Shown here one piece after another: positions 1 through 64,000 of a stretch of DNA of 64,000 bases. The position numbers and the translations under genes are program-made. Source of the stretch: Salinigranum rubrum (GTDB taxonomy: Archaea > Halobacteriota > Halobacteria > Halobacteriales > Haloferacaceae). The DNA lies in assembly GCF_002906575.1 (NCBI RefSeq), contig NZ_CP026309.1:1364001-1428000 (forward strand), in the 5' to 3' direction. The stretch's first letter is position 1. Every line of letters begins with the position of its first letter. The notes beneath the pieces are model-generated. The model saw only the letters and a list, made by a program, of their open reading frames with translations. It ran no database searches and was not told the origin of the DNA.

Positions 1-41
1 GCATCGAAACCCTTACTCCCCGGCCACGGTTTCGGTCATCC

Positions 42-320
42 ATGAGCGATTCGCCCGTCGACAGCGAGGAGGTGCGTCACGTCGCGGAGTTGGCGCGCGT
101 CGACCTGGCCGACGAGGAGGTCGAGGAGTTCGCCGCGCAGTTCGCCGACATCCTCGCGTACTTCGACGCGCTGGACGAGGTGCCCGAAATCGAGGCCGAC
201 GAGGACCTCGTGAACGTGATGCGTCCCGACGAGGTCCGCGAGGGCCTCTCCCAGGAGGAGGCGCTCTCGAACGCCACGGAGACCGAAGCGGGCTACTTCA
301 AGGGACCGCGGGTGTCGTAG
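42..320 (+). CDS. gatC: Asp-tRNA(Asn)/Glu-tRNA(Gln) amidotransferase subunit C
   Basis: This 92-residue acidic protein matches GatC in length and pattern: an N-terminal helix with EEVRHVAELARVDL, a middle region of the FADILAYFDALDEV type, and a conserved end with MRPDEVREGLSQEEAL. GatC acts as a scaffold that wraps around GatA in the cytoplasmic GatCAB complex, which amidates mischarged Asp-tRNA(Asn) or Glu-tRNA(Gln). The stop codon is followed at once by the gatA start, so the two are translated as a pair. A weak TATA-like stretch (CCTTACTC) lies about 30 bp before the ATG, which would give a nearly leaderless mRNA. gatB is not in the window. Confidence 0.95.
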   Translation: MSDSPVDSEEVRHVAELARVDLADEEVEEFAAQFADILAYFDALDEVPEIEADEDLVNVMRPDEVREGLSQEEALSNATETEAGYFKGPRVS

Positions 321-1589
321 ATGGCCTCGCTGAACGCCTTCATCACCGAGGAGCGCATCGAGAGCGACGCCGACGGCCCCCTCGCGGGGAAGACGGTCGC
401 CGTCAAGGACAACATCTCCACCGAGGGCGTGCGAACGACCTGCGGGTCGGCGATGCTCGACGACTACGTCGCGCCGTACGACGCGACGGTCGTCTCCCGA
501 CTGAAGGACGCCGGCGCGACCATCGTCGGCAAGTCGAACATGGACGAGTTCGGGATGGGAACCACCACGGAGACGTCGGCGTTCGGCCCGACTCGGAACC
601 CGGTCGACACCGACCGCGTTCCGGGAGGCTCCTCCGGCGGGTCGGCCGCGGCCGTCACGGCGGGCGAGGCTGACCTCGCGCTCGGGTCCGACACCGGTGG
701 CTCGATTCGCTGCCCCGCCGCGTTCTGCGGCGTCGTCGGCATCAAGCCGACGTACGGTCTCGTCTCCCGGTACGGCCTCGTCGCCTACGCCAACTCGCTC
801 GAACAGATCGGTCCCATCGCTCCCTCCGTCTCCGAGGCGGCGTCGCTGCTCGACGTCATCTCGGGGGAGGACGCGAACGACTCCACCACCGTCGCCGAGG
901 GCGACGACTCCGACTACGCCGCGGCCGCCGGCGGCGACGTCGACGGCCTCACGCTCGGCGTCCCGACCGAACTCATCGAGGGAGCCGACGAGGGCGTCGT
1001 CGAGACGTTCTGGGACTCGATTTCCGAGTTAGAGGCGCAGGGGGCCACCTACGAGGAGGTCTCGCTCGAATCCATCGAGCACGCGCTGGCGGCGTACTAC
1101 GTCATCGCCACGTCCGAGGCGTCCTCGAACCTCGCGCGGTTCGACGGCGTCCGTTACGGCCTCTCCGGTGGAGAGGGCAACTGGAACGAGTCGTTCGCGC
1201 GAGCCAGGGAGGAGGGCTTCGGCGCCGAGGTCAAGCGGCGCATCCTCCTCGGGACGTACGCGCTGTCGGCGGGCTACCACGACAAGTACTACAAGAAGGC
1301 ACAGGACGCCCGCGCCTGGGTGCGTCGGGACTTCGAAGGGGTGTTCGACGACGTGGACCTCGTGGCGTCGCCGACGATGCCCGTCCTCCCCCCCGAACTC
1401 GGCGAGAGCCTCGACGACCCCCTCCAACTCTACCTGATGGACGCGAACACCGTTCCCGTGAACCTCGCGAACCTCCCCGCCATCTCGGTGCCGGCGGGCG
1501 AGGCCGACGGGCTTCCGGTCGGTCTGCAACTCGTAGCGCCGAAGTTCGACGAGTCGACGATGATTCGGGCGGCCAGCGCCGTCGAGTGA
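321..1589 (+). CDS. gatA: Asp-tRNA(Asn)/Glu-tRNA(Gln) amidotransferase subunit A
   Basis: This is a 422-residue amidase-signature enzyme. The Ser-cisSer-Lys triad is visible: Lys29 in AVKDN, Ser104 in the GGSSGGSAA loop and the nucleophile Ser128 in SDTGGSIRCPAAFCG. GatA releases ammonia from glutamine, and the ammonia is channelled to GatB for transamidation of mischarged tRNA. The length agrees with haloarchaeal GatA and the frame is intact. The ATG directly abuts the gatC stop, indicating one transcript. The next gene downstream is convergent, so the operon ends here. Confidence 0.97.
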   Translation: MASLNAFITEERIESDADGPLAGKTVAVKDNISTEGVRTTCGSAMLDDYVAPYDATVVSRLKDAGATIVGKSNMDEFGMGTTTETSAFGPTRNPVDTDRVPGGSSGGSAAAVTAGEADLALGSDTGGSIRCPAAFCGVVGIKPTYGLVSRYGLVAYANSLEQIGPIAPSVSEAASLLDVISGEDANDSTTVAEGDDSDYAAAAGGDVDGLTLGVPTELIEGADEGVVETFWDSISELEAQGATYEEVSLESIEHALAAYYVIATSEASSNLARFDGVRYGLSGGEGNWNESFARAREEGFGAEVKRRILLGTYALSAGYHDKYYKKAQDARAWVRRDFEGVFDDVDLVASPTMPVLPPELGESLDDPLQLYLMDANTVPVNLANLPAISVPAGEADGLPVGLQLVAPKFDESTMIRAASAVE

Positions 1590-1648
1590 CGCGCCTCGGC
1601 TCTCTCCGTCTCGGCCGCCCGCGGACGCTCCCTGTCTTCGCTGTCGGC

Positions 1649-2113
1649 TCACCCGCGGTCCGGCCGGACCGCACGCCCGTGGACGCTCTCGGGGTCGAGT
1701 CGCCAGCCGCGAAGCCCCTCGACGAGGTCGACGTTCGCGAACTGCGTGGAGGACCACGGGTTCGCGTTGAGCAGCGACCGCAGCGTCTCCCAGTCGTCGT
1801 CCGGTAAGTCGACGGCCGTCAGGGGACCGGTCACGGCCACGGACCGCCAGTCGAACCGCGCTCGCACGTCCGTTACGAGGAGGCGCGCTGTCGCCCCATC
1901 CGTGACGAACGCGGATTTGCGGCTCTCCTCGCCCGTCCGGAGGAACCCGAAGTAGACGGCGTCGCCGTCGTACCCGAACGAGATGGGGAGGCTGTACGGT
2001 TCGTCGTCGGCCGCGAGCGAGAGGACGCCCCACCCCTTCGAATCGAGCAGGTCGTCGACCGCCGACTCGCCCATCGGCGTTCCCGTCCACGGCCCGTGCG
2101 GATCGCTGGGCAT
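1649..2113 (-). CDS. Pyridoxamine 5'-phosphate oxidase family FMN-binding protein
   Basis: The 154-residue product looks like a flavin split-barrel protein (PNPOx-like). It has the early strand GWGVLSLAADDEPYSLPISF, the strand pair DAVYFGFLRTGEES and the ARLLVTDVRARFDWRSVAVTG segment, typical of small FMN or F420-binding proteins common in haloarchaea. The substrate cannot be read from sequence. The open frame extends to a TTG at 2143, but the ATG at 2113 (MPSDPHGP) is the better start, and an internal Met (MGESAVDDLL) marks where homology to the fold begins. The gene is convergent with gatA. Confidence 0.8.
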   Translation of the reverse strand: MPSDPHGPWTGTPMGESAVDDLLDSKGWGVLSLAADDEPYSLPISFGYDGDAVYFGFLRTGEESRKSAFVTDGATARLLVTDVRARFDWRSVAVTGPLTAVDLPDDDWETLRSLLNANPWSSTQFANVDLVEGLRGWRLDPESVHGRAVRPDRG

Positions 2114-2276
2114 GTTGTCGTGTACGACGCTCCCACACGTCAATTCAGCGACTCGTCTCAGGAGGTGGGAACGACCGTCGGGCTATACGCTTCCGACTGG
2201 GACGGCCGTGCGTCGAATCGGCCACCGCGCCGTGGCGGGCAACACGCCTATCCGTCCCTCGGCCGAAGGTGGCTCG

Positions 2277-3296
2277 ATGCGTGCCGCTGCCTTCACCGAC
2301 CTGACCGGACCGAGCGGCGTCGAACTCGTCGAGCGTCCCGACCCCGAACCCGGACGAGGGGAGGCCGTCGTCGACGTCGACGCCTGCGCGATCAACCGTC
2401 ACGACCTCTGGATACTCGAAGGCGACTCCGCGATGGTCGACGCCTCACGGCTCCCGTTCGTCAGCGGCCTCGACGTGGCCGGCGTCGTCCGCTCCGTCGG
2501 CGACGGTGCGGGCGTCGACGTGGAACCCGGCGACCGGGTCGTCCTCTGTCCGAACGAGACCTGCGGGACCTGTCGCTTCTGTCGGGAGGGTCCGGAGAAC
2601 CGCTGTGCGGAGTTCTCGCTGTACCACGGCGGCCTCGCCGAGCAGGCGCTCGTCTCTGCCGACCGCCTCCTCGCGCTCCCCGACTCGGTCGACGCGACAA
2701 CCGCGGCCGCCCTCCCCACCGCGTACATGACGGCGTACCACATGCTCCGACGGGCCAACCTCGGTCCCGGCGACCTCCTGTTCGTCCCGGGCGCGACAGG
2801 CGGCGTCGGCGTCGCGACGGTCCAACTCGCGGCTCTCTCGGGAGTTCGGACCGTCGGCACCTCCTCGTCGGCGACGAAACTCGACCAGGTCGAATCGCTG
2901 GGACTCGACCACGCCGTCGAGTCGACCGACCCCGACGAGATCCGCCCGGCCGTCGAGGACGTCGGTGCGCCCGACGCCGTCGTCAACCACCTCGGCGGCC
3001 CCTACACCCGACTCGGCCTCGACGTCATGCGCCGCGGCGGGCGGATGCTCGTCTGCGGTCGCACCGCCGGCGGCGTGTCGGAGTTCGACGTCCCGGACCT
3101 GTTCCTCGGACACAAGCGCGTCGAGGGGAGCACGATGGGCACGCAGGGAGACCTCCAGCGACTGGTCGACCTCGTCGCGGCCGGCGACCTCGACCCGGCC
3201 GTCGAGGCGACGTACCCGCTCGCCGAGACGGGCGCGGCGTTCGCGGCGATGAAAGAGCGCGAGAGCGTCGGCAAACTCGTCGTCACGACCGACTGA
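2277..3296 (+). CDS. Zinc-binding MDR-family alcohol dehydrogenase/quinone oxidoreductase
   Basis: A 339-residue medium-chain dehydrogenase/reductase. The N-terminal GroES-like domain carries a structural-zinc cysteine cluster (CPNETCGTCRFCREGPENRC). The Rossmann domain has GATGGVGVATVQLAALSG, the NAD(P)-binding AxxGGVG pattern of the quinone-oxidoreductase branch. It probably oxidises alcohols or reduces enones/quinones with NAD(P); the substrate is unknown. The frame is open further upstream, but the ATG at 2277 (MRAAAFTDLTGP) begins the conserved fold. A 163-bp gap separates it from the divergently oriented flavin-barrel gene. Confidence 0.88.
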   Translation: MRAAAFTDLTGPSGVELVERPDPEPGRGEAVVDVDACAINRHDLWILEGDSAMVDASRLPFVSGLDVAGVVRSVGDGAGVDVEPGDRVVLCPNETCGTCRFCREGPENRCAEFSLYHGGLAEQALVSADRLLALPDSVDATTAAALPTAYMTAYHMLRRANLGPGDLLFVPGATGGVGVATVQLAALSGVRTVGTSSSATKLDQVESLGLDHAVESTDPDEIRPAVEDVGAPDAVVNHLGGPYTRLGLDVMRRGGRMLVCGRTAGGVSEFDVPDLFLGHKRVEGSTMGTQGDLQRLVDLVAAGDLDPAVEATYPLAETGAAFAAMKERESVGKLVVTTD

Positions 3297-3328
3297 GGAC
3301 TTATGCCCCCGGACGATGAAGGACGCCC

Positions 3329-3784
3329 GTGACGCAGACGGTGTCGCTCCGGGCGGTCGACGCAGACGCCTCCGACTCCCTCGACTACGTCGAGCGCCTC
3401 CTGGCGCGGAACGACCTCCCCACGGCGGACGTTCGCGCGAACCCCGGCTACTTCTTCGTCGCGTTCGAAGGGGAGCAGAAGGTCGGTGTCGGCGGTATCG
3501 AACGATTCCCGCCCGACGGGCTCCTCCGGTCGGTCGTCGTCGAGGAGTCGATGCGAGGCCGCGGCGCGGGTGCCGCCCTCTGTGACCGATTGGAACACGA
3601 GGCGGCGAGCGACGGAGTCGACACGCTCTACCTGCTGACGACGACGGCGGCCGACTTCTTCGCCGCCCGCGGCTACGAGCGGGTCGACCGTGCGGACGCG
3701 CCCGCGTCGATTCGGGGGACGAGCCAGTTCGAGTCGCTGTGTCCCGATACCGCCACGGTCATGCGGAAACGGCTGTCGCCGTAG
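3329..3784 (+). CDS. GNAT family N-acetyltransferase
   Basis: The 151-residue protein begins at GTG and shows the GNAT core: the strand GVGGIERFPPDGLLRSVVV, then the acetyl-CoA pyrophosphate-binding loop RGRGAGAALCDRLE (R/Q-x-x-G-x-G/A type), and the C-terminal strand/helix YLLTTTAADFFAARGYERVD. This architecture resembles ArsN/PhnO-like small-molecule or protein acetyltransferases; the acceptor is not predictable. It lies 32 bp after the MDR dehydrogenase on the same strand, so co-transcription is possible. Confidence 0.85.
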   Translation: MTQTVSLRAVDADASDSLDYVERLLARNDLPTADVRANPGYFFVAFEGEQKVGVGGIERFPPDGLLRSVVVEESMRGRGAGAALCDRLEHEAASDGVDTLYLLTTTAADFFAARGYERVDRADAPASIRGTSQFESLCPDTATVMRKRLSP

Positions 3785-3827
3785 CGCGCCGCTGCGGCCG
3801 GGGTCCCGGGTCGAGCGACCGTTGCCC

Positions 3828-4001
3828 TCACCCGACGGCCGACACGTACGGGACCGCCGTTCGGACCAGCACGAGCGCGCGAACGGGCTGATCGCCGTCG
3901 ATGAGTTCGTAGGCTCGCGTTGCGGTGTCGGCGCTGATCTGTCCCGACCGGCGGAACGCGTCGACGAGGGCACGAGCCTCGCGGTGGTTCCAGGTGTTCA
4001 T
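3828..4001 (-). CDS. Small conserved-looking hypothetical protein (57 aa)
   Basis: A 57-codon frame starting ATG at 4001 (MNTWNHREARALVDAFRR...). The frame is open upstream to 4118, but the residues there are Arg-rich, as in a non-coding frame, whereas the 57 residues from MNTWN have balanced haloarchaeal composition and predicted amphipathic helices. No function is recognised. It sits alone between the convergent GNAT gene and the RCK/APC pair. A short haloarchaeal orphan protein is the best description; chance translation cannot be excluded. Confidence 0.45.
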   Translation of the reverse strand: MNTWNHREARALVDAFRRSGQISADTATRAYELIDGDQPVRALVLVRTAVPYVSAVG

Positions 4002-4152
4002 ACCGGTGAATGCCGACGCGACAGCGTCAACACCACGCCTCGTTCTCCGTCCCCGAGAATCGGCGCCGACGGACCGCACCACCGGCACGACCCTGAGAGA
4101 ACGACGGGACAGCCCCACACTGCGTCCGGGGACGGCGAACCGAACGCGCCCG

Positions 4153-4839
4153 TCAGCCCCGCATCAGGTTCATCACCTCGTCGGCGACGTCGGACTCGAC
4201 GGCGACGACGTAGCGGTGGCCCACTTCGAGCACCGTATCGGGCCCTCCCAGTCGGTTGCCCTGGTAGTCGACGATGATGAGCGTTCCCCGGGGGAGGCGG
4301 ACCTCGTCGAGGCGCTTGCCGGCCACGGGCGCGGCCTCCGTGATTTCGATTTCGACGATTTCGACGTCGCCGGCGACGTCCTCTATCGTCCGGACGCCCC
4401 CGCCGGCGATTTCGTTCGTCGCCGCGCGCGCGCCGAGCCGTTCGGGGAAGACGAGGCCGTCGACGTACTCCTCGTACAGTTCGTCCGGGGTGGCGGTGAC
4501 GCGCATCACGGTCCGCACCTCGGGCGCCATGCGCTGGGCGGCCATGCAGACGGCGAAGTTGGTCGTCTCGTCGTCGGTGAGCGCCGCGACGACGTCGCTC
4601 CTCCTCGGCTGGGCCTGCCGAAGCGTCTCCGGTCGGGCGGCGTCGCCCTCGATGACCGTCGCGAGGTACGCGTCGGTCAGTTCGCGACAGCGCTCCGCGT
4701 CGGCTTCGACGATGACCACGTCGTGTCCGCGGTCGGTGAGGAGTTCCGCCGTTCGGACGCCCATCTCGCCGCCGCCGGCGAGGATGACCCGGAGGTCCTG
4801 TACGTCGGTGTCGGTGTCGGTGTCGGGAGTCGAGTTCAT
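4153..4839 (-). CDS. Stand-alone RCK/TrkA-type NAD-binding regulatory protein
   Basis: A 228-residue protein with a TrkA-N Rossmann domain (ILAGGGEMGVRTAELL near residues 19-34, then VVIVEADAERCREL) and a C-terminal TrkA-C-like domain (VEIEITEAAPVAGKRLDEVRLPRGTLI). RCK proteins bind NAD(H) or nucleotides on the cytoplasmic face and gate a partner transporter. Here the partner is probably the APC permease directly upstream on the same strand, only 13 bp away. The first dozen residues are a Thr/Asp repeat (TDTDTDTD). The chosen ATG at 4839 avoids overlap into the permease. Confidence 0.85.
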   Translation of the reverse strand: MNSTPDTDTDTDVQDLRVILAGGGEMGVRTAELLTDRGHDVVIVEADAERCRELTDAYLATVIEGDAARPETLRQAQPRRSDVVAALTDDETTNFAVCMAAQRMAPEVRTVMRVTATPDELYEEYVDGLVFPERLGARAATNEIAGGGVRTIEDVAGDVEIVEIEITEAAPVAGKRLDEVRLPRGTLIIVDYQGNRLGGPDTVLEVGHRYVVAVESDVADEVMNLMRG

Positions 4840-4852
4840 GGTACGGATGGGT

Positions 4853-6244
4853 TCAGTCGTCGCCCTCCTCGGCGGAGGCGATGGGTTCGGGTGCCTGTAT
4901 CTCGGCCGCCTCGGCCTCGTCGCGCGGGCGCTCGCGGCGCCGCGACCAGACCAGGTAGACGACGCCACCGAACGCCAGCCACCCGAGCGCGAGCGCCCAG
5001 GTGAACGGGTCGATAAAGAGGCCGAGGAGGAGGTTACAGACGATGCCGAGAATCGGCGTCACGGGGTAGAACGGGACCTCGAACGGCCGCTGGAGGTCCG
5101 GTTGCTGGCTCCGGAGGCGGATGAGCGCGAGGTTCACGACGACGAAGCCCAGCAGTGAGAAGAGGCTGGCCAGGTTGCCGACGACCCGAATGGGAACGAC
5201 GACGACGGCGACGAGCATCAACACCGCGCTCGCGGCGATGGCGGCGAGCGGCGTGCCGTACCGGTGGTGAAAGCGGCCGAGTCGCGCCGGCAACTGCCCC
5301 TCGCGCCCCATCGCGAACGCCACGCGCGAGGAGCCGATGACGACGGCGTTGAGGGCCGAAATCGTCGAGAAGACGGCGCCGAAGGCGATGAGCGACGCGC
5401 CGGTCCCGATGACGGGGAACCGGGGCATGAAGCCCTCGGCCGCCTGCGCGATGGCGGTCTCGCCCGCACCGCCCAGCGCCTCCGCGCCGAGGGTGCCGAT
5501 GGCGACGAACACGACGAGGAGGTAGACGATGACCGTCACCACGACCGAGAGGATGATGGCCCGCGGGATGTTCACGCGGGGGTTCTCCACCTCTTCGGTC
5601 ACGGTGGCGATGAGGTCGTAGCCCTGGAACGCGATGAACGTCAGCCCCATCGCCGGCAGGACCGAGAGCGCGCCCTTCGAGAACAGCGGCCGGAACTCAC
5701 CCGTTCGCGCTGCCGTGAGGCCGAACGCGACGAACACGCCGAGGATGGCGATCTTGACGAGGGTGATGACCGTCTCGCCCTTGCCGGAGGCCTCCGTCGA
5801 GAGGGCGTTCAGCGTCACCAGCGCGGCGACGGCGAAGAGCGCGTAGCCGACGGCCGGACCCGGCAGTTCGATGCCGTAGAGGTGGCCCCACTCGATGAAG
5901 TTCGACGCGAACCCGAGCGCGTACAGCGACCCGGCGATCATGTAGGTGAACCACCGCGTCCACCCCATGACGAACGAGACGGGCGCCGAGAACACCTCGC
6001 GGACGTAGGCGTACCCGCCGCCGTTCCGCGGGATGGCGGCGGCGAGTTCCGCGTACGAGAGCGCCGTGAACGTCGTCACGCCGCCGTTGAGGGCGAACGC
6101 GACGATGGCCGCCGGTCCCGAGATGTCCACCGCCAGTCCCGTGAGGACGAAGATGCCCGCGCCGATCATCGCGCCGATACCGACCATCGTCGCGTCGAGT
6201 AAGCTCAGGCTGGCCGTCGGTTCCCGCCGTCCAGAGTGGCTCAC
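4853..6244 (-). CDS. APC family amino acid permease
   Basis: A 463-residue integral membrane protein with about 12 hydrophobic segments. TM1 carries the APC unwound motif (MVGIGAMIGAGIFVLTG), followed by the SYAELAAAIPRNGGGYAYV consensus after TM2. It belongs to the amino acid/polyamine/organocation superfamily, cationic-amino-acid-transporter-like branch, and would move amino acids across the cytoplasmic membrane by proton or sodium coupling or exchange. The C-terminal tail (RRRERPRDEAEAAEIQ...) is cytoplasmic and acidic. Its 13-bp spacing to the downstream RCK protein suggests an operon and allosteric control. Substrate unknown. Confidence 0.9.
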   Translation of the reverse strand: MSHSGRREPTASLSLLDATMVGIGAMIGAGIFVLTGLAVDISGPAAIVAFALNGGVTTFTALSYAELAAAIPRNGGGYAYVREVFSAPVSFVMGWTRWFTYMIAGSLYALGFASNFIEWGHLYGIELPGPAVGYALFAVAALVTLNALSTEASGKGETVITLVKIAILGVFVAFGLTAARTGEFRPLFSKGALSVLPAMGLTFIAFQGYDLIATVTEEVENPRVNIPRAIILSVVVTVIVYLLVVFVAIGTLGAEALGGAGETAIAQAAEGFMPRFPVIGTGASLIAFGAVFSTISALNAVVIGSSRVAFAMGREGQLPARLGRFHHRYGTPLAAIAASAVLMLVAVVVVPIRVVGNLASLFSLLGFVVVNLALIRLRSQQPDLQRPFEVPFYPVTPILGIVCNLLLGLFIDPFTWALALGWLAFGGVVYLVWSRRRERPRDEAEAAEIQAPEPIASAEEGDD

Positions 6245-6428
6245 GGTGTGTCCCCCGTGGCGACGTCCGATCGTCGGACCGAAGCGCCCATGTAGGTCGT
6301 ACCTCTCAATGTACCACGATAAATGTCTGGTCGGGATATCTCGTGGACGAGCGCGACTAGCCAGCGCCGACTGCGTCCAGCGGCGTGTGGACGCAGATGA
6401 CTGCGACCGCTCCCGCGGGACGACGCGA

Positions 6429-7972
6429 ATGAACGCCGAGTTCGACCCGCCCGTCGACTATCGGACGAGCCTCGGCTTCGTCGGGTCGGTGATCAAGTAC
6501 ATGGCGATCGCGCCGCTGCTGCCGCTCGCCGTCGCCGTCTACTACGGCGAGAGCCCGCTGCCGTTCGTCGTGGCGATCGGCGTGATGGCGGTCGTCGGCG
6601 GAGGGCTCGAACGGCTCCGAACCGACCCCGACCTCGGTCACCGCGAGGCGTTCTTACTGGTGAGTCTGACGTGGCTCGCCGTTCCGCTCGTGGGAACCAT
6701 CCCGTATCTCGTCGCCGGACAGGGGACCGTCGCCGACCCGGTGAACGCGCTGTTCGAGTCGATGTCGGGCTTTACGACCACCGGGGCGACCGTCCTCGGC
6801 GAGATATCCTTCGAGCAACACTCGCGGTCGATTCTGCTGTGGCGACAGCTGACCCAGTGGCTCGGCGGGATGGGTATCATCGTCCTCATGGTCGCCATCC
6901 TCCCCGAACTCTCGGTCGGCGGCGCACAGGTCGTCGACCAGGAAGCCCCCGGGCTCTCTATCGAGAAGTTGACGCCGCGAATTCGCGACACCGCACGGAT
7001 CCTCTGGCGCATCTACATCGGGTTCACCGTCGCCGCGATGGTCGTGTACTACGGGCTCCACCTCGCGGGGTGGCGCCGAACATGGGCGCGTACAACGCCG
7101 TCGCGCACGCGCTCACGACCATGCCGACCGGCGGGTTCTCTCCTGAAGCACGGAGCGTCGAAGCCTTCTCGCCGGCGGTTCAGTGGGCGATCACGTTCTT
7201 CATGGTCGTCGCCGGAACGAACTTCGCGCTCTTCTGGTACGTCCTCGACGGCGAACCGACGCGACTGACGAACAACGCCGAGTTCCGCACCTACCTGTTC
7301 GCGATGGGGGTCGTCGGCGCGCTGCTCGCCGCCCTCCTCTTTACCGGCGTCGGACTCGACGCCGTTCCGTCCGGTCTCGACCCCATCCCGGGTGACCTCG
7401 AACACGCGCTTCGCCAGGCGGCGTTCCAGACCGCCGCCGTCGTCACCACGACGGGGTACGCCAGCATGGACTTCAACACGTGGGACCAGTCGGCGCAGGT
7501 CGTTCTGCTGTTGGCGATGTTCCTCGGCGGGTCGGCCGGATCGGCCGCCGGGTCGGTGAAGATCATCCGCTGGTATCTCATCCAGAAGGCGGCCGTCCGC
7601 GAACTGTTCACCTCGGTCCACCCCGAGGCGGTTCGTCCGGTCCGCCTCGCGGACGAGGTCATCGACGAGTCGACGATTCGCGGGCTGTTCGTCTTCACCA
7701 TGACCTTCCTCGCCATCTTCGCCGTCTCGACGGTTCTCATCTACCTCGACAGCCTGCGAGTCGGGCTCGAACTGACGGGTATCGAGGCCGTCAGCGCCGC
7801 CATCGCGACGCTCGGAAACATCGGTCCCGGCGTCGGCGTCGTCGGACCGATGAACAACTTCCTGCCGTTCTCGGACGCGACGAAGCTGTACATGGTCCTC
7901 CTGATGTGGATCGGTCGCCTGGAGATACTGTCGGTCCTCATCATCTTCACGCCGGCGTACTGGCGGCGCTGA
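6429..7972 (+). pseudogene. trkH: Trk potassium uptake channel subunit TrkH, copy 1 (frame broken at 7067-7070)
   Basis: Two frames together give a 514-residue TrkH/KtrB-type K+ channel. The selectivity-filter P-loops are present: SMSGFTTTGATVL, TMPTGGFSPEA, VVTTTGYASMD and ATLGNIGPGVG. The break falls in the run GGGG at 7067-7070; adding one G gives ...HLAGVAPNMGAYN, matching the second TrkH at this point. The gene is therefore probably intact and the frameshift an under-called homopolymer. TrkH conducts K+ gated by a TrkA ring; K+ is the main osmolyte of haloarchaea. It is divergent from the APC permease and 40% or more similar by eye to the copy at 11382-12985. Confidence 0.88.
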
Positions 7973-8071
7973 CTGACACCCCGCGACCGGACCCGGTTCG
8001 CACTCCCGGGCGGTGACTGTGACCGAGTCGGTGACACGAGGAGAGCGCGGTCGGCTTCGAGGCGCTCGCTC

Positions 8072-8512
8072 TCACTCGGTCGGAAGCGAGGCGTCGTGGT
8101 CCTCGTCCGTCAGCCGGGTGCGCGCCCACACGGCGAAGGCGGCGGCACCGAGGCCGTCGACGACGAGGTCGATGACCGTGTCGGTGGCGTAGTACGCCAG
8201 CGTCCACTCGACGTAGAAGTCCTTGAAGAGGTACTCGTACACCTCGAAGCCGGCGCCGATGGCGACGACGACGAGCGGGAGGACGACGACCTGCCGGGCG
8301 TCGAGGGGAACGAACCGGACGAGTGCGAGCCAGGCGGCGACGCCGAAGCCCGACAGCGAGTGGGTCAGGATGTCCCACCACCAGATGGCGGTGTACACCT
8401 CGTGGGCGAGGCCGCCGAAGTGCAGCGCACAGACGACGAGCGAGTACGCGACGAGCGCGACCGTAACGATGCCGAGAGAGGGCGAATCAGTGGTTGCGTA
8501 TCGTGACGACAT
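8072..8512 (-). CDS. Four-TM membrane protein, YjdF/DUF2238-like
   Basis: A 146-residue protein with about four transmembrane helices. Conserved-looking polar residues sit within or next to the helices: WWWDILTHSLSGFG, IGAGFEVYEYLFKDF and YYATDTVIDLVVDGLGA. This D-x-x-x-H ... E-x-x-E ... D-x-x-x-D layout resembles DUF2238/YjdF or VanZ-like membrane proteins. The reaction is unknown; the buried Asp/Glu/His residues might bind metal. It is convergent with trkH copy 1 and has no close operon partner. The ATG at 8512 is followed by a polar N-terminus of about 12 residues. Confidence 0.6.
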   Translation of the reverse strand: MSSRYATTDSPSLGIVTVALVAYSLVVCALHFGGLAHEVYTAIWWWDILTHSLSGFGVAAWLALVRFVPLDARQVVVLPLVVVAIGAGFEVYEYLFKDFYVEWTLAYYATDTVIDLVVDGLGAAAFAVWARTRLTDEDHDASLPTE

Positions 8513-8738
8513 GGAGGGGGACCGTCCGGCGTGAGTCGGGGAGAGGAGGCCGCTGGACGTTATTCGTGACGACGAGACGTCACGTTAAATCCTTTGTGAA
8601 CTCGTCCAGTCCACCGCGGTACGGCGTGCCCGTTGTACCAGCGGCGCCCTGGTCGGTGGACCGCCCCGCGAGACGCCCGCGGCGCGAGCGCGCGGAGCGT
8701 GACGGCCGGTTCGACTGCGGTCGCTCGCCGTCGACCGG

Positions 8739-11153
8739 TCAGCGCCGGCCGTGCAGTCGACGCACGAGAGATGCGACGACGACAAGCGCCGCCAGCACGG
8801 TCACCGGCGTGAACCCGGGGAACCGCGTGGACGTCGTCGGCCGGGGCGTGGTCGACGGTTCGGTTTCCGTCGCCGCCGACTCGGCCTCCGCGGACGACTC
8901 CGTCGTCGTCTCGTTCCCGGTGGTCGACCGTTCGGCGGTCGGCGTCGGCGTCGCAGCCGGTGTCTCCGTCTCAGTCGGCGGCGTCGTCGCAGTCGGTGTC
9001 TCCGTCTCAGTCGGCGTCGCAGTCGGTGTCTCCGTCTCAGTCGGCGGCGTCGTCGCAGTCGGTGTCTCCGTCTCGGTCGGCGTCGTCGCGGACGCGTCCG
9101 ACGGGGCGACCGCGAACACGGAGAAGCCCGGTACGTCGCCGGACTCGAACCGCCCGTCGCCGCGGTAGACGGTCTCGTACGACACCCACTCCCCGTCGTG
9201 GTACCGGTAGAGTCTGACGTCGTTCGGGTCGGCGTCCGCCGCGTCGAGTCGCGACTGCGAGACGCGGAAGCGGAAGTCGACCTCCCGGATGTCCTCGTCC
9301 GCGAGTCCCTCGGCCTCGACGCGGAGGTACGCGAACGTCCCGGTGAGTTCCGGCGCGTCGTCCGTCGTCGCCTCCGACGCGGCGACCCGGAGGGACGCCC
9401 GCTCGTCGCCCCGGACGAGCATCAGTTCCTGCCCCGTCACGGTGACACCGCTGGCCGACACCCCGTCGCCGAAGTCGACCTCGTACCGGTGGTTCGCGCG
9501 CAGTTCCGACAGGCCGACGACCGCGTCACCGTCGCGCATCTGGGGGGTGGAGACGGAACCGTCGGCGTCGGTGCCCCCGTCCGTGACGTCGGTGACGCTC
9601 TCGCCGTCGTTTCCGCCCTCGTCCGCCTCGTCACCCGTCGCGACGGACGCCAGCGTCTCGTCGGTGAGCGAGGCGCGTCGGCTGTCGTTCGCGGTGTCCA
9701 CGCCGTAGCGCGGCGTGCCCGCTCCGAACGCGTCGACGGGGACCGTGAAGTTCACCCGCGTCGTCGTCCCGGGGTCGAGGGTGAGCGACTCGTTCTCGAA
9801 CGCGTCGTCCTCCAGCCTTCCGTCACCGTCCCGGTCGAGTCTGAGGTCGGCAGTCTGCGTCCCCGCTGTCGAGCCGTGGTTCGTGACCCGGGCAGTGACC
9901 CGGACGGCCTCGGGCTTGGACGCCGCAGCCGACGCCGACAGCGCCGCCACCGAGAAGTTCGCCGGCGAACCGGCCGTGCCGAACTGCGCGTCGTACCGCC
10001 GTTCGATCGTCAGCCGGCTGTCGCGGCTAAGGACGGCGTAGTCCACCCCGTACGCCGCACGCGACAGTTCCTCGCGGGTGCGGACCGCATCCGGTCGCAG
10101 GCCCGCGAACGGCTGGCGGTCGTACAGTTCCTCGACCTGTCCGGCCGTCTCCGTGCTCAACTCGGTCGCGTTCAGGCCGTACTTCGCCTGCGCGATGTCG
10201 TCGCGCGTGTACGGGGCGTCCCCGTCCTCCCCGAACTGCGCGTCGTACGCCGACTGCACGCCGACGGTCTCGGAGCGGTTCAGCCCGTCGAACGACTGGG
10301 CGTGCCGCTCCCGTGAGAGTTCCTCGCGGGTCCGCAACTCGTCGGGCGCGGTCGCGGTGGGGTACGGCTGACGGAGGTACAGTTCCTCGATTTCCCGCGC
10401 CGACTCGGTGCTGAGGGTATCGAAGTCGTAGCCGTACGTCGCCTGGGCGACCTCGTCGCGCGTGTACGTCGGGGCGTCGGCGGGCGTCACGGTGACGCCG
10501 ACCGTATCGGTCGCGCTCGCACCACCGGGGTCAGTGGCCGTCACCTCGAAGGTGAGGCGGACGGGTGAGTCGACGGACGGTGCGGTGAACGACGCGGTGT
10601 CCGTGTCGGCTCCGACGAGCGCGACGCTCGCACCGCCGACCTGTCGCCAGGTGTACGAGAGCGTGTCGCCGTTCGGGTCGGTCGACCCGCCCGCGTCGAG
10701 TTCGACGCTCGCCGCCGCCTCGACGCGCCTGTCGCTCCCGGCGTCGGCCGTCGGCGGGTCGTTCGTCGGGACCACGGTGATGGTGACGGTGGCGGTGTCG
10801 CTCCCTCCGTCACCGTCTCGTGCAGTCACCTCGAACGTCAGCGTGGTCTTCGATTCGACCGTGGGAGCGGTGACGTTCGGCGACGTCGCGTAGCGGTTCG
10901 AGAGGGTGACCGGCGGTCCGCCGGCCTGTGTCCAGGTGTGCGTGACGACGTCGCCGTCGGGGTCCGTCGACCCGCTCGCGTCGAGTCGAACCGTCGTCCC
11001 CTCGTCGACGGTCCGGTCGTCGCCGGCGTCGGCCGTCGGCGGACTGTTCGCCGAGTCGGTCGCTGCCGTCGAGGGCGGCACCACACCGAGACCGGCCCCG
11101 ACTGTCGCGATGATGACCGCGATGACGACCACAGCCGTGACAGTTCGTGTCAT
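8739..11153 (-). CDS. PGF-CTERM surface protein with two PKD-like domains and a novel four-copy repeat
   Basis: An 804-residue secreted protein. Residues 1-31 form a Sec signal; 38-128 and 133-225 are two PKD/Ig-like domains (DAGDDRTVDEGTTVRLDASG and a DAGSDRRVEAAASVELDAGG-type copy); 230-397 hold four copies of an unfamiliar helical repeat of about 40 residues; 398-475 look like a CARDB domain; 545-685 match the PGF-pre-PGF domain; 686-777 are a Thr/Pro/Glu stalk (likely O-glycosylated); 779-804 are the PGF motif, a membrane helix and an RR tail. That tripartite C-terminus is the archaeosortase A signal, so the protein should be cleaved and lipid-anchored to the cell surface. A TATA-like GAATATATC and GGAG precede the ATG. 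Function unknown; adhesion is a guess. Confidence 0.88.
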   Translation of the reverse strand: MTRTVTAVVVIAVIIATVGAGLGVVPPSTAATDSANSPPTADAGDDRTVDEGTTVRLDASGSTDPDGDVVTHTWTQAGGPPVTLSNRYATSPNVTAPTVESKTTLTFEVTARDGDGGSDTATVTITVVPTNDPPTADAGSDRRVEAAASVELDAGGSTDPNGDTLSYTWRQVGGASVALVGADTDTASFTAPSVDSPVRLTFEVTATDPGGASATDTVGVTVTPADAPTYTRDEVAQATYGYDFDTLSTESAREIEELYLRQPYPTATAPDELRTREELSRERHAQSFDGLNRSETVGVQSAYDAQFGEDGDAPYTRDDIAQAKYGLNATELSTETAGQVEELYDRQPFAGLRPDAVRTREELSRAAYGVDYAVLSRDSRLTIERRYDAQFGTAGSPANFSVAALSASAAASKPEAVRVTARVTNHGSTAGTQTADLRLDRDGDGRLEDDAFENESLTLDPGTTTRVNFTVPVDAFGAGTPRYGVDTANDSRRASLTDETLASVATGDEADEGGNDGESVTDVTDGGTDADGSVSTPQMRDGDAVVGLSELRANHRYEVDFGDGVSASGVTVTGQELMLVRGDERASLRVAASEATTDDAPELTGTFAYLRVEAEGLADEDIREVDFRFRVSQSRLDAADADPNDVRLYRYHDGEWVSYETVYRGDGRFESGDVPGFSVFAVAPSDASATTPTETETPTATTPPTETETPTATPTETETPTATTPPTETETPAATPTPTAERSTTGNETTTESSAEAESAATETEPSTTPRPTTSTRFPGFTPVTVLAALVVVASLVRRLHGRR
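8823..9098 (-). repeat. Low-complexity Thr/Pro/Glu stalk encoded by short direct repeats
   Basis: Inside the surface-protein gene the DNA repeats units of the type GTCTCCGTCTCAGTCGG with CGGCGTCGTCGCAGTCGG between them, most densely at about 8945-9085. They encode TPTETETPTAT-type peptides. Such stretches usually form an extended glycosylated stalk between the globular part and the membrane anchor, and can vary in copy number between strains. Confidence 0.8.
9963..10466 (-). repeat. Four-copy ~40-residue protein repeat (A-B-A-B order)
   Basis: Residues 230-397 of the surface protein split into copies starting YTRDEVAQATYG, RTREELSRERHA, YTRDDIAQAKYG and RTREELSRAAYG. Each continues with a loop, then L-S-x-(E/D) and an E-x-x-Y-(D/L)-x-Q ending. 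Copies 1 and 3 resemble each other most, as do 2 and 4, so a two-repeat unit was probably duplicated. I do not recognise this repeat as a named domain. Confidence 0.75.
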
Positions 11154-11381
11154 TTTCTCCTTCGAGATATATTCAGTTATACGGACTAATTGCTAAGTGG
11201 CAGTTTACCGTCGAGCATCGCGGTTAATCGCCGTTTTATCGGGCCGAACGACCGTCGGGCCGGGCCGATAGTCGAAGAGACGGGTCCGCCGACCGCCGAC
11301 GAGAGGAACCCCACCACCGGCACGCGAGACGACGCGACGGCGTCGTCTCGGCGGAGACGGACGTCGCCGCGAACGGGCCGC

Positions 11382-12985
11382 TCACCGCTGCCAGTACTCG
11401 GGGGTAAAGAGGACGAGCACCGGGATGACCTCCAGCCGACCGGCCCACATCAGGAGGGTCATGAACACCTTGCTCGAATCGGAAAAGGCGAGGTACGACC
11501 CCATCGGGCCGACCGTCCCGAAGCCCGGACCGACGTTGCCGAGGGTTGCGGCGACGGCGCTCATCGCTTCGAGGACCGAGAGCGACTGGCCGATGCGGGC
11601 CGCATCGAGGACGAGCAGGACCGTCGCCACGAAGAACATGACGAGGTAGAGGAGCGTGAACGCGTAGATGCCGCGGATGGCGCGCTCGTCGATTGTGCGG
11701 CCGCCGAGCCGAACGGGACGGACCGCGTCGGGGTGTGCCGTGGTGAACAGTTCCCGGCGGAGCGACTTCAGGACGACGTACCACCGGATGACCTTGATGC
11801 TCCCGCCCGTCGAACCGGCGGAGCCGCCGATGAACATCGCGAACAGCAGGAGGTACTGCGCGGGCGCCGACCAGGCGTTGAAGTCCATGCTGGCGTATCC
11901 GGTCGTCGTGACGATAGAGACTGCCTGAAACGCCGCGTGCCGGAGCGCCGGTTCGACCTGCCCGACGATGAGCCCGGTAAACGTCTCCAGGTACCCCGCG
12001 TCGTACGTCTCGCCCGGCGGGACGCTCGTGACGAAGCCCGCCCCGGTGAAGAGGAGGCCGGCACCGATGGCCGTGATGACCGCCAGCGCGCCGACGTAGA
12101 AGCGGAACTCCGCGTCGCGAACGAGTCGCCTCGGGTCGCCGGTGAGCGCGTGCCAGAAGAGCGCGAAGTTCGTCCCCGCCGCGACCATGAACGGGATGAT
12201 GACCCACTGAGCGGCCGCCGAGAACGCCTCGATGCTGCGGGCCTCCGGCGAGAACCCACCGGTCGGCATGGTCGTGAGCGCGTGCGCGACGGCGTTGTAC
12301 GCGCCCATGTTCGGCGCCAACCCGCCGACGTGCAGTCCGTAGAGGAGCGCCATCTCGAGGACGGTGAAGCCGAGGTACGCCCCCAGAGCGCCCGCGCCGT
12401 CTCGGCGATACGCGGCGTGAGCTTCTCGATACCGGGCCCCGGCGCTTCCGCGTCCATCAACTGCGCGCCGCCGACCGAGAGTTCGGGGAGGATGGCGACC
12501 GCGAGGACGACGATTCCCATTCCGCCGAGCCACTGGGTCAGCTGTCGCCACAGCATGATGCCGCGGGTGTGGGTCCCGAACGAGATGTCGCCGAGGACGG
12601 TCGCCCCGGTGGTCGTAAAGCCCGACATCGACTCGAACAACGCGTTCGCGGGGTTACCGAGCGTCGACGTCGGGTGGACCGGGGCCGCGACCGGGGGGAG
12701 GCCGTGCGCCTCGACGAAGTACGGGACGGCCCCGACGACGGTGACGGCGAGCCACGTCACTCCGACCATCAGGAACCCCTCGCGGGCGAGGAGGTCCGGG
12801 TCCGGTTCGAGCCGTTCGAGGCTCACGCCGAGAGCGACGGTCACGACCATGGTCACGACGAACGGGAGGACCGTCTCGCCGTACGCGAGCGCGGTCGCCA
12901 GCGGGATGAGAAGCGGAACCGCGAGGTACTTCAGCACCGTGCCGACGAGGCTGAGGCTCGCCCGGTAGTCGACGCGGAGCTTCAC
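11382..12985 (-). pseudogene. trkH: Trk potassium uptake channel subunit TrkH, copy 2 (frame broken at 12380-12384)
   Basis: Two overlapping frames reconstruct a 534-residue TrkH. All four filter loops are present (SMSGFTTTGATVL, TMPTGGFSPEA, VTTTGYASMD, ATLGNVGPGFG) and the C-terminus LVLFTPEYWQR matches copy 1. The N-terminal frame ends in the run CCCCC at 12380-12384 (GGGGG in coding sense); one more base gives ALWGAYLGFTV and joins the frames exactly. The gene is therefore likely intact in vivo. Compared with copy 1 it has an insertion between the first and second repeats (PPVAAPVHPTST) and another after TGAGFV. Paralogs may differ in affinity or regulation, or one may pair with the TrkA at 15482-16818. 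Confidence 0.88.
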
Positions 12986-13080
12986 CGTCGCTCACCCTCT
13001 CTCCGATGCACACCCGGACGTGTACGGAGTGGTCCTTTACGTTACCGAAACGTCCCACGGCGGGTCTTTCGCGTCGACTC

Positions 13081-13707
13081 CTATGCTGGGAAGAACTCGT
13101 CGAGGACCGCCCGCTCTGCGGCGCGGAGCGTCTCGGCGAACGCGGAGGGTGAGACGCCGAGCGTCCCCGCGACGGCCTCGGCCGTGGTCCGTCGCGGGTA
13201 CTCGAAGTACCCCAGTCGGTGGGCGGCCTCGATGACCTCACGCTGGCGGTCGGTGAGGCGCGCCCGGTCGACGACCCTCGTGTCGCTCTCCGCCTCGCTG
13301 CCCCCGCTGGCGACGAGCCGTCGGAGTTCCACGTCGAAGTCCCCCTGGAGCGCCTCCACCGCCTGCCGAACCGTCGCCCGGTCGGGCGCGTGAAAGGAGA
13401 CGACGAGTCGGCCGTCGACCGCGCGGACGCTGGTCGTGGGACACCCCGCCGCCTCGATTCGCTCGCAGGGACACCCGGTCCCACACGGCCGGGAGGTGCG
13501 GTACACCACTTCCTCGCTCGTCTCGAACACCGGCGTTCCGACCGCGCCCGTCGTCTCCCGGGGGACCCGATACTCGTCGAGTCGTTCCCCGCCGACCACC
13601 GCCTGCGAGACGTCGCCGATTTCTCCGTCGACGGTCACGGATGCCTCGGCGACTGGACAGTGTGATCGACACGAGATGGCGAGTTCGACACGGAGACTGT
13701 CTGACAT
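13081..13707 (-). CDS. Bat-type helix-turn-helix transcriptional regulator
   Basis: A 208-residue protein whose C-terminus (LTDRQREVIEAAHRLGYFEYP, then TTAEAVAGTLGVSPSAFAETLR) is the haloarchaeal HTH_10 DNA-binding domain of the Bat/DmsR type. The N-terminal part has Cys clusters (SCRSHCPVAEA and CGTGCPCERIEAAGC) that could ligate a metal or sense redox, an inference only. The ATG at 13707 is preferred over an upstream open frame because conserved sequence starts with MSDSLRVELAISC. It is divergent from the globin-coupled transducer, with a perfect inverted repeat and a TATA box between them, so it may control itself or its neighbour. Confidence 0.85.
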   Translation of the reverse strand: MSDSLRVELAISCRSHCPVAEASVTVDGEIGDVSQAVVGGERLDEYRVPRETTGAVGTPVFETSEEVVYRTSRPCGTGCPCERIEAAGCPTTSVRAVDGRLVVSFHAPDRATVRQAVEALQGDFDVELRRLVASGGSEAESDTRVVDRARLTDRQREVIEAAHRLGYFEYPRRTTAEAVAGTLGVSPSAFAETLRAAERAVLDEFFPA

Positions 13708-13750
13708 ACCGGTGAGAACCCGTCTCGACGACATCAGGGTTGCCCGCCCC

Positions 13751-13778
13751 GTATCACGGTTGATACTGGATATATAAA
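13751..13778. promoter_or_regulatory. Perfect inverted repeat next to a TATA box between regulator and aerotaxis gene
   Basis: GTATCACGGTTGATAC (13751-13766) is a perfect 6-bp inverted repeat with a 4-bp spacer. It is followed within 2 bp by GATATATAAAGC, a strong archaeal TATA-like element readable in either direction. The pair lies 44 bp before the Bat-type regulator start and 104 bp before the HemAT start. An operator bound by a dimeric regulator overlapping a promoter is the simplest reading. Confidence 0.55.
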
Positions 13779-13869
13779 GCCCCGTGGTGGTGCGGGCGGG
13801 CGGTGAACCGGGGCGAGAGTAACTGATACCCATCGAAGGGGTCCTCGGTCGACCCTACGGAACTCTACC

Positions 13870-15413
13870 GTGTCACACAGCACTTTCACATCGGCGGGAC
13901 GGACAGACGTCGCAGACACAGACAGGCGGGGTGTCACCGACACCGACAGACGAGGGCTGGACGGGCAGGCGCTGGCGGCCGAAATCGGCATCGACGGCGC
14001 GGAACTGGACCGACGGAAGGCGTTTTTGGGACTGGGCGAACGCGACGCCGAACGGCTCGCGGGGATGACCGACGTCGTCGACGACGCCGCCCCGAACTGG
14101 TCGACGCGTTCTACGACCGGCTACACAGCGACCGCGAGGCGTCGGCCGTCCTCGACCGGTCGTCGCTCCCGCTCGAGGCGCTGCAGCGGTCCCAGGAGAC
14201 GTACCTCCGCGGCCTCGTCGCCGGGACGTACGACCTCGACTACGTGGCCCGTCGGGCGAGAGTGGGCAAGGTCCACGACATGCTCGGTCTCGGTCCGGAC
14301 CTGTACCTCGGCGCGTACGGCGTCTACTACGAGGGACTCGTCCGCGCCATCGGCGACGACGCGGTCGCCCGACACGGCGACGGCGAAGACGAGGACGCGG
14401 TCGACGCCGCCGTCGACGAGGTGGTCGAGCGCGTCACCTCCCTGTCGAAGGTCATCTCGTTCGACCAGGCCGTCGCGATGGAGACGTACATCGAGTCGTA
14501 CGCCTCGCGGTTAGAGCGTGCCCTGGAACGACACGAACGGCTCGCGAGCGACGTCGAACGCGACGTCGAAGCCCCCGTCGAGTCGCTTCAGGAGACCGCC
14601 GAGCGCGTCGCCGAGCGCTCCGGGAGGATCGACGAGCACGCGACCGCGCTCACCGAGCGCGCGGGGACGGTCACGGCGGAGGTCTCGAACCTGAGTGCGA
14701 CGGTCGAGGAGATCGCCGCGACGGCCGACGAGGTCGAGACGAAGAGCGCGGAGGCCGAGCGACTCGCGGAGCGTGGACACGATTCCGCCGCCGCCGCGGC
14801 GCGAGCGATGGCCGACGTGAACACGGCGTCGGCCGAGGTCGCCGCCGACGTGGAGGCGCTCGAAACCCGCGTCGACCACATCGACGACATCGTCGAGGTC
14901 ATCGACTCCATCGCGGACCAGACGAACATCCTCGCGCTCAACGCGAGCATCGAGGCCGCCCGCGCCGGCGAGGCGGGCGACGGGTTCGCCGTCGTCGCCG
15001 ACGAGGTGAAGTCCCTCGCCGGGGACGCCCAGGCGCAGGCGCGGCAGATAGAGACGACCGTCGCGGAGATTCAGGCCGACACGGCCGAGACGGCGTCGAG
15101 CCTCGACCACGTCACGGAACGCGTGGCGGCGGGAATCGAGCAGGTCGACGACGCACAGTCGGACCTCGCGGACATCGCGGAGGCGGTCCGCGAGACCGCA
15201 GAGGGGATCAGGAGCGTCGCCGCGGCGACCGACGAACAGGCGTCGAGTACCGAGTCGGTCGCGAGCATGGCCGACGACGTCGCCGAGACGGCGGCGGAGG
15301 TTTCGACCGGCGTCGGCGACATCGCCACGGCGACCGACGAGCAGGCGACGATGATCGAGGACGTCCGCGCGGCGACCGCGCGGCTCACGGCGTCGGACGA
15401 CGATTCGGCGTAG
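13870..15413 (+). pseudogene. hemAT: HemAT-type globin-coupled methyl-accepting aerotaxis transducer (frame broken at 14090-14093)
   Basis: The reconstructed protein is about 514 residues. The N-terminal third is a protoglobin sensor ([14 protein letters not shown]..., [19 protein letters not shown], with a likely proximal haem His in [12 protein letters not shown]). The rest is a long coiled coil with the MCP signalling hairpin tip [20 protein letters not shown] and QA-rich methylation helices. No membrane helix is visible, so the receptor is soluble. It would bind O2 and signal to CheA/CheW. The break lies in CCCC at 14090-14093; one added C yields [16 protein letters not shown]. The start is a GTG at 13870. 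Confidence 0.88.
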
Positions 15414-15481
15414 CCCACGAGCCCACAGGAAAAGCGTCGCCAGCAGGACGGCGCGGTGGGTGACTGAGGACGCCCGTTACG

Positions 15482-16818
15482 TTACAGCAGTTTCGACACT
15501 TCGTCGCTGACGGCCGTGTCGACGAAGACGACGACGTGGTCGCCGTGCTGGATGCGCGTGTTCCCCCGGGGGACGATGAACTCGCGGTCGCGGGTGATCG
15601 CGCCGATGACGACGCCCTCCGGCAGCGACCCGACGGACTCCCGGATCGGCTTGTCGACGAGGACGCTGTCGGCGTCGACCTCGATTTCGAGCACCTCGGC
15701 CTTGTCCGACTCGATGAGCGCGACGTTCTCGGCGCCGCCCTCGCGGGTGAACCGGGTGATCTCCTCGGCGACGACCTCGCGGGGGAGACGCCGACGTCGA
15801 TGCCGACGGCCTCGAACAGTTCGACGTAGGCCGTGGTGTCGATGACGGCCACGGTGCGCTCGACGCCCAGTCGCTGGGCCAGGAGGGAGACGAGGAGGTT
15901 CTTCTCGTCGGAGTCGAGCGTGGCGATGAGCATGTCCGCGTCGCCGATGTGCTCGCGTTCGAGGAAGTCGAGGTTCGTCGCGTCCGACTCCATCACCACC
16001 GTGGCCGGGAGGTCCTCGGCGAGTTCGCGCGCGCGGTCGGCGTCCTGTTCGATGAGTCGGGGACTGAACCCCCGCTCTTCGAGGAGGCGCGAGACGTGGA
16101 ACCCGATCTCCGAACCGCCGACGATGACGACCTCTTCGGCCGTCCCCGGCGACTCCTCGGGCGCGACCGTCGCGGCGAACTCCTGGACGGATTTCGGGGA
16201 GCCGATGACGACGACGCGGTCGCCCGCCTTGATGATCGTCTCGCCGCGGGGGATATCGACGTTCCCGTTTCTGAGGATGGCCGCGAAGGTGAGCGCGTCG
16301 AAGCGGTCCGCCTCCGCGACGGTCTCCTCGACGAGGGGGCTGCCCTCGCTGACCTCGAACTCGGCCATCTGGACGCGCCCGCCCGCGAAGGGGTCGACGT
16401 CGCGCGCCGCGGGGAGGCCGACCACGCGGACGATGGCCTCGGCGGTGAGCAGGTTCGTACACACCATGAAGTCGATGCCGAACGCCTTCTCCGACCGGCG
16501 CCACGTCCAGAGGTACTCGGTGTTCTTCACGCGGGCGATGGTGAACGCGTCGGAGATGGCCTTCACCGTCGAGCAGGCGACGATGTTGGTCTCGTCGTTG
16601 TCGGTCGAGGCGATGACCATGTCGGCGTCGTCGATGCCGGCCTCTTCGAGCGTCGACACCGCGGTCCCGTCGCCCTTGATCGCCAGCACGTCCAGCGAGT
16701 AGTTCAGCTCCTCGACACGGCCCGGATCGCACTCGATCACGACGACCTCGTGAGTGCTGTCGAGGTCAGCCGCGATGGACGAACCGACCTGTCCGGCTCC
16801 GATGATGACTACGCGCAC
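15482..16818 (-). pseudogene. trkA: Trk potassium uptake regulatory protein TrkA (frame broken at 15781-15785)
   Basis: A two-repeat TrkA of 445 residues after repair. Repeat 1 has the NAD-binding MRVVIIGAGQVGSSIAADL start and repeat 2 VVIVGGSEIGFHVSRLLEERG; each is followed by a TrkA-C domain. TrkA forms a cytoplasmic ring that binds NAD(H) and gates TrkH K+ channels, two of which lie upstream in this window. The frame breaks in GGGGG (CCCCC in coding sense) at 15781-15785; adding one base gives VSPREVVAEEITRFTREGG, removing the Arg-rich false tail. It is convergent with the hemAT gene. Confidence 0.9.
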
Positions 16819-16938
16819 CGTCTGCCACCCATGTCCCGTTCTTCCGAACGGGCTGTGTATCAGTATTTCTGTTCGGCTCTCCCGACCGGATTCGAGCCGT
16901 CTGCTCGTCCGAGCGCGGCACTCGATGCCGTCCCGCTC

Positions 16939-17472
16939 TCAGGAGGGCCGCCGCTCGACCACGAGTTCGACCGGTCTGTGACGGCCCTCGATGTCGGCGA
17001 CGATGCGCTCGACCACCTTCTGGGCCTCCTTCACCAGCACGGGCTTGATCTTGTCGACGACGAAGTCGAACGAGACGAACCGCGGGAGGTCCACGGTTCC
17101 GTCCCGGGCGGTCTGGGGGTCGAACGACACGTCGAGCGTCACCCGACAGGCCGTCTCGGCGTCCGCCGGGGCGTCGTCGGGCAGTTCGTCGAGTTCTTCG
17201 ACCTGCCAGTCGCCGTGGGCGTCGAGGTCCTTCACGATGCGCCAGTCGATGCGCCACGGCGGGTCGACGTCGGTCACCTCCGACCTGAGGGTGTAGGTGA
17301 GCTTCCACCACGCGAAGCGCATGTCGTAGCGGGTTCCCGCGCCGCCGTCGCCGCGCTGGTGAACGTTCTTGAGGTACTCGGAGTACTTCGGGTAGCGCGA
17401 GAAGTCGGCGAGGAAATCGTACACCTCGTCAGGCGGGAGGTAGACCACGGTGCTGACGACGATCTGGTCCAC
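16939..17472 (-). CDS. SRPBCC/START-type protein (polyketide cyclase or COQ10-like)
   Basis: A 177-residue protein starting at GTG 17472 (VDQIVVSTVVYLPPDEVYDFLADF). The opening strand-helix plus YPKYSEYLKNVHQRGDGGAG and a long C-terminal helix (VDKIKPVLVKEAQKVVERIV) are the helix-grip fold of the SRPBCC superfamily, which binds hydrophobic ligands. The coenzyme-Q-binding COQ10/polyketide-cyclase branch is the nearest by pattern. The frame is open to 17601, but that part reads as non-coding, and haloarchaeal members begin with this motif. The ligand is unknown. Confidence 0.8.
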   Translation of the reverse strand: MDQIVVSTVVYLPPDEVYDFLADFSRYPKYSEYLKNVHQRGDGGAGTRYDMRFAWWKLTYTLRSEVTDVDPPWRIDWRIVKDLDAHGDWQVEELDELPDDAPADAETACRVTLDVSFDPQTARDGTVDLPRFVSFDFVVDKIKPVLVKEAQKVVERIVADIEGRHRPVELVVERRPS

Positions 17473-17976
17473 GTTCGTCGGTGGGTGGCGGAGCACAAAA
17501 CCCTGTGGGCCTCGGTTCGTCGGTTGGTGTGGATGTATGGCAGGGAGCGATGTGTGACTCGACTGGGACGTAGGGGTTGCGGCGAGCGAACCCGACAGCA
17601 CGGAAACCGCGCGGCCGCCAGGGCGCTGAAGCCACTCCCTCCCCAGCCGATTGCGGTACTCGCTCGCGTTCGCTCGCCCCGTTCCTCATCCACCGGAGCG
17701 ACAGCGTTTCCGAGCCGAACGAACGGCTCGAAGCGGCTCTGCCGCTTCGGTGGGACGCTCGCGCACGGATGCGCGAGCACCCGGCTGGGGAGGACTGAGG
17801 CTGCGGTTCACCGCGCCCGTGTACCGCGCGCCACCCTGCTCGCGCCGACCTGGCTGACGACACGCACACCGACCTCGCTGACGAGACTCCGAGAGCCGCG
17901 TCCAACCGCTCACCGTCTCACGGGTACCGCCGATCACGGGCGACACACAAATCACCCACCCCCGTCAAGCAGTCGC
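17473..17976. other. Non-coding interval with a dispersed haloarchaeal repeat
   Basis: No convincing gene is present; frames here are Arg/Pro/Ser-rich shadows. Most of the interval (about 17600-17860) is made of a repeat family also seen near 34355, 42830 and 50100-50420. The last 60 bases hold the promoter of the flavoprotein gene that starts at 17977. Confidence 0.6.
17600..17860 (+). repeat. Dispersed intergenic repeat, copy 1
   Basis: Shared blocks include GAGGCTGCGGTTCACCGCGC followed by CCGTGT at 17797-17822, near-identical to blocks at 34357 and 50384, and CGCCAGGGCG with CTCCCCA-CCG and GCTCGC...TTCGCTCGCCCC, shared with 42853-42912. Spurious reading frames through the block give RLRFTAPV-type peptides at three of the loci. 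Confidence 0.6.
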
Positions 17977-18765
17977 ATGAACGCTTCCGACTCGGACTCC
18001 GGCGCCCGGGACGTCCTCGTCGTCGGCGGCGGCGTCGCCGGCCTCACCGCGGCGACGTTCACCGCCCGCGCCGGTCTCGACACGCTCGTGCTGAACGGCG
18101 GCGAGTCCATCCTCCGCAGAAACGCCCACCTGGAGAACGTCCCCGGCTGCCCCGCCGGGGTCAACCCGAGGCTGTTCGCCGGCCTCCTCGAAGAGCAGGC
18201 CGCGCGGAACGGCGTCGCCGTCGCGCCGGGAAGAGTCGTCCGCGTCGACCCCCGCGACTCGGGGTTCGTGGTGACGACCGCCGCGGGCGACGCGTACGAG
18301 GCACGGTACGTCGTCGCCGCCTCGTGGAGCGACGCCTCGTACCTCCCCGACGACGTCTCCTGTCGAACTGCCGGCTCGAAGACGTACGTCGACGAGGACG
18401 GCGTCGGTCGGATCTCGGTCGCCGGCCTCTACGCCGCCGGCCGGCTGAGCGAGCAGTACCACCAGGCGGTCGTCGCCGCGGGCCACGGGGCGGCGGTGGG
18501 AATCACGCTCCTCCACGACTCCGGAACCCCGTTCTACAACGACTGGGTCACGCCCGACGGCTACTTCACCGAGCGAGGCAGGGAGGTACCGCCGGGGTGT
18601 GAGGAGATAGACGCCGCCGAGCAGGCGCGGCGGCAGGCCGAGTCGCGGGAACTGATGCGCGACCGCTTCGCCAACCCCCACCCCCAGACCCAGCGGACCC
18701 ACCCCTCGCTCGTCGACGACGAACGGGGGAGAGTCGACGAGTCGTGGGAGGTCGGAGACGACTGA
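17977..18765 (+). CDS. Thioredoxin-reductase-like FAD protein lacking the NADPH domain
   Basis: A 262-residue flavoprotein. The FAD-binding DVLVVGGGVAGLTAATFTAR motif is at residues 12-31, and the second FAD segment DEDGVGRISVAGLYAAGRLSE followed by the AAGHGAAVG helix is intact. The intervening NADPH-binding domain with the redox CxxC of thioredoxin reductase is missing; the frame passes directly from VVAASWSDASYL to the C-terminal FAD half. A hydrophilic tail of about 60 residues follows. It could be an oxidase-like or sensory flavoprotein using another electron partner. ATG 17977 is the first Met in the conserved region. Confidence 0.75.
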   Translation: MNASDSDSGARDVLVVGGGVAGLTAATFTARAGLDTLVLNGGESILRRNAHLENVPGCPAGVNPRLFAGLLEEQAARNGVAVAPGRVVRVDPRDSGFVVTTAAGDAYEARYVVAASWSDASYLPDDVSCRTAGSKTYVDEDGVGRISVAGLYAAGRLSEQYHQAVVAAGHGAAVGITLLHDSGTPFYNDWVTPDGYFTERGREVPPGCEEIDAAEQARRQAESRELMRDRFANPHPQTQRTHPSLVDDERGRVDESWEVGDD

Positions 18766-18794
18766 GATCCCGCAGGAGCGTTCAACTGAGCGAT

Positions 18795-19999
18795 TCACGC
18801 CAGCGCGACGACGCGCCCGGAATCGGTGCCGACGTAGACTCGACCCCCGGCCGCCGCGAGTCGCTCAGCCCTCCCCTCGACCTCCCACTGCCACAACCCC
18901 TCGCCGGTGTCGACGTCGAGCGCCCGCACCACCTCGTTCCGCGCCAGTTCCGCCGGCGACCCCGCGACGAGGACGACGTCGCCGGCGACGACCGGTTCGC
19001 GGACGTACTGGTCGAACTCCCGTCTCCACTTGACCGCGCCGTCGGCGACGTCGCATGCGAGAACTGTCGAGGGCTCCTCGCCCGCCGAGACGACGACCGT
19101 TCCCCCGGGCGTCACCGCGAGCGCGCGTCCGGTCCCCGGGACGCGCTGCCGCCAGGCGGGCGTTCCGTCCCGCTCGAAGGCCCACAGGGTCGTTGTCCCC
19201 TCGTCGAAGGACGGTTCGCGGTCGGCGACGACGAGTCTGTCTCCGGCGACGGCGGGCCACGAGCAGAACACCGGCCCCCGCCCTTCCCACGCCACGCGTG
19301 GTGTGGGGTCTACGACTCGGTTCACGCTCGACCGCCGTTCGTACGCGTACAGCGGCCCGGGACTGCCGACGTACAGCCGCCCGTGTGCGACGGCGGGATA
19401 CACCCAGCCGAGGCCGCCGGGCGAGCGCGTCCAGCGGTGTGCACCCTCGTCCCTCCCGAACCCCGCGAGCCCGCCGTGGTAGCCCAGAACGAGCGCCGAA
19501 TCCGTCACCTGCAGCCCGTATCCCCTGACGGGGTCGCCGAGTTCGTCCGCGACGGCTCGTGACCACTGGCGTCCCCCTCGACGTCGAACGCCCGAAGCCG
19601 TTCGCTGTCGACCGTGTAGAGCGCCTCCGCCGAGCGGCACGCGAGCCGTCGGCTGGCCGGGACCATCGACTGGTCGTCCCCCGCGGTCGTCCAGCGACGG
19701 GTGCCGGTGGCGGCGTCGAGTGCGACCGTCTCGGTGGGACGGGTCGCGTAGACGGTCTCGCCGACGACGAGGACGTCGTCGACCGGTCCCCGATCCGTGG
19801 CGCGCCACGCGACGCTGGGCGACTCACGGGTCGGGGTCGCCTCGGGTGCACACGCGGTGTTCGTCGGTCCGCGTCGGGTTGTCGGCCACTCGCCGGCCGC
19901 GGGGTCCTGGGCGCTGAACGCCGGAGAGGAGAGACAGCCGGCGAGGGTAGTGAGACCGGCGAGGCCACCGGCCCGAAGGAGCGTGCGGCGAGAGGGCAT
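18795..19999 (-). pseudogene. PQQ-binding-like beta-propeller repeat lipoprotein (frame broken at 19573-19577)
   Basis: After repair the protein has 401 residues. It starts with a Tat-type signal and lipobox (MPSRRTLLRAGG...LAGC, Cys at 22), so it should be exported folded and lipid-anchored. Repeated blades contain A/V-LDxxTGxxxW signatures (VALDAATGTRRWTTAG, RALDVDTGEGLWQWEVEG), the PQQ-dehydrogenase-like/BamB propeller. No catalytic residues of quinoprotein dehydrogenases are evident, so a binding or scaffold role is likelier. The break is in CCCCC at 19573-19577; one added base joins FDVEGG to RQWSRAVADEL. Confidence 0.82.
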
Positions 20000-20107
20000 C
20001 GGGTCGAGAGAGCGGACCCGTCGGCATGTGCCTTGTCCTCCCTTTGTCTCTCCTCACCCCCGACTGACCGGACGGCTTTTACTTTCCACGGGTGCATTCG
20101 GAGGTGA

Positions 20108-21277
20108 ATGCTCGAAGGAGTCAACGTCGCCCTCGGTGTCTCGGGCTCTATCGCGGCCGTGAAGTGCGTCGAACTCGCACACGAACTCCGGCGACACGGC
20201 GCGTCGGTCCGTGGGGTGATGACTCCCGCCGCGCGAGGAATCATCCACCCCTGGGCGCTGGAGTTCGCCACCGAGCGCGACGTCGTCACCGAGATCACGG
20301 GGCGCGTCGAGCACGTCGAACTCTGCGGGCGCGAGGGCTGGGCAGACGTCCTCCTCCTGGCGCCGGCGACCGCCAACACCGTCGGAAAGGTCGCCAGCGC
20401 CGTCGACGACACGCCCGTGACGACCTGTGCGACGACGGCGCTGGGTGCCGGCGTCCCAGTCGTCTGCGCGCCGGCGATGCACGAACCGATGTACGACCAC
20501 CCGGGCGTCCTCGACGCGCTCGGCGGGTTGGAGGCGTGGGGCGTCGAGTTCGTCGACCCTCGCATCGAGGAGGGGAAGGCGAAGATTGCCACCGAGGCGG
20601 CCATCGTCACGGGCGTCGCCCGCGCGCTCTCGGAGAAACCCCTCGACGGGAGACACGTCGTCGTCACCGCGGGCGCGACTGCCGAACCCGTCGACCCCGT
20701 CCGCCTGCTGACGAACCGCTCCTCGGGAAAGATGGGTCGGGCGCTCGCGCGCGCCTGTCACGTCCGGGGCGCGACCGTGACGCTCGTTCACGGCACCGGG
20801 AGTTCCAGACCAGACATCGACGCCCACTACGCGGACGTCGAGTGGGTCGAGTCCGGCGCGGAGATGCTCGACGCGACGCTCGACGCCTGCGACGACGCGG
20901 ACGCGCTCGCGTCGGCGGCGGCCATCTCCGACTTCACGGTTTCGAGAGAAGAGGAGAAGATCCGGTCGGGCGAGGCACGGACGCTCGAACTCCTCCCCGC
21001 GCCGAAGCTCATCGACTCGGTTCGGGAGGCGTCCCCCGACCTCCCCATCGTCGGGTTCAAAACGGAGACCAGCGGCGACGACGAGGCCATGGTCGAGGAA
21101 GCACGACGCGTCATGGACCGTGCGGGCCTCGCGTTCGTCGTCGCCAACGACGCGAGCGTGATGGGGGCAGAGGAGACGCGGGCGCTTCTCGTCGGGGAGG
21201 AGTCCGAACCGTTCGCCGGGTCGAAACTGGCGCTCGGCGAGCGAATCGCCGACGAACTGGTCGGGGTTCTCCAGTAA
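20108..21277 (+). CDS. coaBC: Bifunctional phosphopantothenoylcysteine decarboxylase/phosphopantothenate-cysteine ligase
   Basis: A 389-residue fusion. Residues 1-180 are the FMN-dependent CoaC decarboxylase (NVALGVSGSIAAVKCVELAH, the active-site His region, and PAMHEPMYDHP). Residues 185-389 are the CoaB ligase (VVVTAGATAEPVDPVR, NRSSGKMG, AAAISDFT and a VVANDAS motif). The enzyme makes 4'-phosphopantetheine for coenzyme A from phosphopantothenate, Cys and CTP/ATP. A TATA-like CTTTTACTTT lies about 25-35 bp before the ATG. It is monocistronic and divergent from the propeller lipoprotein. Confidence 0.95.
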   Translation: MLEGVNVALGVSGSIAAVKCVELAHELRRHGASVRGVMTPAARGIIHPWALEFATERDVVTEITGRVEHVELCGREGWADVLLLAPATANTVGKVASAVDDTPVTTCATTALGAGVPVVCAPAMHEPMYDHPGVLDALGGLEAWGVEFVDPRIEEGKAKIATEAAIVTGVARALSEKPLDGRHVVVTAGATAEPVDPVRLLTNRSSGKMGRALARACHVRGATVTLVHGTGSSRPDIDAHYADVEWVESGAEMLDATLDACDDADALASAAAISDFTVSREEEKIRSGEARTLELLPAPKLIDSVREASPDLPIVGFKTETSGDDEAMVEEARRVMDRAGLAFVVANDASVMGAEETRALLVGEESEPFAGSKLALGERIADELVGVLQ

Positions 21278-21316
21278 GACGAAGACGGCGCTGTCGACTC
21301 TCTCGGTAGCCGACGA

Positions 21317-21355
21317 GTCTCGGTGGGCGTGTTGCATACCGCGCGTACATCTACC
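21317..21355 (+). repeat. Imperfect direct repeat flanking the FkbM gene, left copy
   Basis: About 29 of 39 bases align without gaps to 22575-22612, with shared blocks GTCTC, GTGG, CGT and TGCATAC. The two copies bracket the FkbM gene and its tandem-repeat promoter. Similar fragments occur in other intergenic spaces here, so the pair may be a short dispersed element rather than a duplication made on insertion. Confidence 0.4.
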
Positions 21356-21554
21356 ACGCTGTCCCGCTCTTCGCCGAGCGATTGGTAGCGCGCTGACCGT
21401 GGGTGTCCGCGTGCTCGCGTATACGGTGTCGACTGGGTTACGCCATCCGATCTGATATTCCGTCCCTTCGTCAACCGTCTCTTGATCATCCCCACCGCTC
21501 TCGATTTCTTCGACGTCGGCGAGCCCCGGTTCGCCGCGGTCGCTCTCCCTTGAC

Positions 21555-22361
21555 CTACCCGCCGCTTGAACCGTCGGCCTTTCCTACGAGAAACGTCTCT
21601 CCCTTCCCCTGCCGGACAGTAACCTCCGTGACAGAGAACCCGTGGGACACGAGTTCATCCCGGACGTCCGACACCGATACCCCCTGTGCCCGGAGTCGAT
21701 CCGCGTGCGTTTCACAGTAGACCATCCGACAGTCGGAGCGCGATAACGCCGACTCCAACCCCCTGAGAACTTGGTATTCGGCGCCCTCGACGTCAATCTT
21801 GAGCACCGTCGGAGCAGGGAGGTCTTCGTCGGCGATGAAGTCGTCTCCCCGAATCTTTGGAACCGTGATCGTATTGGGCCCTTCGTCACTTACTAGCGAA
21901 TGGCCGGCCGATCCGATTTTGTCTAACACGATCGACAGCTCCGAGTCCCCCGCCGAATCGGCGAGCGCGTACTCGAACACGGAGACGTCTGCTCCGTTGA
22001 GTTCGGCGTTCTCTTCCAACCGTCTGGCGTTTTGGGGATGCGGCTCGAGCGCAATCACGGGTTGCTCTACCAGGTTCGCCATCAAACAGGAATACAGCCC
22101 GGTGTTCGCCCCGATATCGTAGAACACATCGTCCCTCCGGATGCTCGAAGCGAGGTCTTCGAGGATCGGCCGTTCTGCAATCGACACGAAGTCAGACCAT
22201 TCGTTTTGTGTCGGAATCCGGAACCGCGCCCGAGCACCCGAAGCCTCAACGGCGTAGGTTTCACCCGCCAACCGGTAGCGAAGTTGCCGTTCCAGCCGGT
22301 ACAGAGGATCGATTATCGGATCAGGTCCAAGTGTTTTCACGAGTTGGCGGCCGGCGCCCAT
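21555..22361 (-). CDS. FkbM family methyltransferase
   Basis: A 268-residue SAM-dependent methyltransferase. The FkbM domain is clear: DVFYDIGANTGLYSCLMANL (SAM motif I), VIALEPHPQNARRLEENAEL (motif II acidic residue) and LKIDVEGAEYQVLRGLE. FkbM enzymes O-methylate sugars or small molecules; in haloarchaea they often sit near surface-glycan genes, but no glycosyltransferase is adjacent here. The gene lies at the left edge of an AT-richer segment, and its promoter side carries a 32-bp tandem repeat. Confidence 0.88.
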   Translation of the reverse strand: MGAGRQLVKTLGPDPIIDPLYRLERQLRYRLAGETYAVEASGARARFRIPTQNEWSDFVSIAERPILEDLASSIRRDDVFYDIGANTGLYSCLMANLVEQPVIALEPHPQNARRLEENAELNGADVSVFEYALADSAGDSELSIVLDKIGSAGHSLVSDEGPNTITVPKIRGDDFIADEDLPAPTVLKIDVEGAEYQVLRGLESALSRSDCRMVYCETHADRLRAQGVSVSDVRDELVSHGFSVTEVTVRQGKGETFLVGKADGSSGG

Positions 22362-22374
22362 ACCAGCCAGTAAT

Positions 22375-22470
22375 ATAGAAGTCTGTTATATGCGTCGATT
22401 TAAATAATAGAGGCATATTATATGAGTCGGTTTAAATAATAGAAGCATGTTACACGTGGTGATTTCAATA
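22375..22470. repeat. Three tandem copies of a degenerate 32-bp AT-rich unit
   Basis: Copies run 22375-22406, 22407-22438 and 22439-22470 with no spacer. Each begins ATAGA(A/G)G, has (G/A)TTA(T/C)A(T/C)G in the middle and ends in a (G/A)TTT(A/C)AATA block. Copies 1 and 2 differ at about six positions; copy 3 is more diverged. The array starts 14 bp upstream of the FkbM start, inside the expected promoter, and each unit carries a TATA-like TTTAAATA. Confidence 0.75.
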
Positions 22471-22574
22471 CTCTCCAAATAGCAAGAAATATTATATGAA
22501 CTCGTCTGTAGGCACCGCAGTGCTGAATACGCCTCCCTGTACTCAGCACGTCGCTTCTGACAGTGTTCGGTGAG

Positions 22575-22612
22575 GTCTCAGTGGTCGTACTGCATACAGA
22601 GCGCGTATCTAT
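22575..22612 (+). repeat. Imperfect direct repeat flanking the FkbM gene, right copy
   Basis: Partner of 21317-21355, in the same orientation. Its right end touches the stop codon of the nitronate monooxygenase gene. Confidence 0.4.
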
Positions 22613-23616
22613 CAGTCGGCTCGTTCCAGTGCCGCTAGTGCTTCTTCAGCGAGACCCGCCACGAGCTCATCTGCTGGTTGCAGTTCTTGGGTTAACCCGA
22701 CACTCTGGCCTGCATAGAGCGGTAATGCCTCTACGTCCCCACTCATCTCGGGGACTGCAAGTGAATCCTCATACCGCCGAACCGGATTACCATCACCTGT
22801 TTCCGCAACAACGTCGCCTTCTCCCGGTCGTTCCGTCGAAGGCTGTTCTGCTGCCTTCCATTCTGCGACAGTCCCGTTTTCGATTACCCGATGCGGCACG
22901 TCTGGCCACCCTTCGTCGAAAAGCGTCGAGTAAACTGTATCAGTCTCTTCCGCTTCGATCACCCGTCGTCGATACAGCCGATGGACATAGGCTTCCTCCG
23001 TTAGGAGGAACCGCGTACCGAGCCACGCACCAGTTGCGCCGAGTGTGAGTACTGCGGCGATTCCACGTCCATCTGCGATTCCCCCAGCGGCAATGACTGG
23101 TGTGTCAGGTACGGCATCAACGACACGGGGAACCAGGGGGAGTGTTGCGACTTCGCTCTGAACGTGGCCGCCTGCTTCCCATCCCTGCGCAACGATGATA
23201 TCTACACCAGCATCGACAGCATCCTTCGCCTCTGCAGCACTCCCTACTGACTGGAGAACGACCCCACCACGTGAATGGATCTGCTCGATGTATGGCGCGG
23301 CATCTCCGAACGAGAAGGAGATGATATCAATACCTTCGTCGAGACAGACCTCCACGTGGGTTTCTGTCGGGACGCTCTTCGCGTCAGAATCCGCAACAAT
23401 ATTGACACCGAAGACGCCCTCTGTCTGCTGTTTCGTTTCAGTGATCGCCTCACGAGTCACCGTTTCATCCCGCCATGTAACGGCCAGCATTCCAAGTGCG
23501 CCAGCGTTAGCAACGCTGGCTGCCAAAGCAGGACAAGTCGCACTTCCGATCGGTGCTTGAACGATGGGAACGTCAAGACCGAGAGCATCGGTAAGAGGTG
23601 TCGTCAGCTGGGGCAT
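22612..23616 (-). CDS. Nitronate monooxygenase (NMO, 2-nitropropane dioxygenase family)
   Basis: A 334-residue FMN TIM-barrel enzyme. Family hallmarks are the start VPIVQAPIGSATCPALAASV, the GWEAGGHVQ loop (AQGxEAGGH signature with the catalytic-site His), and the phosphate-binding PVIAAGGIADGRGIAAVLTLGATGAWLGTRFL strand-loop. It oxidises alkyl nitronates such as propionate-3-nitronate with O2. Codon use is less GC-biased than in flanking core genes, supporting acquisition. It lies downstream of the ArsR-like regulator on the same strand with a gap of about 120 bp. Confidence 0.88.
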   Translation of the reverse strand: MPQLTTPLTDALGLDVPIVQAPIGSATCPALAASVANAGALGMLAVTWRDETVTREAITETKQQTEGVFGVNIVADSDAKSVPTETHVEVCLDEGIDIISFSFGDAAPYIEQIHSRGGVVLQSVGSAAEAKDAVDAGVDIIVAQGWEAGGHVQSEVATLPLVPRVVDAVPDTPVIAAGGIADGRGIAAVLTLGATGAWLGTRFLLTEEAYVHRLYRRRVIEAEETDTVYSTLFDEGWPDVPHRVIENGTVAEWKAAEQPSTERPGEGDVVAETGDGNPVRRYEDSLAVPEMSGDVEALPLYAGQSVGLTQELQPADELVAGLAEEALAALERAD

Positions 23617-23740
23617 AGCGGATCAGATATGAGATATTGGTTCTTGACTCTGGTGATGAATGCGGTTATGATACTGCTCTGCGTCCGCGGTAGTTTCGCG
23701 AGAGAGTTGGGGAAATAGGACACAAGCACGAACTAGTGTT

Positions 23741-24673
23741 TCACGCTTTTTTGAAATTCTGATTGGATGCGTCACCCTCCGATACGTACGTTGTAACGAT
23801 CGAGAGGCCCTCATCGAGAGAGGCGGTGAGTGTGTCGCCGTTTTCGGTGATCGATACCTCGATTCGCCACGGATCCGCCGACTCCACGGTTGTGCAGTCA
23901 TCACTCACACACCAGTTCAGTTGCCAGTAGGACATCGTCTGGAGGTCGAGCCCGTGGTCCCGATAGAATGAAACGACTGGTGGCTGGTCGAGCAACGCCA
24001 GACCGATCGTTGAGCACAGGATATGACGACACTGGAGACACGTGTATTCGGTCCGGAGGTCGGCATCGAGACAGCAGTTCTCACCGCGGACGATTTCGGT
24101 CCGCATCTGGCCGCTGCACTCCGGACAGACCCCATCCCTAGCGAGGCTGTGGAGATGCCGAACGCGCTGGTTGAACGCTGAGAGCGTCTCGGCCTCGGTA
24201 CGACCGATCAACCCACCCGGTGGAAACGAATACTGGCCGTGCGTGCGGCCACACGTCGGACACCCGATGGCGAGCTTTTCGTCACTGTACGTTGCAACCA
24301 ACGTCGCCTCACACTGTGTGCAGTCGTCGCCAGTGTCGATCGGATCAAGATCAGGGTGGGCATTGAACGAGCCTTCCACGGCCGCCTGGACGACGCTCTC
24401 TCCGGCTGTCCGGAGTTCGTACCCATCGTCTGTTTTACGAACGAAGTGGCCCGTCAGTTGGCCCAGATGGTAGTTGAATTGGGCGGTGTTATCCGCCCCG
24501 GCGTGCTCGTAGAGGGTCGTGAAACCAACCGGGGGCTCATCGGCGTGCCAAAGGGCCTCCAGAATCGTCACCCGAATCTCGTTACCGATCAGTGAAAACG
24601 CCTCGGCAGGCCTGAGGCAGTGCTCCGATTTCTGGGCGAGTTCCATCGCCTCCAGCCTGTTCATACTCATCAT
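23741..24673 (-). CDS. ArsR-like winged-helix regulator with a Cys-rich C-terminal domain
   Basis: A 310-residue protein. The N-terminal about 110 residues form an ArsR-type winged helix (PAEAFSLIGNEIRVTILEAL, then FTTLYEHAGADNTAQFNYHL). The remainder holds several paired cysteines (CTQCEAT, GCPTCGRTH, CPECSGQ, CLQCRH), which look like zinc-ribbon knuckles of a haloarchaeal-specific sensor module. The start is the first ATG at 24673, just inside a GTG. It is divergent from the FMN reductase operon across a 160-bp AT-rich spacer, so it is the natural candidate regulator of that operon. Confidence 0.82.
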   Translation of the reverse strand: MMSMNRLEAMELAQKSEHCLRPAEAFSLIGNEIRVTILEALWHADEPPVGFTTLYEHAGADNTAQFNYHLGQLTGHFVRKTDDGYELRTAGESVVQAAVEGSFNAHPDLDPIDTGDDCTQCEATLVATYSDEKLAIGCPTCGRTHGQYSFPPGGLIGRTEAETLSAFNQRVRHLHSLARDGVCPECSGQMRTEIVRGENCCLDADLRTEYTCLQCRHILCSTIGLALLDQPPVVSFYRDHGLDLQTMSYWQLNWCVSDDCTTVESADPWRIEVSITENGDTLTASLDEGLSIVTTYVSEGDASNQNFKKA

Positions 24674-24834
24674 CACGTCTAGATCGGCAAAAAGCCTCTC
24701 TCAACCAGGTTTTTGAAATACAACTGATGTGTCGCCCCGTAATCCCGCTCTCTGCCAAAACGAATTTTTGTAAGTATCCCTGCAAAATGTCAGTGTAGAG
24801 AGCATTTTTGTGATGCCTGGGTGTATCTACAGGT

Positions 24835-25449
24835 ATGTCAGATAAAACCGAACCACGGGTCGTCGCAATCTGTGGCAGTCTGCGCGACAACAGTCGGACA
24901 CGGGTCGCACTCGGTGAAGCACTAACAGCGTCCGAAGAGGCTGGTGCGACGACAGAACTCATCGATCTACGGGACCACGAGTTGCCGAGTCTGAACGCCG
25001 TGAACAGGGACGTCCCAGGCGCCAACACGCTACGAAAGACCGTAAATCGGGCCGATAGCGTCCTGCTCGGCACTCCAAATTATCACGGGTCCTATTCGGG
25101 AGCGTTGAAGAACGCACTCGACTACTGTGGTCGCGACCAGTTCACGGGAACGACGGTCGGTCTTCTCGAGGTGGCTGCCGGAGACTTCCCAGGGTCGGCC
25201 CTCATTCATCTCCGAGCAGTAAGCCGGTCGTTGCGCGCGTGGACGCTACCCACCGAAGTCGCGATTCCGGATTCGCCCTCGGTCGTAGACGAGCGTCGGA
25301 TCACAGATTCGGACATTGCCGAGCGGATACACCGACTCGGGCAAGAACTCACGTTCTACGCCGGTATGTCGGACTACCCAGAGCAGACCAAACGGATTGC
25401 TTCTGCCGGTATCGACAGTAGGGCCACCGACTCACACATGCACAAATGA
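24835..25449 (+). CDS. NADPH-dependent FMN reductase family protein
   Basis: A 204-residue flavodoxin-like protein. The FMN phosphate loop is ICGSLRDNSRTRVALGEAL near residues 14-32, and the family motif GTPNYHGSYSGALKNALDY follows near residue 80. Such enzymes reduce free FMN or quinones and azo/chromate-type acceptors with NADPH. The first gene of a three-gene overlapping operon, it overlaps the quinone oxidoreductase by 4 bp (ATGA). Base composition is lower in GC than neighbouring core genes. Confidence 0.88.
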   Translation: MSDKTEPRVVAICGSLRDNSRTRVALGEALTASEEAGATTELIDLRDHELPSLNAVNRDVPGANTLRKTVNRADSVLLGTPNYHGSYSGALKNALDYCGRDQFTGTTVGLLEVAAGDFPGSALIHLRAVSRSLRAWTLPTEVAIPDSPSVVDERRITDSDIAERIHRLGQELTFYAGMSDYPEQTKRIASAGIDSRATDSHMHK

Positions 25450-26408
25450 AAGCGATTCAACTCCAGAAGCCCGAGGGTATCGAGACACTGACCTACGACG
25501 ATGTTCCCCGTCCCGAACCGGATCGGCACGAACTCCGCGTTCAGGTTCACGCTGCCGGAATCAATCCCATCGACTGGCTCATGTGTCGCGGTGACCTCTC
25601 ACACCTGCTCGACAGAGAGGTCCCGTGGACGCCCGGCTGGGACGTGTCAGGTGTTATCGAAGCCGTCGGAGCCAACGTAACCGGGTTCAACCCGGGCGAT
25701 ACGGTCTGCGGAATGGCACGCCTTCCCGGTGGGGGAGGGGCATTTGCCGAATACATCACGATGAGGAGCGACGAACTCACTGACAAGCCGCAGTCACTCT
25801 CTCATCTGGAAGCTGCGGGCGTTCCGATGGCGGGGCAGACTGCGTTCCACGCACTCTACGAGGAAGGTAATCTTGGTGCCGGACAGCGCGTTCTCATCCA
25901 TGCAGCCGCTGGTGGCGTTGGTCATATGGCCGCCCAGTTCGCGGCGAATACGGGCGCTCACGTGATCGGAACCGCCTCTGGACGCAACGAGGCGTTCCTC
26001 CGCGAACTCGGGGTCGACAAGTTCGTCAACTACCGTCACAAGCGATTCGAAGACGTGGTAGACGACGTCGACGTCGTCCTCGATGCCGTTGGCGGTGACG
26101 TCCTCGAACGGTCGGTCGAGATCGTCCAACCAGGGGGCATCGTCGTCACGCTTCCGGAGCCTCCCTCAGAGAGAGTTGTCGAACGATACAACGAGCACGG
26201 TGTCGACGTCAGCTTTTTCGACGCCATTCTGGATTCGGACCCGGCGACGCTTCGACGGGTCGCGGCCCACGCTGATTCCGAAGTCGTTGCACCGCGGATC
26301 AGTGGCACGTATCCACTGTCCGAGGTACAGGATGCACTCGAGCGGAGCGCAGACGGTCACGTCCGTGGCAAGCTTGTCGTCGACCTCACGGCGGACGCCG
26401 ATGACTGA
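25446..26408 (+). CDS. Zinc-free MDR NADP-dependent quinone oxidoreductase
   Basis: A 320-residue medium-chain reductase of the QOR type. Features are the GroES-like N-terminus (VHAAGINPIDWLMCRGD), no structural-zinc Cys cluster, and the NADPH-binding HAAAGGVGHMAAQFAANTGA loop near residue 155. It would carry out NADPH-linked reduction of quinones or enones. It overlaps the FMN reductase upstream (4 bp) and the broken VOC gene downstream (8 bp), so the three were co-translated. Together with the nitronate monooxygenase this suggests detoxification of electrophiles (inference). Confidence 0.9.
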   Translation: MKAIQLQKPEGIETLTYDDVPRPEPDRHELRVQVHAAGINPIDWLMCRGDLSHLLDREVPWTPGWDVSGVIEAVGANVTGFNPGDTVCGMARLPGGGGAFAEYITMRSDELTDKPQSLSHLEAAGVPMAGQTAFHALYEEGNLGAGQRVLIHAAAGGVGHMAAQFAANTGAHVIGTASGRNEAFLRELGVDKFVNYRHKRFEDVVDDVDVVLDAVGGDVLERSVEIVQPGGIVVTLPEPPSERVVERYNEHGVDVSFFDAILDSDPATLRRVAAHADSEVVAPRISGTYPLSEVQDALERSADGHVRGKLVVDLTADADD

Positions 26409-26616
26409 TAACGGATTTCAGGTCGGAGGTACTGACCACGTTGCACTGTCAGTGCTTGACCGCTACGAGGCGGCAGACTGATACAACGAGGCGCTTGGAC
26501 TTGAGATCGTCGAGGGGTTCGAACGGTGGGCGAATCTGAGTGCCTATCCGCTCATGATATCCAGCGATGGCGGTGACGCGCTGCTGGCCCTCTTCAAACG
26601 GTCCGCCTCAAACTAA
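26401..26616 (+). pseudogene. Truncated VOC/glyoxalase-family gene with in-frame stop
   Basis: From ATG 26401 the frame reads ...GGTDHVALSVLDRYEAAD, meets TGA at 26479-26481, then continues in the same frame as YNEALGLEIVEGFERWANL to a TAA at 26614-26616. The first strand (DHVALSVxD) and the W-Y-x-x-xLGLE motif are typical of vicinal-oxygen-chelate/glyoxalase proteins; the stop occupies the usual Trp position (TGG to TGA). At 72 codons it is about half normal length, with the second half of the fold missing. It is decayed, unlike the homopolymer frameshifts elsewhere. Confidence 0.75.
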
Positions 26617-26782
26617 GGACAGGTTTCGACATAGTGCTATCCCCCACCTCGTTGTCGGGGTTACCGGATACACACGAGTGGCGTGACGGTGACTATTGGA
26701 TATCGGCTGCTGAAGTCAGCCTCTCTCTTCAGCACGCACGTCGTGTCAATAATAGAGACATACAGACGTCGTCAGAAACGAC

Positions 26783-27205
26783 TCAGTCGTCGCCGGGCGA
26801 CGCGCTGCCCGTCTCCGAACCGTCCTGTCCGACCTCCTCGGCGCGCTCGCCCCCGCCCTCGCCGGGCCACTCCACCCCGCCGTAAAAGCCGACGCCCATG
26901 CGGTGGGCGGCCTGCGAAATCATGTGCGCGCCCGTCGGCGCGGTGACGAAGAGGAAGACGACGGTGACGAGTCCGATGAGGCCGTCGCCGCCGGGTCCAT
27001 AAAAGACGAACGCGGCGAGCGCGATAGAGGCCGCTCCGAGCGTCGTCGCCTTCGACGTCGCGTGCATCCGGTTGTAGACGTCGGGCAGTCTGAGGAGGCC
27101 GACCGTCCCGACGACGAGGAAGGCGACGCCGACGGCGACCAAGAGGACGATCAGTGCGCCGCGCACCGGGCCGATGGAGACGGCGCTGGCGGCTTCGGCG
27201 GTCAT
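26783..27205 (-). CDS. mnhG: Na+/H+ antiporter subunit MnhG
   Basis: A 140-residue protein with three membrane helices. The G-subunit signature is seen in FLVVGTVGLLRLPDVYNRMHATSKATTLGAASI and the TAPTGAHMISQAAHRMG segment. MnhG is a small subunit of the Mrp/Mnh-type multisubunit antiporter, which expels Na+ at the cost of the proton gradient. The C-terminal about 35 residues are an acidic soluble tail. Last gene of the seven-gene operon; its start overlaps the mnhF stop by 4 bp. Confidence 0.93.
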   Translation of the reverse strand: MTAEAASAVSIGPVRGALIVLLVAVGVAFLVVGTVGLLRLPDVYNRMHATSKATTLGAASIALAAFVFYGPGGDGLIGLVTVVFLFVTAPTGAHMISQAAHRMGVGFYGGVEWPGEGGGERAEEVGQDGSETGSASPGDD

Positions 27206-27492
27206 TCGATGATGTCCCCCTCCGTGACGTAGCGAGCCACGGTAATCGTCGAGATGAACCCGATGATGGCGAGGACGAGGCTCACCGTGACGAAGAAGCT
27301 CTGCGTCGAGAGCATCGCCCAGAGGGCGGCGATGGCGACGACGTTCGTCCCGATGGTGTCCAGCCCCACCACGCGGTCGGGGACGGTCGGCCCCTGGATG
27401 ACGCGGTACGAGACCAGAAGCGTCAGCGCGGCCGCCGCCACGAGCGCGGCCTGCAGGCTCAGTTCGACGAAGCCGGGGAGTTCAGTCGCCAT
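27202..27492 (-). CDS. mnhF: Na+/H+ antiporter subunit MnhF
   Basis: A 96-residue three-helix protein with the MnhF/MrpF motif SYRVIQGPTVPDRVVGLDTIG after the first helix. It is a small structural subunit of the Mnh complex. It overlaps mnhE by 11 bp and mnhG by 4 bp, indicating tight translational coupling. Confidence 0.93.
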   Translation of the reverse strand: MATELPGFVELSLQAALVAAAALTLLVSYRVIQGPTVPDRVVGLDTIGTNVVAIAALWAMLSTQSFFVTVSLVLAIIGFISTITVARYVTEGDIIE

Positions 27493-28069
27493 CGGCCACC
27501 TCCCCCTTTCCGTCCCTGGCGGGGTCGGCCTGGCCCTGCGAGACCGGGTCGCCCGGCTTCAGTTCCTCGTCGAAGATGACGAGCGCGTAGTCCTCCCACG
27601 TCCGGATGGGTTCGAGGACTTCCTCGGGGTTGCTCCCGTCGATGCTGTGCACGTAGAGCGTGTTCGAGTCGCTGTCGTAATCCATGGTGAGCGTGCCGGG
27701 GGTGAGCGTGATGGAGTTGGCGATGGTCGTGATGGCGACGTCCGACTGGACGCGCAGCGGCACCTTGACGACCGCCGGGTGGATGGGCATCGACGGCGAG
27801 AGGACGCGGTAGGCCACGTCGACGTTCGCCGTGAGCAGTTCCTTCAGGAACGCGGCGAGGTACAGCATCGCGTAGGGAACCACCCGGATGGTCCGCGAGA
27901 GCGGCGTCGACGGCGCGTAGAAGCGGCGGAACACGTACGCGACCGGGAGGCCGACGAGGAGGCCGATGATGAACTCCTCCGCCAGCCGAACGGGCGTGAG
28001 TTCGACGCCGCGGACGAACAGCCACAGCACCGCGAGGGCGACGCCCGAGAGAGGCCAGCGGCGGGTCAC
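27482..28069 (-). CDS. mnhE: Na+/H+ antiporter subunit MnhE
   Basis: A 195-residue protein: two or three N-terminal helices, then a soluble domain with the MnhE hallmark ANSITLTPGTLTMDYDSDSN and HSIDGSNPEEVL. The start is a GTG at 28069 overlapping the mnhD stop (GTGA). Compared with bacterial MnhE it has a longer acidic C-terminus (about 35 residues), as usual in haloarchaea. Confidence 0.92.
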   Translation of the reverse strand: MTRRWPLSGVALAVLWLFVRGVELTPVRLAEEFIIGLLVGLPVAYVFRRFYAPSTPLSRTIRVVPYAMLYLAAFLKELLTANVDVAYRVLSPSMPIHPAVVKVPLRVQSDVAITTIANSITLTPGTLTMDYDSDSNTLYVHSIDGSNPEEVLEPIRTWEDYALVIFDEELKPGDPVSQGQADPARDGKGEVADGD

Positions 28070-29756
28070 TCGGTGAACACCTCCGGCTTCACGCTATCGA
28101 CGTACGTCCCCGTGTCGAGCGCCGCGCGGGCGGCCGCTTCCGCCGTCGCGTACACTGCCTCGAAGCCGACGCCGAACGCGACGAGCGTGACGGCGAGGAC
28201 GACGACCATCGTGACTTCCGTGGTCAGCGTCAGTTCGGTGAGGCCGCCGTCGGCGGCGAGGCCTTCACCCTCGCCCTCGGTCTCGCCACCGGCAGCGCCG
28301 CGGACCCATCGGCTGGGGATGGCGGCGGTAACCAGTTCCGAGGGTTGGCCCCAGAACGCGGCGTTCCACGCACGGGTGTAGTACGCGATGGTGAGAATCG
28401 CGCCGAGAAGCGCGACTCCGAGGAAGACTCCCGCGCCCGCCGCACCGGCGGCGAACGCGTCCGCGCCGGCCTGGAAGACCAGCAGCTTTCCGAAGAAGCC
28501 CGAGAGCGGCGGGACGCCGATGAGGGTAAGCGCCCGAGGAGGAACGCCCCTGCGAGCACCGGGGTTCGGTTCGCCAGCCCCCCGAGCCGTGCGAACTCGT
28601 CGGTACCGACCGTCTCCTTGAGCGTCCCCGAGACGAGAAAGAGGAGGCTCTTCGCGAGGCCGTGGTTGAACGAGTAGACGAGCGCGGCGGTGACGGCGAC
28701 GACGCGCACGGACTCGGTGGGTGCGGTCGCCGCCAGCGCCAGCGGTAAGACGATGAAGCCGACCTGCGAAATCGACGAGTGTGCGAGCAATCCGTCGAGG
28801 TCCGGGCGGCCGACCGCGCCGACCCCGCCGAGGACGATACTCACGGTCGCCATCACGAAGAAGACGGGACCGAAGAAGGCGAGGAACGAGTCGCCCGCGA
28901 TTCCGGGCAGGGAGACCGGCACCGACGCCGCGGCGAACACCGTGAAGTACAGGCGGACGATGGCGTAGACGCCGACCTTCTTGACGACGCCGGCGAGCAT
29001 CGCCGTGACCGGTGCCGGTGCGGCCCGGTAGGCGGCGGGCACCCAGAACTGGAACGGCGCGAGGCCGGCTTTCAGCGCGAACACCGAGAACAGCACGGCA
29101 GACAGGCCCAGCACGGGGAGCACCGCGACGCCGAACTCGCCCGGTGCGGCCAGTCGCCGGGCCATGTCGGCCATGTTCAGCGTGCCGACTGTCGCGTAGA
29201 GTCCGCCGATGGCGACCAACATCACGGCGGAGCCGATGAGGTTCAACACGACGTAGGTGAGCGCGGCGCGGGTGTGCTCCGGTCCCGAGTAGAAGAGGAC
29301 GAGGATGTACGAGGACATGAGCATCACCTCGAACCAGACGAAGAGGTTGAACACGTCGGCGGTGAGGAACGACCCCGAGACGCCGACGACCATGAAGTGG
29401 TAGAGGGGGTGATACGAGAGCCGCTGGCCGAACCCGTCGACGGAGACGACCGAGTAGACCAGGGCGACGAGCGACACCAGCGCGGCAATCGACAGCATGA
29501 ACACCGAGAGCGCGTCGGCGACGAGCGTGATGCCGAACGGGGCGGCCCAGTCGGAGACGTAGTACACGATGGTCCGCGGCTCGGAGCCGAAGGGGAGGAC
29601 GACGCGGCTGAACAGCACGCCGACCGCCACGAGGTAGGCGACGCTCCCGAGGATGCTGGTGACGCGCTGGAGCGTGTCGTTCGTCCGGGTGAGCAGCGTC
29701 AACACCGCCGTGACGAGCGCCACGAGCAGGGGCGCGACGACGATCTGTTCGGTCAC
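28066..29756 (-). pseudogene. mnhD: Na+/H+ antiporter subunit MnhD (frame broken at 28533-28535)
   Basis: After joining, about 563 residues of a proton-pumping NuoL/M/N-like subunit with roughly 14 helices. Key features are WFEVMLMSSYILV (TM5 Glu), the FALKAGLAPFQFWVPAAY loop with the essential Lys, and a HSSISQVGFIVLPLAL helix. The frame breaks at CCC 28533-28535 (GGG in coding sense): one more base gives GAFLLGALTLIGVPPLSGFF, restoring a highly conserved segment. The break is therefore almost certainly a sequence error. Overlaps are 4 bp with mnhC and mnhE. Confidence 0.92.
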
Positions 29757-30139
29757 TCGCCGTCACCTCCGTTCGCGTGCGTCCCCGACTTCGATTTCGT
29801 CGAACCGGGGGCGCCGCTCCGGCCGAGTTCGTAGACGTCGATGGTGCCGTGCTCCTCGTAGACGCGGTAGGTGAGCACGAGCGCCAGCGCCGTCGTCGCG
29901 AAGCCGATGACGATGGCCGTGAGGACGAGCGCCTGCACCAGCGGGTCGGTCGGCGTCGCGTCCCCCGGTGCGACGGGCGCCACCCCGTCGATGCCGCCCA
30001 TCGTCACGAGGTAGACGTTCGCGGACTGGGAGATGATGCTCACCCCCCAGACCACGCGGACGACGTCCTGGCGCAGGACGAGGAACGTCCCCAGCGCGAA
30101 CAGCAGACCGAGGACGGCCGCCAGCACCACCTCGGTCAT
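29753..30139 (-). CDS. mnhC: Na+/H+ antiporter subunit MnhC
   Basis: A 128-residue NuoK-like subunit with three helices. Family motifs are LFALGTFLVLRQDVVRVVWGVSI, the QSANVYLVTMGG segment, and DPLVQALVLTAIVIGFATTALAL. It is homologous to complex I subunit NuoK and lies in the proton/sodium path. The C-terminal about 25 residues are hydrophilic. 4-bp overlaps with mnhB and mnhD. Confidence 0.94.
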   Translation of the reverse strand: MTEVVLAAVLGLLFALGTFLVLRQDVVRVVWGVSIISQSANVYLVTMGGIDGVAPVAPGDATPTDPLVQALVLTAIVIGFATTALALVLTYRVYEEHGTIDVYELGRSGAPGSTKSKSGTHANGGDGE

Positions 30140-30684
30140 TCGTTGCCCACCTCCCCGAGGATGGTGAGCAGGCCACCGACGACAGTGAAGTAGACGCCGA
30201 GGTCGAACGCCAGCGCCGAGGCCACCTCCAGTTCACCGTAGAGGGGGAGGTGTTCGAGGAACAACACTCCTTGCGTGAGGAAGGGCGCGCCGAGGACGGT
30301 GGGGACGAGCCCCGACGCGACGGCGAGCGCGAGGCCAGCGCCGAACACCCAGCGGTAGCCGGAGACGAGGTCGTGGTACTCGTCCTCGTCGGCCGAGACG
30401 TCCAGCACGCGGCTCTGGAGGAAATCCATCCCGAAGACCACGTAGACGAGGACGAACGCCGTCGCCGTCAGCACCGCGCCGATGAACCCGCCGCCGGGGA
30501 GGTTGTGTCCCTGCAGGAGGAGCGCGATGGAGGTGACGAGGATGATCGGCACCACCACCCGCGTGACGGTCCGCGAGATGACCGTCGTCCGCCGGTCGTA
30601 GGGGTCGGCGATGAGCGTCGTCGGCTCCTTGCCTCCGCCGCTCCCCCCCTCGTTCCGTTCGTTCCCGCCCGTGTCGGTGCTCAC
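30136..30684 (-). CDS. mnhB: Na+/H+ antiporter subunit MnhB
   Basis: A 182-residue protein with four helices and the MnhB motif LLQGHNLPGGGFIGAVLTATAFVL. The first about 30 residues are a soluble Gly/Asp/Glu stretch. In bacteria MnhB resembles the C-terminal part of MnhA and helps assemble the complex. It overlaps mnhA and mnhC by 4 bp each. Confidence 0.94.
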   Translation of the reverse strand: MSTDTGGNERNEGGSGGGKEPTTLIADPYDRRTTVISRTVTRVVVPIILVTSIALLLQGHNLPGGGFIGAVLTATAFVLVYVVFGMDFLQSRVLDVSADEDEYHDLVSGYRWVFGAGLALAVASGLVPTVLGAPFLTQGVLFLEHLPLYGELEVASALAFDLGVYFTVVGGLLTILGEVGNE

Positions 30685-33069
30685 TGTGTCTCACCTCGCG
30701 TGCGCATCCGGACGAGCGTCAGGATGGCGAGCGCGGCCATCGCGACGACGCTGATCTCACCCATCGTATCGAGGGCACGGAAGTCGACGAGGATGACGTT
30801 GACGATGTTGCCGCCTCCACCGTAGTCGGTGAAGAAGGGGCCGTGCTCGGCCGGCACGCCCGCCCGCTCGGTGAGGAACCGCCGGAGCGAGGGGTCGGGC
30901 GAGGCCGACGTGGAGAGCAGCACGGTGAGGAACACCGTCACGCCGACCGCGCTCGCGACGACCGCGTCGCGGACGGCGAGTCGGCGCTCGACGGAGCCGT
31001 AGTACGCGGGGAGCCGATCCAGCACGAGCAGGAAGATGACGAGGACGAGCGTCTCGACCACGAGTTGCGTGAGCGCCAGGTCGGGCGCGCTGGCGAGGAT
31101 GTAGAAGATGGCGACCATGAAGCCCACGATGGAGAGGGTGAGGACGCCCGCGATGTGCGACGGCGCGGCGAGGATGGCGACGGCGGCGACGGCCGCCACG
31201 GCGACGACGAGCACCAGCGCCAGCCCGAGATCCGGAGCCAGTCCGGGAAGCCCGGGGGTCGTCGCGGCGTACCCACCGAGCGCGAGCGCGGCGACGGTGG
31301 CGAACGCCCACGTCGCGTACGTTCGGAGGAGGCCCGTCTGGACGCGGGGAATCAACGTCGCCGAGAGGGCGTCGAGCCCCTCGACGCCGTTGTCGTACCA
31401 CCAGTTCGCCCGGACCGGTCCTCGCAGGACCGCGTTCACTCCGTCGTGGAGGCGGTCGTAGAACGGGAACGACACCGCGCCGACGGCGATGGTGACGAGG
31501 CTCATGACGAAGTACGGGCTCAGTTCGGTCGGGATACCGACCGAGAACGAGTGTGCCTCGCCGGACACGACGCTGCCGAACACGTCGCCGACGAGCGCGG
31601 AGATGAAGCGGTTCGGCTGGACGGAGATGGCGAGGACGAGCACGCAGAGGAGCGCGGGCGGGACGAGCATCGCGAGCGGCGGCCGGTGGACGTGTCCCAA
31701 CTCGTCGGGCTCTGTCCCGAAGAACAGCGACGCGAACTTGATCGAGTAGAGGAAGGTGAAGACGCTGCCGAAGACGGCGACGACGGGGAAGAGCCACGCC
31801 GCGCCGCCGATGTCGACCGCGGCGTAGTAGGCCGCCTCGAACAGCAGTTCCTTCGAGTAGAAGCCGTTGAACGGCGGGAGACCGGCCATCGACAGCGACG
31901 CGACGGTGGCGATGACGGCCGTGACGGGGAGGTGTTTGCGGAGGCCGCCGAGTCGCTCTATCTTTCGGGTGCCGGCCTCGTGGGCGATGATGCCCGCCAC
32001 GAGGAACAGCGCGGCCTTGAAGCTCGCGTGGTTGAGGATGTGGAAGGCGCCGGCCTCCGCGCCGTAGGTGTTCGCGAAGCCGAACGCGGCGGTGATGAGT
32101 CCGAGGTGGGAGGCGGTCGAGTAGGCTAAGAGCTCCTTGATGTCGGTCGCCCCCACCGCGAGGATGGCGGCGACGGTCATCGTCAGTAGCCCGAGCACGG
32201 CGAACAGAAGCGTCCACTCGCCGAGCGCGAGCGCTTCCTCCCCAGAAAGAGCGGTCGGAAGCGGCCGACGAGGTAGACGCCGGCTTTCACCATCGTCGCG
32301 GAGTGGAGGAACGCCGACACGGGCGTCGGTGCCTCCATCGCGTTCGGGAGCCAGACGTGAAACGGGACCTGCGCGGACTTCGTCGCCGCGCCCATCCCGA
32401 GGAGCAGGAGGACGGGGACGAGGAGGCCGCTCTCTCGCATCCCCTCCCTGATGGCCTCGCTGTTCTCCAGCATCACCGTGAGCGAGTAGGTCCCCTCACC
32501 CACGTTGCCCGAGACCCACACCAAGAGGAGAAAGCCGACGAGCATGAACAGCCCCCCGACACGGTGATGAGCATCGACTTGCGGGCGGCGTACTGGGAGT
32601 CGGGTTCGTCGGTGTAGTGGCCGATGAGGATGAACGAGGAGAGGGAGGTGAGTTCCCAGAAGACGAACAGCGCGAGGAGGTCGCCCGCGAGCGCGACGCC
32701 GAGCATCGAGCCCATGAAGGCCAACAGCGTCGCGTAGTACTTCGCCTGACCCGGTTCGCCGTGCATGTATCCTCCCGAGTACGTGAGGATGAGCACCCCC
32801 ACGCCGCTCGCGAGGAACGAGATGAGGAGCGCGAGTCCGTCGACGTAAAAGGCGAGCGAGACGCCGAGCGAGGGAATCCACTCGAAGGACGCGGTTCCGT
32901 GAGCCCCGTTCACGTAGAGCGAGGAGACGAGCCCGAAACAGGCGAGCGCCACGGCGGCAGCGAAGTACGCCGTCCGCTCGCCCAGAAGCCGATAGACGAG
33001 CGGCGTCGCGGCCGCCCCGAGGAACGGGAGGAACACCACGGCGAGGACGACTTCGGGTGTCGGTTGCAC
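30681..33069 (-). pseudogene. mnhA: Na+/H+ antiporter subunit MnhA (frame broken at 32552-32557 and 32240-32243)
   Basis: Three frames combine into about 796 residues of the largest Mnh subunit: a NuoL-like core ([19 protein letters not shown], the [17 protein letters not shown] helix, [20 protein letters not shown] with the pump Lys) and a C-terminal MnhA/MnhB-like helical region. Break 1 is in CCCCCC at 32552-32557 (one more base gives [11 protein letters not shown]). Break 2 is in CCCC at 32240-32243 (one more gives [12 protein letters not shown]). Both restore conserved sequence. The start is GTG 33069 ([13 protein letters not shown]); a TTG at 33108 also opens the frame. First gene of mnhABCDEFG. 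Confidence 0.92.
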
Positions 33070-33228
33070 GTGCCCGAGTCGGGGGAGATTCGACTTAGGT
33101 GTTGTCAAACGATGCGGTGAAGCCGACGACGGTTCACGGAACGTTCGACCGGTCGCCGGACTGTCGGGTCGTCGGGGTCGTTCGGGCGGACCGAAAGGGA
33201 TTCACTCCTCCCCCGACATCCAGCGGGC

Positions 33229-33483
33229 ATGAAGACATCACTGCTGGAACTCCTGCCGGAACTCGTCGAACTGCTCCTGTTCAGCGTCGGCGGCGTCGTC
33301 CTCTCCGTCGTCGGTGCGTACATCGAGCGGTTCGCGTTCGCCACGGTGGCGAGCGGTCAGCCCGAACTCGGTGCCTGGGCCGCCGTGATGGGCGCGATGG
33401 CGCTGTACTTCGCGTACCTGCTCTTCACCGACAAGTTCTATCCGAAGTTCACGGCGTTCAGGCGGTCGCTCGGCGACGCCTGA
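33229..33483 (+). CDS. Small two-TM hypothetical membrane protein
   Basis: An 84-residue protein, divergent from the mnh operon. Residues 10-30 and 48-65 are hydrophobic helices (LLLFSVGGVVLSVVGAYIE and WAAVMGAMALYFAYLLFT), followed by a basic tail (KFYPKFTAFRRSL). The function is not recognised. Balanced codon use and a plausible upstream region support a real gene. Confidence 0.65.
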   Translation: MKTSLLELLPELVELLLFSVGGVVLSVVGAYIERFAFATVASGQPELGAWAAVMGAMALYFAYLLFTDKFYPKFTAFRRSLGDA

Positions 33484-33500
33484 CGCCGCAGCCACCGTCC

Positions 33501-34193
33501 TCAGGCGCTCGGCGCTTCGATTCCTAGCTCTTCGAGGAGCGTCAGCGCCGCTTCGTGCGACGAGGGCGGGCCGCGCGCGGTCACGAGGTCGCCGTCGACG
33601 GTCACGGAGGTGTCCGCGTCGAGTTCGGCGTCCCAGTTCGCCCCGACGGCTTTGACCTCGTCCTCGACCCAGTACGGCAGTTTTCGCCCGTCGGGCATCA
33701 GGTCGTGGTCGTCGACGATGCCTTCCTCCCAGGCGTTCGGGAAGCCGGTCACGTCGCGACCGGTGGCGAGGAAGTCGCCCGCCGAATCGCGGGTGAACGC
33801 GAGGATGCCGACGGCGTGACACACCACGAGCGCCTTTCCGTCGCCTTCGACGGCCTCACGCAGGGCGGTGCGGGCGTGACGGTCCTGGTTGATGTCCCAC
33901 TCGGTGCCGTGTCCCCCGGGGAAGACGACGGCGTCGTACTCGCCCGCGTCCACCGCCGCGAGCGGTTCGGGGTCGTTCAACCGTTCGTCGTTCGCGTCGC
34001 ACTCTGCGACGCGCCGAGCCATCTCCTCGCCCACCTCGTCGGGGTCGACGGAGCGCTCGTCGACCACGGGTGGGTTGCCGGACGGCGTCGCAATCGTGCA
34101 GTCGACGCCCGCGTCCGAGAGCGTCTGTAGCGGCTCGATGCACTCTTCTCCCCAGTACCCCTCCTCGGTGACGACGAACAGTGCGCGTGTCAT
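33501..34193 (-). CDS. DJ-1/PfpI family class I glutamine-amidotransferase-like protein
   Basis: A 230-residue member of the ThiJ/DJ-1/PfpI superfamily, Hsp31-like branch. The nucleophile elbow is KALVVCHAVGILAFTR, with Cys in the expected C-H context. Upstream is the substrate-facing loop FPGGHGTEWDINQD, and Glu in EEGYWGEECIEPL. Such proteins act as glyoxalase III, deglycase-like or chaperone enzymes; stress protection is the usual role. ATG 34193 is chosen because the 71 residues upstream in the same frame are Arg/Thr-rich and non-conserved. Confidence 0.85.
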   Translation of the reverse strand: MTRALFVVTEEGYWGEECIEPLQTLSDAGVDCTIATPSGNPPVVDERSVDPDEVGEEMARRVAECDANDERLNDPEPLAAVDAGEYDAVVFPGGHGTEWDINQDRHARTALREAVEGDGKALVVCHAVGILAFTRDSAGDFLATGRDVTGFPNAWEEGIVDDHDLMPDGRKLPYWVEDEVKAVGANWDAELDADTSVTVDGDLVTARGPPSSHEAALTLLEELGIEAPSA

Positions 34194-34516
34194 CGTCGAT
34201 GATTGAGCGGCCACGCGCAAAAGCGGCCGGGCCGCGGAAAGTGTCGTCGCCAGTTGGCAGGCGTTTCGGACTGTGGCGTCGTTTACGACGTGCGACGTGG
34301 CTGGTGGTACGTCCGTGAGTGTCGGTGTGACCGAGACCGAACGGGTCGCCGGGGGATGAGACTGCGATTCACGGCGCCCGTGTGGCGTGTGTCTTCTGGC
34401 TGTCACCGACCGCTTCGTTCACCGCCCTGTGCGTCCGACGGCGCGTACGTCTACTCCATCTCCCGCGATTCTTCTCACCGTACGTCGACTCGGATCCGCG
34501 ACACCTGCCTCGCGGG
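34194..34516. other. Intergenic region containing dispersed repeat copy 2
   Basis: No gene is visible. At 34355-34389 a core GATGAGACTGCGATTCACGG followed by CGCCCGTGTGGCGTG matches the repeat core at 17797-17830 and 50384-50418. The remainder is unremarkable spacer, including the promoter region of the DJ-1/PfpI gene. Confidence 0.55.
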
Positions 34517-35260
34517 TCAGTCCGTCGACGCTGCCCGGTTCCGCTGGTGCTCGGTTCCCATCTCGGCGGGGTTCTTCATCCCCTCTTTGACGCCGAAGCG
34601 GACGAGCGCGGCGTTGATCGGGAACGCGAAGACGAACCCGACGGACAGCGAGAAGACGAGCGCGCCCCAGAACAGCACGTCGCCGATGTTCGCCTGGCTC
34701 GCGATCAGCAGATCGGTGCCGATGGCGGTGATCTCCATGACGGTGATGCTGGGCGTCTCGCTGTAAAGCGCGTCGAGCATCGCCTCGCCGAAGCCGACTC
34801 CTTCCTGCATGAGCGGACCGACGGTGAGGGCGTAGCCAAACGTGTACGCGAGCGCGAACGTCCCCGCCGTGACGAGGAGCGTACTCTGGAGGGCGAGCAG
34901 GCCCGCGAGGAGCACGAACCCGAGGACTTCGCCCGCCCCACAGCCCGAGTAACAGTGCGCCGTCGAGCGGAGGCCGCGCCGCCACAGCGAGTCGTGGCTG
35001 ATCTGCGTCCGCCCGGAGTACCAGTAGATGGCGAGTCCGAACGGCCCCGAGTAGAGAACGACGAGCGTCCAGACTCCCTTCATCATCGACGGCAGGGCCC
35101 GGTTGCGCTTGCGGATGTCCCACCAGAGTACACCCACAGAGGCTCCGACGAGGAGCGCCCAGACGGCCATCACCAGCGGGTCCGACAGGACGGGTTTCAT
35201 CACGTGTCGTACCGGTGCGAGCGCGTGTTCGATCCCTTTGAGGAACTGTTGGAGTGGCAT
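34517..35260 (-). CDS. DUF4396 domain-containing membrane protein
   Basis: A 247-residue membrane protein with about six helices, including VLWWDIRKRNRALPSMMKGVW and SGPFGLAIYWYSGR. The conserved Cys motif STAHCYSGCGAGEVLG lies just before the long helices that close with NIGDVLFWGALVFSLSVGF and FPINAALVRFGVKEGMKNP; this end and the HCxxGC motif characterise DUF4396. The function is unknown; the Cys-rich motif suggests metal handling. Met at 35260 (MPLQQFLKG) is preferred over the frame start at 35293. Confidence 0.78.
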   Translation of the reverse strand: MPLQQFLKGIEHALAPVRHVMKPVLSDPLVMAVWALLVGASVGVLWWDIRKRNRALPSMMKGVWTLVVLYSGPFGLAIYWYSGRTQISHDSLWRRGLRSTAHCYSGCGAGEVLGFVLLAGLLALQSTLLVTAGTFALAYTFGYALTVGPLMQEGVGFGEAMLDALYSETPSITVMEITAIGTDLLIASQANIGDVLFWGALVFSLSVGFVFAFPINAALVRFGVKEGMKNPAEMGTEHQRNRAASTD

Positions 35261-35396
35261 GGATGACGAGTGAGTCACGAGATGACTCGACAACTCAGCG
35301 ACGGGGACGGTTCACGGTCGCGCTCCCGAAGTCAATAGTGCTGTGCTTGCAGTACCAGACACTACGGTCGCCCCCGTCCCCCACACCGCGCATCGG

Positions 35397-36704
35397 TCAC
35401 TCGTCGGCACCGGGTGCCGTCTCCTCTGCCGGAGCGCTGTCGTACCCTCGGTGGAGGTGACAGGCCACCTCGTGCCCTGTCGCAACGGGGTCGAGGGGCG
35501 GCCGCTCGCGGGCGCAGACCGTCGGGAACGCCTCGGCGAGGCGGTCACGCGCTGCGTCGCCTTCCCCGGCGACGATGTCGGTGAGCGCCTCACGGACGAC
35601 CCGCTCGGCGCTCGGGTCCGACAGCGTGTCGGGGATGTCGAACTCCGCGCGCACCGCCTCCGCGACCCGGTCGTCGTCGACCGTCTCCGCCACGCCTTCA
35701 CGCTCGCCTGCGACGAACTCGCGGACGGCGTCGACGTCGATACCCTCCTCCCGCAGGCGGACGCGGAGGTTCATCACCGCGCGCCACTCCCCCCTCGTGA
35801 AGTCGTAGCCGTCGGGCGGGACGAGTTCGGGACAGCGGGTGTGAAAGCGACAGCCCGACGGGGGGTTCGACGGGCTCGGGACGTCCCCGGTGAGGACCGT
35901 TCCGAGGCCGCGCGACCACGGGTCGGGCTCCGGAATCGACGAGAGGAGCGCCCGCGTGTAGGGGTGCTGGGGCTCTTCGAACACCCGCGCCGTCGGCCCG
36001 AGTTCGACGATCTCGCCGAGGTACATCACGGCGACCCGGTCGCACACCTCGCGGACGACACCCATGTCGTGGCTGATGAAGACGATTGCGAGGCCGAACT
36101 CCGCCTGGACGCGTTCGATGAGCGTCAGGATTTCGGCCTGGACGCTCACGTCGAGCGCGCTCGTCGGCTCGTCGGCGACGATGAGGTCGGGGTTGACGAC
36201 GAGCGCCCGCGCGAGGGCGATGCGCTGGCGCTGTCCCCCGGAGAACTCGTGGGGGTAGCGGTCGATGTCCTCGCCCGAGAGGCCGACGCGTTCGAGGAGG
36301 TCGACGACGATGCGGCGGCGGCGCTCGCGCTCTTTGATGCCGTGGATGACGAGCGGTTCCGCCACCGCTTCACCGACCGACATCCGCGGGTCGAAACTCG
36401 ACGTCGGGTCCTGAAAGATCATCTGCGCCCGGCGGCGGAACCGCTTCAACTCCTTCGGCGTGTAGGTGGTGATGTCCTCGCCGTCGAACAGTACCTGTCC
36501 GCCCGTGGGCTCCTCCAGCCTGAGGAGCGAGGTGGCCGCCGTCGACTTCCCACAGCCGGACTCGCCGACGATACCGAGCGTCTCGCCGCGCTCGACGGTG
36601 AAGGAGACGCCGTCGACCGCCCGAACGTGACCCACCTCGTTCTTCAACAGCCCCTCGGTGATCGGGTAGTGTTTCTCGAGGTTCCGAACCTCCAGGAGCG
36701 GCAT
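35397..36704 (-). CDS. dppF: Oligo/dipeptide ABC transporter ATP-binding protein (DppF/OppF-like)
   Basis: A 435-residue ATPase with Walker [10 protein letters not shown], signature EFSGGQRQR and Walker [13 protein letters not shown], followed by the oligopeptide-ABC C-terminal domain with a Cys cluster ([10 protein letters not shown] ... VC ... VACH) typical of Fe-S or zinc binding in OppD/F-type proteins. An insertion of about 90 residues sits inside that C-terminal domain (roughly 310-400), making it longer than bacterial DppF. It powers import with DppD. Last gene of dppABCDF; it overlaps dppD by one base. Confidence 0.92.
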
Positions 36705-37777
36705 CAGTCGTCACCCTCCGTCCCCGTCTCGGTCCCCGCTTCGCCCGCACCCGACGGCTCGTTCCCCTGTTCGCCGAGGACGACGTCCGGGTCGCCGCCG
36801 GGCCCGAAGTGGACGCAGGAGACCGTGTGTGCGACGTCGCTCTCGTTCACGGCGTACCCCGGCGGTTGCTCGCCCTCGGTGCAGGCGTCGACCGCGTGGG
36901 GGCAGCGCGCGGCGAACCGACAGCCCGGCGGCGGGTCCGTCGGGTCGGGGAGCGTCCCGCCGATAGAGCGCATCCGCCCGCCGCGACCGGGCAGACAGCC
37001 GAGCAGCGCGCGGGTGTACGGGTGGGACGGCCGGTCGAAGAGGTCGTACACGCCCGCCGTCTCCATCACCTTCCCCGCGTAGAGGACGACCACCCGGTCG
37101 GCGACTTCGGCGACGACCCCCAAATCGTGGGTGATGAGGAGGATGCTCATCTCGAACTCCTCCTGTAGCTCGACGAGGAGCCTGAGTATCTGCGCCTGGA
37201 TGGTCACGTCAAGCGCCGTCGTCGGCTCGTCGGCGATGAGCAGCTTGGGGTTGGACGCGAGCGCCATCGCGATGACGACCCGCTGTTTCATCCCGCCGGA
37301 GAACTCGTGTGGGTAGTCGTCGAACCGCGAGGTGGCGTCGGGGATGCCCACCCGGTCGAGAAGTTCGAGCGCCCGTTCTCTCGCCGCCTGCTTCGAGACG
37401 TCGTCGTGGAGCCGGACCGCCTCGATGAGCTGCCAACCGACCGTATACACCGGATTGAGCGCCCCCTGCGGGTTCTGGAAGACGTGGGCGATGTCGCGTC
37501 CCCGGACTTCGGTGAGTTCGTCTTTCGACAGCGTCGCGAGGTCCCGCCCCTCGAACCGGATGGTCCCCTCGATTTCGCCGGGTGGCGTTCGAATGAGTCG
37601 CGTGATGGACTCGGAGGCGACGGTCTTGCCCGACCCCGACTCGCCGACGAGACAGACCGTCTCTCCCCGCTCGACCGAAAAGGAGACGCCGTCGACGGCG
37701 CGGACGACGCCCTCGTCGGTGGTAAAGCGGGTCCGGAGGTCGTCGACCTCCAGCAGCGGTTCTCGCTCCCGGCTCAT
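36704..37777 (-). CDS. dppD: Oligo/dipeptide ABC transporter ATP-binding protein (DppD/OppD-like)
   Basis: A 357-residue ATPase with Walker A GESGSGKT, signature EFSGGMKQR and Walker [13 protein letters not shown]. The C-terminal oligo_HPY-type segment has the cysteines [15 protein letters not shown]. It pairs with DppF as the heterodimeric motor. Overlaps of 4 bp with dppC and 1 bp with dppF show translational coupling. A Glu/Gly/Thr-rich tail closes the protein. Confidence 0.93.
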
Positions 37778-39009
37778 TTGTCAGCCCTCGGGTCGAGCGC
37801 GTCTCTGAGCGCGTCACCCATGAAGTTGAACGCGAGGATGGTGAAGAAGAGGAAGAAGCCGGGGAACGTCGATATCCACCACGCGGAGTCGAGGTCCGAG
37901 CGCCCGGCGGCGATGACCTGCCCCCACGAGGGAATGGTCGGGTCGCCCAGTTGGAGGAACGACAGCGCCGCCTCCGCGAGGATGTACCCCGGAATGGCGA
38001 GCGTCGCGGCGGTGATCACGGTCGACGAGACGTTCGGGACGAGGTGGCGGCGGATGACGTAGGCGGCGTTCGCCCCGGCGCTCTTGGCCGCGAGGACGTA
38101 CTCCTCCTCTCTGAGTTGGAGCGCCTCCGAGCGGACGAGCCGGGAGATGCCGCCCCAGGAGGTGAGCCCGAAGAGGACGATGAACATGAACAGCGAGCCG
38201 CCGAAGAGGAACACCAAGAGGAGGTAGAGCAGAAAGGTCGGGAAGGTGAGTTGGATGTCGACGTAGCGCATCAGCACCTCGTCGACCGTCCCGCCCGAGT
38301 ACGCCGCGACGGTCCCGACGGCGGTCCCGATGGAGATGACGAGCAGGGTGGTGATGAGGCCGAGTTTCATGCTCACCTGCATCCCGTAGATGACGAGCAC
38401 GAGGATGTCCTTTCCATCAGAGGTGGTCCCGAGCGGATGCGCGAGCGAGCCGTGACAGACGTCGCCGGTCACCTCGCCGACGCACTGGAGGGGAACCGAG
38501 GAGTCCACGGTCGTGAACATCGGGGGCTGGTACTGCTGGGTCAGGGCGATTTCGGGGGTGGGGATGAAAATCGGACCGACCGTGCCGACGAAGAAGACGA
38601 CGATCAGGTAGCCGAGGCTGACGACGGCGAGGCGGTTCTTTCGGAACTGTCGCCAGTAATACGCGGTGAGCCGACGGTTGTCGTACAGCGGGACCACGAC
38701 GTAAAAGACCATCACGACGAGCGTCAGGATGAAGAGCCAGTCGAGTTGGGTGACGTCCCAGACGAACTCCTCGCCGAACAGCGGCACCGACGGGGGGAGG
38801 TCGAACTCGAACGTGGCCGTGTCCGTCGGGACGACGACGTAGTCGTAGACGAACGCGGCCGCGAGGACGGCGAGGACCCCGAGCACGCCGAGGTCACGCC
38901 GGGAGAGGACCGTCCGCCCGCCCTCGTCGCTCCAGTCGATGTCCTCGAACGTCTCGTGCTGTGCGCCGTCGCCGCCGTACCCCGTTCTGGAGTCGGTCTC
39001 GGTCGCCAT
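37774..39009 (-). CDS. dppC: Peptide ABC transporter permease (DppC/OppC-like)
   Basis: A 411-residue permease with a long N-terminal extension (two extra hydrophobic segments before residue 115) and the BPD transport core. EAA-like loops are VRSEALQLREEEYVLAAKSAGAN and the following HLVPNVSSTVI. An extracytoplasmic region with paired Cys (CVGEVTGDVC) lies between helices. It forms the membrane channel with DppB. The 1-bp overlap with dppB and 4-bp overlap with dppD fix its place in the operon. Confidence 0.92.
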   Translation of the reverse strand: MATETDSRTGYGGDGAQHETFEDIDWSDEGGRTVLSRRDLGVLGVLAVLAAAFVYDYVVVPTDTATFEFDLPPSVPLFGEEFVWDVTQLDWLFILTLVVMVFYVVVPLYDNRRLTAYYWRQFRKNRLAVVSLGYLIVVFFVGTVGPIFIPTPEIALTQQYQPPMFTTVDSSVPLQCVGEVTGDVCHGSLAHPLGTTSDGKDILVLVIYGMQVSMKLGLITTLLVISIGTAVGTVAAYSGGTVDEVLMRYVDIQLTFPTFLLYLLLVFLFGGSLFMFIVLFGLTSWGGISRLVRSEALQLREEEYVLAAKSAGANAAYVIRRHLVPNVSSTVITAATLAIPGYILAEAALSFLQLGDPTIPSWGQVIAAGRSDLDSAWWISTFPGFFLFFTILAFNFMGDALRDALDPRADK

Positions 39010-39982
39010 CAGCGGTCACCGTAGTCGATGCGCGGGTCGAGAACCGTGTACGCGAGGTCCTGGAACAGGTTGCCGACGATGGCGATGAAGACGCCGATGA
39101 GTACGGTTCCAAGCACTAAGGCGGTGTCCTGTGCGATGATGGCGCGGAACGACAACTGGCCGAGTCCGGGAATCCCGAAGACCACCTCGACGAGATAGGA
39201 GGCCGCGATGAATATCCCCAGAAGGTCGGAGATGAGGATGGTTACGAGGGGGGCGAGGCAGGCCTGAGGATGTGGCGGGTGAGGACGCGCCACTCGCTCG
39301 CGCCCTTCGCCCGCGCCGTCTTGACGAAGTCGGCCTGGACGAATTCGAGGGTGCGCGCCCGCGAGTAGCGCATCAGACCGGCGATGGTCCCCGTCGTGAG
39401 AACCACGACCGGCAGGACGAGTTGGCGGGCCATCTGCAACGAGAGGAAGGGCGCGTCGGGGTCGAAGACGACGGGGAACCAGCCCAGTTGGACGCCGAAC
39501 ACCAGCAGGAGAATGATGCCGAACCAGAAGTTCGGGATAGCGAACCCGAAGAAGGCGAAGAACGTCGCCGCGTAGTCGGCTTTGGTGTACTGGTGGGTCG
39601 CGGAGTACAGCCCGATAGAGAGCCCGAGGAGGATGGAGAGGATGGTCGTCGGCACGGAGTAGATTGCCGTGTACGGCAGGGCGGCCCAGATGGCCTCGAT
39701 GACTGGCTGGGAGCGGCTGTCGGACCACCCCCAGTTGAGCGTCACCATGTTCGTCATGTACGTGGCGTAGCGCTCCCACAGGGGACGGTCGAGCCCGCGT
39801 GACCGTCTGAAGGCCTCCTCGGCGGCCTCGGCGCTCCCCCCCGCCTGTGCGGCCTGGAACCCCAACTCGGCGGCCTGCTGGTTCGGCGTGACGGCGAGAA
39901 GTCCCCACGTCACCGAGAGGATGATGAACGTCGCGACGACGGTCCACAGCAGTCTGCGGACGACGTACCAGCGCAGGCTCAT
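39009..39982 (-). pseudogene. dppB: Peptide ABC transporter permease (DppB/OppB-like; frame broken at 39248-39253)
   Basis: About 324 residues after repair. The N-terminus LRWYVVRRLLWTVVATFIILSVTW and the loop FVQADFVKTARAKGASEWRVL (EAA motif) are those of DppB. The frame stops early at RPASPPS because GGGGGG at 39248-39253 lacks one base; adding it gives RPASPPLVTILISDLLG and carries on to the conserved end VVFGIPGLGQLSF. The gene is likely functional in the organism. It lies 25 bp after dppA. Confidence 0.92.
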
Positions 39983-40007
39983 CGACGGGGCGCTCCTCCG
40001 GAGGGAG

Positions 40008-41930
40008 TCACTCGAAGTACCACCGCTGGGAGTCCCACCCGCTCGCGAAGTCCTCGATTGGACCCTGGACCCGCGACTGGTATCCCGAGATGGACGACGT
40101 CATCGTCACGAAGCCGAACGGCTGTTCGTCGTTGATGAGGCCGAACGCCCGACCGAACAGCTCTCTCCGTTCCGCCTCGTCGTCGGTCTGGGAGGCCTGT
40201 TCGTAGAGGCTCGCGATGTCCGCCTCGGGGACGTACCCGTAGTAGTTGATGCCGCCACGCTCCTCGAAGAACCCCTTCGACGACGCCGGGGTGTACGGGT
40301 AAGTGTTGAAGCCGAGGTTGACGGACATGTCCCACGGCTCCTGCCCCACCGAGACGTCGCGCGGCCCGCCGTTGAACCGTCCGGCGCTCCACGGCACCTC
40401 CTCGCCCTCCGGCGGCGCGTTCGAGGCGTAGTTCTCGATGAACGACGACGTGGCCTTGAGTTGGACGTCGATGCCGGCGTTGTTTCCGAACTCCTGTGCG
40501 ATGAACTCGGCGGTGGTCTGTTCGGTGTTCTGACCCTGGTCGAAGAACAGCGTCAGCGTGACCTGCTCGCCGTTCCCGTTTTCGAGGGTGTCGCCGTCGT
40601 AGCTGTACTCCGTGTCCGAAAGCGCCTCCGCGAGCGCCTCCCTCGTGACCTCGGGGCCGTAGTTCTCGCCGACCCCGTAGTTCGTGATGCGGTCGTCGAC
40701 GTACCACCGGGTCCACCTCGGCTGCATCGTCTGGGCGACCTGCGCGTAGCCGCGGTAGATGCTCTCGGCGATGGCCTGTTTGTCGACGGCGTGCGCCAGC
40801 GCCTGTCGGACGGCTTTACGGCGGAACGGCTCCCAGCCGTTGGCCCGCATGTTGTACGTGAGCACGGAGACGAACGGCTGTGGGGTGACGTTGAGGTAGA
40901 CGCTCTCGACGTCCTGGAACTGGTTCGCCTTGTTCGGCGGGACGCCCGCGCTGGTGACCTCGCCGCCGCGGAGCGCGCCGAGTCGCGCGCTCTCCTCTTT
41001 GATGACCCGGACGACGTACCGGTCGAAGTACGGGGCTTGCTCGAACTCCGCCGCGAACGCGTCGTCGTACCCCTCGAACCCCTCGTTCGCCGCGACGTCG
41101 CGGAGGTAGTAGTCCTCGTTGCGGGTGACGACGAACTGCGACTCCCGCTCCCACTCTTCGTACGTGTACGGGCCGAGGTTGCCGGTGTACGCCAGCGTGT
41201 TCACCTCCTCGTCCTGCTGGAGCCCCTCGGTGTCCTGGTCGGGGACGTACTTCTCCAGGATGCCCTTCGGCATACAGTTCTGCCCCCAGAGGACGGGTTT
41301 GAACGGGAACGAGGGGTCGATCTCGGGTAACCGAAGCTCGAAGGAGAGGTCACCGGTCTGCTCCACCGGGATGGGTTCGCCGCCGCGGAACCACTCGTCC
41401 GCGTTGGGGAAGCCGGACCAGTTCCCCTCCGCCTGGAAGACGTTCGTGATCATGTACACCCAGTCTTCGGCGGTCATCTGTCCGTAGCCGGCACCCCACT
41501 GGAGGTTGTCTCTCAGTTGAACCTCGTAGACGCGGCCGTCGTCGGAACTGATGTCCGCCCAGAGGGGGAATATCTCCTGGTCGGGGGTGATGACCCACGT
41601 CGCGTCCATCGTGAGGCCGATGTACCCTCCCGAGGTGGTGTCGGCGATAGAGATCCAGTTGAGCGAGGAGGCGTCGACCGACGAGGCGCTGATGTAGTCG
41701 CCCCCGACGCTCCGGGTGCCGTCGCCCGACGACCCGGTGCCGCCGGTCCCCTCCGTGCTCTCCGTCCCCGTGGTCGCTCCGCCGCTCTGGCCGCCCGATC
41801 CGCCGTCCCGACCGCTCGAACATCCCGCGAGAGCCGCCGCGCCCCCAACGCCCAACAACTTCAGAAGGTCTCTACGACCCGGACGATAGAGCGCGTCCGG
41901 GTCGCCGTCGCCTCCGTAACCGGATGGCAT
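40008..41930 (-). CDS. dppA: Peptide ABC transporter substrate-binding lipoprotein (DppA/OppA-like)
   Basis: A 640-residue SBP family 5 protein. The N-terminus GRRDLLKLLGVGGAAALAGC is a Tat signal ending in a lipobox with Cys at about 36. A Ser/Gly/Thr linker of about 45 residues follows, then the periplasmic-binding fold (LRDNLQWGAGYGQMTAEDWVY, VRQALAHAVDKQAI). It should be anchored outside the membrane and deliver peptides (or other bulky solutes) to DppBC. First gene of the operon; the ATG at 41930 is followed by an acidic pre-signal segment. Confidence 0.92.
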   Translation of the reverse strand: MPSGYGGDGDPDALYRPGRRDLLKLLGVGGAAALAGCSSGRDGGSGGQSGGATTGTESTEGTGGTGSSGDGTRSVGGDYISASSVDASSLNWISIADTTSGGYIGLTMDATWVITPDQEIFPLWADISSDDGRVYEVQLRDNLQWGAGYGQMTAEDWVYMITNVFQAEGNWSGFPNADEWFRGGEPIPVEQTGDLSFELRLPEIDPSFPFKPVLWGQNCMPKGILEKYVPDQDTEGLQQDEEVNTLAYTGNLGPYTYEEWERESQFVVTRNEDYYLRDVAANEGFEGYDDAFAAEFEQAPYFDRYVVRVIKEESARLGALRGGEVTSAGVPPNKANQFQDVESVYLNVTPQPFVSVLTYNMRANGWEPFRRKAVRQALAHAVDKQAIAESIYRGYAQVAQTMQPRWTRWYVDDRITNYGVGENYGPEVTREALAEALSDTEYSYDGDTLENGNGEQVTLTLFFDQGQNTEQTTAEFIAQEFGNNAGIDVQLKATSSFIENYASNAPPEGEEVPWSAGRFNGGPRDVSVGQEPWDMSVNLGFNTYPYTPASSKGFFEERGGINYYGYVPEADIASLYEQASQTDDEAERRELFGRAFGLINDEQPFGFVTMTSSISGYQSRVQGPIEDFASGWDSQRWYFE

Positions 41931-42079
41931 GGTGTGTGAAAACAGCCACCAAAGTAAATATCCATCGATGGGGGGTGGTATTCGTGCGCTATCGTCCGAT
42001 TTCCGTCCGTTTCGCGTGCGAACGGCGACGGGATGTGGGGGGTCGAGAAGCGGCCGGGTCCGACCCGTGACGGGCCGTC

Positions 42080-42646
42080 TCAGTCGTCGCCGTGTTCGTC
42101 GACGATGACGACTTCACCGTCCTCGACGGTGACGTTGATGAGGGTCTTGACCGAGTAGTCGGTGTCGTCGAGCTGGTTCGGCCCCGCCTTCTTGATGACG
42201 GCGACCACGTCGACGACGTCGGCACCGATGTGGCTCAGCGCGTCGAGGATGGACTTCATCGTTCCCCCCGTGGAGAGCACGTCGTCGAGGACGAGCACCG
42301 TGTCGCCCTCGTACACGTCGTTGATGTACATCTCCGAGTCGGAGTAGCCCGTGGTCTGGTGGAGCGACACCTCGCCGTCGAGGCCGTACTGGCGCTTCCG
42401 GATGACGACGAGCGGGATGTCGGTCATGAGCGAGACCGCCGTCGAGATGTGGATGCCCATGGCCGCCGGCGTGACGATCTTGTCGACGTCCTCGATCTCG
42501 GCCTTCCGGATGATGCGGATGACGATCTCGCGGAGCAGCGCCGGCTTCAGCATCGGGACGCCGTCGCTGATGGGGTGGACGAAGTACTCGTAATCACCCT
42601 TCTCGATGATCGGTGCGTCGAGGAGCGACCGCCGCAGCAGGTCCAT
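42080..42646 (-). CDS. hpt: Hypoxanthine/guanine phosphoribosyltransferase, archaeal type
   Basis: A 188-residue type I PRTase with the PRPP loop [18 protein letters not shown] and the N-terminal pattern [21 protein letters not shown] of the archaeal HPRT family. It salvages purine bases with PRPP; exact base preference cannot be read, and some haloarchaeal members have been suggested to use adenine. The Met at 42646 ([12 protein letters not shown]) begins homology, while the upstream 110 residues of the open frame look non-coding. Confidence 0.88.
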
Positions 42647-43090
42647 GGCGTCGGTTCCGGGGGTAAGGAATAAAACGTGGCGGTTCACCCGCTCGTGTGT
42701 GAGGGTGTGTCTGTGCTGACGAGATTCGATTCGAGGGGGTGTCCCTCCGTTCGTGTTCGAATCGAATTCCGGTGCACCGGCACGTGATCCGTCGATGCCG
42801 GTATCGGGTTCGGCGAACGGGAGCGGTTCGAGAGAGTGACCACCACGGAGTCGCCAGGGCGGTGTTGCCTCCTCCTCCCCAACCGGCTCGCTCACTCCGT
42901 TCGCTCGCCCCTCGCGCGACTCCGGCGCGACCGACGTCGCGCCGGCACGCGCCACCGCCCGGTTCATCCGGCGCACGCTGTCGCGGCCTCCGTGGCCGTC
43001 CCCGTGAGTGAACCGAACGGGAGTCAGCGAGGCCAGGCGACGCGCCGCGTGCGAGGTCTTCGTGAGCAGCGCGGGACGCAGCGCGTCCCA
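42647..43090. other. Non-coding interval with dispersed repeat copy 3
   Basis: Apart from the hpt promoter region no gene can be supported. From about 42830 to 43080 the DNA shares blocks with the other repeat copies: CGCCAGGGCG, CCTCCCCAACCG, TTCGCTCGCCCC, and GCGAGGTCTTCGTGAG, also at 50274-50286 in slightly different form. Confidence 0.5.
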
Positions 43091-43378
43091 CTACACCTCC
43101 TCGATCTTGAACACCGCCTCCTCGATCCCCTCGCTCCGACACTGCGGGCATCTGGATGGATAGTTGACGGGGTCGTCGAAGGCGCTGAACCCGCAGTTGC
43201 GACACTCGGGCGGGGCGACGAGGAACTGCTCGTCCTCGCCGTCGAGCGAGCGGGCGACGTGCTGGAGGTGGTCGTACACCGTCGACGCGGGGACGCCGAC
43301 GCGGGTCGACAGTTCGCTCGCCGTCGCCGGCTCCGACCGGAGTTCCTCGGCGATGCGCTGTCGCGTCGTCTCGGTCAT
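43091..43378 (-). CDS. HTH plus zinc-ribbon transcriptional regulator-like protein
   Basis: A 95-residue protein. Residues 1-50 are a winged-helix motif (RIAEELRSEPATASELSTRV, then VPASTVYDHLQHVARSL). Residues 58-85 are a zinc ribbon (CRNCGFSAFDD and CPQCRSEGIEEAVF). The arrangement matches the archaeal predicted regulator family COG3357. The target is unknown. It stands alone between the repeat region and the nucleotidyltransferase. Confidence 0.83.
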   Translation of the reverse strand: MTETTRQRIAEELRSEPATASELSTRVGVPASTVYDHLQHVARSLDGEDEQFLVAPPECRNCGFSAFDDPVNYPSRCPQCRSEGIEEAVFKIEEV

Positions 43379-43579
43379 ACTCCCGATACCGACCCGGAGG
43401 GTAATGCGTCTTGTTCTCGGGACGGCACGCCGACCGGTGGCTCCGAACTGTCCCCTCCCTGCATCCGAACTGCCGTTCTTCGGTTCCGGCTCGCCGGTCC
43501 GCTGTCGCTTCGTTCGGGAGAGCTACCGACCCGACATAGCAAAGACGAAATGACCCTGTGTTGAAATAGGGGGTGTACT

Positions 43580-44545
43580 ATGAAGGCAGTTGTCCTGGCA
43601 GGCGGGTACGCGACACGACTCTGGCCGATCACGCGGCATCGACCGAAGATGTTCCTCCCCATCGGTGACGGGACGGTCATCGACACCATCTTCGAGGAGT
43701 TAGAAGCGGACGACCGCGTCGACGAGGTGTTCGTCAGCACGAACGAGTACTTCGCCGACGAGTTCGAGGCTTTCTTAGAAGAGAGCGACTACGAGAAACC
43801 CACCCTCTCGGTCGAGGAGACGGTGGAAGAAGACGAGAAGTTCGGCGTCGTCGGCGCGATGGCCCAACTCATCGACCGCGAGGAGGTCGACGACGACCTG
43901 CTCATCGTCGCCGGCGACAACCTCATCAGCTTCGGGCTGTCGAACTTCATCGACTACTTCGAGGAGAAGCAGTCGCCCGCGCTCGTGGCGTACGACGTCG
44001 GGTCGCGCGAGAAGGCCAAGTCCTACGGACTGGTCGAACTCGACGGTGACCGCGTCGTCAATTTCCAGGAGAAGCCCGAGGACCCCGCGAGTACGCTCGT
44101 CTCCATCGCGTGTTACGTCTACCCCCAGGAGACGCTCCCGCTGTTCGACGAGTACCTCTCGAACGACAACAACCCCGACGAGCCCGGCTGGTTCGTCCAG
44201 TGGCTCCAAGCACGCGAGGACGTCTACGCCTTCACGTTCGACACCGCCTGGTACGACATCGGGACGCCCGAGTCGTATCTCGAAGCCGTCGAGGGCTACC
44301 TCGAAGGCGACAACTACATCAACGACGACGCGGTCATCGAGAACTCCGACCTCGGCGAGAACGTCCACGTGATGGCCGGCGCCCACGTCGAGAACGCGAC
44401 CCTCGACCGGTGTGTCGTCTTCCCGAACGCGACCATCCGCAGTTCGGACCTCTCGGACTCCATCGTCGACGAGGAAGCCTCCATCGAACACCTCGACCTG
44501 ACCGAGTCGCTCGTCGGCTCTCACTCGAGACTGAAGCCCGAGTGA
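43580..44545 (+). CDS. Sugar-phosphate nucleotidyltransferase (RmlA/GlmU-like)
   Basis: A 321-residue NTP transferase. The nucleotide-binding motif is AVVLAGGYATRLWPITRHRP followed by KMFLPIGD, with the metal Asp in LLIVAGDN. The C-terminal part after residue 245 shows hexapeptide-type strands (DAVIENSDLGENVHVM, ATIRSSDLSDSIV) of a short left-handed beta helix. It would make an NDP-sugar for surface glycans or lipid-linked sugars. The sugar is not predictable. Pyrophosphorylases of this size act in haloarchaeal N-glycosylation, but no agl gene is nearby. Confidence 0.87.
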   Translation: MKAVVLAGGYATRLWPITRHRPKMFLPIGDGTVIDTIFEELEADDRVDEVFVSTNEYFADEFEAFLEESDYEKPTLSVEETVEEDEKFGVVGAMAQLIDREEVDDDLLIVAGDNLISFGLSNFIDYFEEKQSPALVAYDVGSREKAKSYGLVELDGDRVVNFQEKPEDPASTLVSIACYVYPQETLPLFDEYLSNDNNPDEPGWFVQWLQAREDVYAFTFDTAWYDIGTPESYLEAVEGYLEGDNYINDDAVIENSDLGENVHVMAGAHVENATLDRCVVFPNATIRSSDLSDSIVDEEASIEHLDLTESLVGSHSRLKPE

Positions 44546-44761
44546 CAGCCCAGCCCCGCGTCTTCGTTCACGACTCCGCCTCCCTTTCTCGGTCCTGCCT
44601 CTTCGGTTCGGCGACTCCGCCCCCACGTTCGCGGACCGACCTCCCTGTTCTCGACCCTGCCGGTCCCGTCTCCCTCTCACGTCCGTGTGACCGGTTCACA
44701 CAAAGAGCGTGTTGAGCCTTGAACAGGTTTTGGTGGACGTCCTTCGAAGGGAGCGATACGC

Positions 44762-45028
44762 ATGTACGAACACGACAGTCTCACGTCCCCAGCCGTGGCA
44801 CGCTCGCTGGGTCGGGGTATCGCCCTCCTCCGGTGGGGTGGGTTCTGGAGCGCCATCTGTCTCCCGCTGGTCCACGTTCCGCTCCTGTTGGCTGCGGGCT
44901 TTTCCCCGTCGACGACGCCGGTCCTCCTCGCACTGTGGCTCACGAACCTCGCTGCCTTCGTCCTCGGCCGGCAGCACTCCCCGGAAACGGAGGCCGCCGA
45001 CGCGACCGAGGGAGGCGCCCGCCGATGA
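44762..45028 (+). CDS. Small two-TM hypothetical membrane protein
   Basis: An 88-residue protein with helices at about 23-44 (GFWSAICLPLVHVPLLLAAG) and 50-68 (TTPVLLALWLTNLAAFVLG) and an acidic C-terminus. It overlaps the following small gene by 4 bp (ATGA), which supports both. The function is unknown. It sits just upstream of the cytochrome oxidase subunit III gene and could be a cox-associated accessory protein (inference). Confidence 0.65.
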   Translation: MYEHDSLTSPAVARSLGRGIALLRWGGFWSAICLPLVHVPLLLAAGFSPSTTPVLLALWLTNLAAFVLGRQHSPETEAADATEGGARR

Positions 45029-45264
45029 GCGCGGGGTCGACGACCGCACGGAAGCGTGACCGGCTCGAACGGTACCTCCGCCGCCGGGCCGCCGAGGGCG
45101 AGTTCTACTTCAAGAGCAAGTACATCGCCGACGAGGTCGGCCTCTCGACGAAGGAGATCGGCGCGCTCCTCCCCGACCTCCGGCGGTCGGCGACGGCGTT
45201 CGACCTCGAAGAGTGGGGGTACGCGAACGCAACGACGTGGCGGGTCGTCCCGACGGGCGACTGA
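45025..45264 (+). CDS. DUF7123-like small protein with winged-helix character
   Basis: A 79-residue protein (KRDRLERYLRRRAAEGEFYF, FKSKYIADEVGLSTKEIGALL, then WGYANATTWRVVPTGD). The pattern matches the haloarchaeal DUF7123 family as I remember it, probably a small winged-helix DNA-binding protein. It begins inside the stop of the preceding membrane-protein gene. Role unknown. Confidence 0.75.
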   Translation: MSAGSTTARKRDRLERYLRRRAAEGEFYFKSKYIADEVGLSTKEIGALLPDLRRSATAFDLEEWGYANATTWRVVPTGD

Positions 45265-45322
45265 CGCGCTGTGCTCGTCTGCGGCGCGATGGCTATTTGT
45301 CACGCGCGACGAACGGACGGGT

Positions 45323-46144
45323 ATGGACGGCACCGACGTGGCCACCCAGGCCGACCACGGTTCGAGCGACGGACACCACGAGCATCGGAGTCGCTGGCCC
45401 ATCGTCGCCGCCGTCGGGGCCGCCGCGCTGTACGGCGGGGTCGGCCTGTTGCTCGCCGGCGGGTCGCTCGTCCCTCGACTTCCGTTCGGCGGCCTCGCCG
45501 TCGTCGGCGGGGTGCTCTTGGTCGTCGGCCTCGTCGGCTGGACGTACGAGGCGTTCGTGGCCGACTACTGGACCGAGCGCGTCGACCGCTCACAGCTGTA
45601 CGTCGGCGGAATGATCCTCTTTCTCGTCTCCGACGTGGCGACGTTCGCGGCGGGGTTCGTCTACTACGCCTTCATCCGCGTCGGGCCGTGGCCGCCGAGC
45701 GAACTCCCGCCGCTCCTCGGTTCGCTCGTCCTCGTGAACACGCTCATCCTCGTCGTGAGCAGCGGGACGGTCCATCTCAGCCACGGCGCACTCGAGAAAG
45801 GGAACCGCAAGCGATTCATCCGGTGGCTCGCCGTGACCGTCGCGCTTGGCGTGGTGTTCGTCGGCGGGCAGGTGTACGAGTACTACGAGTTCGTCACGCA
45901 CGAGTCGTTCACGCTCTCGGGCGGCGTCTTCGCGTCCGCGTTCTACGGGCTCACGGGACTACACGGCCTCCACGTCTCGCTCGGCGTCGTCCTGCTCGCG
46001 TCCGTTCTGGTTCGGGCGCTGCGGGGACAGTACACCGAAGGGAGGGACGCGGGGGTTCGAACGGTCGCGCTCTACTGGCACTTCGTCGACGTCGTCTGGC
46101 TCTTCCTCGTCGTCGTGCTCTACGTCGGGGCCGTCGTCGGGTGA
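45323..46144 (+). CDS. coxC: Cytochrome c oxidase subunit III family protein
   Basis: A 273-residue protein with seven helices. Family landmarks are GMILFLVSDVATFAAGFVYYAF, the VSSGTVHLSHGALEKGNRKRF segment, the QVYEYYEF Glu-rich helix, FYGLTGLHGLHVSLGVVLL and the end ALYWHFVDVVWLFLVVVLYV. Subunit III stabilises the haem-copper oxidase core and may funnel O2. It faces the oppositely oriented subunit I gene across one small gene. The first about 25 residues are a His/Asp-rich soluble extension. Confidence 0.93.
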   Translation: MDGTDVATQADHGSSDGHHEHRSRWPIVAAVGAAALYGGVGLLLAGGSLVPRLPFGGLAVVGGVLLVVGLVGWTYEAFVADYWTERVDRSQLYVGGMILFLVSDVATFAAGFVYYAFIRVGPWPPSELPPLLGSLVLVNTLILVVSSGTVHLSHGALEKGNRKRFIRWLAVTVALGVVFVGGQVYEYYEFVTHESFTLSGGVFASAFYGLTGLHGLHVSLGVVLLASVLVRALRGQYTEGRDAGVRTVALYWHFVDVVWLFLVVVLYVGAVVG

Positions 46145-46197
46145 GCTAAACGCCGAACGCGCCCGCCTCCGACTGTCGGGCGTCGCGCGGCGTGACG

Positions 46198-46724
46198 CTA
46201 CTTGCGCCGTTCGTCGGCGCGTTCTTCCAACTCCACCAGTTTCCGGTACGCCGGGGGACGAGGACGGCGACCGTCCCGAGACCGATAGCGAACACCCCGA
46301 GCGGGAACGCGAGCGCCGGAACGCGGTAGCAGGTGTTCTCGGCGACGATGGTCGAGTAGTACCGTTCGCCCTGGTAGGTGACGACGACGCCAGACTCGAA
46401 CGCCTCTCGATTGTCGAACGCCCCGTAGATGTGCGCCTCCCGACGGGGGGCGTCGAGCGCTTCGCGGAACGCCTCCCGTTCGGCGTCGGTAAGCTCCTCG
46501 AAATCGAGTCGTTCTAGCTGGACGCCGTCCTCGCCGACGAGTTCGTCGGCCCGCTCGGACGACTCGACCACGATGGTCGGCGAGTCGCAGTCGCGGAGTT
46601 CGTCCTGGATGAGCGCGTACCCGCCCGGGACCGCCCCACCGATGCCGATGGCGATGAGCAGCACGCCGACGAACGGCGCCACGTACGTGAACAGGAGCGA
46701 GGTCTCTTCGGTGTCGTCGGCCAT
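46198..46724 (-). pseudogene. Cytochrome-oxidase-associated membrane protein (frame broken at 46253-46257)
   Basis: After repair, a 175-residue protein with an N-terminal helix (FTYVAPFVGVLLIAIGIGGAVPGGYALI), a soluble extracellular-type domain with two Cys (LRDC, ENTCYRVP), and a second helix. As written the frame runs to 46146 with a false tail. Adding one base to GGGGG at 46253-46257 gives LVPPAYRKLVELEERADERRK and a stop at 46198. Its start is 3 bp from the coxA stop on the same strand, so it is co-transcribed and may help assembly of the oxidase. Family unknown to me. Confidence 0.7.
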
Positions 46725-46726
46725 CC

Positions 46727-49002
46727 TCACACCCCGCCCCAGAACCGGTCACGTCGCTTCGCCTGGAGGTAGCGGAACGTCACGGCCAGGCCGATGCCGT
46801 ACGCCCAGTGGGCGACGAGGACGAACCCGACGTAGCCGACGAACGCCAGCCCCGACTGGCCCGAGTAGAAGGCGACGAGGAAGCCCGACGAGATGATGGT
46901 CGCGAACACCAGCCCCGTCTCGAACAGGAGCCGTCCGGGCAGGTAGTCGGAGAAGGCGAGGAACAGGAGCGGCCACGTGATGGTCCCACCGGCGAGAAAG
47001 AGCGCCGCGCCCAGGAGCGGGTTCCGCGGGAGGCCGACGAGTTCGGCGAGTTCGATGAGCGAGACGAGGTCGAAGACGCCGACGAGCGCCGCGGTGCCGA
47101 GGCCGCCGGCCATCAGGACGGTGCCGACGAAGCCCCCGATGGCCGCGAACGAGGCGTTCGACGCGACCACGCGCCACGTGGAGCCCACGGCCCCCGCGGT
47201 GAGCGAACTGGCCGCCTCCGCCTCGGGCGCGTACGAGGCTCGCGTCGTCTCGGGTTCGTGCGGCGTCATGTCGTACTTCTCGACCATGCGCCGCTCGAAC
47301 CACCGCCACTCGTTGGTGAACTGGTTCGTCCGCTTGAGGTTCCAGGGGTCGGTCGTCTCCACCCGGTCGCCGGTCCAGTAGGACGCGAGCATGTTGTAGA
47401 GCCACAGCAGCGCGCTGATGCCGACGACGTACGAGCCGACGGTCGCGACCTGCTGGGCGAGCTGGTACTCCGCTGGGTAGATGGCCTGGCGGCGGGGGAG
47501 CCCGAGGCCGCCGATGACGAGGAGTGTCATGAACGTGACCGTGCCACCGAAGACGATGAGGACCGCCTGGAACCGCGCCAGTCGACGGTCGTACCACCGC
47601 CCGGTGATGAGCGGATACCAGTAGTAGCTCGCGGCGATCATCATGAACGGGATGATGCCGACGACGATGAGGTGGAAGTGACCGACGACGTAGTAGGTGC
47701 CGTGGTAGAGGATGTCGATGGGGATGACGGCGAGGAAGACGCCGGTGACGCCGCCGATGATGAACGTCCCGATGCTGCCGGCACAGAGGATGAGCGGCGC
47801 GGTCATCCGGATGTCGCCGTCCCACATCGTCGTGAGCCAGTTGAACACCTTGATCGCACTCGGCACGGCGATGGCGATGGAGACCGCCATGAACGACGCC
47901 TTGATTCGGGGTCGACGCCGGTGGTGAACATGTGGTGCGCCCAGACGCCGAACGAGAGGACAGCGAGTCCGAGCGTCGAGTAGACGACGGCGCGGAAGCC
48001 GAACAGCTTCCGCCCGACGAACTTGGGGAGGACGAGGCTCAACAGCCCCGTCGCCGGGAGGAAGAGGATGTACACCTCGGGGTGGCCCCAGAACCAGAAG
48101 AGGTGCTGCCAGAGGATGGCACCGCCGCCGTCCGCGGTGAAGAAGGTGGTGCCGAAGTTGCGGTCCAGGAGGAGCATGATGATGGCACTGCCCAGGAGCG
48201 GGAAGGCGAAGAGCGCCAGGCCGCTCGTCACGAGCATGTTCCACGAGAAGATGTCGAGTTCGGCCCAGGTGACGCCCTCGCCTCGCTCGTAGAAGACGGT
48301 CGCGATGAAGTTGATGGCACCGACGGTAGTGGCGATGCCGCTCAGGTGCAGCCCCAAGAGCAACAGGTCAAGCTGTGGGTTCGGGGACTGAATCGAGAGG
48401 GGCGCGTACAGCGTCCACCCGACGCCGACCTCCCGGACGGTGAGGAGAAAACGGATGGCGTCGGCCTGGACGAACGTGTTCAGTACCTGCCCGCCGACCT
48501 GGATAAAAAGCCCTGCGCGGGCGAACAGAAGCGCCGGGGGGAGGAGCCAGAAGCCGATGGCGTTGACGCGCGGGAACGCCATATCGTCGGCGCCGAGCAA
48601 GAGCGGGAGGAAGTAGTTGCCGATGCCGAAGAAGACGGGGGCGACGAAGAAGATGAGCATCGTCAACCCGTGGGTCGTGAAGAGCGCGTTGTACGTCTCC
48701 GGCGTCCAGATGTCCGCCGCGGGCGTCAAAAGCTCCGTCCGCATCATCATGGCGTCGACGCCGCCCCACAGTCCCGCGACGGTGCCGAACGCGATGTACA
48801 GCAGTCCGATGTCCTTGTGATCTGTCGTGGTGAGCCACCGGACGGCCTCGTCCTGGAGTCGACCGACCTCCGTGAGGATGGCGTCGCGCTGGACGGTCCC
48901 GCCGTCGCTCACGAGGCCGCGGCCGCGCGTCCGCCACCAGACGACGAGTACCCCGGCGAGAAGCAGCGAGAGGGCCGCTACCTCGACGACAGCCCGATTC
49001 AT
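46727..49002 (-). pseudogene. coxA: Cytochrome c oxidase subunit I with C-terminal membrane extension (frame broken at 47908-47911)
   Basis: About 758 residues after repair. Haem-copper ligands are present: THGLTMLIFFVAP (haem a His), GHPEVYILFLPATG (CuB His with cross-linkable Tyr), AHHMFTTGVDP (CuB pair) and GHFHLIVVG (haem a3/a His pair). One added base in GGGG at 47908-47911 gives VDPRIKASFMAVS. After the core (about residue 560) come four or five extra helices (GGFVGTVLMAGGLGTAALVG...), a region that resembles DUF6789-type membrane proteins. It reduces O2 to water while pumping protons. Start ATG 49002, with an extra N-terminal helix. Confidence 0.93.
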
Positions 49003-49181
49003 GTTCCCACGTGTACCGGGAGGGTGATCAGCGCCGAACTGTCTACCTTCATTGACACGACCTGACAATCGAAAGCTGATAAAACCCTGCGTCGGCGCCG
49101 GGGTATGCCTGTCGAGACATTCCGGTTTCCGAGGTGCTTTCGGGCGAACCTATAACACGGGTCGGTCCAAACCGGCTGACG

Positions 49182-49918
49182 ATGGGCCGTGTTCGTGTCA
49201 CGCGGGTCGCACAGTTCCTCGTCGTCGCCCTCGGGGTCGCTCTCCTCGTCGGGACCCTCACGAGCCCGGCCGCCGCCCAGTCAGTCAACCGGAACGCCAT
49301 CGACGACCTCAACGAGCAACTGCTCTACGTCGCGCTCCCGCTCGTCCTCTTCGTCGAGGTCACGCTCGTCTACGCCCTCTACCGGTTCCGGAACAACGAC
49401 GACCCCCAGCCGACGACGAAGGACCCCGCGCTCGAAATCACCTGGACGGCCGCGACCGGCGTCATTCTGGTGTTCGTGGGGATCTCGGCGTTCTTCGTGC
49501 TCGCGAACCCCTACATCTCGCCGGCCGCCGCCGCCGGGGGGCCGGCTGGGGGGACGTGGCGAGCGACCCGGTCGAGATAGACGTCGTCGCGTACCAGTGG
49601 GGCTGGGAGTTCCGCTACCAGGGTGAGAACGTCACCACACAGAAACGGCTCGTCCTCCCCGCCGAGCGCGACGTCTCCTTCTCGCTCACGACGCGCGACG
49701 TCATCCACTCGTTTTACGTCCCCGAGTTGGGCCTGAAACAGGACATCATCCCCGGGCAGACGACGGAGGCGCGGACGCGCGCGACGCAGACCGGCGAGTA
49801 CACGCTGTACTGCGCGGAACTGTGCGGCGTCGGCCACACCCGGATGCACGGGACGGTCGTCGTGCTCTCGGAGGAGGAGTATCAGGACTGGCTCGACGAG
49901 CAGCGTTCGGGTGAGTGA
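49182..49918 (+). pseudogene. coxB: Cytochrome c oxidase subunit II (frame broken at 49536-49541)
   Basis: A 245-residue protein after repair: signal peptide, two helices (LLYVALPLVLFVEVTLVYALYRF and ATGVILVFVGISAFFVLANP) and a cupredoxin domain. The CuA site is complete, CAELCGVGHTRMHG (C-x3-C-x3-H-x2-M), with the His in DVIHSFYVPELG. The frame breaks in GGGGGG at 49536-49541; one G more gives GGAGWGDVASDPVEIDVVAYQW. A TATA-like CCTATAAC at 49149-49156 lies about 30 bp before the ATG, divergent from coxA. Confidence 0.93.
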
Positions 49919-50099
49919 GACGAGGCGGACGTGAGTTCGACGGGTGGCGGTCGTGTTCGGTCTCTGGTCCGGGTCGAATTTGTGTCGTGAACGACGGTTG
50001 GTCGCGTTTCGTCCGTGGGTGTACTACCCCCGGTGAGAGATGTCGCTGCACAGATGGGTATCGACAGCACGGTGACCGCACGGTGCATGGGGCGGTGGA

Positions 50100-50420
50100 C
50101 CGCAGCCACAGTCCTGCCCACCCGCTCCTACGGGAACACGCTCACTGTGCGCGCGCCGTCACGTGCCACTGCACCGCGCTGTTGCGGTCGGCGCGCGATG
50201 AGCGAGCCGGGCGGAACCTCCGGTTCCGCTGGAAGTCGGCGCACAGCGCCGGCGACGAAGCGAGTGAGCGCACGAGGTCTTCGTGAGGGAACCGAACGAA
50301 CGGCCCGAAGCGACTGCATCGCTTCGGTGTCTGCACGAGTGAAACGAGTGCAGGCTCGGAGCAACTCTGTTGCTCCGGTGGGCGAGGCTGCGGGTCACCG
50401 CGCCCGTGTCCCGTGCGGTC
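50100..50420 (+). repeat. Dispersed intergenic repeat, copy 4
   Basis: Shares the GAGGCTGCG-GTCACCGCGCCCGTGT core with 17797-17822 and 34357-34382, and the CGAGGTCTTCGTGAG block with 43048-43066. Short inverted and direct sub-repeats (GCATCGCTTCGG, GCACGAGTGAAACGAGTGCA, GAGCAACTCTGTTGCTC) mark hairpin-forming segments. Confidence 0.55.
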
Positions 50421-50540
50421 TTCGTGTCCTGCTCGCTCTCACGGCACCGCACGAATCACGCCCCACCAGTACGTCGCTCACCTGTACTCAGATACAGCCG
50501 TCCCGAGAGCAGAACGCCGACGGGACGACCCCGACTCACT

Positions 50541-50580
50541 CCAGCCACGCGTCGGTCACGCGAATCCGCCCGCGCGCCCC
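50541..50580 (-). repeat. Duplicated 3' end of dph6
   Basis: A 32-base core (50545-50576) is identical to 50673-50704 inside dph6, with similarity extending on both sides. Read on the minus strand it encodes RGRIRVTDAWLE and a stop, against RGRIRVTDAWLG in the gene; upstream the frame decays. Confidence 0.75.
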
Positions 50581-50663
50581 GCTACACTCCCAGCTTTTCC
50601 GGTCGCTCGCTGCGCTCGCTCCCGCAACACCTGGAGCAAAAGAGCCGCTCGCGGATCGCTCAC

Positions 50664-51380
50664 TCAGCCCAACCACGCGTCGGTCACGCGAATCCGCCCG
50701 CGCGTCCCGTTCCACTCGGTGTCGTACTCCAGTTCGATGGGACGGGACATGTGCGGGCCGTCAGTGACGAGCGTCTCGAACTCGCCGCCCTCGCCCAGGA
50801 GGTGGACGCCGTACTCGTCGTTCAACTCCCGGAGTTCGTCGAGCGCCGTCTCATCGAGGGTGCGGCCGAGCCACGACTCGTCGAGGCCGTGGGCGGCGAC
50901 CTGAACGATAGTAATCTCGAAACCCGCCGCCAGCATCTCCTCGGCCAGTTCGTCGGGGTCGCGCTGCCAGAGGGGGGCGAACAGGTCGATTCCCAGCCGC
51001 TCACACATCGCTCGGATGCGCGAGGTCTGGAACTCGCTCTCGATGGCCCCGGCGGTGACGCCGACGAGGTCCAGTTCCCCGTGGAGTTCCCGGAGGGCCG
51101 CCTCCAGCGGTTCGACCTCCCGGTCGCCCTGTTCCGCCGAATCGCTCGCCGTCGTCGCCGCGAGGTCGCCGGGGTCGACCTCCACGAGGTCGATGCCGAT
51201 GCTCTCGGCCGCCAGGCTCGCCAGTCCGGTCTCGGGCACGTGGTACATGTACGACCCCGAGTCGTCGCCCGGGTGCACGGTCAGGAGTCGCGTGACGTTC
51301 AACCCCTCTTCGAGCGCCCGGTAGAGCGCCCACGAGGAGTCCTTGCCGCCGGAGAAGAGACTGACCCAGTCGTCCGTCAT
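50664..51380 (-). CDS. dph6: Diphthine-ammonia ligase
   Basis: A 238-residue ATP-pyrophosphatase family enzyme (TIGR00289/MJ0570-like). The PP-loop is WVSLFSGGKDSSWALYRAL at residues 5-23. Family-specific stretches are GIDLFAPLWQRDPDELAEEM, the helix after it, and NDEYGVHLLGEGGEFETLVTDGP. It catalyses the last amidation in diphthamide formation on elongation factor 2. ATG 51380 directly precedes the motif. A short duplicate of its 3' end lies downstream. Confidence 0.9.
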   Translation of the reverse strand: MTDDWVSLFSGGKDSSWALYRALEEGLNVTRLLTVHPGDDSGSYMYHVPETGLASLAAESIGIDLVEVDPGDLAATTASDSAEQGDREVEPLEAALRELHGELDLVGVTAGAIESEFQTSRIRAMCERLGIDLFAPLWQRDPDELAEEMLAAGFEITIVQVAAHGLDESWLGRTLDETALDELRELNDEYGVHLLGEGGEFETLVTDGPHMSRPIELEYDTEWNGTRGRIRVTDAWLG

Positions 51381-51429
51381 CGGGCGTGATAGACGCGAGA
51401 GGGGTAAACGCTCGTCGGTTCCCCCTCGA

Positions 51430-51579
51430 CTACTCGTCGGTTCGCGGCTCTTCGCCGCCGTCCGCCCGCGGTTCGACCGCGTGTAGCTCGGCGTACACCG
51501 AGGCCCACGCGTTCGCACGACAGCGGCGCGGGACGGTCCGCAGTCCGACCCGCGAGAGGAGATTGGTGAGGCGCGACAT
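51430..51579 (-). CDS. Small basic/acidic hypothetical protein (49 aa) behind a DtxR-like operator
   Basis: A 49-codon frame: MSRLTNLLSRVGLRTVPRRC, then RANAWASVYAELHAVEPRAD, ending GGEEPRTDE. It has an amphipathic N-terminal helix, one Cys and an acidic tail. The ATG is separated by one base from the palindrome TTTAGGTGTACCTAAA, and a TATA-like TTTTGTACTA lies about 30 bp upstream, so the transcript would be nearly leaderless with the operator over the start site. Function unknown; the operator suggests a response to iron or manganese. Confidence 0.6.
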   Translation of the reverse strand: MSRLTNLLSRVGLRTVPRRCRANAWASVYAELHAVEPRADGGEEPRTDE

Positions 51580-51580
51580 G

Positions 51581-51596
51581 TTTAGGTGTACCTAAA
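51581..51596. promoter_or_regulatory. DtxR/SirR-type palindromic operator
   Basis: TTTAGGTGTACCTAAA has 7-bp arms (TTTAGGT/ACCTAAA) around a 2-bp centre. It resembles the TTAGG-N-CCTAA boxes of DtxR-family metal-dependent repressors, which haloarchaea use for iron and manganese control. It ends one base before the start codon of the 49-residue gene, where a bound repressor would block initiation at a leaderless promoter. Confidence 0.65.
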
Positions 51597-51696
51597 CCGT
51601 CGTAGTACAAAACCGTGTCGGTAAGTGACACGGGAGGAGACGAGCGGCGGAGGTGCTGAAACCGTCGTTCGAGGCGTTCGGTCGTCGCTCGGGCGA

Positions 51697-52644
51697 TTAC
51701 ATGTAGCCGAGGTCGCGGAGACGCTCCATGAGGTTCTCCTTGTCCTGGGCGCGGCCGGCGCGCTCGGTGGTGTTTTCGAGGTCTTGAATCCACGCGGGCC
51801 GGTCGTCGGACTTCTCGGAACCCGTCTCGGTTCCCAGCGAACGGAAGCCCTCGAAGTACTTCTCGGGGACCGGGATGTCCTCGATGGCGACACCCTCGGG
51901 GAGGTCGGCGCGCGACTGCGGGACGTGGCCGGCGGGGTACCCCTCGACGGAGTCGGGCACGACGAACTGCCAGAACGCCTCCCAGAGATCGGCCTCCGTG
52001 AACTGGAGGATGGGGTTGACCCTGTCGTGGGGCGGGTACTTCTCGGCGTCGTGTCGGGGGGAGAAGAACGTCTCCTCGGCTCTCGAAGCCTGCTCGTCCC
52101 ACCGCACCCCCGAGAAGACGCCGTCGAAGCCGTACTCGACGATGGCGTTGTTGAGCGCGACGGTCTTCAGCAGGTGGTTGCCCTCGAACGTGTCGGGGTC
52201 GACGACCATCGTCTCCCCCTCGTGTTCGATGCGTTCGAGTTCGCGTCGGTTCTGCTCGTTCAGGTCCTCGACTCGGACCTCGTCGCCGAACTCCCAGCCG
52301 TGGTCGAAGAAGTCCTCGTTGCGGGCGACGACGAGGTCGAGGTCCCACTCGTCGACCCAGTGGTCGACGAAGACGCGGACGTCGTCGAGGCCCTCGAAAT
52401 GCTCGATGTACACCACGGGAGGCACGGGGACGCCCATGTCCGCACACACCTCGCGGACGACGTAGAGGACGAGCGTCGAGTCCTTGCCGCCGGTCCACAT
52501 GACGGCGGGCGTCTCGTACTGTTCGAGCGCCGTACGGGTGACGTCGGCGGCCCGTTCGAGTTTCTCTTCGAGGGTCGGGTAGTCGCCGGCGGTCTGGCCG
52601 GCGCCGAGCGCGTAGTCCACAGCGACGTGGTCCAGGGAGGTCAT
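51697..52644 (-). CDS. PP-loop (PAPS reductase-like) family protein, paralog 2
   Basis: A 315-residue protein with the PP-loop VMWTGGKDSTLVLYVV near residue 50 and a downstream GVRWDEQASRAEETFFSPRH motif followed by YPPHDRVNPILQFTEADLWEAFW. These belong to the phosphoadenosine-phosphosulfate reductase/ATP-PPase superfamily. The sulfate-reductase C-terminal redox Cys is not seen, so it may act on another adenylated intermediate. The C-terminus (DLENTTERAGRAQDKENLME) is almost identical to that of the neighbouring paralog, so the pair arose by tandem duplication. Confidence 0.85.
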   Translation of the reverse strand: MTSLDHVAVDYALGAGQTAGDYPTLEEKLERAADVTRTALEQYETPAVMWTGGKDSTLVLYVVREVCADMGVPVPPVVYIEHFEGLDDVRVFVDHWVDEWDLDLVVARNEDFFDHGWEFGDEVRVEDLNEQNRRELERIEHEGETMVVDPDTFEGNHLLKTVALNNAIVEYGFDGVFSGVRWDEQASRAEETFFSPRHDAEKYPPHDRVNPILQFTEADLWEAFWQFVVPDSVEGYPAGHVPQSRADLPEGVAIEDIPVPEKYFEGFRSLGTETGSEKSDDRPAWIQDLENTTERAGRAQDKENLMERLRDLGYM

Positions 52645-52666
52645 CGGCGGAGGGAGGCGGTCCGAG

Positions 52667-52691
52667 GAGATAGCTATGGCTGGACTATCTC
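52667..52691. promoter_or_regulatory. 7-bp inverted repeat upstream of PP-loop paralog 2
   Basis: GAGATAG at 52667-52673 and CTATCTC at 52685-52691 are perfect inverted arms with an 11-bp spacer, starting 23 bp before the start codon, where the TATA box of a short-leader transcript would be. It could be an operator; no matching regulator is known. Confidence 0.35.
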
Positions 52692-52914
52692 TTCTTTCCC
52701 CGAAGTAGGTCCGGCCTACGCCCGACCGACGGGTGCAGTTTGGGCCGGTAGGAACTGCTTACCGCGACGTCCCTGGCGGCATCCGTGTGGATTCGTGTGC
52801 GTCCGGTCGTTCCGAGTCGAAAATCCGAGACGACGCGACGGGCCGCGAAAGAGCGGTCGGTCGATCAGCCGAGCGGTCGCCGCACGCGGGTGCGGTGAGT
52901 AGCGTGACCCGTCG

Positions 52915-53880
52915 TCACATGTAACCCAGGTCGCGGAGGCGCTCCATGAGGTCCTCCTTGTCCTGGGCGCGGCCGGCGCGCTCGGTGGTGTTCTCCATGT
53001 CCTGCAGCCAGGCGGGTTCGTCGGCGGACTTGTCCGTCGACACCTCGCTGCCCAGCGAACGGAAGCCAGCGAAGTACTTGGGCGAGACGGGGATGTCGGC
53101 CATCGTCAGGCCCTCGGGCAGGTCCTCGTCGTTCTGGGGGACGTGCCCCGCCGGGTAGCCCTCGACGGTTTCGGGCACGACGAAGTTCCAGAACGCGTCC
53201 CAGACGTCCGGTTCGGCGAACTGGAGGATGGGTTGGATGCGGTCGTGCGGCGGGTATATGTCGGGGTCGTGCCGCGGCGAGAAGAACGTCTCGTCGGCGC
53301 GGGCTTCCTGTTCGTCCCACCGCACACCGGAGATGACGCCGTCGACGTCGTACTCTTCGAGGGCGTCGTTCAGCGCGACGGTCTTCAGCAGGTGGTTGCC
53401 GACGTACGTGTCGAGCAGGAACGGGAAGGTGTCCTCCTCGTACTCCAGCAGGTTGCGGATGTGGTGCTGGTTGTGCTCCGACAGCGCCTCGACCGGGATG
53501 TCGTCGCCCGGGGTGAGACCGTTCTCGTCGACGTACTCGCCGACGTCGGTGTTGCGCGCCCAGATGACGTCGAGGTCCCACTCGTCGGCCCAGTGCTTAC
53601 AGAAGTCGATGAGTTCGTCGAAGTGCTGGTAGTGGTCGATGAACACGACCGGCGGGACGTCGAGGTCGTGCTGCTCGGCGACCTCCTTGACGAAGTACAG
53701 CGTCAGCGTCGAGTCCTTGCCACCGGTCCACATCACGACGGGGTTCTCGTACTGCTCGAGTCCCGTCTTGGTGACCTCGATGGCCTTCTCGATCTTGTGC
53801 TCGATGCTCGGGTAGTCCTCCGGTTCTTCACCCTCGCCGTCGCTGTAGTCGACGTCGAGGTAGTCGGGGAACGCTGACAT
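52915..53880 (-). CDS. PP-loop (PAPS reductase-like) family protein, paralog 1
   Basis: A 321-residue homolog of the gene downstream, with PP-loop VVMWTGGKDSTLTLYFVKEV, GVRWDEQEARADETFFSPRH and the shared C-terminal block MENTTERAGRAQDKEDLMERL. PAPS-reductase-like proteins activate or use adenylated substrates; exact chemistry is unknown. Sequence divergence between the two is greatest around residues 100-165, the likely specificity region. A 16-bp near-palindrome (53885-53900) directly precedes the ATG at 53880. Confidence 0.87.
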   Translation of the reverse strand: MSAFPDYLDVDYSDGEGEEPEDYPSIEHKIEKAIEVTKTGLEQYENPVVMWTGGKDSTLTLYFVKEVAEQHDLDVPPVVFIDHYQHFDELIDFCKHWADEWDLDVIWARNTDVGEYVDENGLTPGDDIPVEALSEHNQHHIRNLLEYEEDTFPFLLDTYVGNHLLKTVALNDALEEYDVDGVISGVRWDEQEARADETFFSPRHDPDIYPPHDRIQPILQFAEPDVWDAFWNFVVPETVEGYPAGHVPQNDEDLPEGLTMADIPVSPKYFAGFRSLGSEVSTDKSADEPAWLQDMENTTERAGRAQDKEDLMERLRDLGYM

Positions 53881-53884
53881 CGTA

Positions 53885-53900
53885 TAATGACATGTAATTA
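53885..53900. promoter_or_regulatory. Near-palindromic operator-like site at the PP-loop gene start
   Basis: TAATGACATGTAATTA is a 16-bp palindrome with one mismatched pair, centred on ACATGT, and begins 5 bp from the ATG. Its position over the expected transcription start of a leaderless mRNA suggests a repressor or dimeric-regulator site. Confidence 0.4.
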
Positions 53901-54437
53901 CGGGGGTGAAAGGCCTTGTGACTGATAGCTGGTGTGTGGTGGGATGTCACAACCCCTGGTCGTTCGGTCGTGGTCCGGCCAGCACCCCGACGACAGTGAG
54001 ACACGGTGTTCATCGCCTCGATACGCGAGGGCGAGACGCGGTGGACATCCTCGGTGTGTGTCTGCGCGAACACGCGAGAGCGCAGGACACCGGGTTCTTC
54101 ACGGCGAGGATGCCCTCGTGGGGCGACTGGTCGTCGGACCGACAGTCGCCCTCGAAGGCTTCGTCGTCGCGTCCGCCGACCGTGTTCGGGTCGCTGTCCT
54201 GCGATGTGTTCCCGGTGCTTTCGTCACGTGAACACCGTCGTTCGACAGAGAATATTCTGCAGATGAACAGGTCGGACGAACCGACTGGACGTGCTCCACA
54301 GGTGCCGTTCTCGATAACGACGGCTGTCCAACCGCTCTCGATGATATTTAACTTATATATAATACGTTAATTTATTAATCGTCTGTGATGTGAATTAGAA
54401 ATACATTTATTGTGTCATACACTTTGATGTATCAGAC
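53901..54437. other. AT-rich promoter region of the GMC operon; no gene
   Basis: No frame here is convincingly coding. The last about 100 bases are strongly AT-rich (GATATTTAACTTATATATAA near 54340-54360), with several TATA-like elements, and TACACTTTGATGTA, an imperfect inverted repeat, lies about 20 bp before the first gene of the oxidoreductase operon. The rest is ordinary GC-rich spacer. Confidence 0.55.
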
Positions 54438-55402
54438 ATGAAACGTCGAACGAACGCCGGAGACGCGCGAGCGTCCACAGCGGTGGCCTCCGGCAACGTC
54501 CTCCTCACTACCGTCGTGGGGGCTCTGCTCGTAGCCCTCGCGTCGGAGACACCGCTCACGGTGGCTGCCGTGGGTGGCGCCCTCGTCGCCCTGTCTCTCC
54601 TCGTCGGACCTGTTGCAGCGGTCGGTGGTGCCGCCGGACTGCTTGTCCACGACCTGCTCCTCGGGTCGGTCGGCTACTGGACTCCGGTCGCTGCCGTCTG
54701 GATACTCGTGTTCGTCGGGGTCGTCACCTGGCTCGCTCCCGACCTGCCCTCCGAACGCGACACGGAGTCACCGAACGCGGTTCGCCGCGCAGTTTTCCGG
54801 TACGTCGTCGTCGCCGTCGTCGCCTGTACGTACGCGACGGCACTGGCGGCGTGGCTCACGTTCGTCCTGGGGGGCAGCGGTTCTACACGGCCGTCTCCGG
54901 GTTGCTTCTCGGGGCCGTGTTCGCCGTCGGGATCGGGCTCCCGGTTCTGCTCCTCGCCTCCGGCCGACCCAGTAGACGAATCGACCTCCCGGTCGGGCGC
55001 GGTCACACACTCACGTTCTCGATTCGTGGGACCGATCCGGAAACACGAGGCTCCGCTCGCCCGGGTGGCCCGACGCTTCGGGCCCTTCTGGGACTGTTCG
55101 CGCTCGGCGTCGTGTGGCTCGGCTGTGCAGCAGTCCTCGACGTGCTCGCACACGACATGGTCCGGTTCGAAACCGTCGCCCAGCTTCGGCAGTACGTCGG
55201 GGGAACCTTCGGCGACTCGTCGCTTGCGACCGTCGTGACGGCCGGCCTCGTCGGCATCTACCGGTACGGTGAGCTAGCGGTGCGTCTCTCCGCCCCGGTC
55301 GTGGCCGTCGTGGTGTGGTTCCTATACGGTCGCGAGGGACGGCTCTTCGGGCCAATGTCTCGGAGACTCGACACGGTCCAGTGGAAGATATCCGATGACT
55401 GA
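54438..55402 (+). pseudogene. Multi-helix membrane protein of a GMC-oxidoreductase operon (frame broken at 54869-54874)
   Basis: After repair a 321-residue protein with about eight helices (VLLTTVVGALLVALASE, VALSLLVGPVAAVGGAAGLL, TPVAAVWILVFVGVVTWLAP and others). One G added to GGGGGG at 54869-54874 joins LTFVLGG to GQRFYTAVSGLLLGAVFAVG. No family is recognised. It overlaps the next gene by 8 bp and heads the three-gene operon, so it may anchor the dehydrogenase or accept its electrons, though no haem-ligand pattern is evident. Confidence 0.72.
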
Positions 55403-56003
55403 ACGCCCGCGCCGAGCGGACGAACCTCAGGACGAGTCAGCCGCTCCGACGAGACGACAGTTCCTCACCGCACTCGGTGGAATCGGGATCGCGGTTGCGA
55501 GCGCTGGGGACGGGGGGCAATCGACGGCGGGACCAGTCGTCGCCGAGCGGTCCCGATGGACAGAGGCCCCGTCCTCACAGTACCACGTCCGGGTGGCAAC
55601 GGCCGTCGCGGACGCGGTGTACCCCCCTTCGATTTCCGTCGACGAGTCGTTCGTCGAGCGACGCGTGTTCGGGCGGGTCGAACCCACTCCGGGACACTTC
55701 GACGAACTGCTCGACACTATCGAGGTGGTCGATAGGTACGCAAGAACACGGTTCGGGAGTCGGGTCCCCGCGCTCTCCCCGGCTGCCCGTCGCCAGGCGC
55801 TGCAGTCGATGGGTGTGACGGCGGTCCATCCGACCGCCGACGGCACGACGGCCGAGCGAGTCCGGTACTACCTCGTGAACGACCTGCTGTTCGCGCTCTT
55901 CACGTCTCCGAAGAGCAGCGAACGGACGGGTGTCGACAACCCACCTGGGTATCCCGGCGGACGCGAGGCGTACCAGCGCCCACCGGGGGGTGCTGACCGA
56001 TGA
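55395..56003 (+). CDS. Gluconate 2-dehydrogenase subunit 3-like Tat protein
   Basis: A 202-residue protein. The N-terminus TRRQFLTALGGIGIAVASAG is a Tat signal. The body, with ATAVADAVYPP, FDELLDTIEVVDRYARTRFG and YYLVNDLLFALFTSPKSSER, matches the gluconate 2-dehydrogenase subunit 3 family, whose members escort GMC-type catalytic subunits across the membrane. It overlaps the upstream membrane-protein gene by 8 bp and the GMC gene by 4 bp. The GMC subunit lacks its own signal, so hitch-hiker export through this protein fits. Confidence 0.85.
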   Translation: MTERPRRADEPQDESAAPTRRQFLTALGGIGIAVASAGDGGQSTAGPVVAERSRWTEAPSSQYHVRVATAVADAVYPPSISVDESFVERRVFGRVEPTPGHFDELLDTIEVVDRYARTRFGSRVPALSPAARRQALQSMGVTAVHPTADGTTAERVRYYLVNDLLFALFTSPKSSERTGVDNPPGYPGGREAYQRPPGGADR

Positions 56004-57676
56004 CGGCTGCCGTCGACCGGACGCCGTCGGAAGCCGACGTCTGTGTCGTCGGGGCGGGTCCGGCCGGTGCCTTCGTCGCTCACTCGCTTGCCAGCAGGGG
56101 ACACGACGTCGTCGTCCTCGAAGCCGGGGAGCGTCTGAACGCCGAAGACCACCATCGCCGGATGGAGATGTGGCTGCGTCCGGTGTTCGAGCGCAACGAG
56201 TTCTGGTTCGACAGGGCACGGGACGCGTACACCTCCACCGGAGACATCTACGCGCGACTGAACCTGGTCCGCGTGAAGGCGGTCGGCGGTACGTCCCTAC
56301 ACTGGGACGGGAACACGCCTCGGCTCCACGAGAAGGACTTCGAGATGAACACCCGGTACGGGCTGGCGCGCGACTGGCCCATTAGCTACGACGACCTTCG
56401 GCCCTACTACGCCCGCGCCGAACGGGAGATGGGCGTCTCGGGGATCGACGACAACCCCCACGGGCCACCACGAGCGGAGTCGTATCCGATGGAGGGCTTC
56501 CCACCGAGTTACTCGGACTCGCTCTTCGCCGACGCCTGCGACGAACTCGGCATTTCGATGGCGACCCAGCCGAAAGCGATCAACTCCGAATCGTACGACG
56601 ACCGATCCGGCTGTATCGGGTACGGTGTCTGCAACGCCTGTCCGTCCGGTGCGAAGTACAGCGCCGACGTCCACGTCCGGAAGGCCGAATCAGAGGGAGC
56701 GCGGGTCATCGACCAGGTGCAGGTGTTGTCCGTCGAACACGACCGTGACGGGGAGGCCGTCGAATCGGTCGTCTACGTGACTCCAGACGGCACCGAGTAC
56801 CGCCAGGAAGCGGACCACTTCGTCATCGCCTGCGGCGGCATCGAGACGCCGCGGCTGTTGCTCCTCTCCGACTCCTCGGAGTACCCGGACGGACTGGCCA
56901 ACTCCAGCGGTGCCGTCGGTCGGTATCTGATGGACCACCCGAACGTCTCGACGGAGGCACAGCTCGACGAGCCGACGCGGCAGAACAACATCGGCTGGGT
57001 CTCCAGCCGGAGTGACCAGTTCTACGACCACGACGAGCCGTCCCCCGGGAGCTTCCACCTCACTTTCAGCAACACCGCCAAGCAGACCTGGGGTGGCGCG
57101 CAGGCGAAGCAGACGGCCACCGCGAACCTCCTCAAAACGCTCGGGTCCATGACACCCTCTGCGTTCATCGAGTGGCTCGGCGACCCGCTCGACGAGACGA
57201 AACTCGGTGACGACCTCGCGTTTCCGACGACTGACGGGCCGCCGTACCCGCTTTCGGTCCGCGGTGCGGGCGAGATGCTCCCTCGCGCCGGAAACCGGGT
57301 GACTCTCGACCGCTCGAAGACGGACAGTTTCGGACGACCGGTTCCATCGATTCAGCTCTCCGACGGCGCACACGCCCAGCAGACGATGGAGCACTGTCTC
57401 GAAGTTCAGGAGTCAATCATGCAAACGCTCGGAGCAGACATCACCGGCGTGTCGACGCTCGCGGACCGCGACATGGGCTCACACCACATGGGAACGACGA
57501 GGATGGGCACCGACCCAGCGGAGAGCGTCGTGAACGAGGAGTGCCGCACGCACGACCTTGAGAACCTCTGGATCTCGTCGTCGAGCGTGTTCACTACCGG
57601 TGGCGCGAACAATCCGACGCTGACCATCGCCGCCCTCGCACTCAAGACGGCCGACCACATCGACGACAGACTCTGA
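56000..57676 (+). CDS. GMC family FAD-dependent oxidoreductase
   Basis: A 558-residue flavoenzyme. The FAD motif DVCVVGAGPAGAFVAHSLAS lies at about residues 13-32, the substrate/FAD segment KAVGGTSLHWDGN near 95, and the C-terminal active-site region has GSHHMGTTRMG (catalytic His) and GGANNPTLTIAALAL. A Cys pair in SGCIGYGVCNACPSGAKYS resembles the ferredoxin-like or disulfide loop of sugar dehydrogenase large subunits. It would oxidise a sugar or alcohol outside the cell. It has no signal of its own; export is probably with the subunit-3 protein. Confidence 0.88.
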   Translation: MTAAVDRTPSEADVCVVGAGPAGAFVAHSLASRGHDVVVLEAGERLNAEDHHRRMEMWLRPVFERNEFWFDRARDAYTSTGDIYARLNLVRVKAVGGTSLHWDGNTPRLHEKDFEMNTRYGLARDWPISYDDLRPYYARAEREMGVSGIDDNPHGPPRAESYPMEGFPPSYSDSLFADACDELGISMATQPKAINSESYDDRSGCIGYGVCNACPSGAKYSADVHVRKAESEGARVIDQVQVLSVEHDRDGEAVESVVYVTPDGTEYRQEADHFVIACGGIETPRLLLLSDSSEYPDGLANSSGAVGRYLMDHPNVSTEAQLDEPTRQNNIGWVSSRSDQFYDHDEPSPGSFHLTFSNTAKQTWGGAQAKQTATANLLKTLGSMTPSAFIEWLGDPLDETKLGDDLAFPTTDGPPYPLSVRGAGEMLPRAGNRVTLDRSKTDSFGRPVPSIQLSDGAHAQQTMEHCLEVQESIMQTLGADITGVSTLADRDMGSHHMGTTRMGTDPAESVVNEECRTHDLENLWISSSSVFTTGGANNPTLTIAALALKTADHIDDRL

Positions 57677-58009
57677 CCACGGGGGGCTCGGCCCTCGGCC
57701 GGAACGAACCGTTCACACGACTGGTCGCGACGGTATCGACGCCGAGTCGAGAGCGGACGAACGCCCATCGCTGTACTCGGACGTCAGGTACCTCCACTGC
57801 GAAAGTCACGCGAGGAACTCGCGCGTCACGTCCGAATATAGAACTGTTGTACGATGCTACCGAGGTCATGGGGGGTCTCGTCGGGGCACGTCGGACTCGC
57901 AGTGTCCGACAGATCCCATGTCGACCTCCGACCCCAAGTGTGCGACCGGGCCGGACGGAGGTCGTGACTCTTCGCGGTCACCCGCGGTACAACGGACAGA
58001 ACCGTCGCG
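57677..58009. other. Intergenic region downstream of the GMC operon; nothing recognised
   Basis: No reading frame, RNA gene or repeat can be supported. The region separates the GMC operon from the oppositely oriented PHD-like gene, so it should contain the two convergent 3' ends. Confidence 0.5.
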
Positions 58010-58183
58010 TCAGAACCCGCCGACGCTGATCCACGCCTCGTCGGCACAGCGCGGACAGTAATCGTCCTCACGTTCCGCCAGACACACTCGATGACACCAG
58101 ATGTGGCAGTGTTCGCACTTCACCATGTCGTCACTCCGACCCAACGGTTCGCCGCAGAGGGAACATCGCTTCAAACCGACCAT
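58010..58183 (-). CDS. 57-residue C4HC3 (PHD/RING-like) zinc-finger protein
   Basis: ATG 58183 opens a frame with eight regularly spaced metal-ligand candidates: C7-x2-C10-x12-C23-x2-C26-x4-H31-x2-C34-x8-C43-x2-C46. The central part CEHCHIWCHRVC carries a Trp two residues before the His, as in PHD fingers. The pattern is C4HC3, a cross-brace arrangement binding two zinc ions, and the finger is nearly the whole protein. A double zinc ribbon is an alternative. The function is unknown; such a domain would bind a protein or peptide. It is isolated, with its own promoter on the minus strand. Confidence 0.75.
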   Translation of the reverse strand: MVGLKRCSLCGEPLGRSDDMVKCEHCHIWCHRVCLAEREDDYCPRCADEAWISVGGF

Positions 58184-58443
58184 ACCCGAGTAGACGACGA
58201 AGAGCGAGAAAAACCTTCAGTGGCCATCTGGAGGGGAGAAGAGCCTGAGGGAACGCAGCAAACCCGTCCGTCGCACCAGCGCCGAGTCACCCACTCTCGA
58301 ATCGGGATCGAACTATCTCGTATCCGCCAGCGTTGCCCCCACACGTTCAGGACGTCTGACACATCGACTTCGTGGGGGCATCTGCGGGCGGGCTACAGAG
58401 TAGATCCTACCGAGTAGGTCCCGGGAGAATACGGAGTTCCTCT

Positions 58444-59007
58444 CTAGCTAATGAACTTGTTGTCGCGCCAGTTCACCGTGTTCCCGCCGCCGTTGTTCTG
58501 TTGAGGGTTCTCGACGACCTCCACGGACGCCGCGCGCTCCTCGCCTTCGACGATGCGGGTCGCGTGCAGGTCGCCGTCCTCCTCGGTCACGGCAGTCAGC
58601 GTCCCCTTCTCGGCGAGACGGGCGAGGTCACGCAGGACGAGGAACATCGGGTACTGCAGCGCCGTGTTCTGGAGGACGGTCTCGCGGTCGCCCTTGAAGC
58701 AGGCGAACTCGACGAGTTCGGAGGGGATTTCCTCTTCCTCCTCGCCCCAGCGGGGCGCGCCGGCGCGCGGCGGTTCCTCCTCGTAGACGCGGTTCTCGGT
58801 GACGCTCGCTTTCAGCTGTGCGGTCGGGGTGTACTTGCTGAGCGACTCGTCCTTGGCGACGGCCTTGATGATGAGTGTGTTGTTCCGTCGGGTGATGTCG
58901 ATATCCTCGATTTCCGGGGGAAGCTCCGGGTCGTTCTCGAAGTAGTCAGTGACTGTTTCGAGCGGCAGTTCCAGTGTCGAGTGAAGTCGGAATACGCGGC
59001 CTGACAT
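58444..59007 (-). CDS. DUF7110-like haloarchaeal protein
   Basis: A 187-residue acidic protein beginning MSGRVFRLHSTLELPLETVT. Features are a strand/helix DYFENDPELPPEIEDIDITR, an acidic run GEEEEEIPSELVEFACFKGD, the block NTALQYPMFLVLRDLARLAE, and a C-terminal NPQQNNGGGNTVNW tail. I associate this pattern with the haloarchaeal family DUF7110; its role is unknown. The ATG is preceded by an AT-rich TATA-like stretch near 59075-59090. Confidence 0.7.
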   Translation of the reverse strand: MSGRVFRLHSTLELPLETVTDYFENDPELPPEIEDIDITRRNNTLIIKAVAKDESLSKYTPTAQLKASVTENRVYEEEPPRAGAPRWGEEEEEIPSELVEFACFKGDRETVLQNTALQYPMFLVLRDLARLAEKGTLTAVTEEDGDLHATRIVEGEERAASVEVVENPQQNNGGGNTVNWRDNKFIS

Positions 59008-59178
59008 TGTTTGACGATGAGGGGGTGACAGCGGCCGAGGCGCACTGCAGTCGTACTCGGTTCCTAGTAGGTTGCGTGGGTTTATATGGACTGTCCTTTG
59101 CGTGTGGGTCCCAATCGAAGAGGGTCCAGCGGCTGGAAACGGGGGGCGTCACCCGTTGGACGGTCCCCGCGAGCGCCC

Positions 59179-59520
59179 TCAGGCGGTGAGCGTCGCTTCG
59201 AGTTCGCCGCGCTCGTCGAGTTCGGCGAGGATGTCGGAGCCGCCGATGAACTCGCCGTCGACGAACGTCTGTGGGGTGGTCTCCCAGCCCGAGTGCGATT
59301 CGAGCGCCGCGCGGAACTCCGGCAGCGCGGGGAGGACGTCGACGGTTTCGAACTCGTCGACGTACTTGCCGACGAGTTCGACCGCGCGCTTCGAGTAGCC
59401 ACACTGCGGCATGAGCCGGTTGCCTTTCATGAACACGACGACGTCGTTGTTCTCGATGGCCTCGTCGACGCGGGTCTGGACTTCCTCGGCGGAAAGATCA
59501 GACTCGGGACTGAACGTCAT
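59179..59520 (-). CDS. Monothiol glutaredoxin family protein
   Basis: A 113-residue glutaredoxin of the CGFS type with CGYS in the active site (KGNRLMPQCGYSKRAVELVG). Further Grx motifs are the cis-Pro segment ETTPQTFVDGEFIGGSDIL. Monothiol glutaredoxins carry or deliver Fe-S clusters; in haloarchaea the thiol partner would be gamma-glutamylcysteine rather than glutathione (known from the group). ATG 59520 is the start; upstream in-frame residues look non-coding. Confidence 0.88.
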   Translation of the reverse strand: MTFSPESDLSAEEVQTRVDEAIENNDVVVFMKGNRLMPQCGYSKRAVELVGKYVDEFETVDVLPALPEFRAALESHSGWETTPQTFVDGEFIGGSDILAELDERGELEATLTA

Positions 59521-59638
59521 GTCTGAGCTAAAGCGAGCCGCGTTCAAAGACGTTGCGCCCTGGGCCTCACACTCCATCCGCGGTCCGTCGTCTCCGCGTG
59601 CCTCACGCAACCGACCGGCACACGGCGGTCGAGTCGTC

Positions 59639-60289
59639 TCAGCTCTCTTCGCCGACGCGGACGACGTTGATGAGCGAGTAGACGGGGACGTCGGAGACCT
59701 GCTCGACGCCCTGTTTGTCGACGAGGACGACGCAGCCGACGGGGTTGCCGCCCTCCTCTCGGATGGCCTCGATGGTCTCTTTCATCGTCGTCCCGGAGGT
59801 GATGGTGTCGTCGACGATGTAGCAGTCCCGCCCGCGGATGGTGGCGAAGTTGCGCGAGAACGACCCGCCGAGGTCCTCGATGTCGCCCTCCTCCCACTGG
59901 TGCTTCGCGGGCGCGTACGACCCGAGGTCGGTGTCGAGTTCGCGCGAGACGACCGTTGCGAGGGGGACGCCGGCCTTCTCGATGCCGATGGTCAGGTCGA
60001 CCTCCTCGCCCTCCTTCGACAGCAGGTCCGCCATCGCCTGCCCCGCGTAGGTGAGGCGCGCGCTGTCGCGGCCGAACGCGCTCCAGTCGACGTGGATGTC
60101 GTGCGGCCCGCCGTTGTCGCGGGACTCCGACGTCGAACCCGCGTCGCTCTCGCTCTTCGCGCCGCTCTTCTCGACGAGCCACGAGGCCGTCTCCCGCGAG
60201 ACGTTGAGTTCGTCGGCGATCTCGCCCTTCGAGAGGCCGCGCTTCGCGAGCTCCTCGGCGCTCTCGATGAGGTCGTTAACGTTCTTCAT
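59639..60289 (-). CDS. gfcR: GfcR transcriptional regulator (PRTase fold with HTH)
   Basis: A 216-residue protein. The first 45 residues are an HTH (ELAKRGLSKGEIADELNVSR). The rest is an orotate-phosphoribosyltransferase-like domain with the PRPP loop DCYIVDDTITSGTTMKETIE. This is the haloarchaeal PyrE-like regulator GfcR that controls glucose and fructose breakdown genes. Its start overlaps the glucose dehydrogenase gene by 14 bp, linking the regulator to the first enzyme of the semi-phosphorylative Entner-Doudoroff route. Confidence 0.92.
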   Translation of the reverse strand: MKNVNDLIESAEELAKRGLSKGEIADELNVSRETASWLVEKSGAKSESDAGSTSESRDNGGPHDIHVDWSAFGRDSARLTYAGQAMADLLSKEGEEVDLTIGIEKAGVPLATVVSRELDTDLGSYAPAKHQWEEGDIEDLGGSFSRNFATIRGRDCYIVDDTITSGTTMKETIEAIREEGGNPVGCVVLVDKQGVEQVSDVPVYSLINVVRVGEES

Positions 60290-61345
60290 ACGCGCTGAAT
60301 TCGACGGCTGTTTTTATAACGGTGTTGTCGTCCACGAACGCTTTCCGGAACTCGTCGACGCCGTAGATGCCGGTGACGAGGTCGTCCAGAAGCCACTCCG
60401 GGAGGGCGTCGAGGCTGTCCGTCGCGGCCTCGAAGTGTCCCACGTTGGAGTTGACGCTGCCGACCATCGCCTTGTTGTGCAGGACGAGTTCGCCGTGCAG
60501 CGCGCCGACGTCGAACTCGTACTCGGTGGAGCCGGGCACGCCCAGCAGCGCGACCACGCCGTTGGGCGCGAGCGCGTGGACCGACTGGACCGCGTGGGGC
60601 GCGTAGCCCGTCGCCTCGAAGATGAAGTCCATCGGCTCGAACGCGTCGCTCACCTCGTCGACCGGGGTCTCCCTGGAGTCGACGTACGTCGCGCCGAGTT
60701 CGTCCATGATGTCGATGGTCGGATCCGGGCGGTCGCGGCGGCCGAGACAGTAGACCCGGTCGTACACCTGGTCGAGCATCCCCAGCGTGAGCAGTCCCAG
60801 CGATCCGTTGCCGAGGACGAGCGCCGACTCCGGGTCCCACTCGAACGACGAGCGCGAGGCGTACGCGAGTTCGAGCGCTTTCTCCGTGATGGAGATGGGT
60901 TCGATGAGGAAACCGAGCGACGCTTGGTGTTCGGGGATAGAGACGAGGTGTTCCGCCGGAGAGGTGAAGTACTCCGCCATGTAGCCGTGTGCGCCGACGA
61001 TACCGCGCTCGTGGTACTCGCCTTCGGGGCCATGTCGGCTTCGCCCCGCTCGAAGAACGCGTTGGTCCCGTTCGGCGGCCGACGGACGGTGGGGACGACC
61101 ACGTCGCCCTCCTCGAACGCGGTCCCGTTCGAGTCCTCGACGACCCCGACCGCCTCGTGACCGAGGACGAGGTGGTCCTCCCCTTCGGGGAAGCCACCGT
61201 GACCGCCCGCGATGACCTCGTGGTCGGTTCCGTCCACCCCCACGCGGAGCGTTCGGACGAGGGCCTCACCCGACTCGGGTTCGGGTCGTGGTTTTTCGAT
61301 GACGACGGGTTCGGTGGTCCCCCGTCGGACTGCGATGGCTTTCAT
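60276..61345 (-). pseudogene. gdh: Glucose 1-dehydrogenase (frame broken at 61026-61029)
   Basis: After repair a 356-residue MDR enzyme. The N-terminus is MKAIAVRRGTTEPVVIEKPR. Zinc/active-site residues lie around VGVDGTDHEVIAGGHGGFPE (Asp, His) and HLVLGHEAVGVVED (His, Glu), and the NADP-binding SALVLGNGSLGLLTLG loop follows. The frame breaks in GGGG at 61026-61029; one base more gives ADMAPEGEYHERGIVGAHGYM. It oxidises glucose to gluconolactone. A TATA-like AGAATAAATG lies about 35 bp before the ATG, giving a leaderless-type promoter; gfcR follows in the same operon. Confidence 0.92.
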
Positions 61346-61609
61346 ACTCTCACCGTTCGACCCGGAGCACCAAAACATTTATTCTATGCCGAGTAAACAC
61401 TATCAGTAGGTGAGTCGCCGGCCGCGTCACCCAGCCCAGACGCGCCACGTCAGGTGGATTCCAGCCCAACCCAGTCCAGCCCAGCCATGCCAGTCGGCGC
61501 TCACCGATCCGTGCCACTCCGAGTGTTGTGACCTGTTCCGACCGACGGTTCTGTGCTGATCGATGATTCTGTTGGCCGACGGCTGACCGTCCGGTTTCGA
61601 CCGACGCCG

Positions 61610-63064
61610 CTACTCCATCTCGTCGACGTCGATGTTGAGGTCGGTGTCGACGTCGTCGGCCAGCGCCGCCGCCACGCCGACGTATCCGCTCGGCGTGAGC
61701 GCCGTGAGTTCGTCCCGGACCGCCTCCGACACGTCGAGTTCCGCGAACAGGTCGTGGAGGTCCGACAGCGTCACGCGCCGTCCTCGGGTGAGCGCTTTCA
61801 CCCGCTCGTACGCGTCGGTGTCTCCCTCGCGCCGGAGGATGGTCTGGACGGCCTCGCCGAGAATCTCCGGCGTCGACTCCAGTTCCTCGCGCATCACCTG
61901 CTCGTTCGGGACGACCTTCGACAGCCCCGTCTCGGTCTTTCCGTACCCGATGAGGCTGTGGGCGAACGCCGCGCCGACGTTTCGCTTCACCGTCGAGTCC
62001 GAGAGGTCTCGCTGGAGCCGCGAGGTGGTGACGTAGTCAGCCAGGAACGTCAGGTCCGAGTTGGCCTTCGAGAGGTTCCCCTCGCTGTTCTCGAAGTCGA
62101 TGGGGTTGACCTTGTGGGGCATCGTCGACGACCCGGTCTCGCCCTCGACCGTCTCCTGGCCGAGGTACCTGTCTGAAACGTACAGCCACATGTCGCGGTC
62201 GAGGTCGAGGAGCGCGTTGTTGGCTCCCCTGAGGGCGTCGAACAGTTCCGCGAGGTCGTCACACGGGTTGACCTGCGTCGAGAGCGACTGGTGTTCGAAG
62301 CCGAACCTTTCGACGAACGACTTCGAGAAGGCGCGCCAGTCGACGTCGGGGTACGCCGCGACGTGAGCCGCGTACACGCCCGACGCGCCCGCGAGTTTTC
62401 CGGCGAGGCTGTCGGTCGCGCGCCGGATTCGCCCCGTCGCGCGGCCGAGCCGAGCGGCGTAGACGGCCATCTCCTTGCCGAAGGTCGTCGGCGTCGCGGG
62501 CTGACCGTGGGTGCGGGCGAGCATCGGGAGGGCGCGGTGCTCGTGGGCCATCTCGACGAGGGCGTCTCTGACTTCCCCGAGCGCGGGGAGCAACACCTCC
62601 TCGCTCGCGCCCTTCACGAGCAGGCGCTGGGCGAGGTTGTTGACGTCCTCGCTGGTGAGGCCGAAGTGAATCCACGGGAACAGGTGCTCGGCGTCGGAGA
62701 GGCGTTCGGCGAGTCGGACGCGCAGGAAGTACTCGACCGCCTTCACGTCGTGGTTGGTCGCCGCGTACTCGGCCGTCCCGTCGCGCTCGATTTGCTTCAC
62801 CAACCGGGCGTCGTCGGCGTCGAACGCCGCGTACAGAGCGCGGAGGACCTCGCGCGTCGACTCGTCGAGCGTGACGTCGGTCGCGTCGAGGTCGGCGAGG
62901 GCAATCAGGTACTCGACCTCTACTTCGACGCGCGCGCGCATGAGTGCGGACTCGCTCGCGTACGGGACGAGCGGTTCCGTGCGCGAGGCGTACCGGCCGT
63001 CCAGCGGTGACACCGCTGCCAGCGGGTCCGTTCGCGGCAGTCCGGCGGACTCGGGCTCGGTCAT
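61610..63064 (-). CDS. purB: Adenylosuccinate lyase
   Basis: A 484-residue fumarase/aspartase-superfamily enzyme. The start is LAAVSPLDGRYASRTEPLVP; the signature loop GSSTMPHKVNPIDFENSEGN with the catalytic Ser is complete, as is the ARTHGQPATPTTFGKEM His region. It acts twice in purine synthesis, on SAICAR and on adenylosuccinate. The Met at 63064 is chosen over 63091. It is divergent from the PurN-PurH gene, grouping two consecutive pathway functions. Confidence 0.96.
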   Translation of the reverse strand: MTEPESAGLPRTDPLAAVSPLDGRYASRTEPLVPYASESALMRARVEVEVEYLIALADLDATDVTLDESTREVLRALYAAFDADDARLVKQIERDGTAEYAATNHDVKAVEYFLRVRLAERLSDAEHLFPWIHFGLTSEDVNNLAQRLLVKGASEEVLLPALGEVRDALVEMAHEHRALPMLARTHGQPATPTTFGKEMAVYAARLGRATGRIRRATDSLAGKLAGASGVYAAHVAAYPDVDWRAFSKSFVERFGFEHQSLSTQVNPCDDLAELFDALRGANNALLDLDRDMWLYVSDRYLGQETVEGETGSSTMPHKVNPIDFENSEGNLSKANSDLTFLADYVTTSRLQRDLSDSTVKRNVGAAFAHSLIGYGKTETGLSKVVPNEQVMREELESTPEILGEAVQTILRREGDTDAYERVKALTRGRRVTLSDLHDLFAELDVSEAVRDELTALTPSGYVGVAAALADDVDTDLNIDVDEME

Positions 63065-63232
63065 GGCGGGAACTGCCCGTGGGGCCGGCAAAAGGGTGTC
63101 GATGCCGAGAAGCAGGTTCGTGCATACTCACGGCCGTATCTCGGGGCGACATCGCAGTCAATATCCATTTTCGTGTACACTCTTCGGACCGGGACCGCAA
63201 TTGTTTTTCCGTCTGCACGAGGTTTCACAGAC

Positions 63233-64000
63233 ATGCTCAAGATCGCTGGCCTGGCGAGCAATCGCGGTCGAAACCTCCTGCACATCGCCGACCGGGCACC
63301 CGGCGGCGCCGAACTCTCTGTCGTCCTGACGAACCGCGAGGGGGCCCCGGTCCTCGAAGAGGCCTCCGAACGCGGCATCCCCACAGAGGTCGTCGAGCGC
63401 GGTGACGATTCCCGGGAGGAACACGAGCGTCGGGTCACCTCGCGGCTGTCGGGGTACGACTTCGACGTCGTCTGTCTCGACGGCTACATGCGCGTCCTCA
63501 CGAGCGAGTTCCTCGACGCGATGCCGACGACGCTGAACGTCCATCCCTCCCTCCTCCCGTCGTTCCCCGGCACGGACGCCCACGAGCAGGTGCTCGATGC
63601 GGGGGTACGCATGACTGGCTGTACGGTCCACGTGGTCACCGAAGAGGTCGACGCCGGCCCCATCGTCACCCAGGAGGCGGTTCCCGTCTACGAGGACGAC
63701 GACGCGACGAGTCTGAAATCGCGCGTCCTCCGCGAGGCGGAGTTCACGGCCTATCCCCGGGCCGTGCGGTGGTTCGCCGAAGGTCGTGTCGAGGTGACCG
63801 CCGACGACGTGGCGGTCGACGGCGACGAGGGTGGTGACTTCCCCGACCGACGACTCGCCTCCGACGACCGCGTGTCGGGACTCAGATACGGCGAGAACCC
63901 CCACCAGGAGGCCGCGGTGTACGCCGACGACTCCTGTTCGGAGGCGAACGTCGTCCACGCGACGCAGTTGAACGAGGGCGCGAAGGCGCTGTCGTACAAC
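63233..64000 (+). CDS. purH: PurN-PurH fusion: formyltransferase and AICAR formyltransferase (partial, runs off the window)
   Basis: The open frame continues past the window end. Residues 1-190 are a PurN/GART-type formyltransferase: SNRGRNLLHI, then NVHPSLLPSFPGTDAHEQ with the Asn-x-His pair, and VDAGPIVTQEAVPVYEDDD with the catalytic Asp. After about residue 220 the AICAR-formyltransferase domain of PurH begins (SGLRYGENPHQEAAVYAD, QLNEGAKALSYN). Haloarchaea carry such fusions. It lies divergently from purB with about 170 bp between, including a TATA-like TTGTTTTTCC region. Confidence 0.92.
   Translation, partial: MLKIAGLASNRGRNLLHIADRAPGGAELSVVLTNREGAPVLEEASERGIPTEVVERGDDSREEHERRVTSRLSGYDFDVVCLDGYMRVLTSEFLDAMPTTLNVHPSLLPSFPGTDAHEQVLDAGVRMTGCTVHVVTEEVDAGPIVTQEAVPVYEDDDATSLKSRVLREAEFTAYPRAVRWFAEGRVEVTADDVAVDGDEGGDFPDRRLASDDRVSGLRYGENPHQEAAVYADDSCSEANVVHATQLNEGAKALSYN

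Follow-up and report, generated by a model that had tools for sequence, protein, structure and literature searches.

A 57-residue predicted C4HC3 zinc-finger micro-protein of Salinigranum rubrum and its seemingly undescribed small family in haloarchaea

The described systems closest to the protein reported here are the PHD, RING, and C1 fingers, the Prok-RING_1 family, and the small zinc-finger proteins of haloarchaea. PHD fingers have a loop of about 12 or more residues between their sixth and seventh ligands (C6-C7), and the ligand series of C1 domains begins with a His. Prokaryotic RING-like binuclear treble clefs are a known class, reportedly treated as such by Burroughs et al. in 2011. 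The haloarchaeal C(P)XCG micro-proteins (HVO_0758, HVO_2753, and Brz) are free-standing single zinc fingers of <70 aa (PMC6562870, PMC11241148). Deletion of one-domain zinc-finger micro-proteins in Haloferax volcanii produced phenotypes in 12 of 16 cases (PMC6562870), Brz is reported to regulate bop (PMC2253796), and HVO_2753 contains four motifs and binds one zinc (PMC11241148). The protein described below resembles these micro-proteins in being small and free-standing; however, it has eight ligands in a PHD-like order that includes a His, followed by a conserved C-terminal tail. It contains one CxxCG motif (CSLCG); two or three are found in most members of branch C of its family, as defined below.

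The window (the whole stretch of DNA that was analysed, 64,000 nucleotides of S. rubrum contig NZ_CP026309.1) encodes this protein on its minus strand as MVGLKRCSLCGEPLGRSDDMVKCEHCHIWCHRVCLAEREDDYCPRCADEAWISVGGF, followed by the stop codon; the plus-strand frame over the same positions (58010-58183) is unrelated. The ligands are C7, C10, C23, C26, H31, C34, C43, and C46, and W29 stands two residues N-terminal of H31. The spacing C-x2-C-x12-C-x2-C-x4-H-x2-C-x8-C-x2-C, given by a first-pass annotation, matches the frame exactly, and its description of the protein as almost entirely a C4HC3 finger holds. The gene and its parts are listed here, with conservation counted in a 42-member alignment of the family.

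58010-58183, minus strand: ORF of the stand-alone C4HC3 zinc-finger micro-protein, 57 aa; ATG at 58183, stop at 58012-58010
58154-58165, minus strand: knuckle 1, codons C7-x2-C10; putative zinc site 1, shared with H31 and C34; C7 and C10 both 42/42
58106-58117, minus strand: knuckle 2, codons C23-x2-C26; putative zinc site 2, shared with C43 and C46; C23 41/42, C26 42/42
58082-58093, minus strand: H31-x2-C34, where the predicted helix begins; putative zinc site 1; His 35/42 or Asp 7/42, C34 42/42
58046-58057, minus strand: last knuckle, C43-P-R-C46; putative zinc site 2; C43 42/42, C46 31/42
58013-58039, minus strand: C-terminal tail E49-A-W-I-S-V-G-G-F57, defined by alignment; family consensus E-x-W-I-G-A-V-E-F

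Strict and loosened versions of the ligand pattern occur once in the window and in none of 60 random windows of first-order composition; the chance estimate draws on the window plus homology. The dN/dS is ~0.2, with values of 0.17-0.41 in branch A and mostly 0.04-0.1 (maximum 0.27) in branch B. Because the homologs are under purifying selection, a chance origin of the ORF is excluded, and on sequence grounds the 57-aa frame is a real gene. The concern that it could easily be missed was well placed: relatives of the finger gene often go unannotated in plasmid gene tables.

Homologs with conserved ligands in other haloarchaea, on which the first-pass reading depended, were found. Copies in two other Salinigranum species, one of them Salinigranum marinum, are 79-82% identical to the window protein, followed by a relative in Halogranum amylolyticum (67%), an S. 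marinum plasmid paralog (65%), and relatives in Natrinema caseinilyticum (58-60%). S. rubrum itself carries a more distant paralog on contig C3 (38% identity). A nine-member profile matched 61 of 391 class-level genomes, representing 35 of 86 genera. The family is found in about one-sixth of the sampled haloarchaeal genomes; in the phylum-level genome sample, matches were confined to the window's own order. With a few additions from the initial homolog search, we kept a set of 55 sequences from 50 haloarchaeal genomes, leaving L102, L103, L110, L111, and the truncated L083 out of the counts as non-members or fragments. Scanning genome contigs by alignment recovered seven named relatives, compared with zero for a single-protein query of the same collection. 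Phage records and viral contigs contained no finger relatives and thus give no sign of a viral origin, and a PHROGs search returned weak, uninformative matches only. NCBIfam had no family for the window protein at E < 0.1, and broad family alignments offered no stretch conserved enough to serve as a scan pattern. The family as such, its conserved tail, and the ligand scheme of branch E are new, with no Pfam or NCBIfam model of their own. The fingers form a new small family that is widespread in haloarchaea and seemingly undescribed.

We assigned the members to branches A-E by eye prior to building a tree. Tree support is 0.90 for branch A, 0.92 for B, 0.85 for C, and 0.98 for A+B; branches D and E lack support as clades. 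Branch A is the window type, branch B belongs to metal-resistance plasmid islands, and branch C is chromosomal and comes mostly from one family. Some copies are damaged, including a truncated branch B frame (L083), a relative of branch C that has lost ligands (L102), and a copy with an in-frame TAG (G723:C22:99614-99769). This suggests that finger genes are dispensable in some species.

Among the 42 aligned members, ligands C1, C2, C3, C4, C6, and C7 are invariant or nearly so, and ligand 5 is a His in 35 members and an Asp in the other 7. The eighth ligand, C46 in the window protein, is kept in 31 of 42 and is missing in branch E only. Tail position 56 is acidic (Glu or Asp) in 41 of 42, the sole exception being the window copy with G56; at 58013-58021 the window protein terminates in VGGF and its relatives in VVEF, so the conserved tail acid has been lost here (E56 to G).

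AlphaFold2, run with the 42-member alignment, gave a model with mean pLDDT 66 and pTM 0.45, with the tail below 50. The modelled elements are strands at 20-22 and 29-31 and helices at 32-38 and 44-50; the strand-strand-helix order, with a helix beginning at H31, corresponds in the model to a treble-clef layout. Nearly all of the 50 solved structures listed by Foldseek are PHD or RING/U-box domains, for example AL3 PHD (probability 0.99), MLL3 PHD6 (probability 0.99), and the RNF165 RING (rmsd 1.9 A over 43 columns), with TM-scores of ~0.5-0.58 and E-values of 0.04 and up. A branch C member modelled separately shows the same hairpin-helix and again matches PHD, RING, and C1 structures, at lower scores. 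Caution is called for, because in haloarchaeal micro-proteins AlphaFold models tetrahedral Cys sites with or without metal (PMC11241148). In a profile search against PDB chains, MLL4/MLL3 PHD6, MTF2 PHD, RING, and C1 domains matched at E-values of 1e-4 to 1e-3, ahead of the zinc ribbons. Model and Foldseek results agree, at moderate model confidence, on a PHD/RING-type rather than a zinc-ribbon fold, so the predicted two-zinc finger of this general type appears mostly right.

The main structural competitor, which we consider unlikely, is a pair of sequential zinc ribbons, one with C7/C10/C23/C26 and the other with H31/C34/C43/C46, or else an RNA or ribosome binder of the HVO_2753 type with one zinc. 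The many CxxC motifs and the 12-residue first loop are compatible with ribbons. So are weak matches of 13 of the 42 members to the zinc-ribbon RNA-binding family NF011481 (E 0.0018 at best) and, at E 0.02, matches to ribosome-associated zinc-ribbon chains; in the PDB profile search, a zinc-ribbon RNA-binding protein likewise reached E 0.02 only. However, PHD, C1, and Prok-RING_1 profiles fit more members with better scores, the models place a helix at H31, and no ribbon appears among the top Foldseek matches; as far as the moderate-confidence model tells, the protein does not fold as two separate ribbons. Branch E offers an independent argument on the pairing of the ligands. In all 15 of its members C3-x2-C4 has become C3-x-C4 and a His four residues after C6 takes the place of C8, while C1-x2-C2 and [H/D]-x2-C6 are retained. 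Zinc site 2 is thus altered as one unit, which fits cross-brace pairing, whereas sequential ribbons would need both sites changed. Branch E was defined partly by the ligand change itself, and the argument concerns which ligands co-vary rather than the status of the branch. The remodelled second site, as read from the alignment, favours cross-brace pairing.

Our preferred reading, which we think somewhat probable, is that the protein is a stand-alone binuclear cross-brace treble-clef finger with a short conserved tail, likely acting as a protein-interaction adaptor or regulator. One zinc would be bound by C7, C10, H31, and C34 and the other by C23, C26, C43, and C46, as the model and the co-variation of ligands suggest. 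The finger would then act as a rigid scaffold, and the tail and/or a helix face may dock on a partner, much like the zinc-finger micro-proteins of haloarchaea. Weighing against this reading are the moderate model confidence, the single zinc of HVO_2753 despite its four motifs, the lack of a family-wide operon partner, and the lost tail acid of the window copy. We infer protein-protein interaction as the role of the family by analogy; given the precedents of the H. volcanii micro-proteins and Brz, a regulatory interaction seems most likely.

Two further features concern the genomic setting:

58184-58224, minus strand: TATA-like box GAAGG-TTTTT within a conserved 40 nt before the ATG; T run at 58213-58209 (-30 to -26)
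53937-58443: accessory strip of ~4.5 kb, missing from three sister species

The box and the ~40 nt upstream are common to branch A loci (e.g., L054, L055, L056, and L126), and sequence farther upstream diverges. Because homology among branch A loci is largely limited to these ~40 nt plus the ORF, the gene appears self-contained; by sequence comparison the promoter-like box and the ORF are a conserved unit, and the transcript is probably leaderless. Besides the finger gene, the strip encodes a GMC oxidoreductase, a gluconate-dehydrogenase-subunit-3-like protein, and a membrane protein. Synteny with three related genomes breaks at ~53936 and restarts at 58444-58451, with otherwise collinear flanks. 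At the left border of the strip lie two adjacent paralogous stretches (51692-52632 and 52910-53818) that cross-match at 72-76%. The three chromosomal Salinigranum copies that we compared have no neighbouring gene in common, and the finger gene is an accessory gene that changes place.

We found no operon partner conserved across the family, so the genome suggests none. Branch C genes lie between birA and tyrS (named by sequence), divergent from one and convergent with the other, and these orientations rule out an operon with either. In the three other branch A copies (S. marinum plasmid, Halogranum, and a Natrinema plasmid), phaC, encoding PHA synthase, lies ~50 nt downstream in convergent orientation. 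At loci L016, L017, and L126, phaC ends ~50 nt from the finger gene in convergent orientation, and L016 and L126 have an F-type ATP synthase operon upstream. Many branch B islands also include phaC, whole or fragmented. We set aside a functional link between phaC and the finger, as shared plasmid ancestry is the simpler account.

The plasmid islands of branch B raise the prospect of metal handling, in which the finger would be a small metal-binding buffer, chaperone, or sensor tied to metal resistance. These islands carry DUF302, SHOCT, plastocyanin, thioredoxin, heavy-metal-associated, and cation P-type ATPase genes, and branch B is sister to A. In every inspected copy, the finger gene of branch B is followed by that of a 73-aa Cys-rich protein (CAYCG...CGSPAYFCNYACLSVY; e.g., L021:5173-5394), which had no Pfam match, and this adjacency also speaks for a metal role, as does the finding that some H. 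volcanii micro-proteins bind a metal other than zinc (PMC11241148). Branches A, C, D, and E, on the other hand, lie outside such islands, no pattern of metal ligands is present in the conserved tail, and B may merely travel with its island. We therefore regard metal handling as doubtful.

Turning from the preferred adaptor reading to the named finger classes, the likeness is one of predicted structure. Against Prok-RING_1 (PF14446), the window protein scores 19.8 bits (cut-off 29.1), and the S. marinum plasmid paralog L055 passes at 33.6; its RefSeq product name is 'RING finger protein'. The Pfam model covers the first 38-43 residues only, however, and omits the family's conserved tail. RING E3 fingers (zf-RING_2; RNF165, Arkadia) share the modelled cross-brace, a hydrophobic residue between C1 and C2, and a CPxC end, but the window protein is C4HC3 rather than C3HC4/C3H2C3, and the members checked score below the cut-off. 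The linchpin Arg/Lys of RINGs after C8 is absent: the window protein has A47, and branches A and B have Ala, Gly, Val, or Ile. A role as a RING-type, E3-like factor in SAMP conjugation, the ubiquitin-like system of archaea, would be consistent with the cross-brace fold, with the hydrophobic C1-C2 residue and the Pro after C7 in branch A, and with the paralog above the Prok-RING_1 cut-off. It would have to do without the linchpin and with a His at ligand 5 that differs from RING-HC. No link to an E2 was seen, and neither E2 nor E3 appears to be required for SAMP conjugation (PMC4197634); we give this reading little credence. An equally slim chance attaches to a broader proposal, in which mini-fingers dock on protein termini or on ubiquitin-like conjugation machinery and the E-x-W-I-G-A-V-E-F tail is a signal or docking motif; the family would then be a prokaryotic, free-standing version of the PHD/RING adaptor principle.

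Ranked by E-value, the C1 domain (PF00130) is the top Pfam match of the window protein (1.3e-4 over residues 5-36), but at 22.2 bits it lies below the cut-off of 26.5, and the finger does not have the leading His of C1. The PHD score (PF00628) is 21.9 bits against a cut-off of 24. The likeness to PHD fingers that the first-pass annotation had stressed stands for the C4HC3 order, the C3-x2-C4-x4-H-x2-C6 core, the treble-clef model, and the best PDB and Foldseek matches. It fails for the C6-C7 loop (7 or 8 residues in branch E and 8 in all other branches), for the residue two before C7 (D41 here, Phe or Tyr in the majority of branch C and D members), and for the sub-cut-off score. The Trp before the His, offered as a PHD hallmark, is present in the window copy but in only 4 of 42 members, three of them Salinigranum chromosomal copies, and the position is mostly Ser, Arg, Gly, Cys, or Glu elsewhere. 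No conserved methyl-lysine or aromatic cage was found in the 42-member alignment, and the finger is stand-alone, outside any chromatin protein. Given the sub-cut-off scores and missing PHD and RING hallmarks, the window protein is not assignable to C1, PHD, or Prok-RING_1. A true PHD finger that reads a modified or free protein N-terminus is most improbable, even with the C4HC3 order, a best PDB sequence match to MLL4 PHD6 (E 1.6e-4), one relative (L090) above the PHD cut-off (29.7), and W29 at the position of the cage Trp in histone readers, because Trp is rare at this position, other cage aromatics are missing, and the C6-C7 loop is short. The suggestion of tail reading likewise found no support, and archaeal histones are mostly tail-less (PMC7990501).

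The statement that such fingers are rarely described in archaea is fair for published papers but not for genomes, since they are common in haloarchaea and one paralog is already named as a RING finger protein in RefSeq. The 57-residue finger offers a minimal, genetically accessible test case for such fingers outside eukaryotes, and its conserved tail provides a handle for a partner search. Speculatively, if the protein did read tails or serve SAMP conjugation, it would inform the question of how PHD/RING adaptors arose. Another group of small proteins from haloarchaea (L134, L136, L138, and L103; frames of ~76-85 aa) has the layout C-x2-C-x~9-12-C-x2-C-x4-H-x2-C, a loop of >20 residues, and C-x2-C. 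Their loop lengths are nearer to those of PHD and RING fingers than the window family's are, and they give weak Prok-RING_1 matches.
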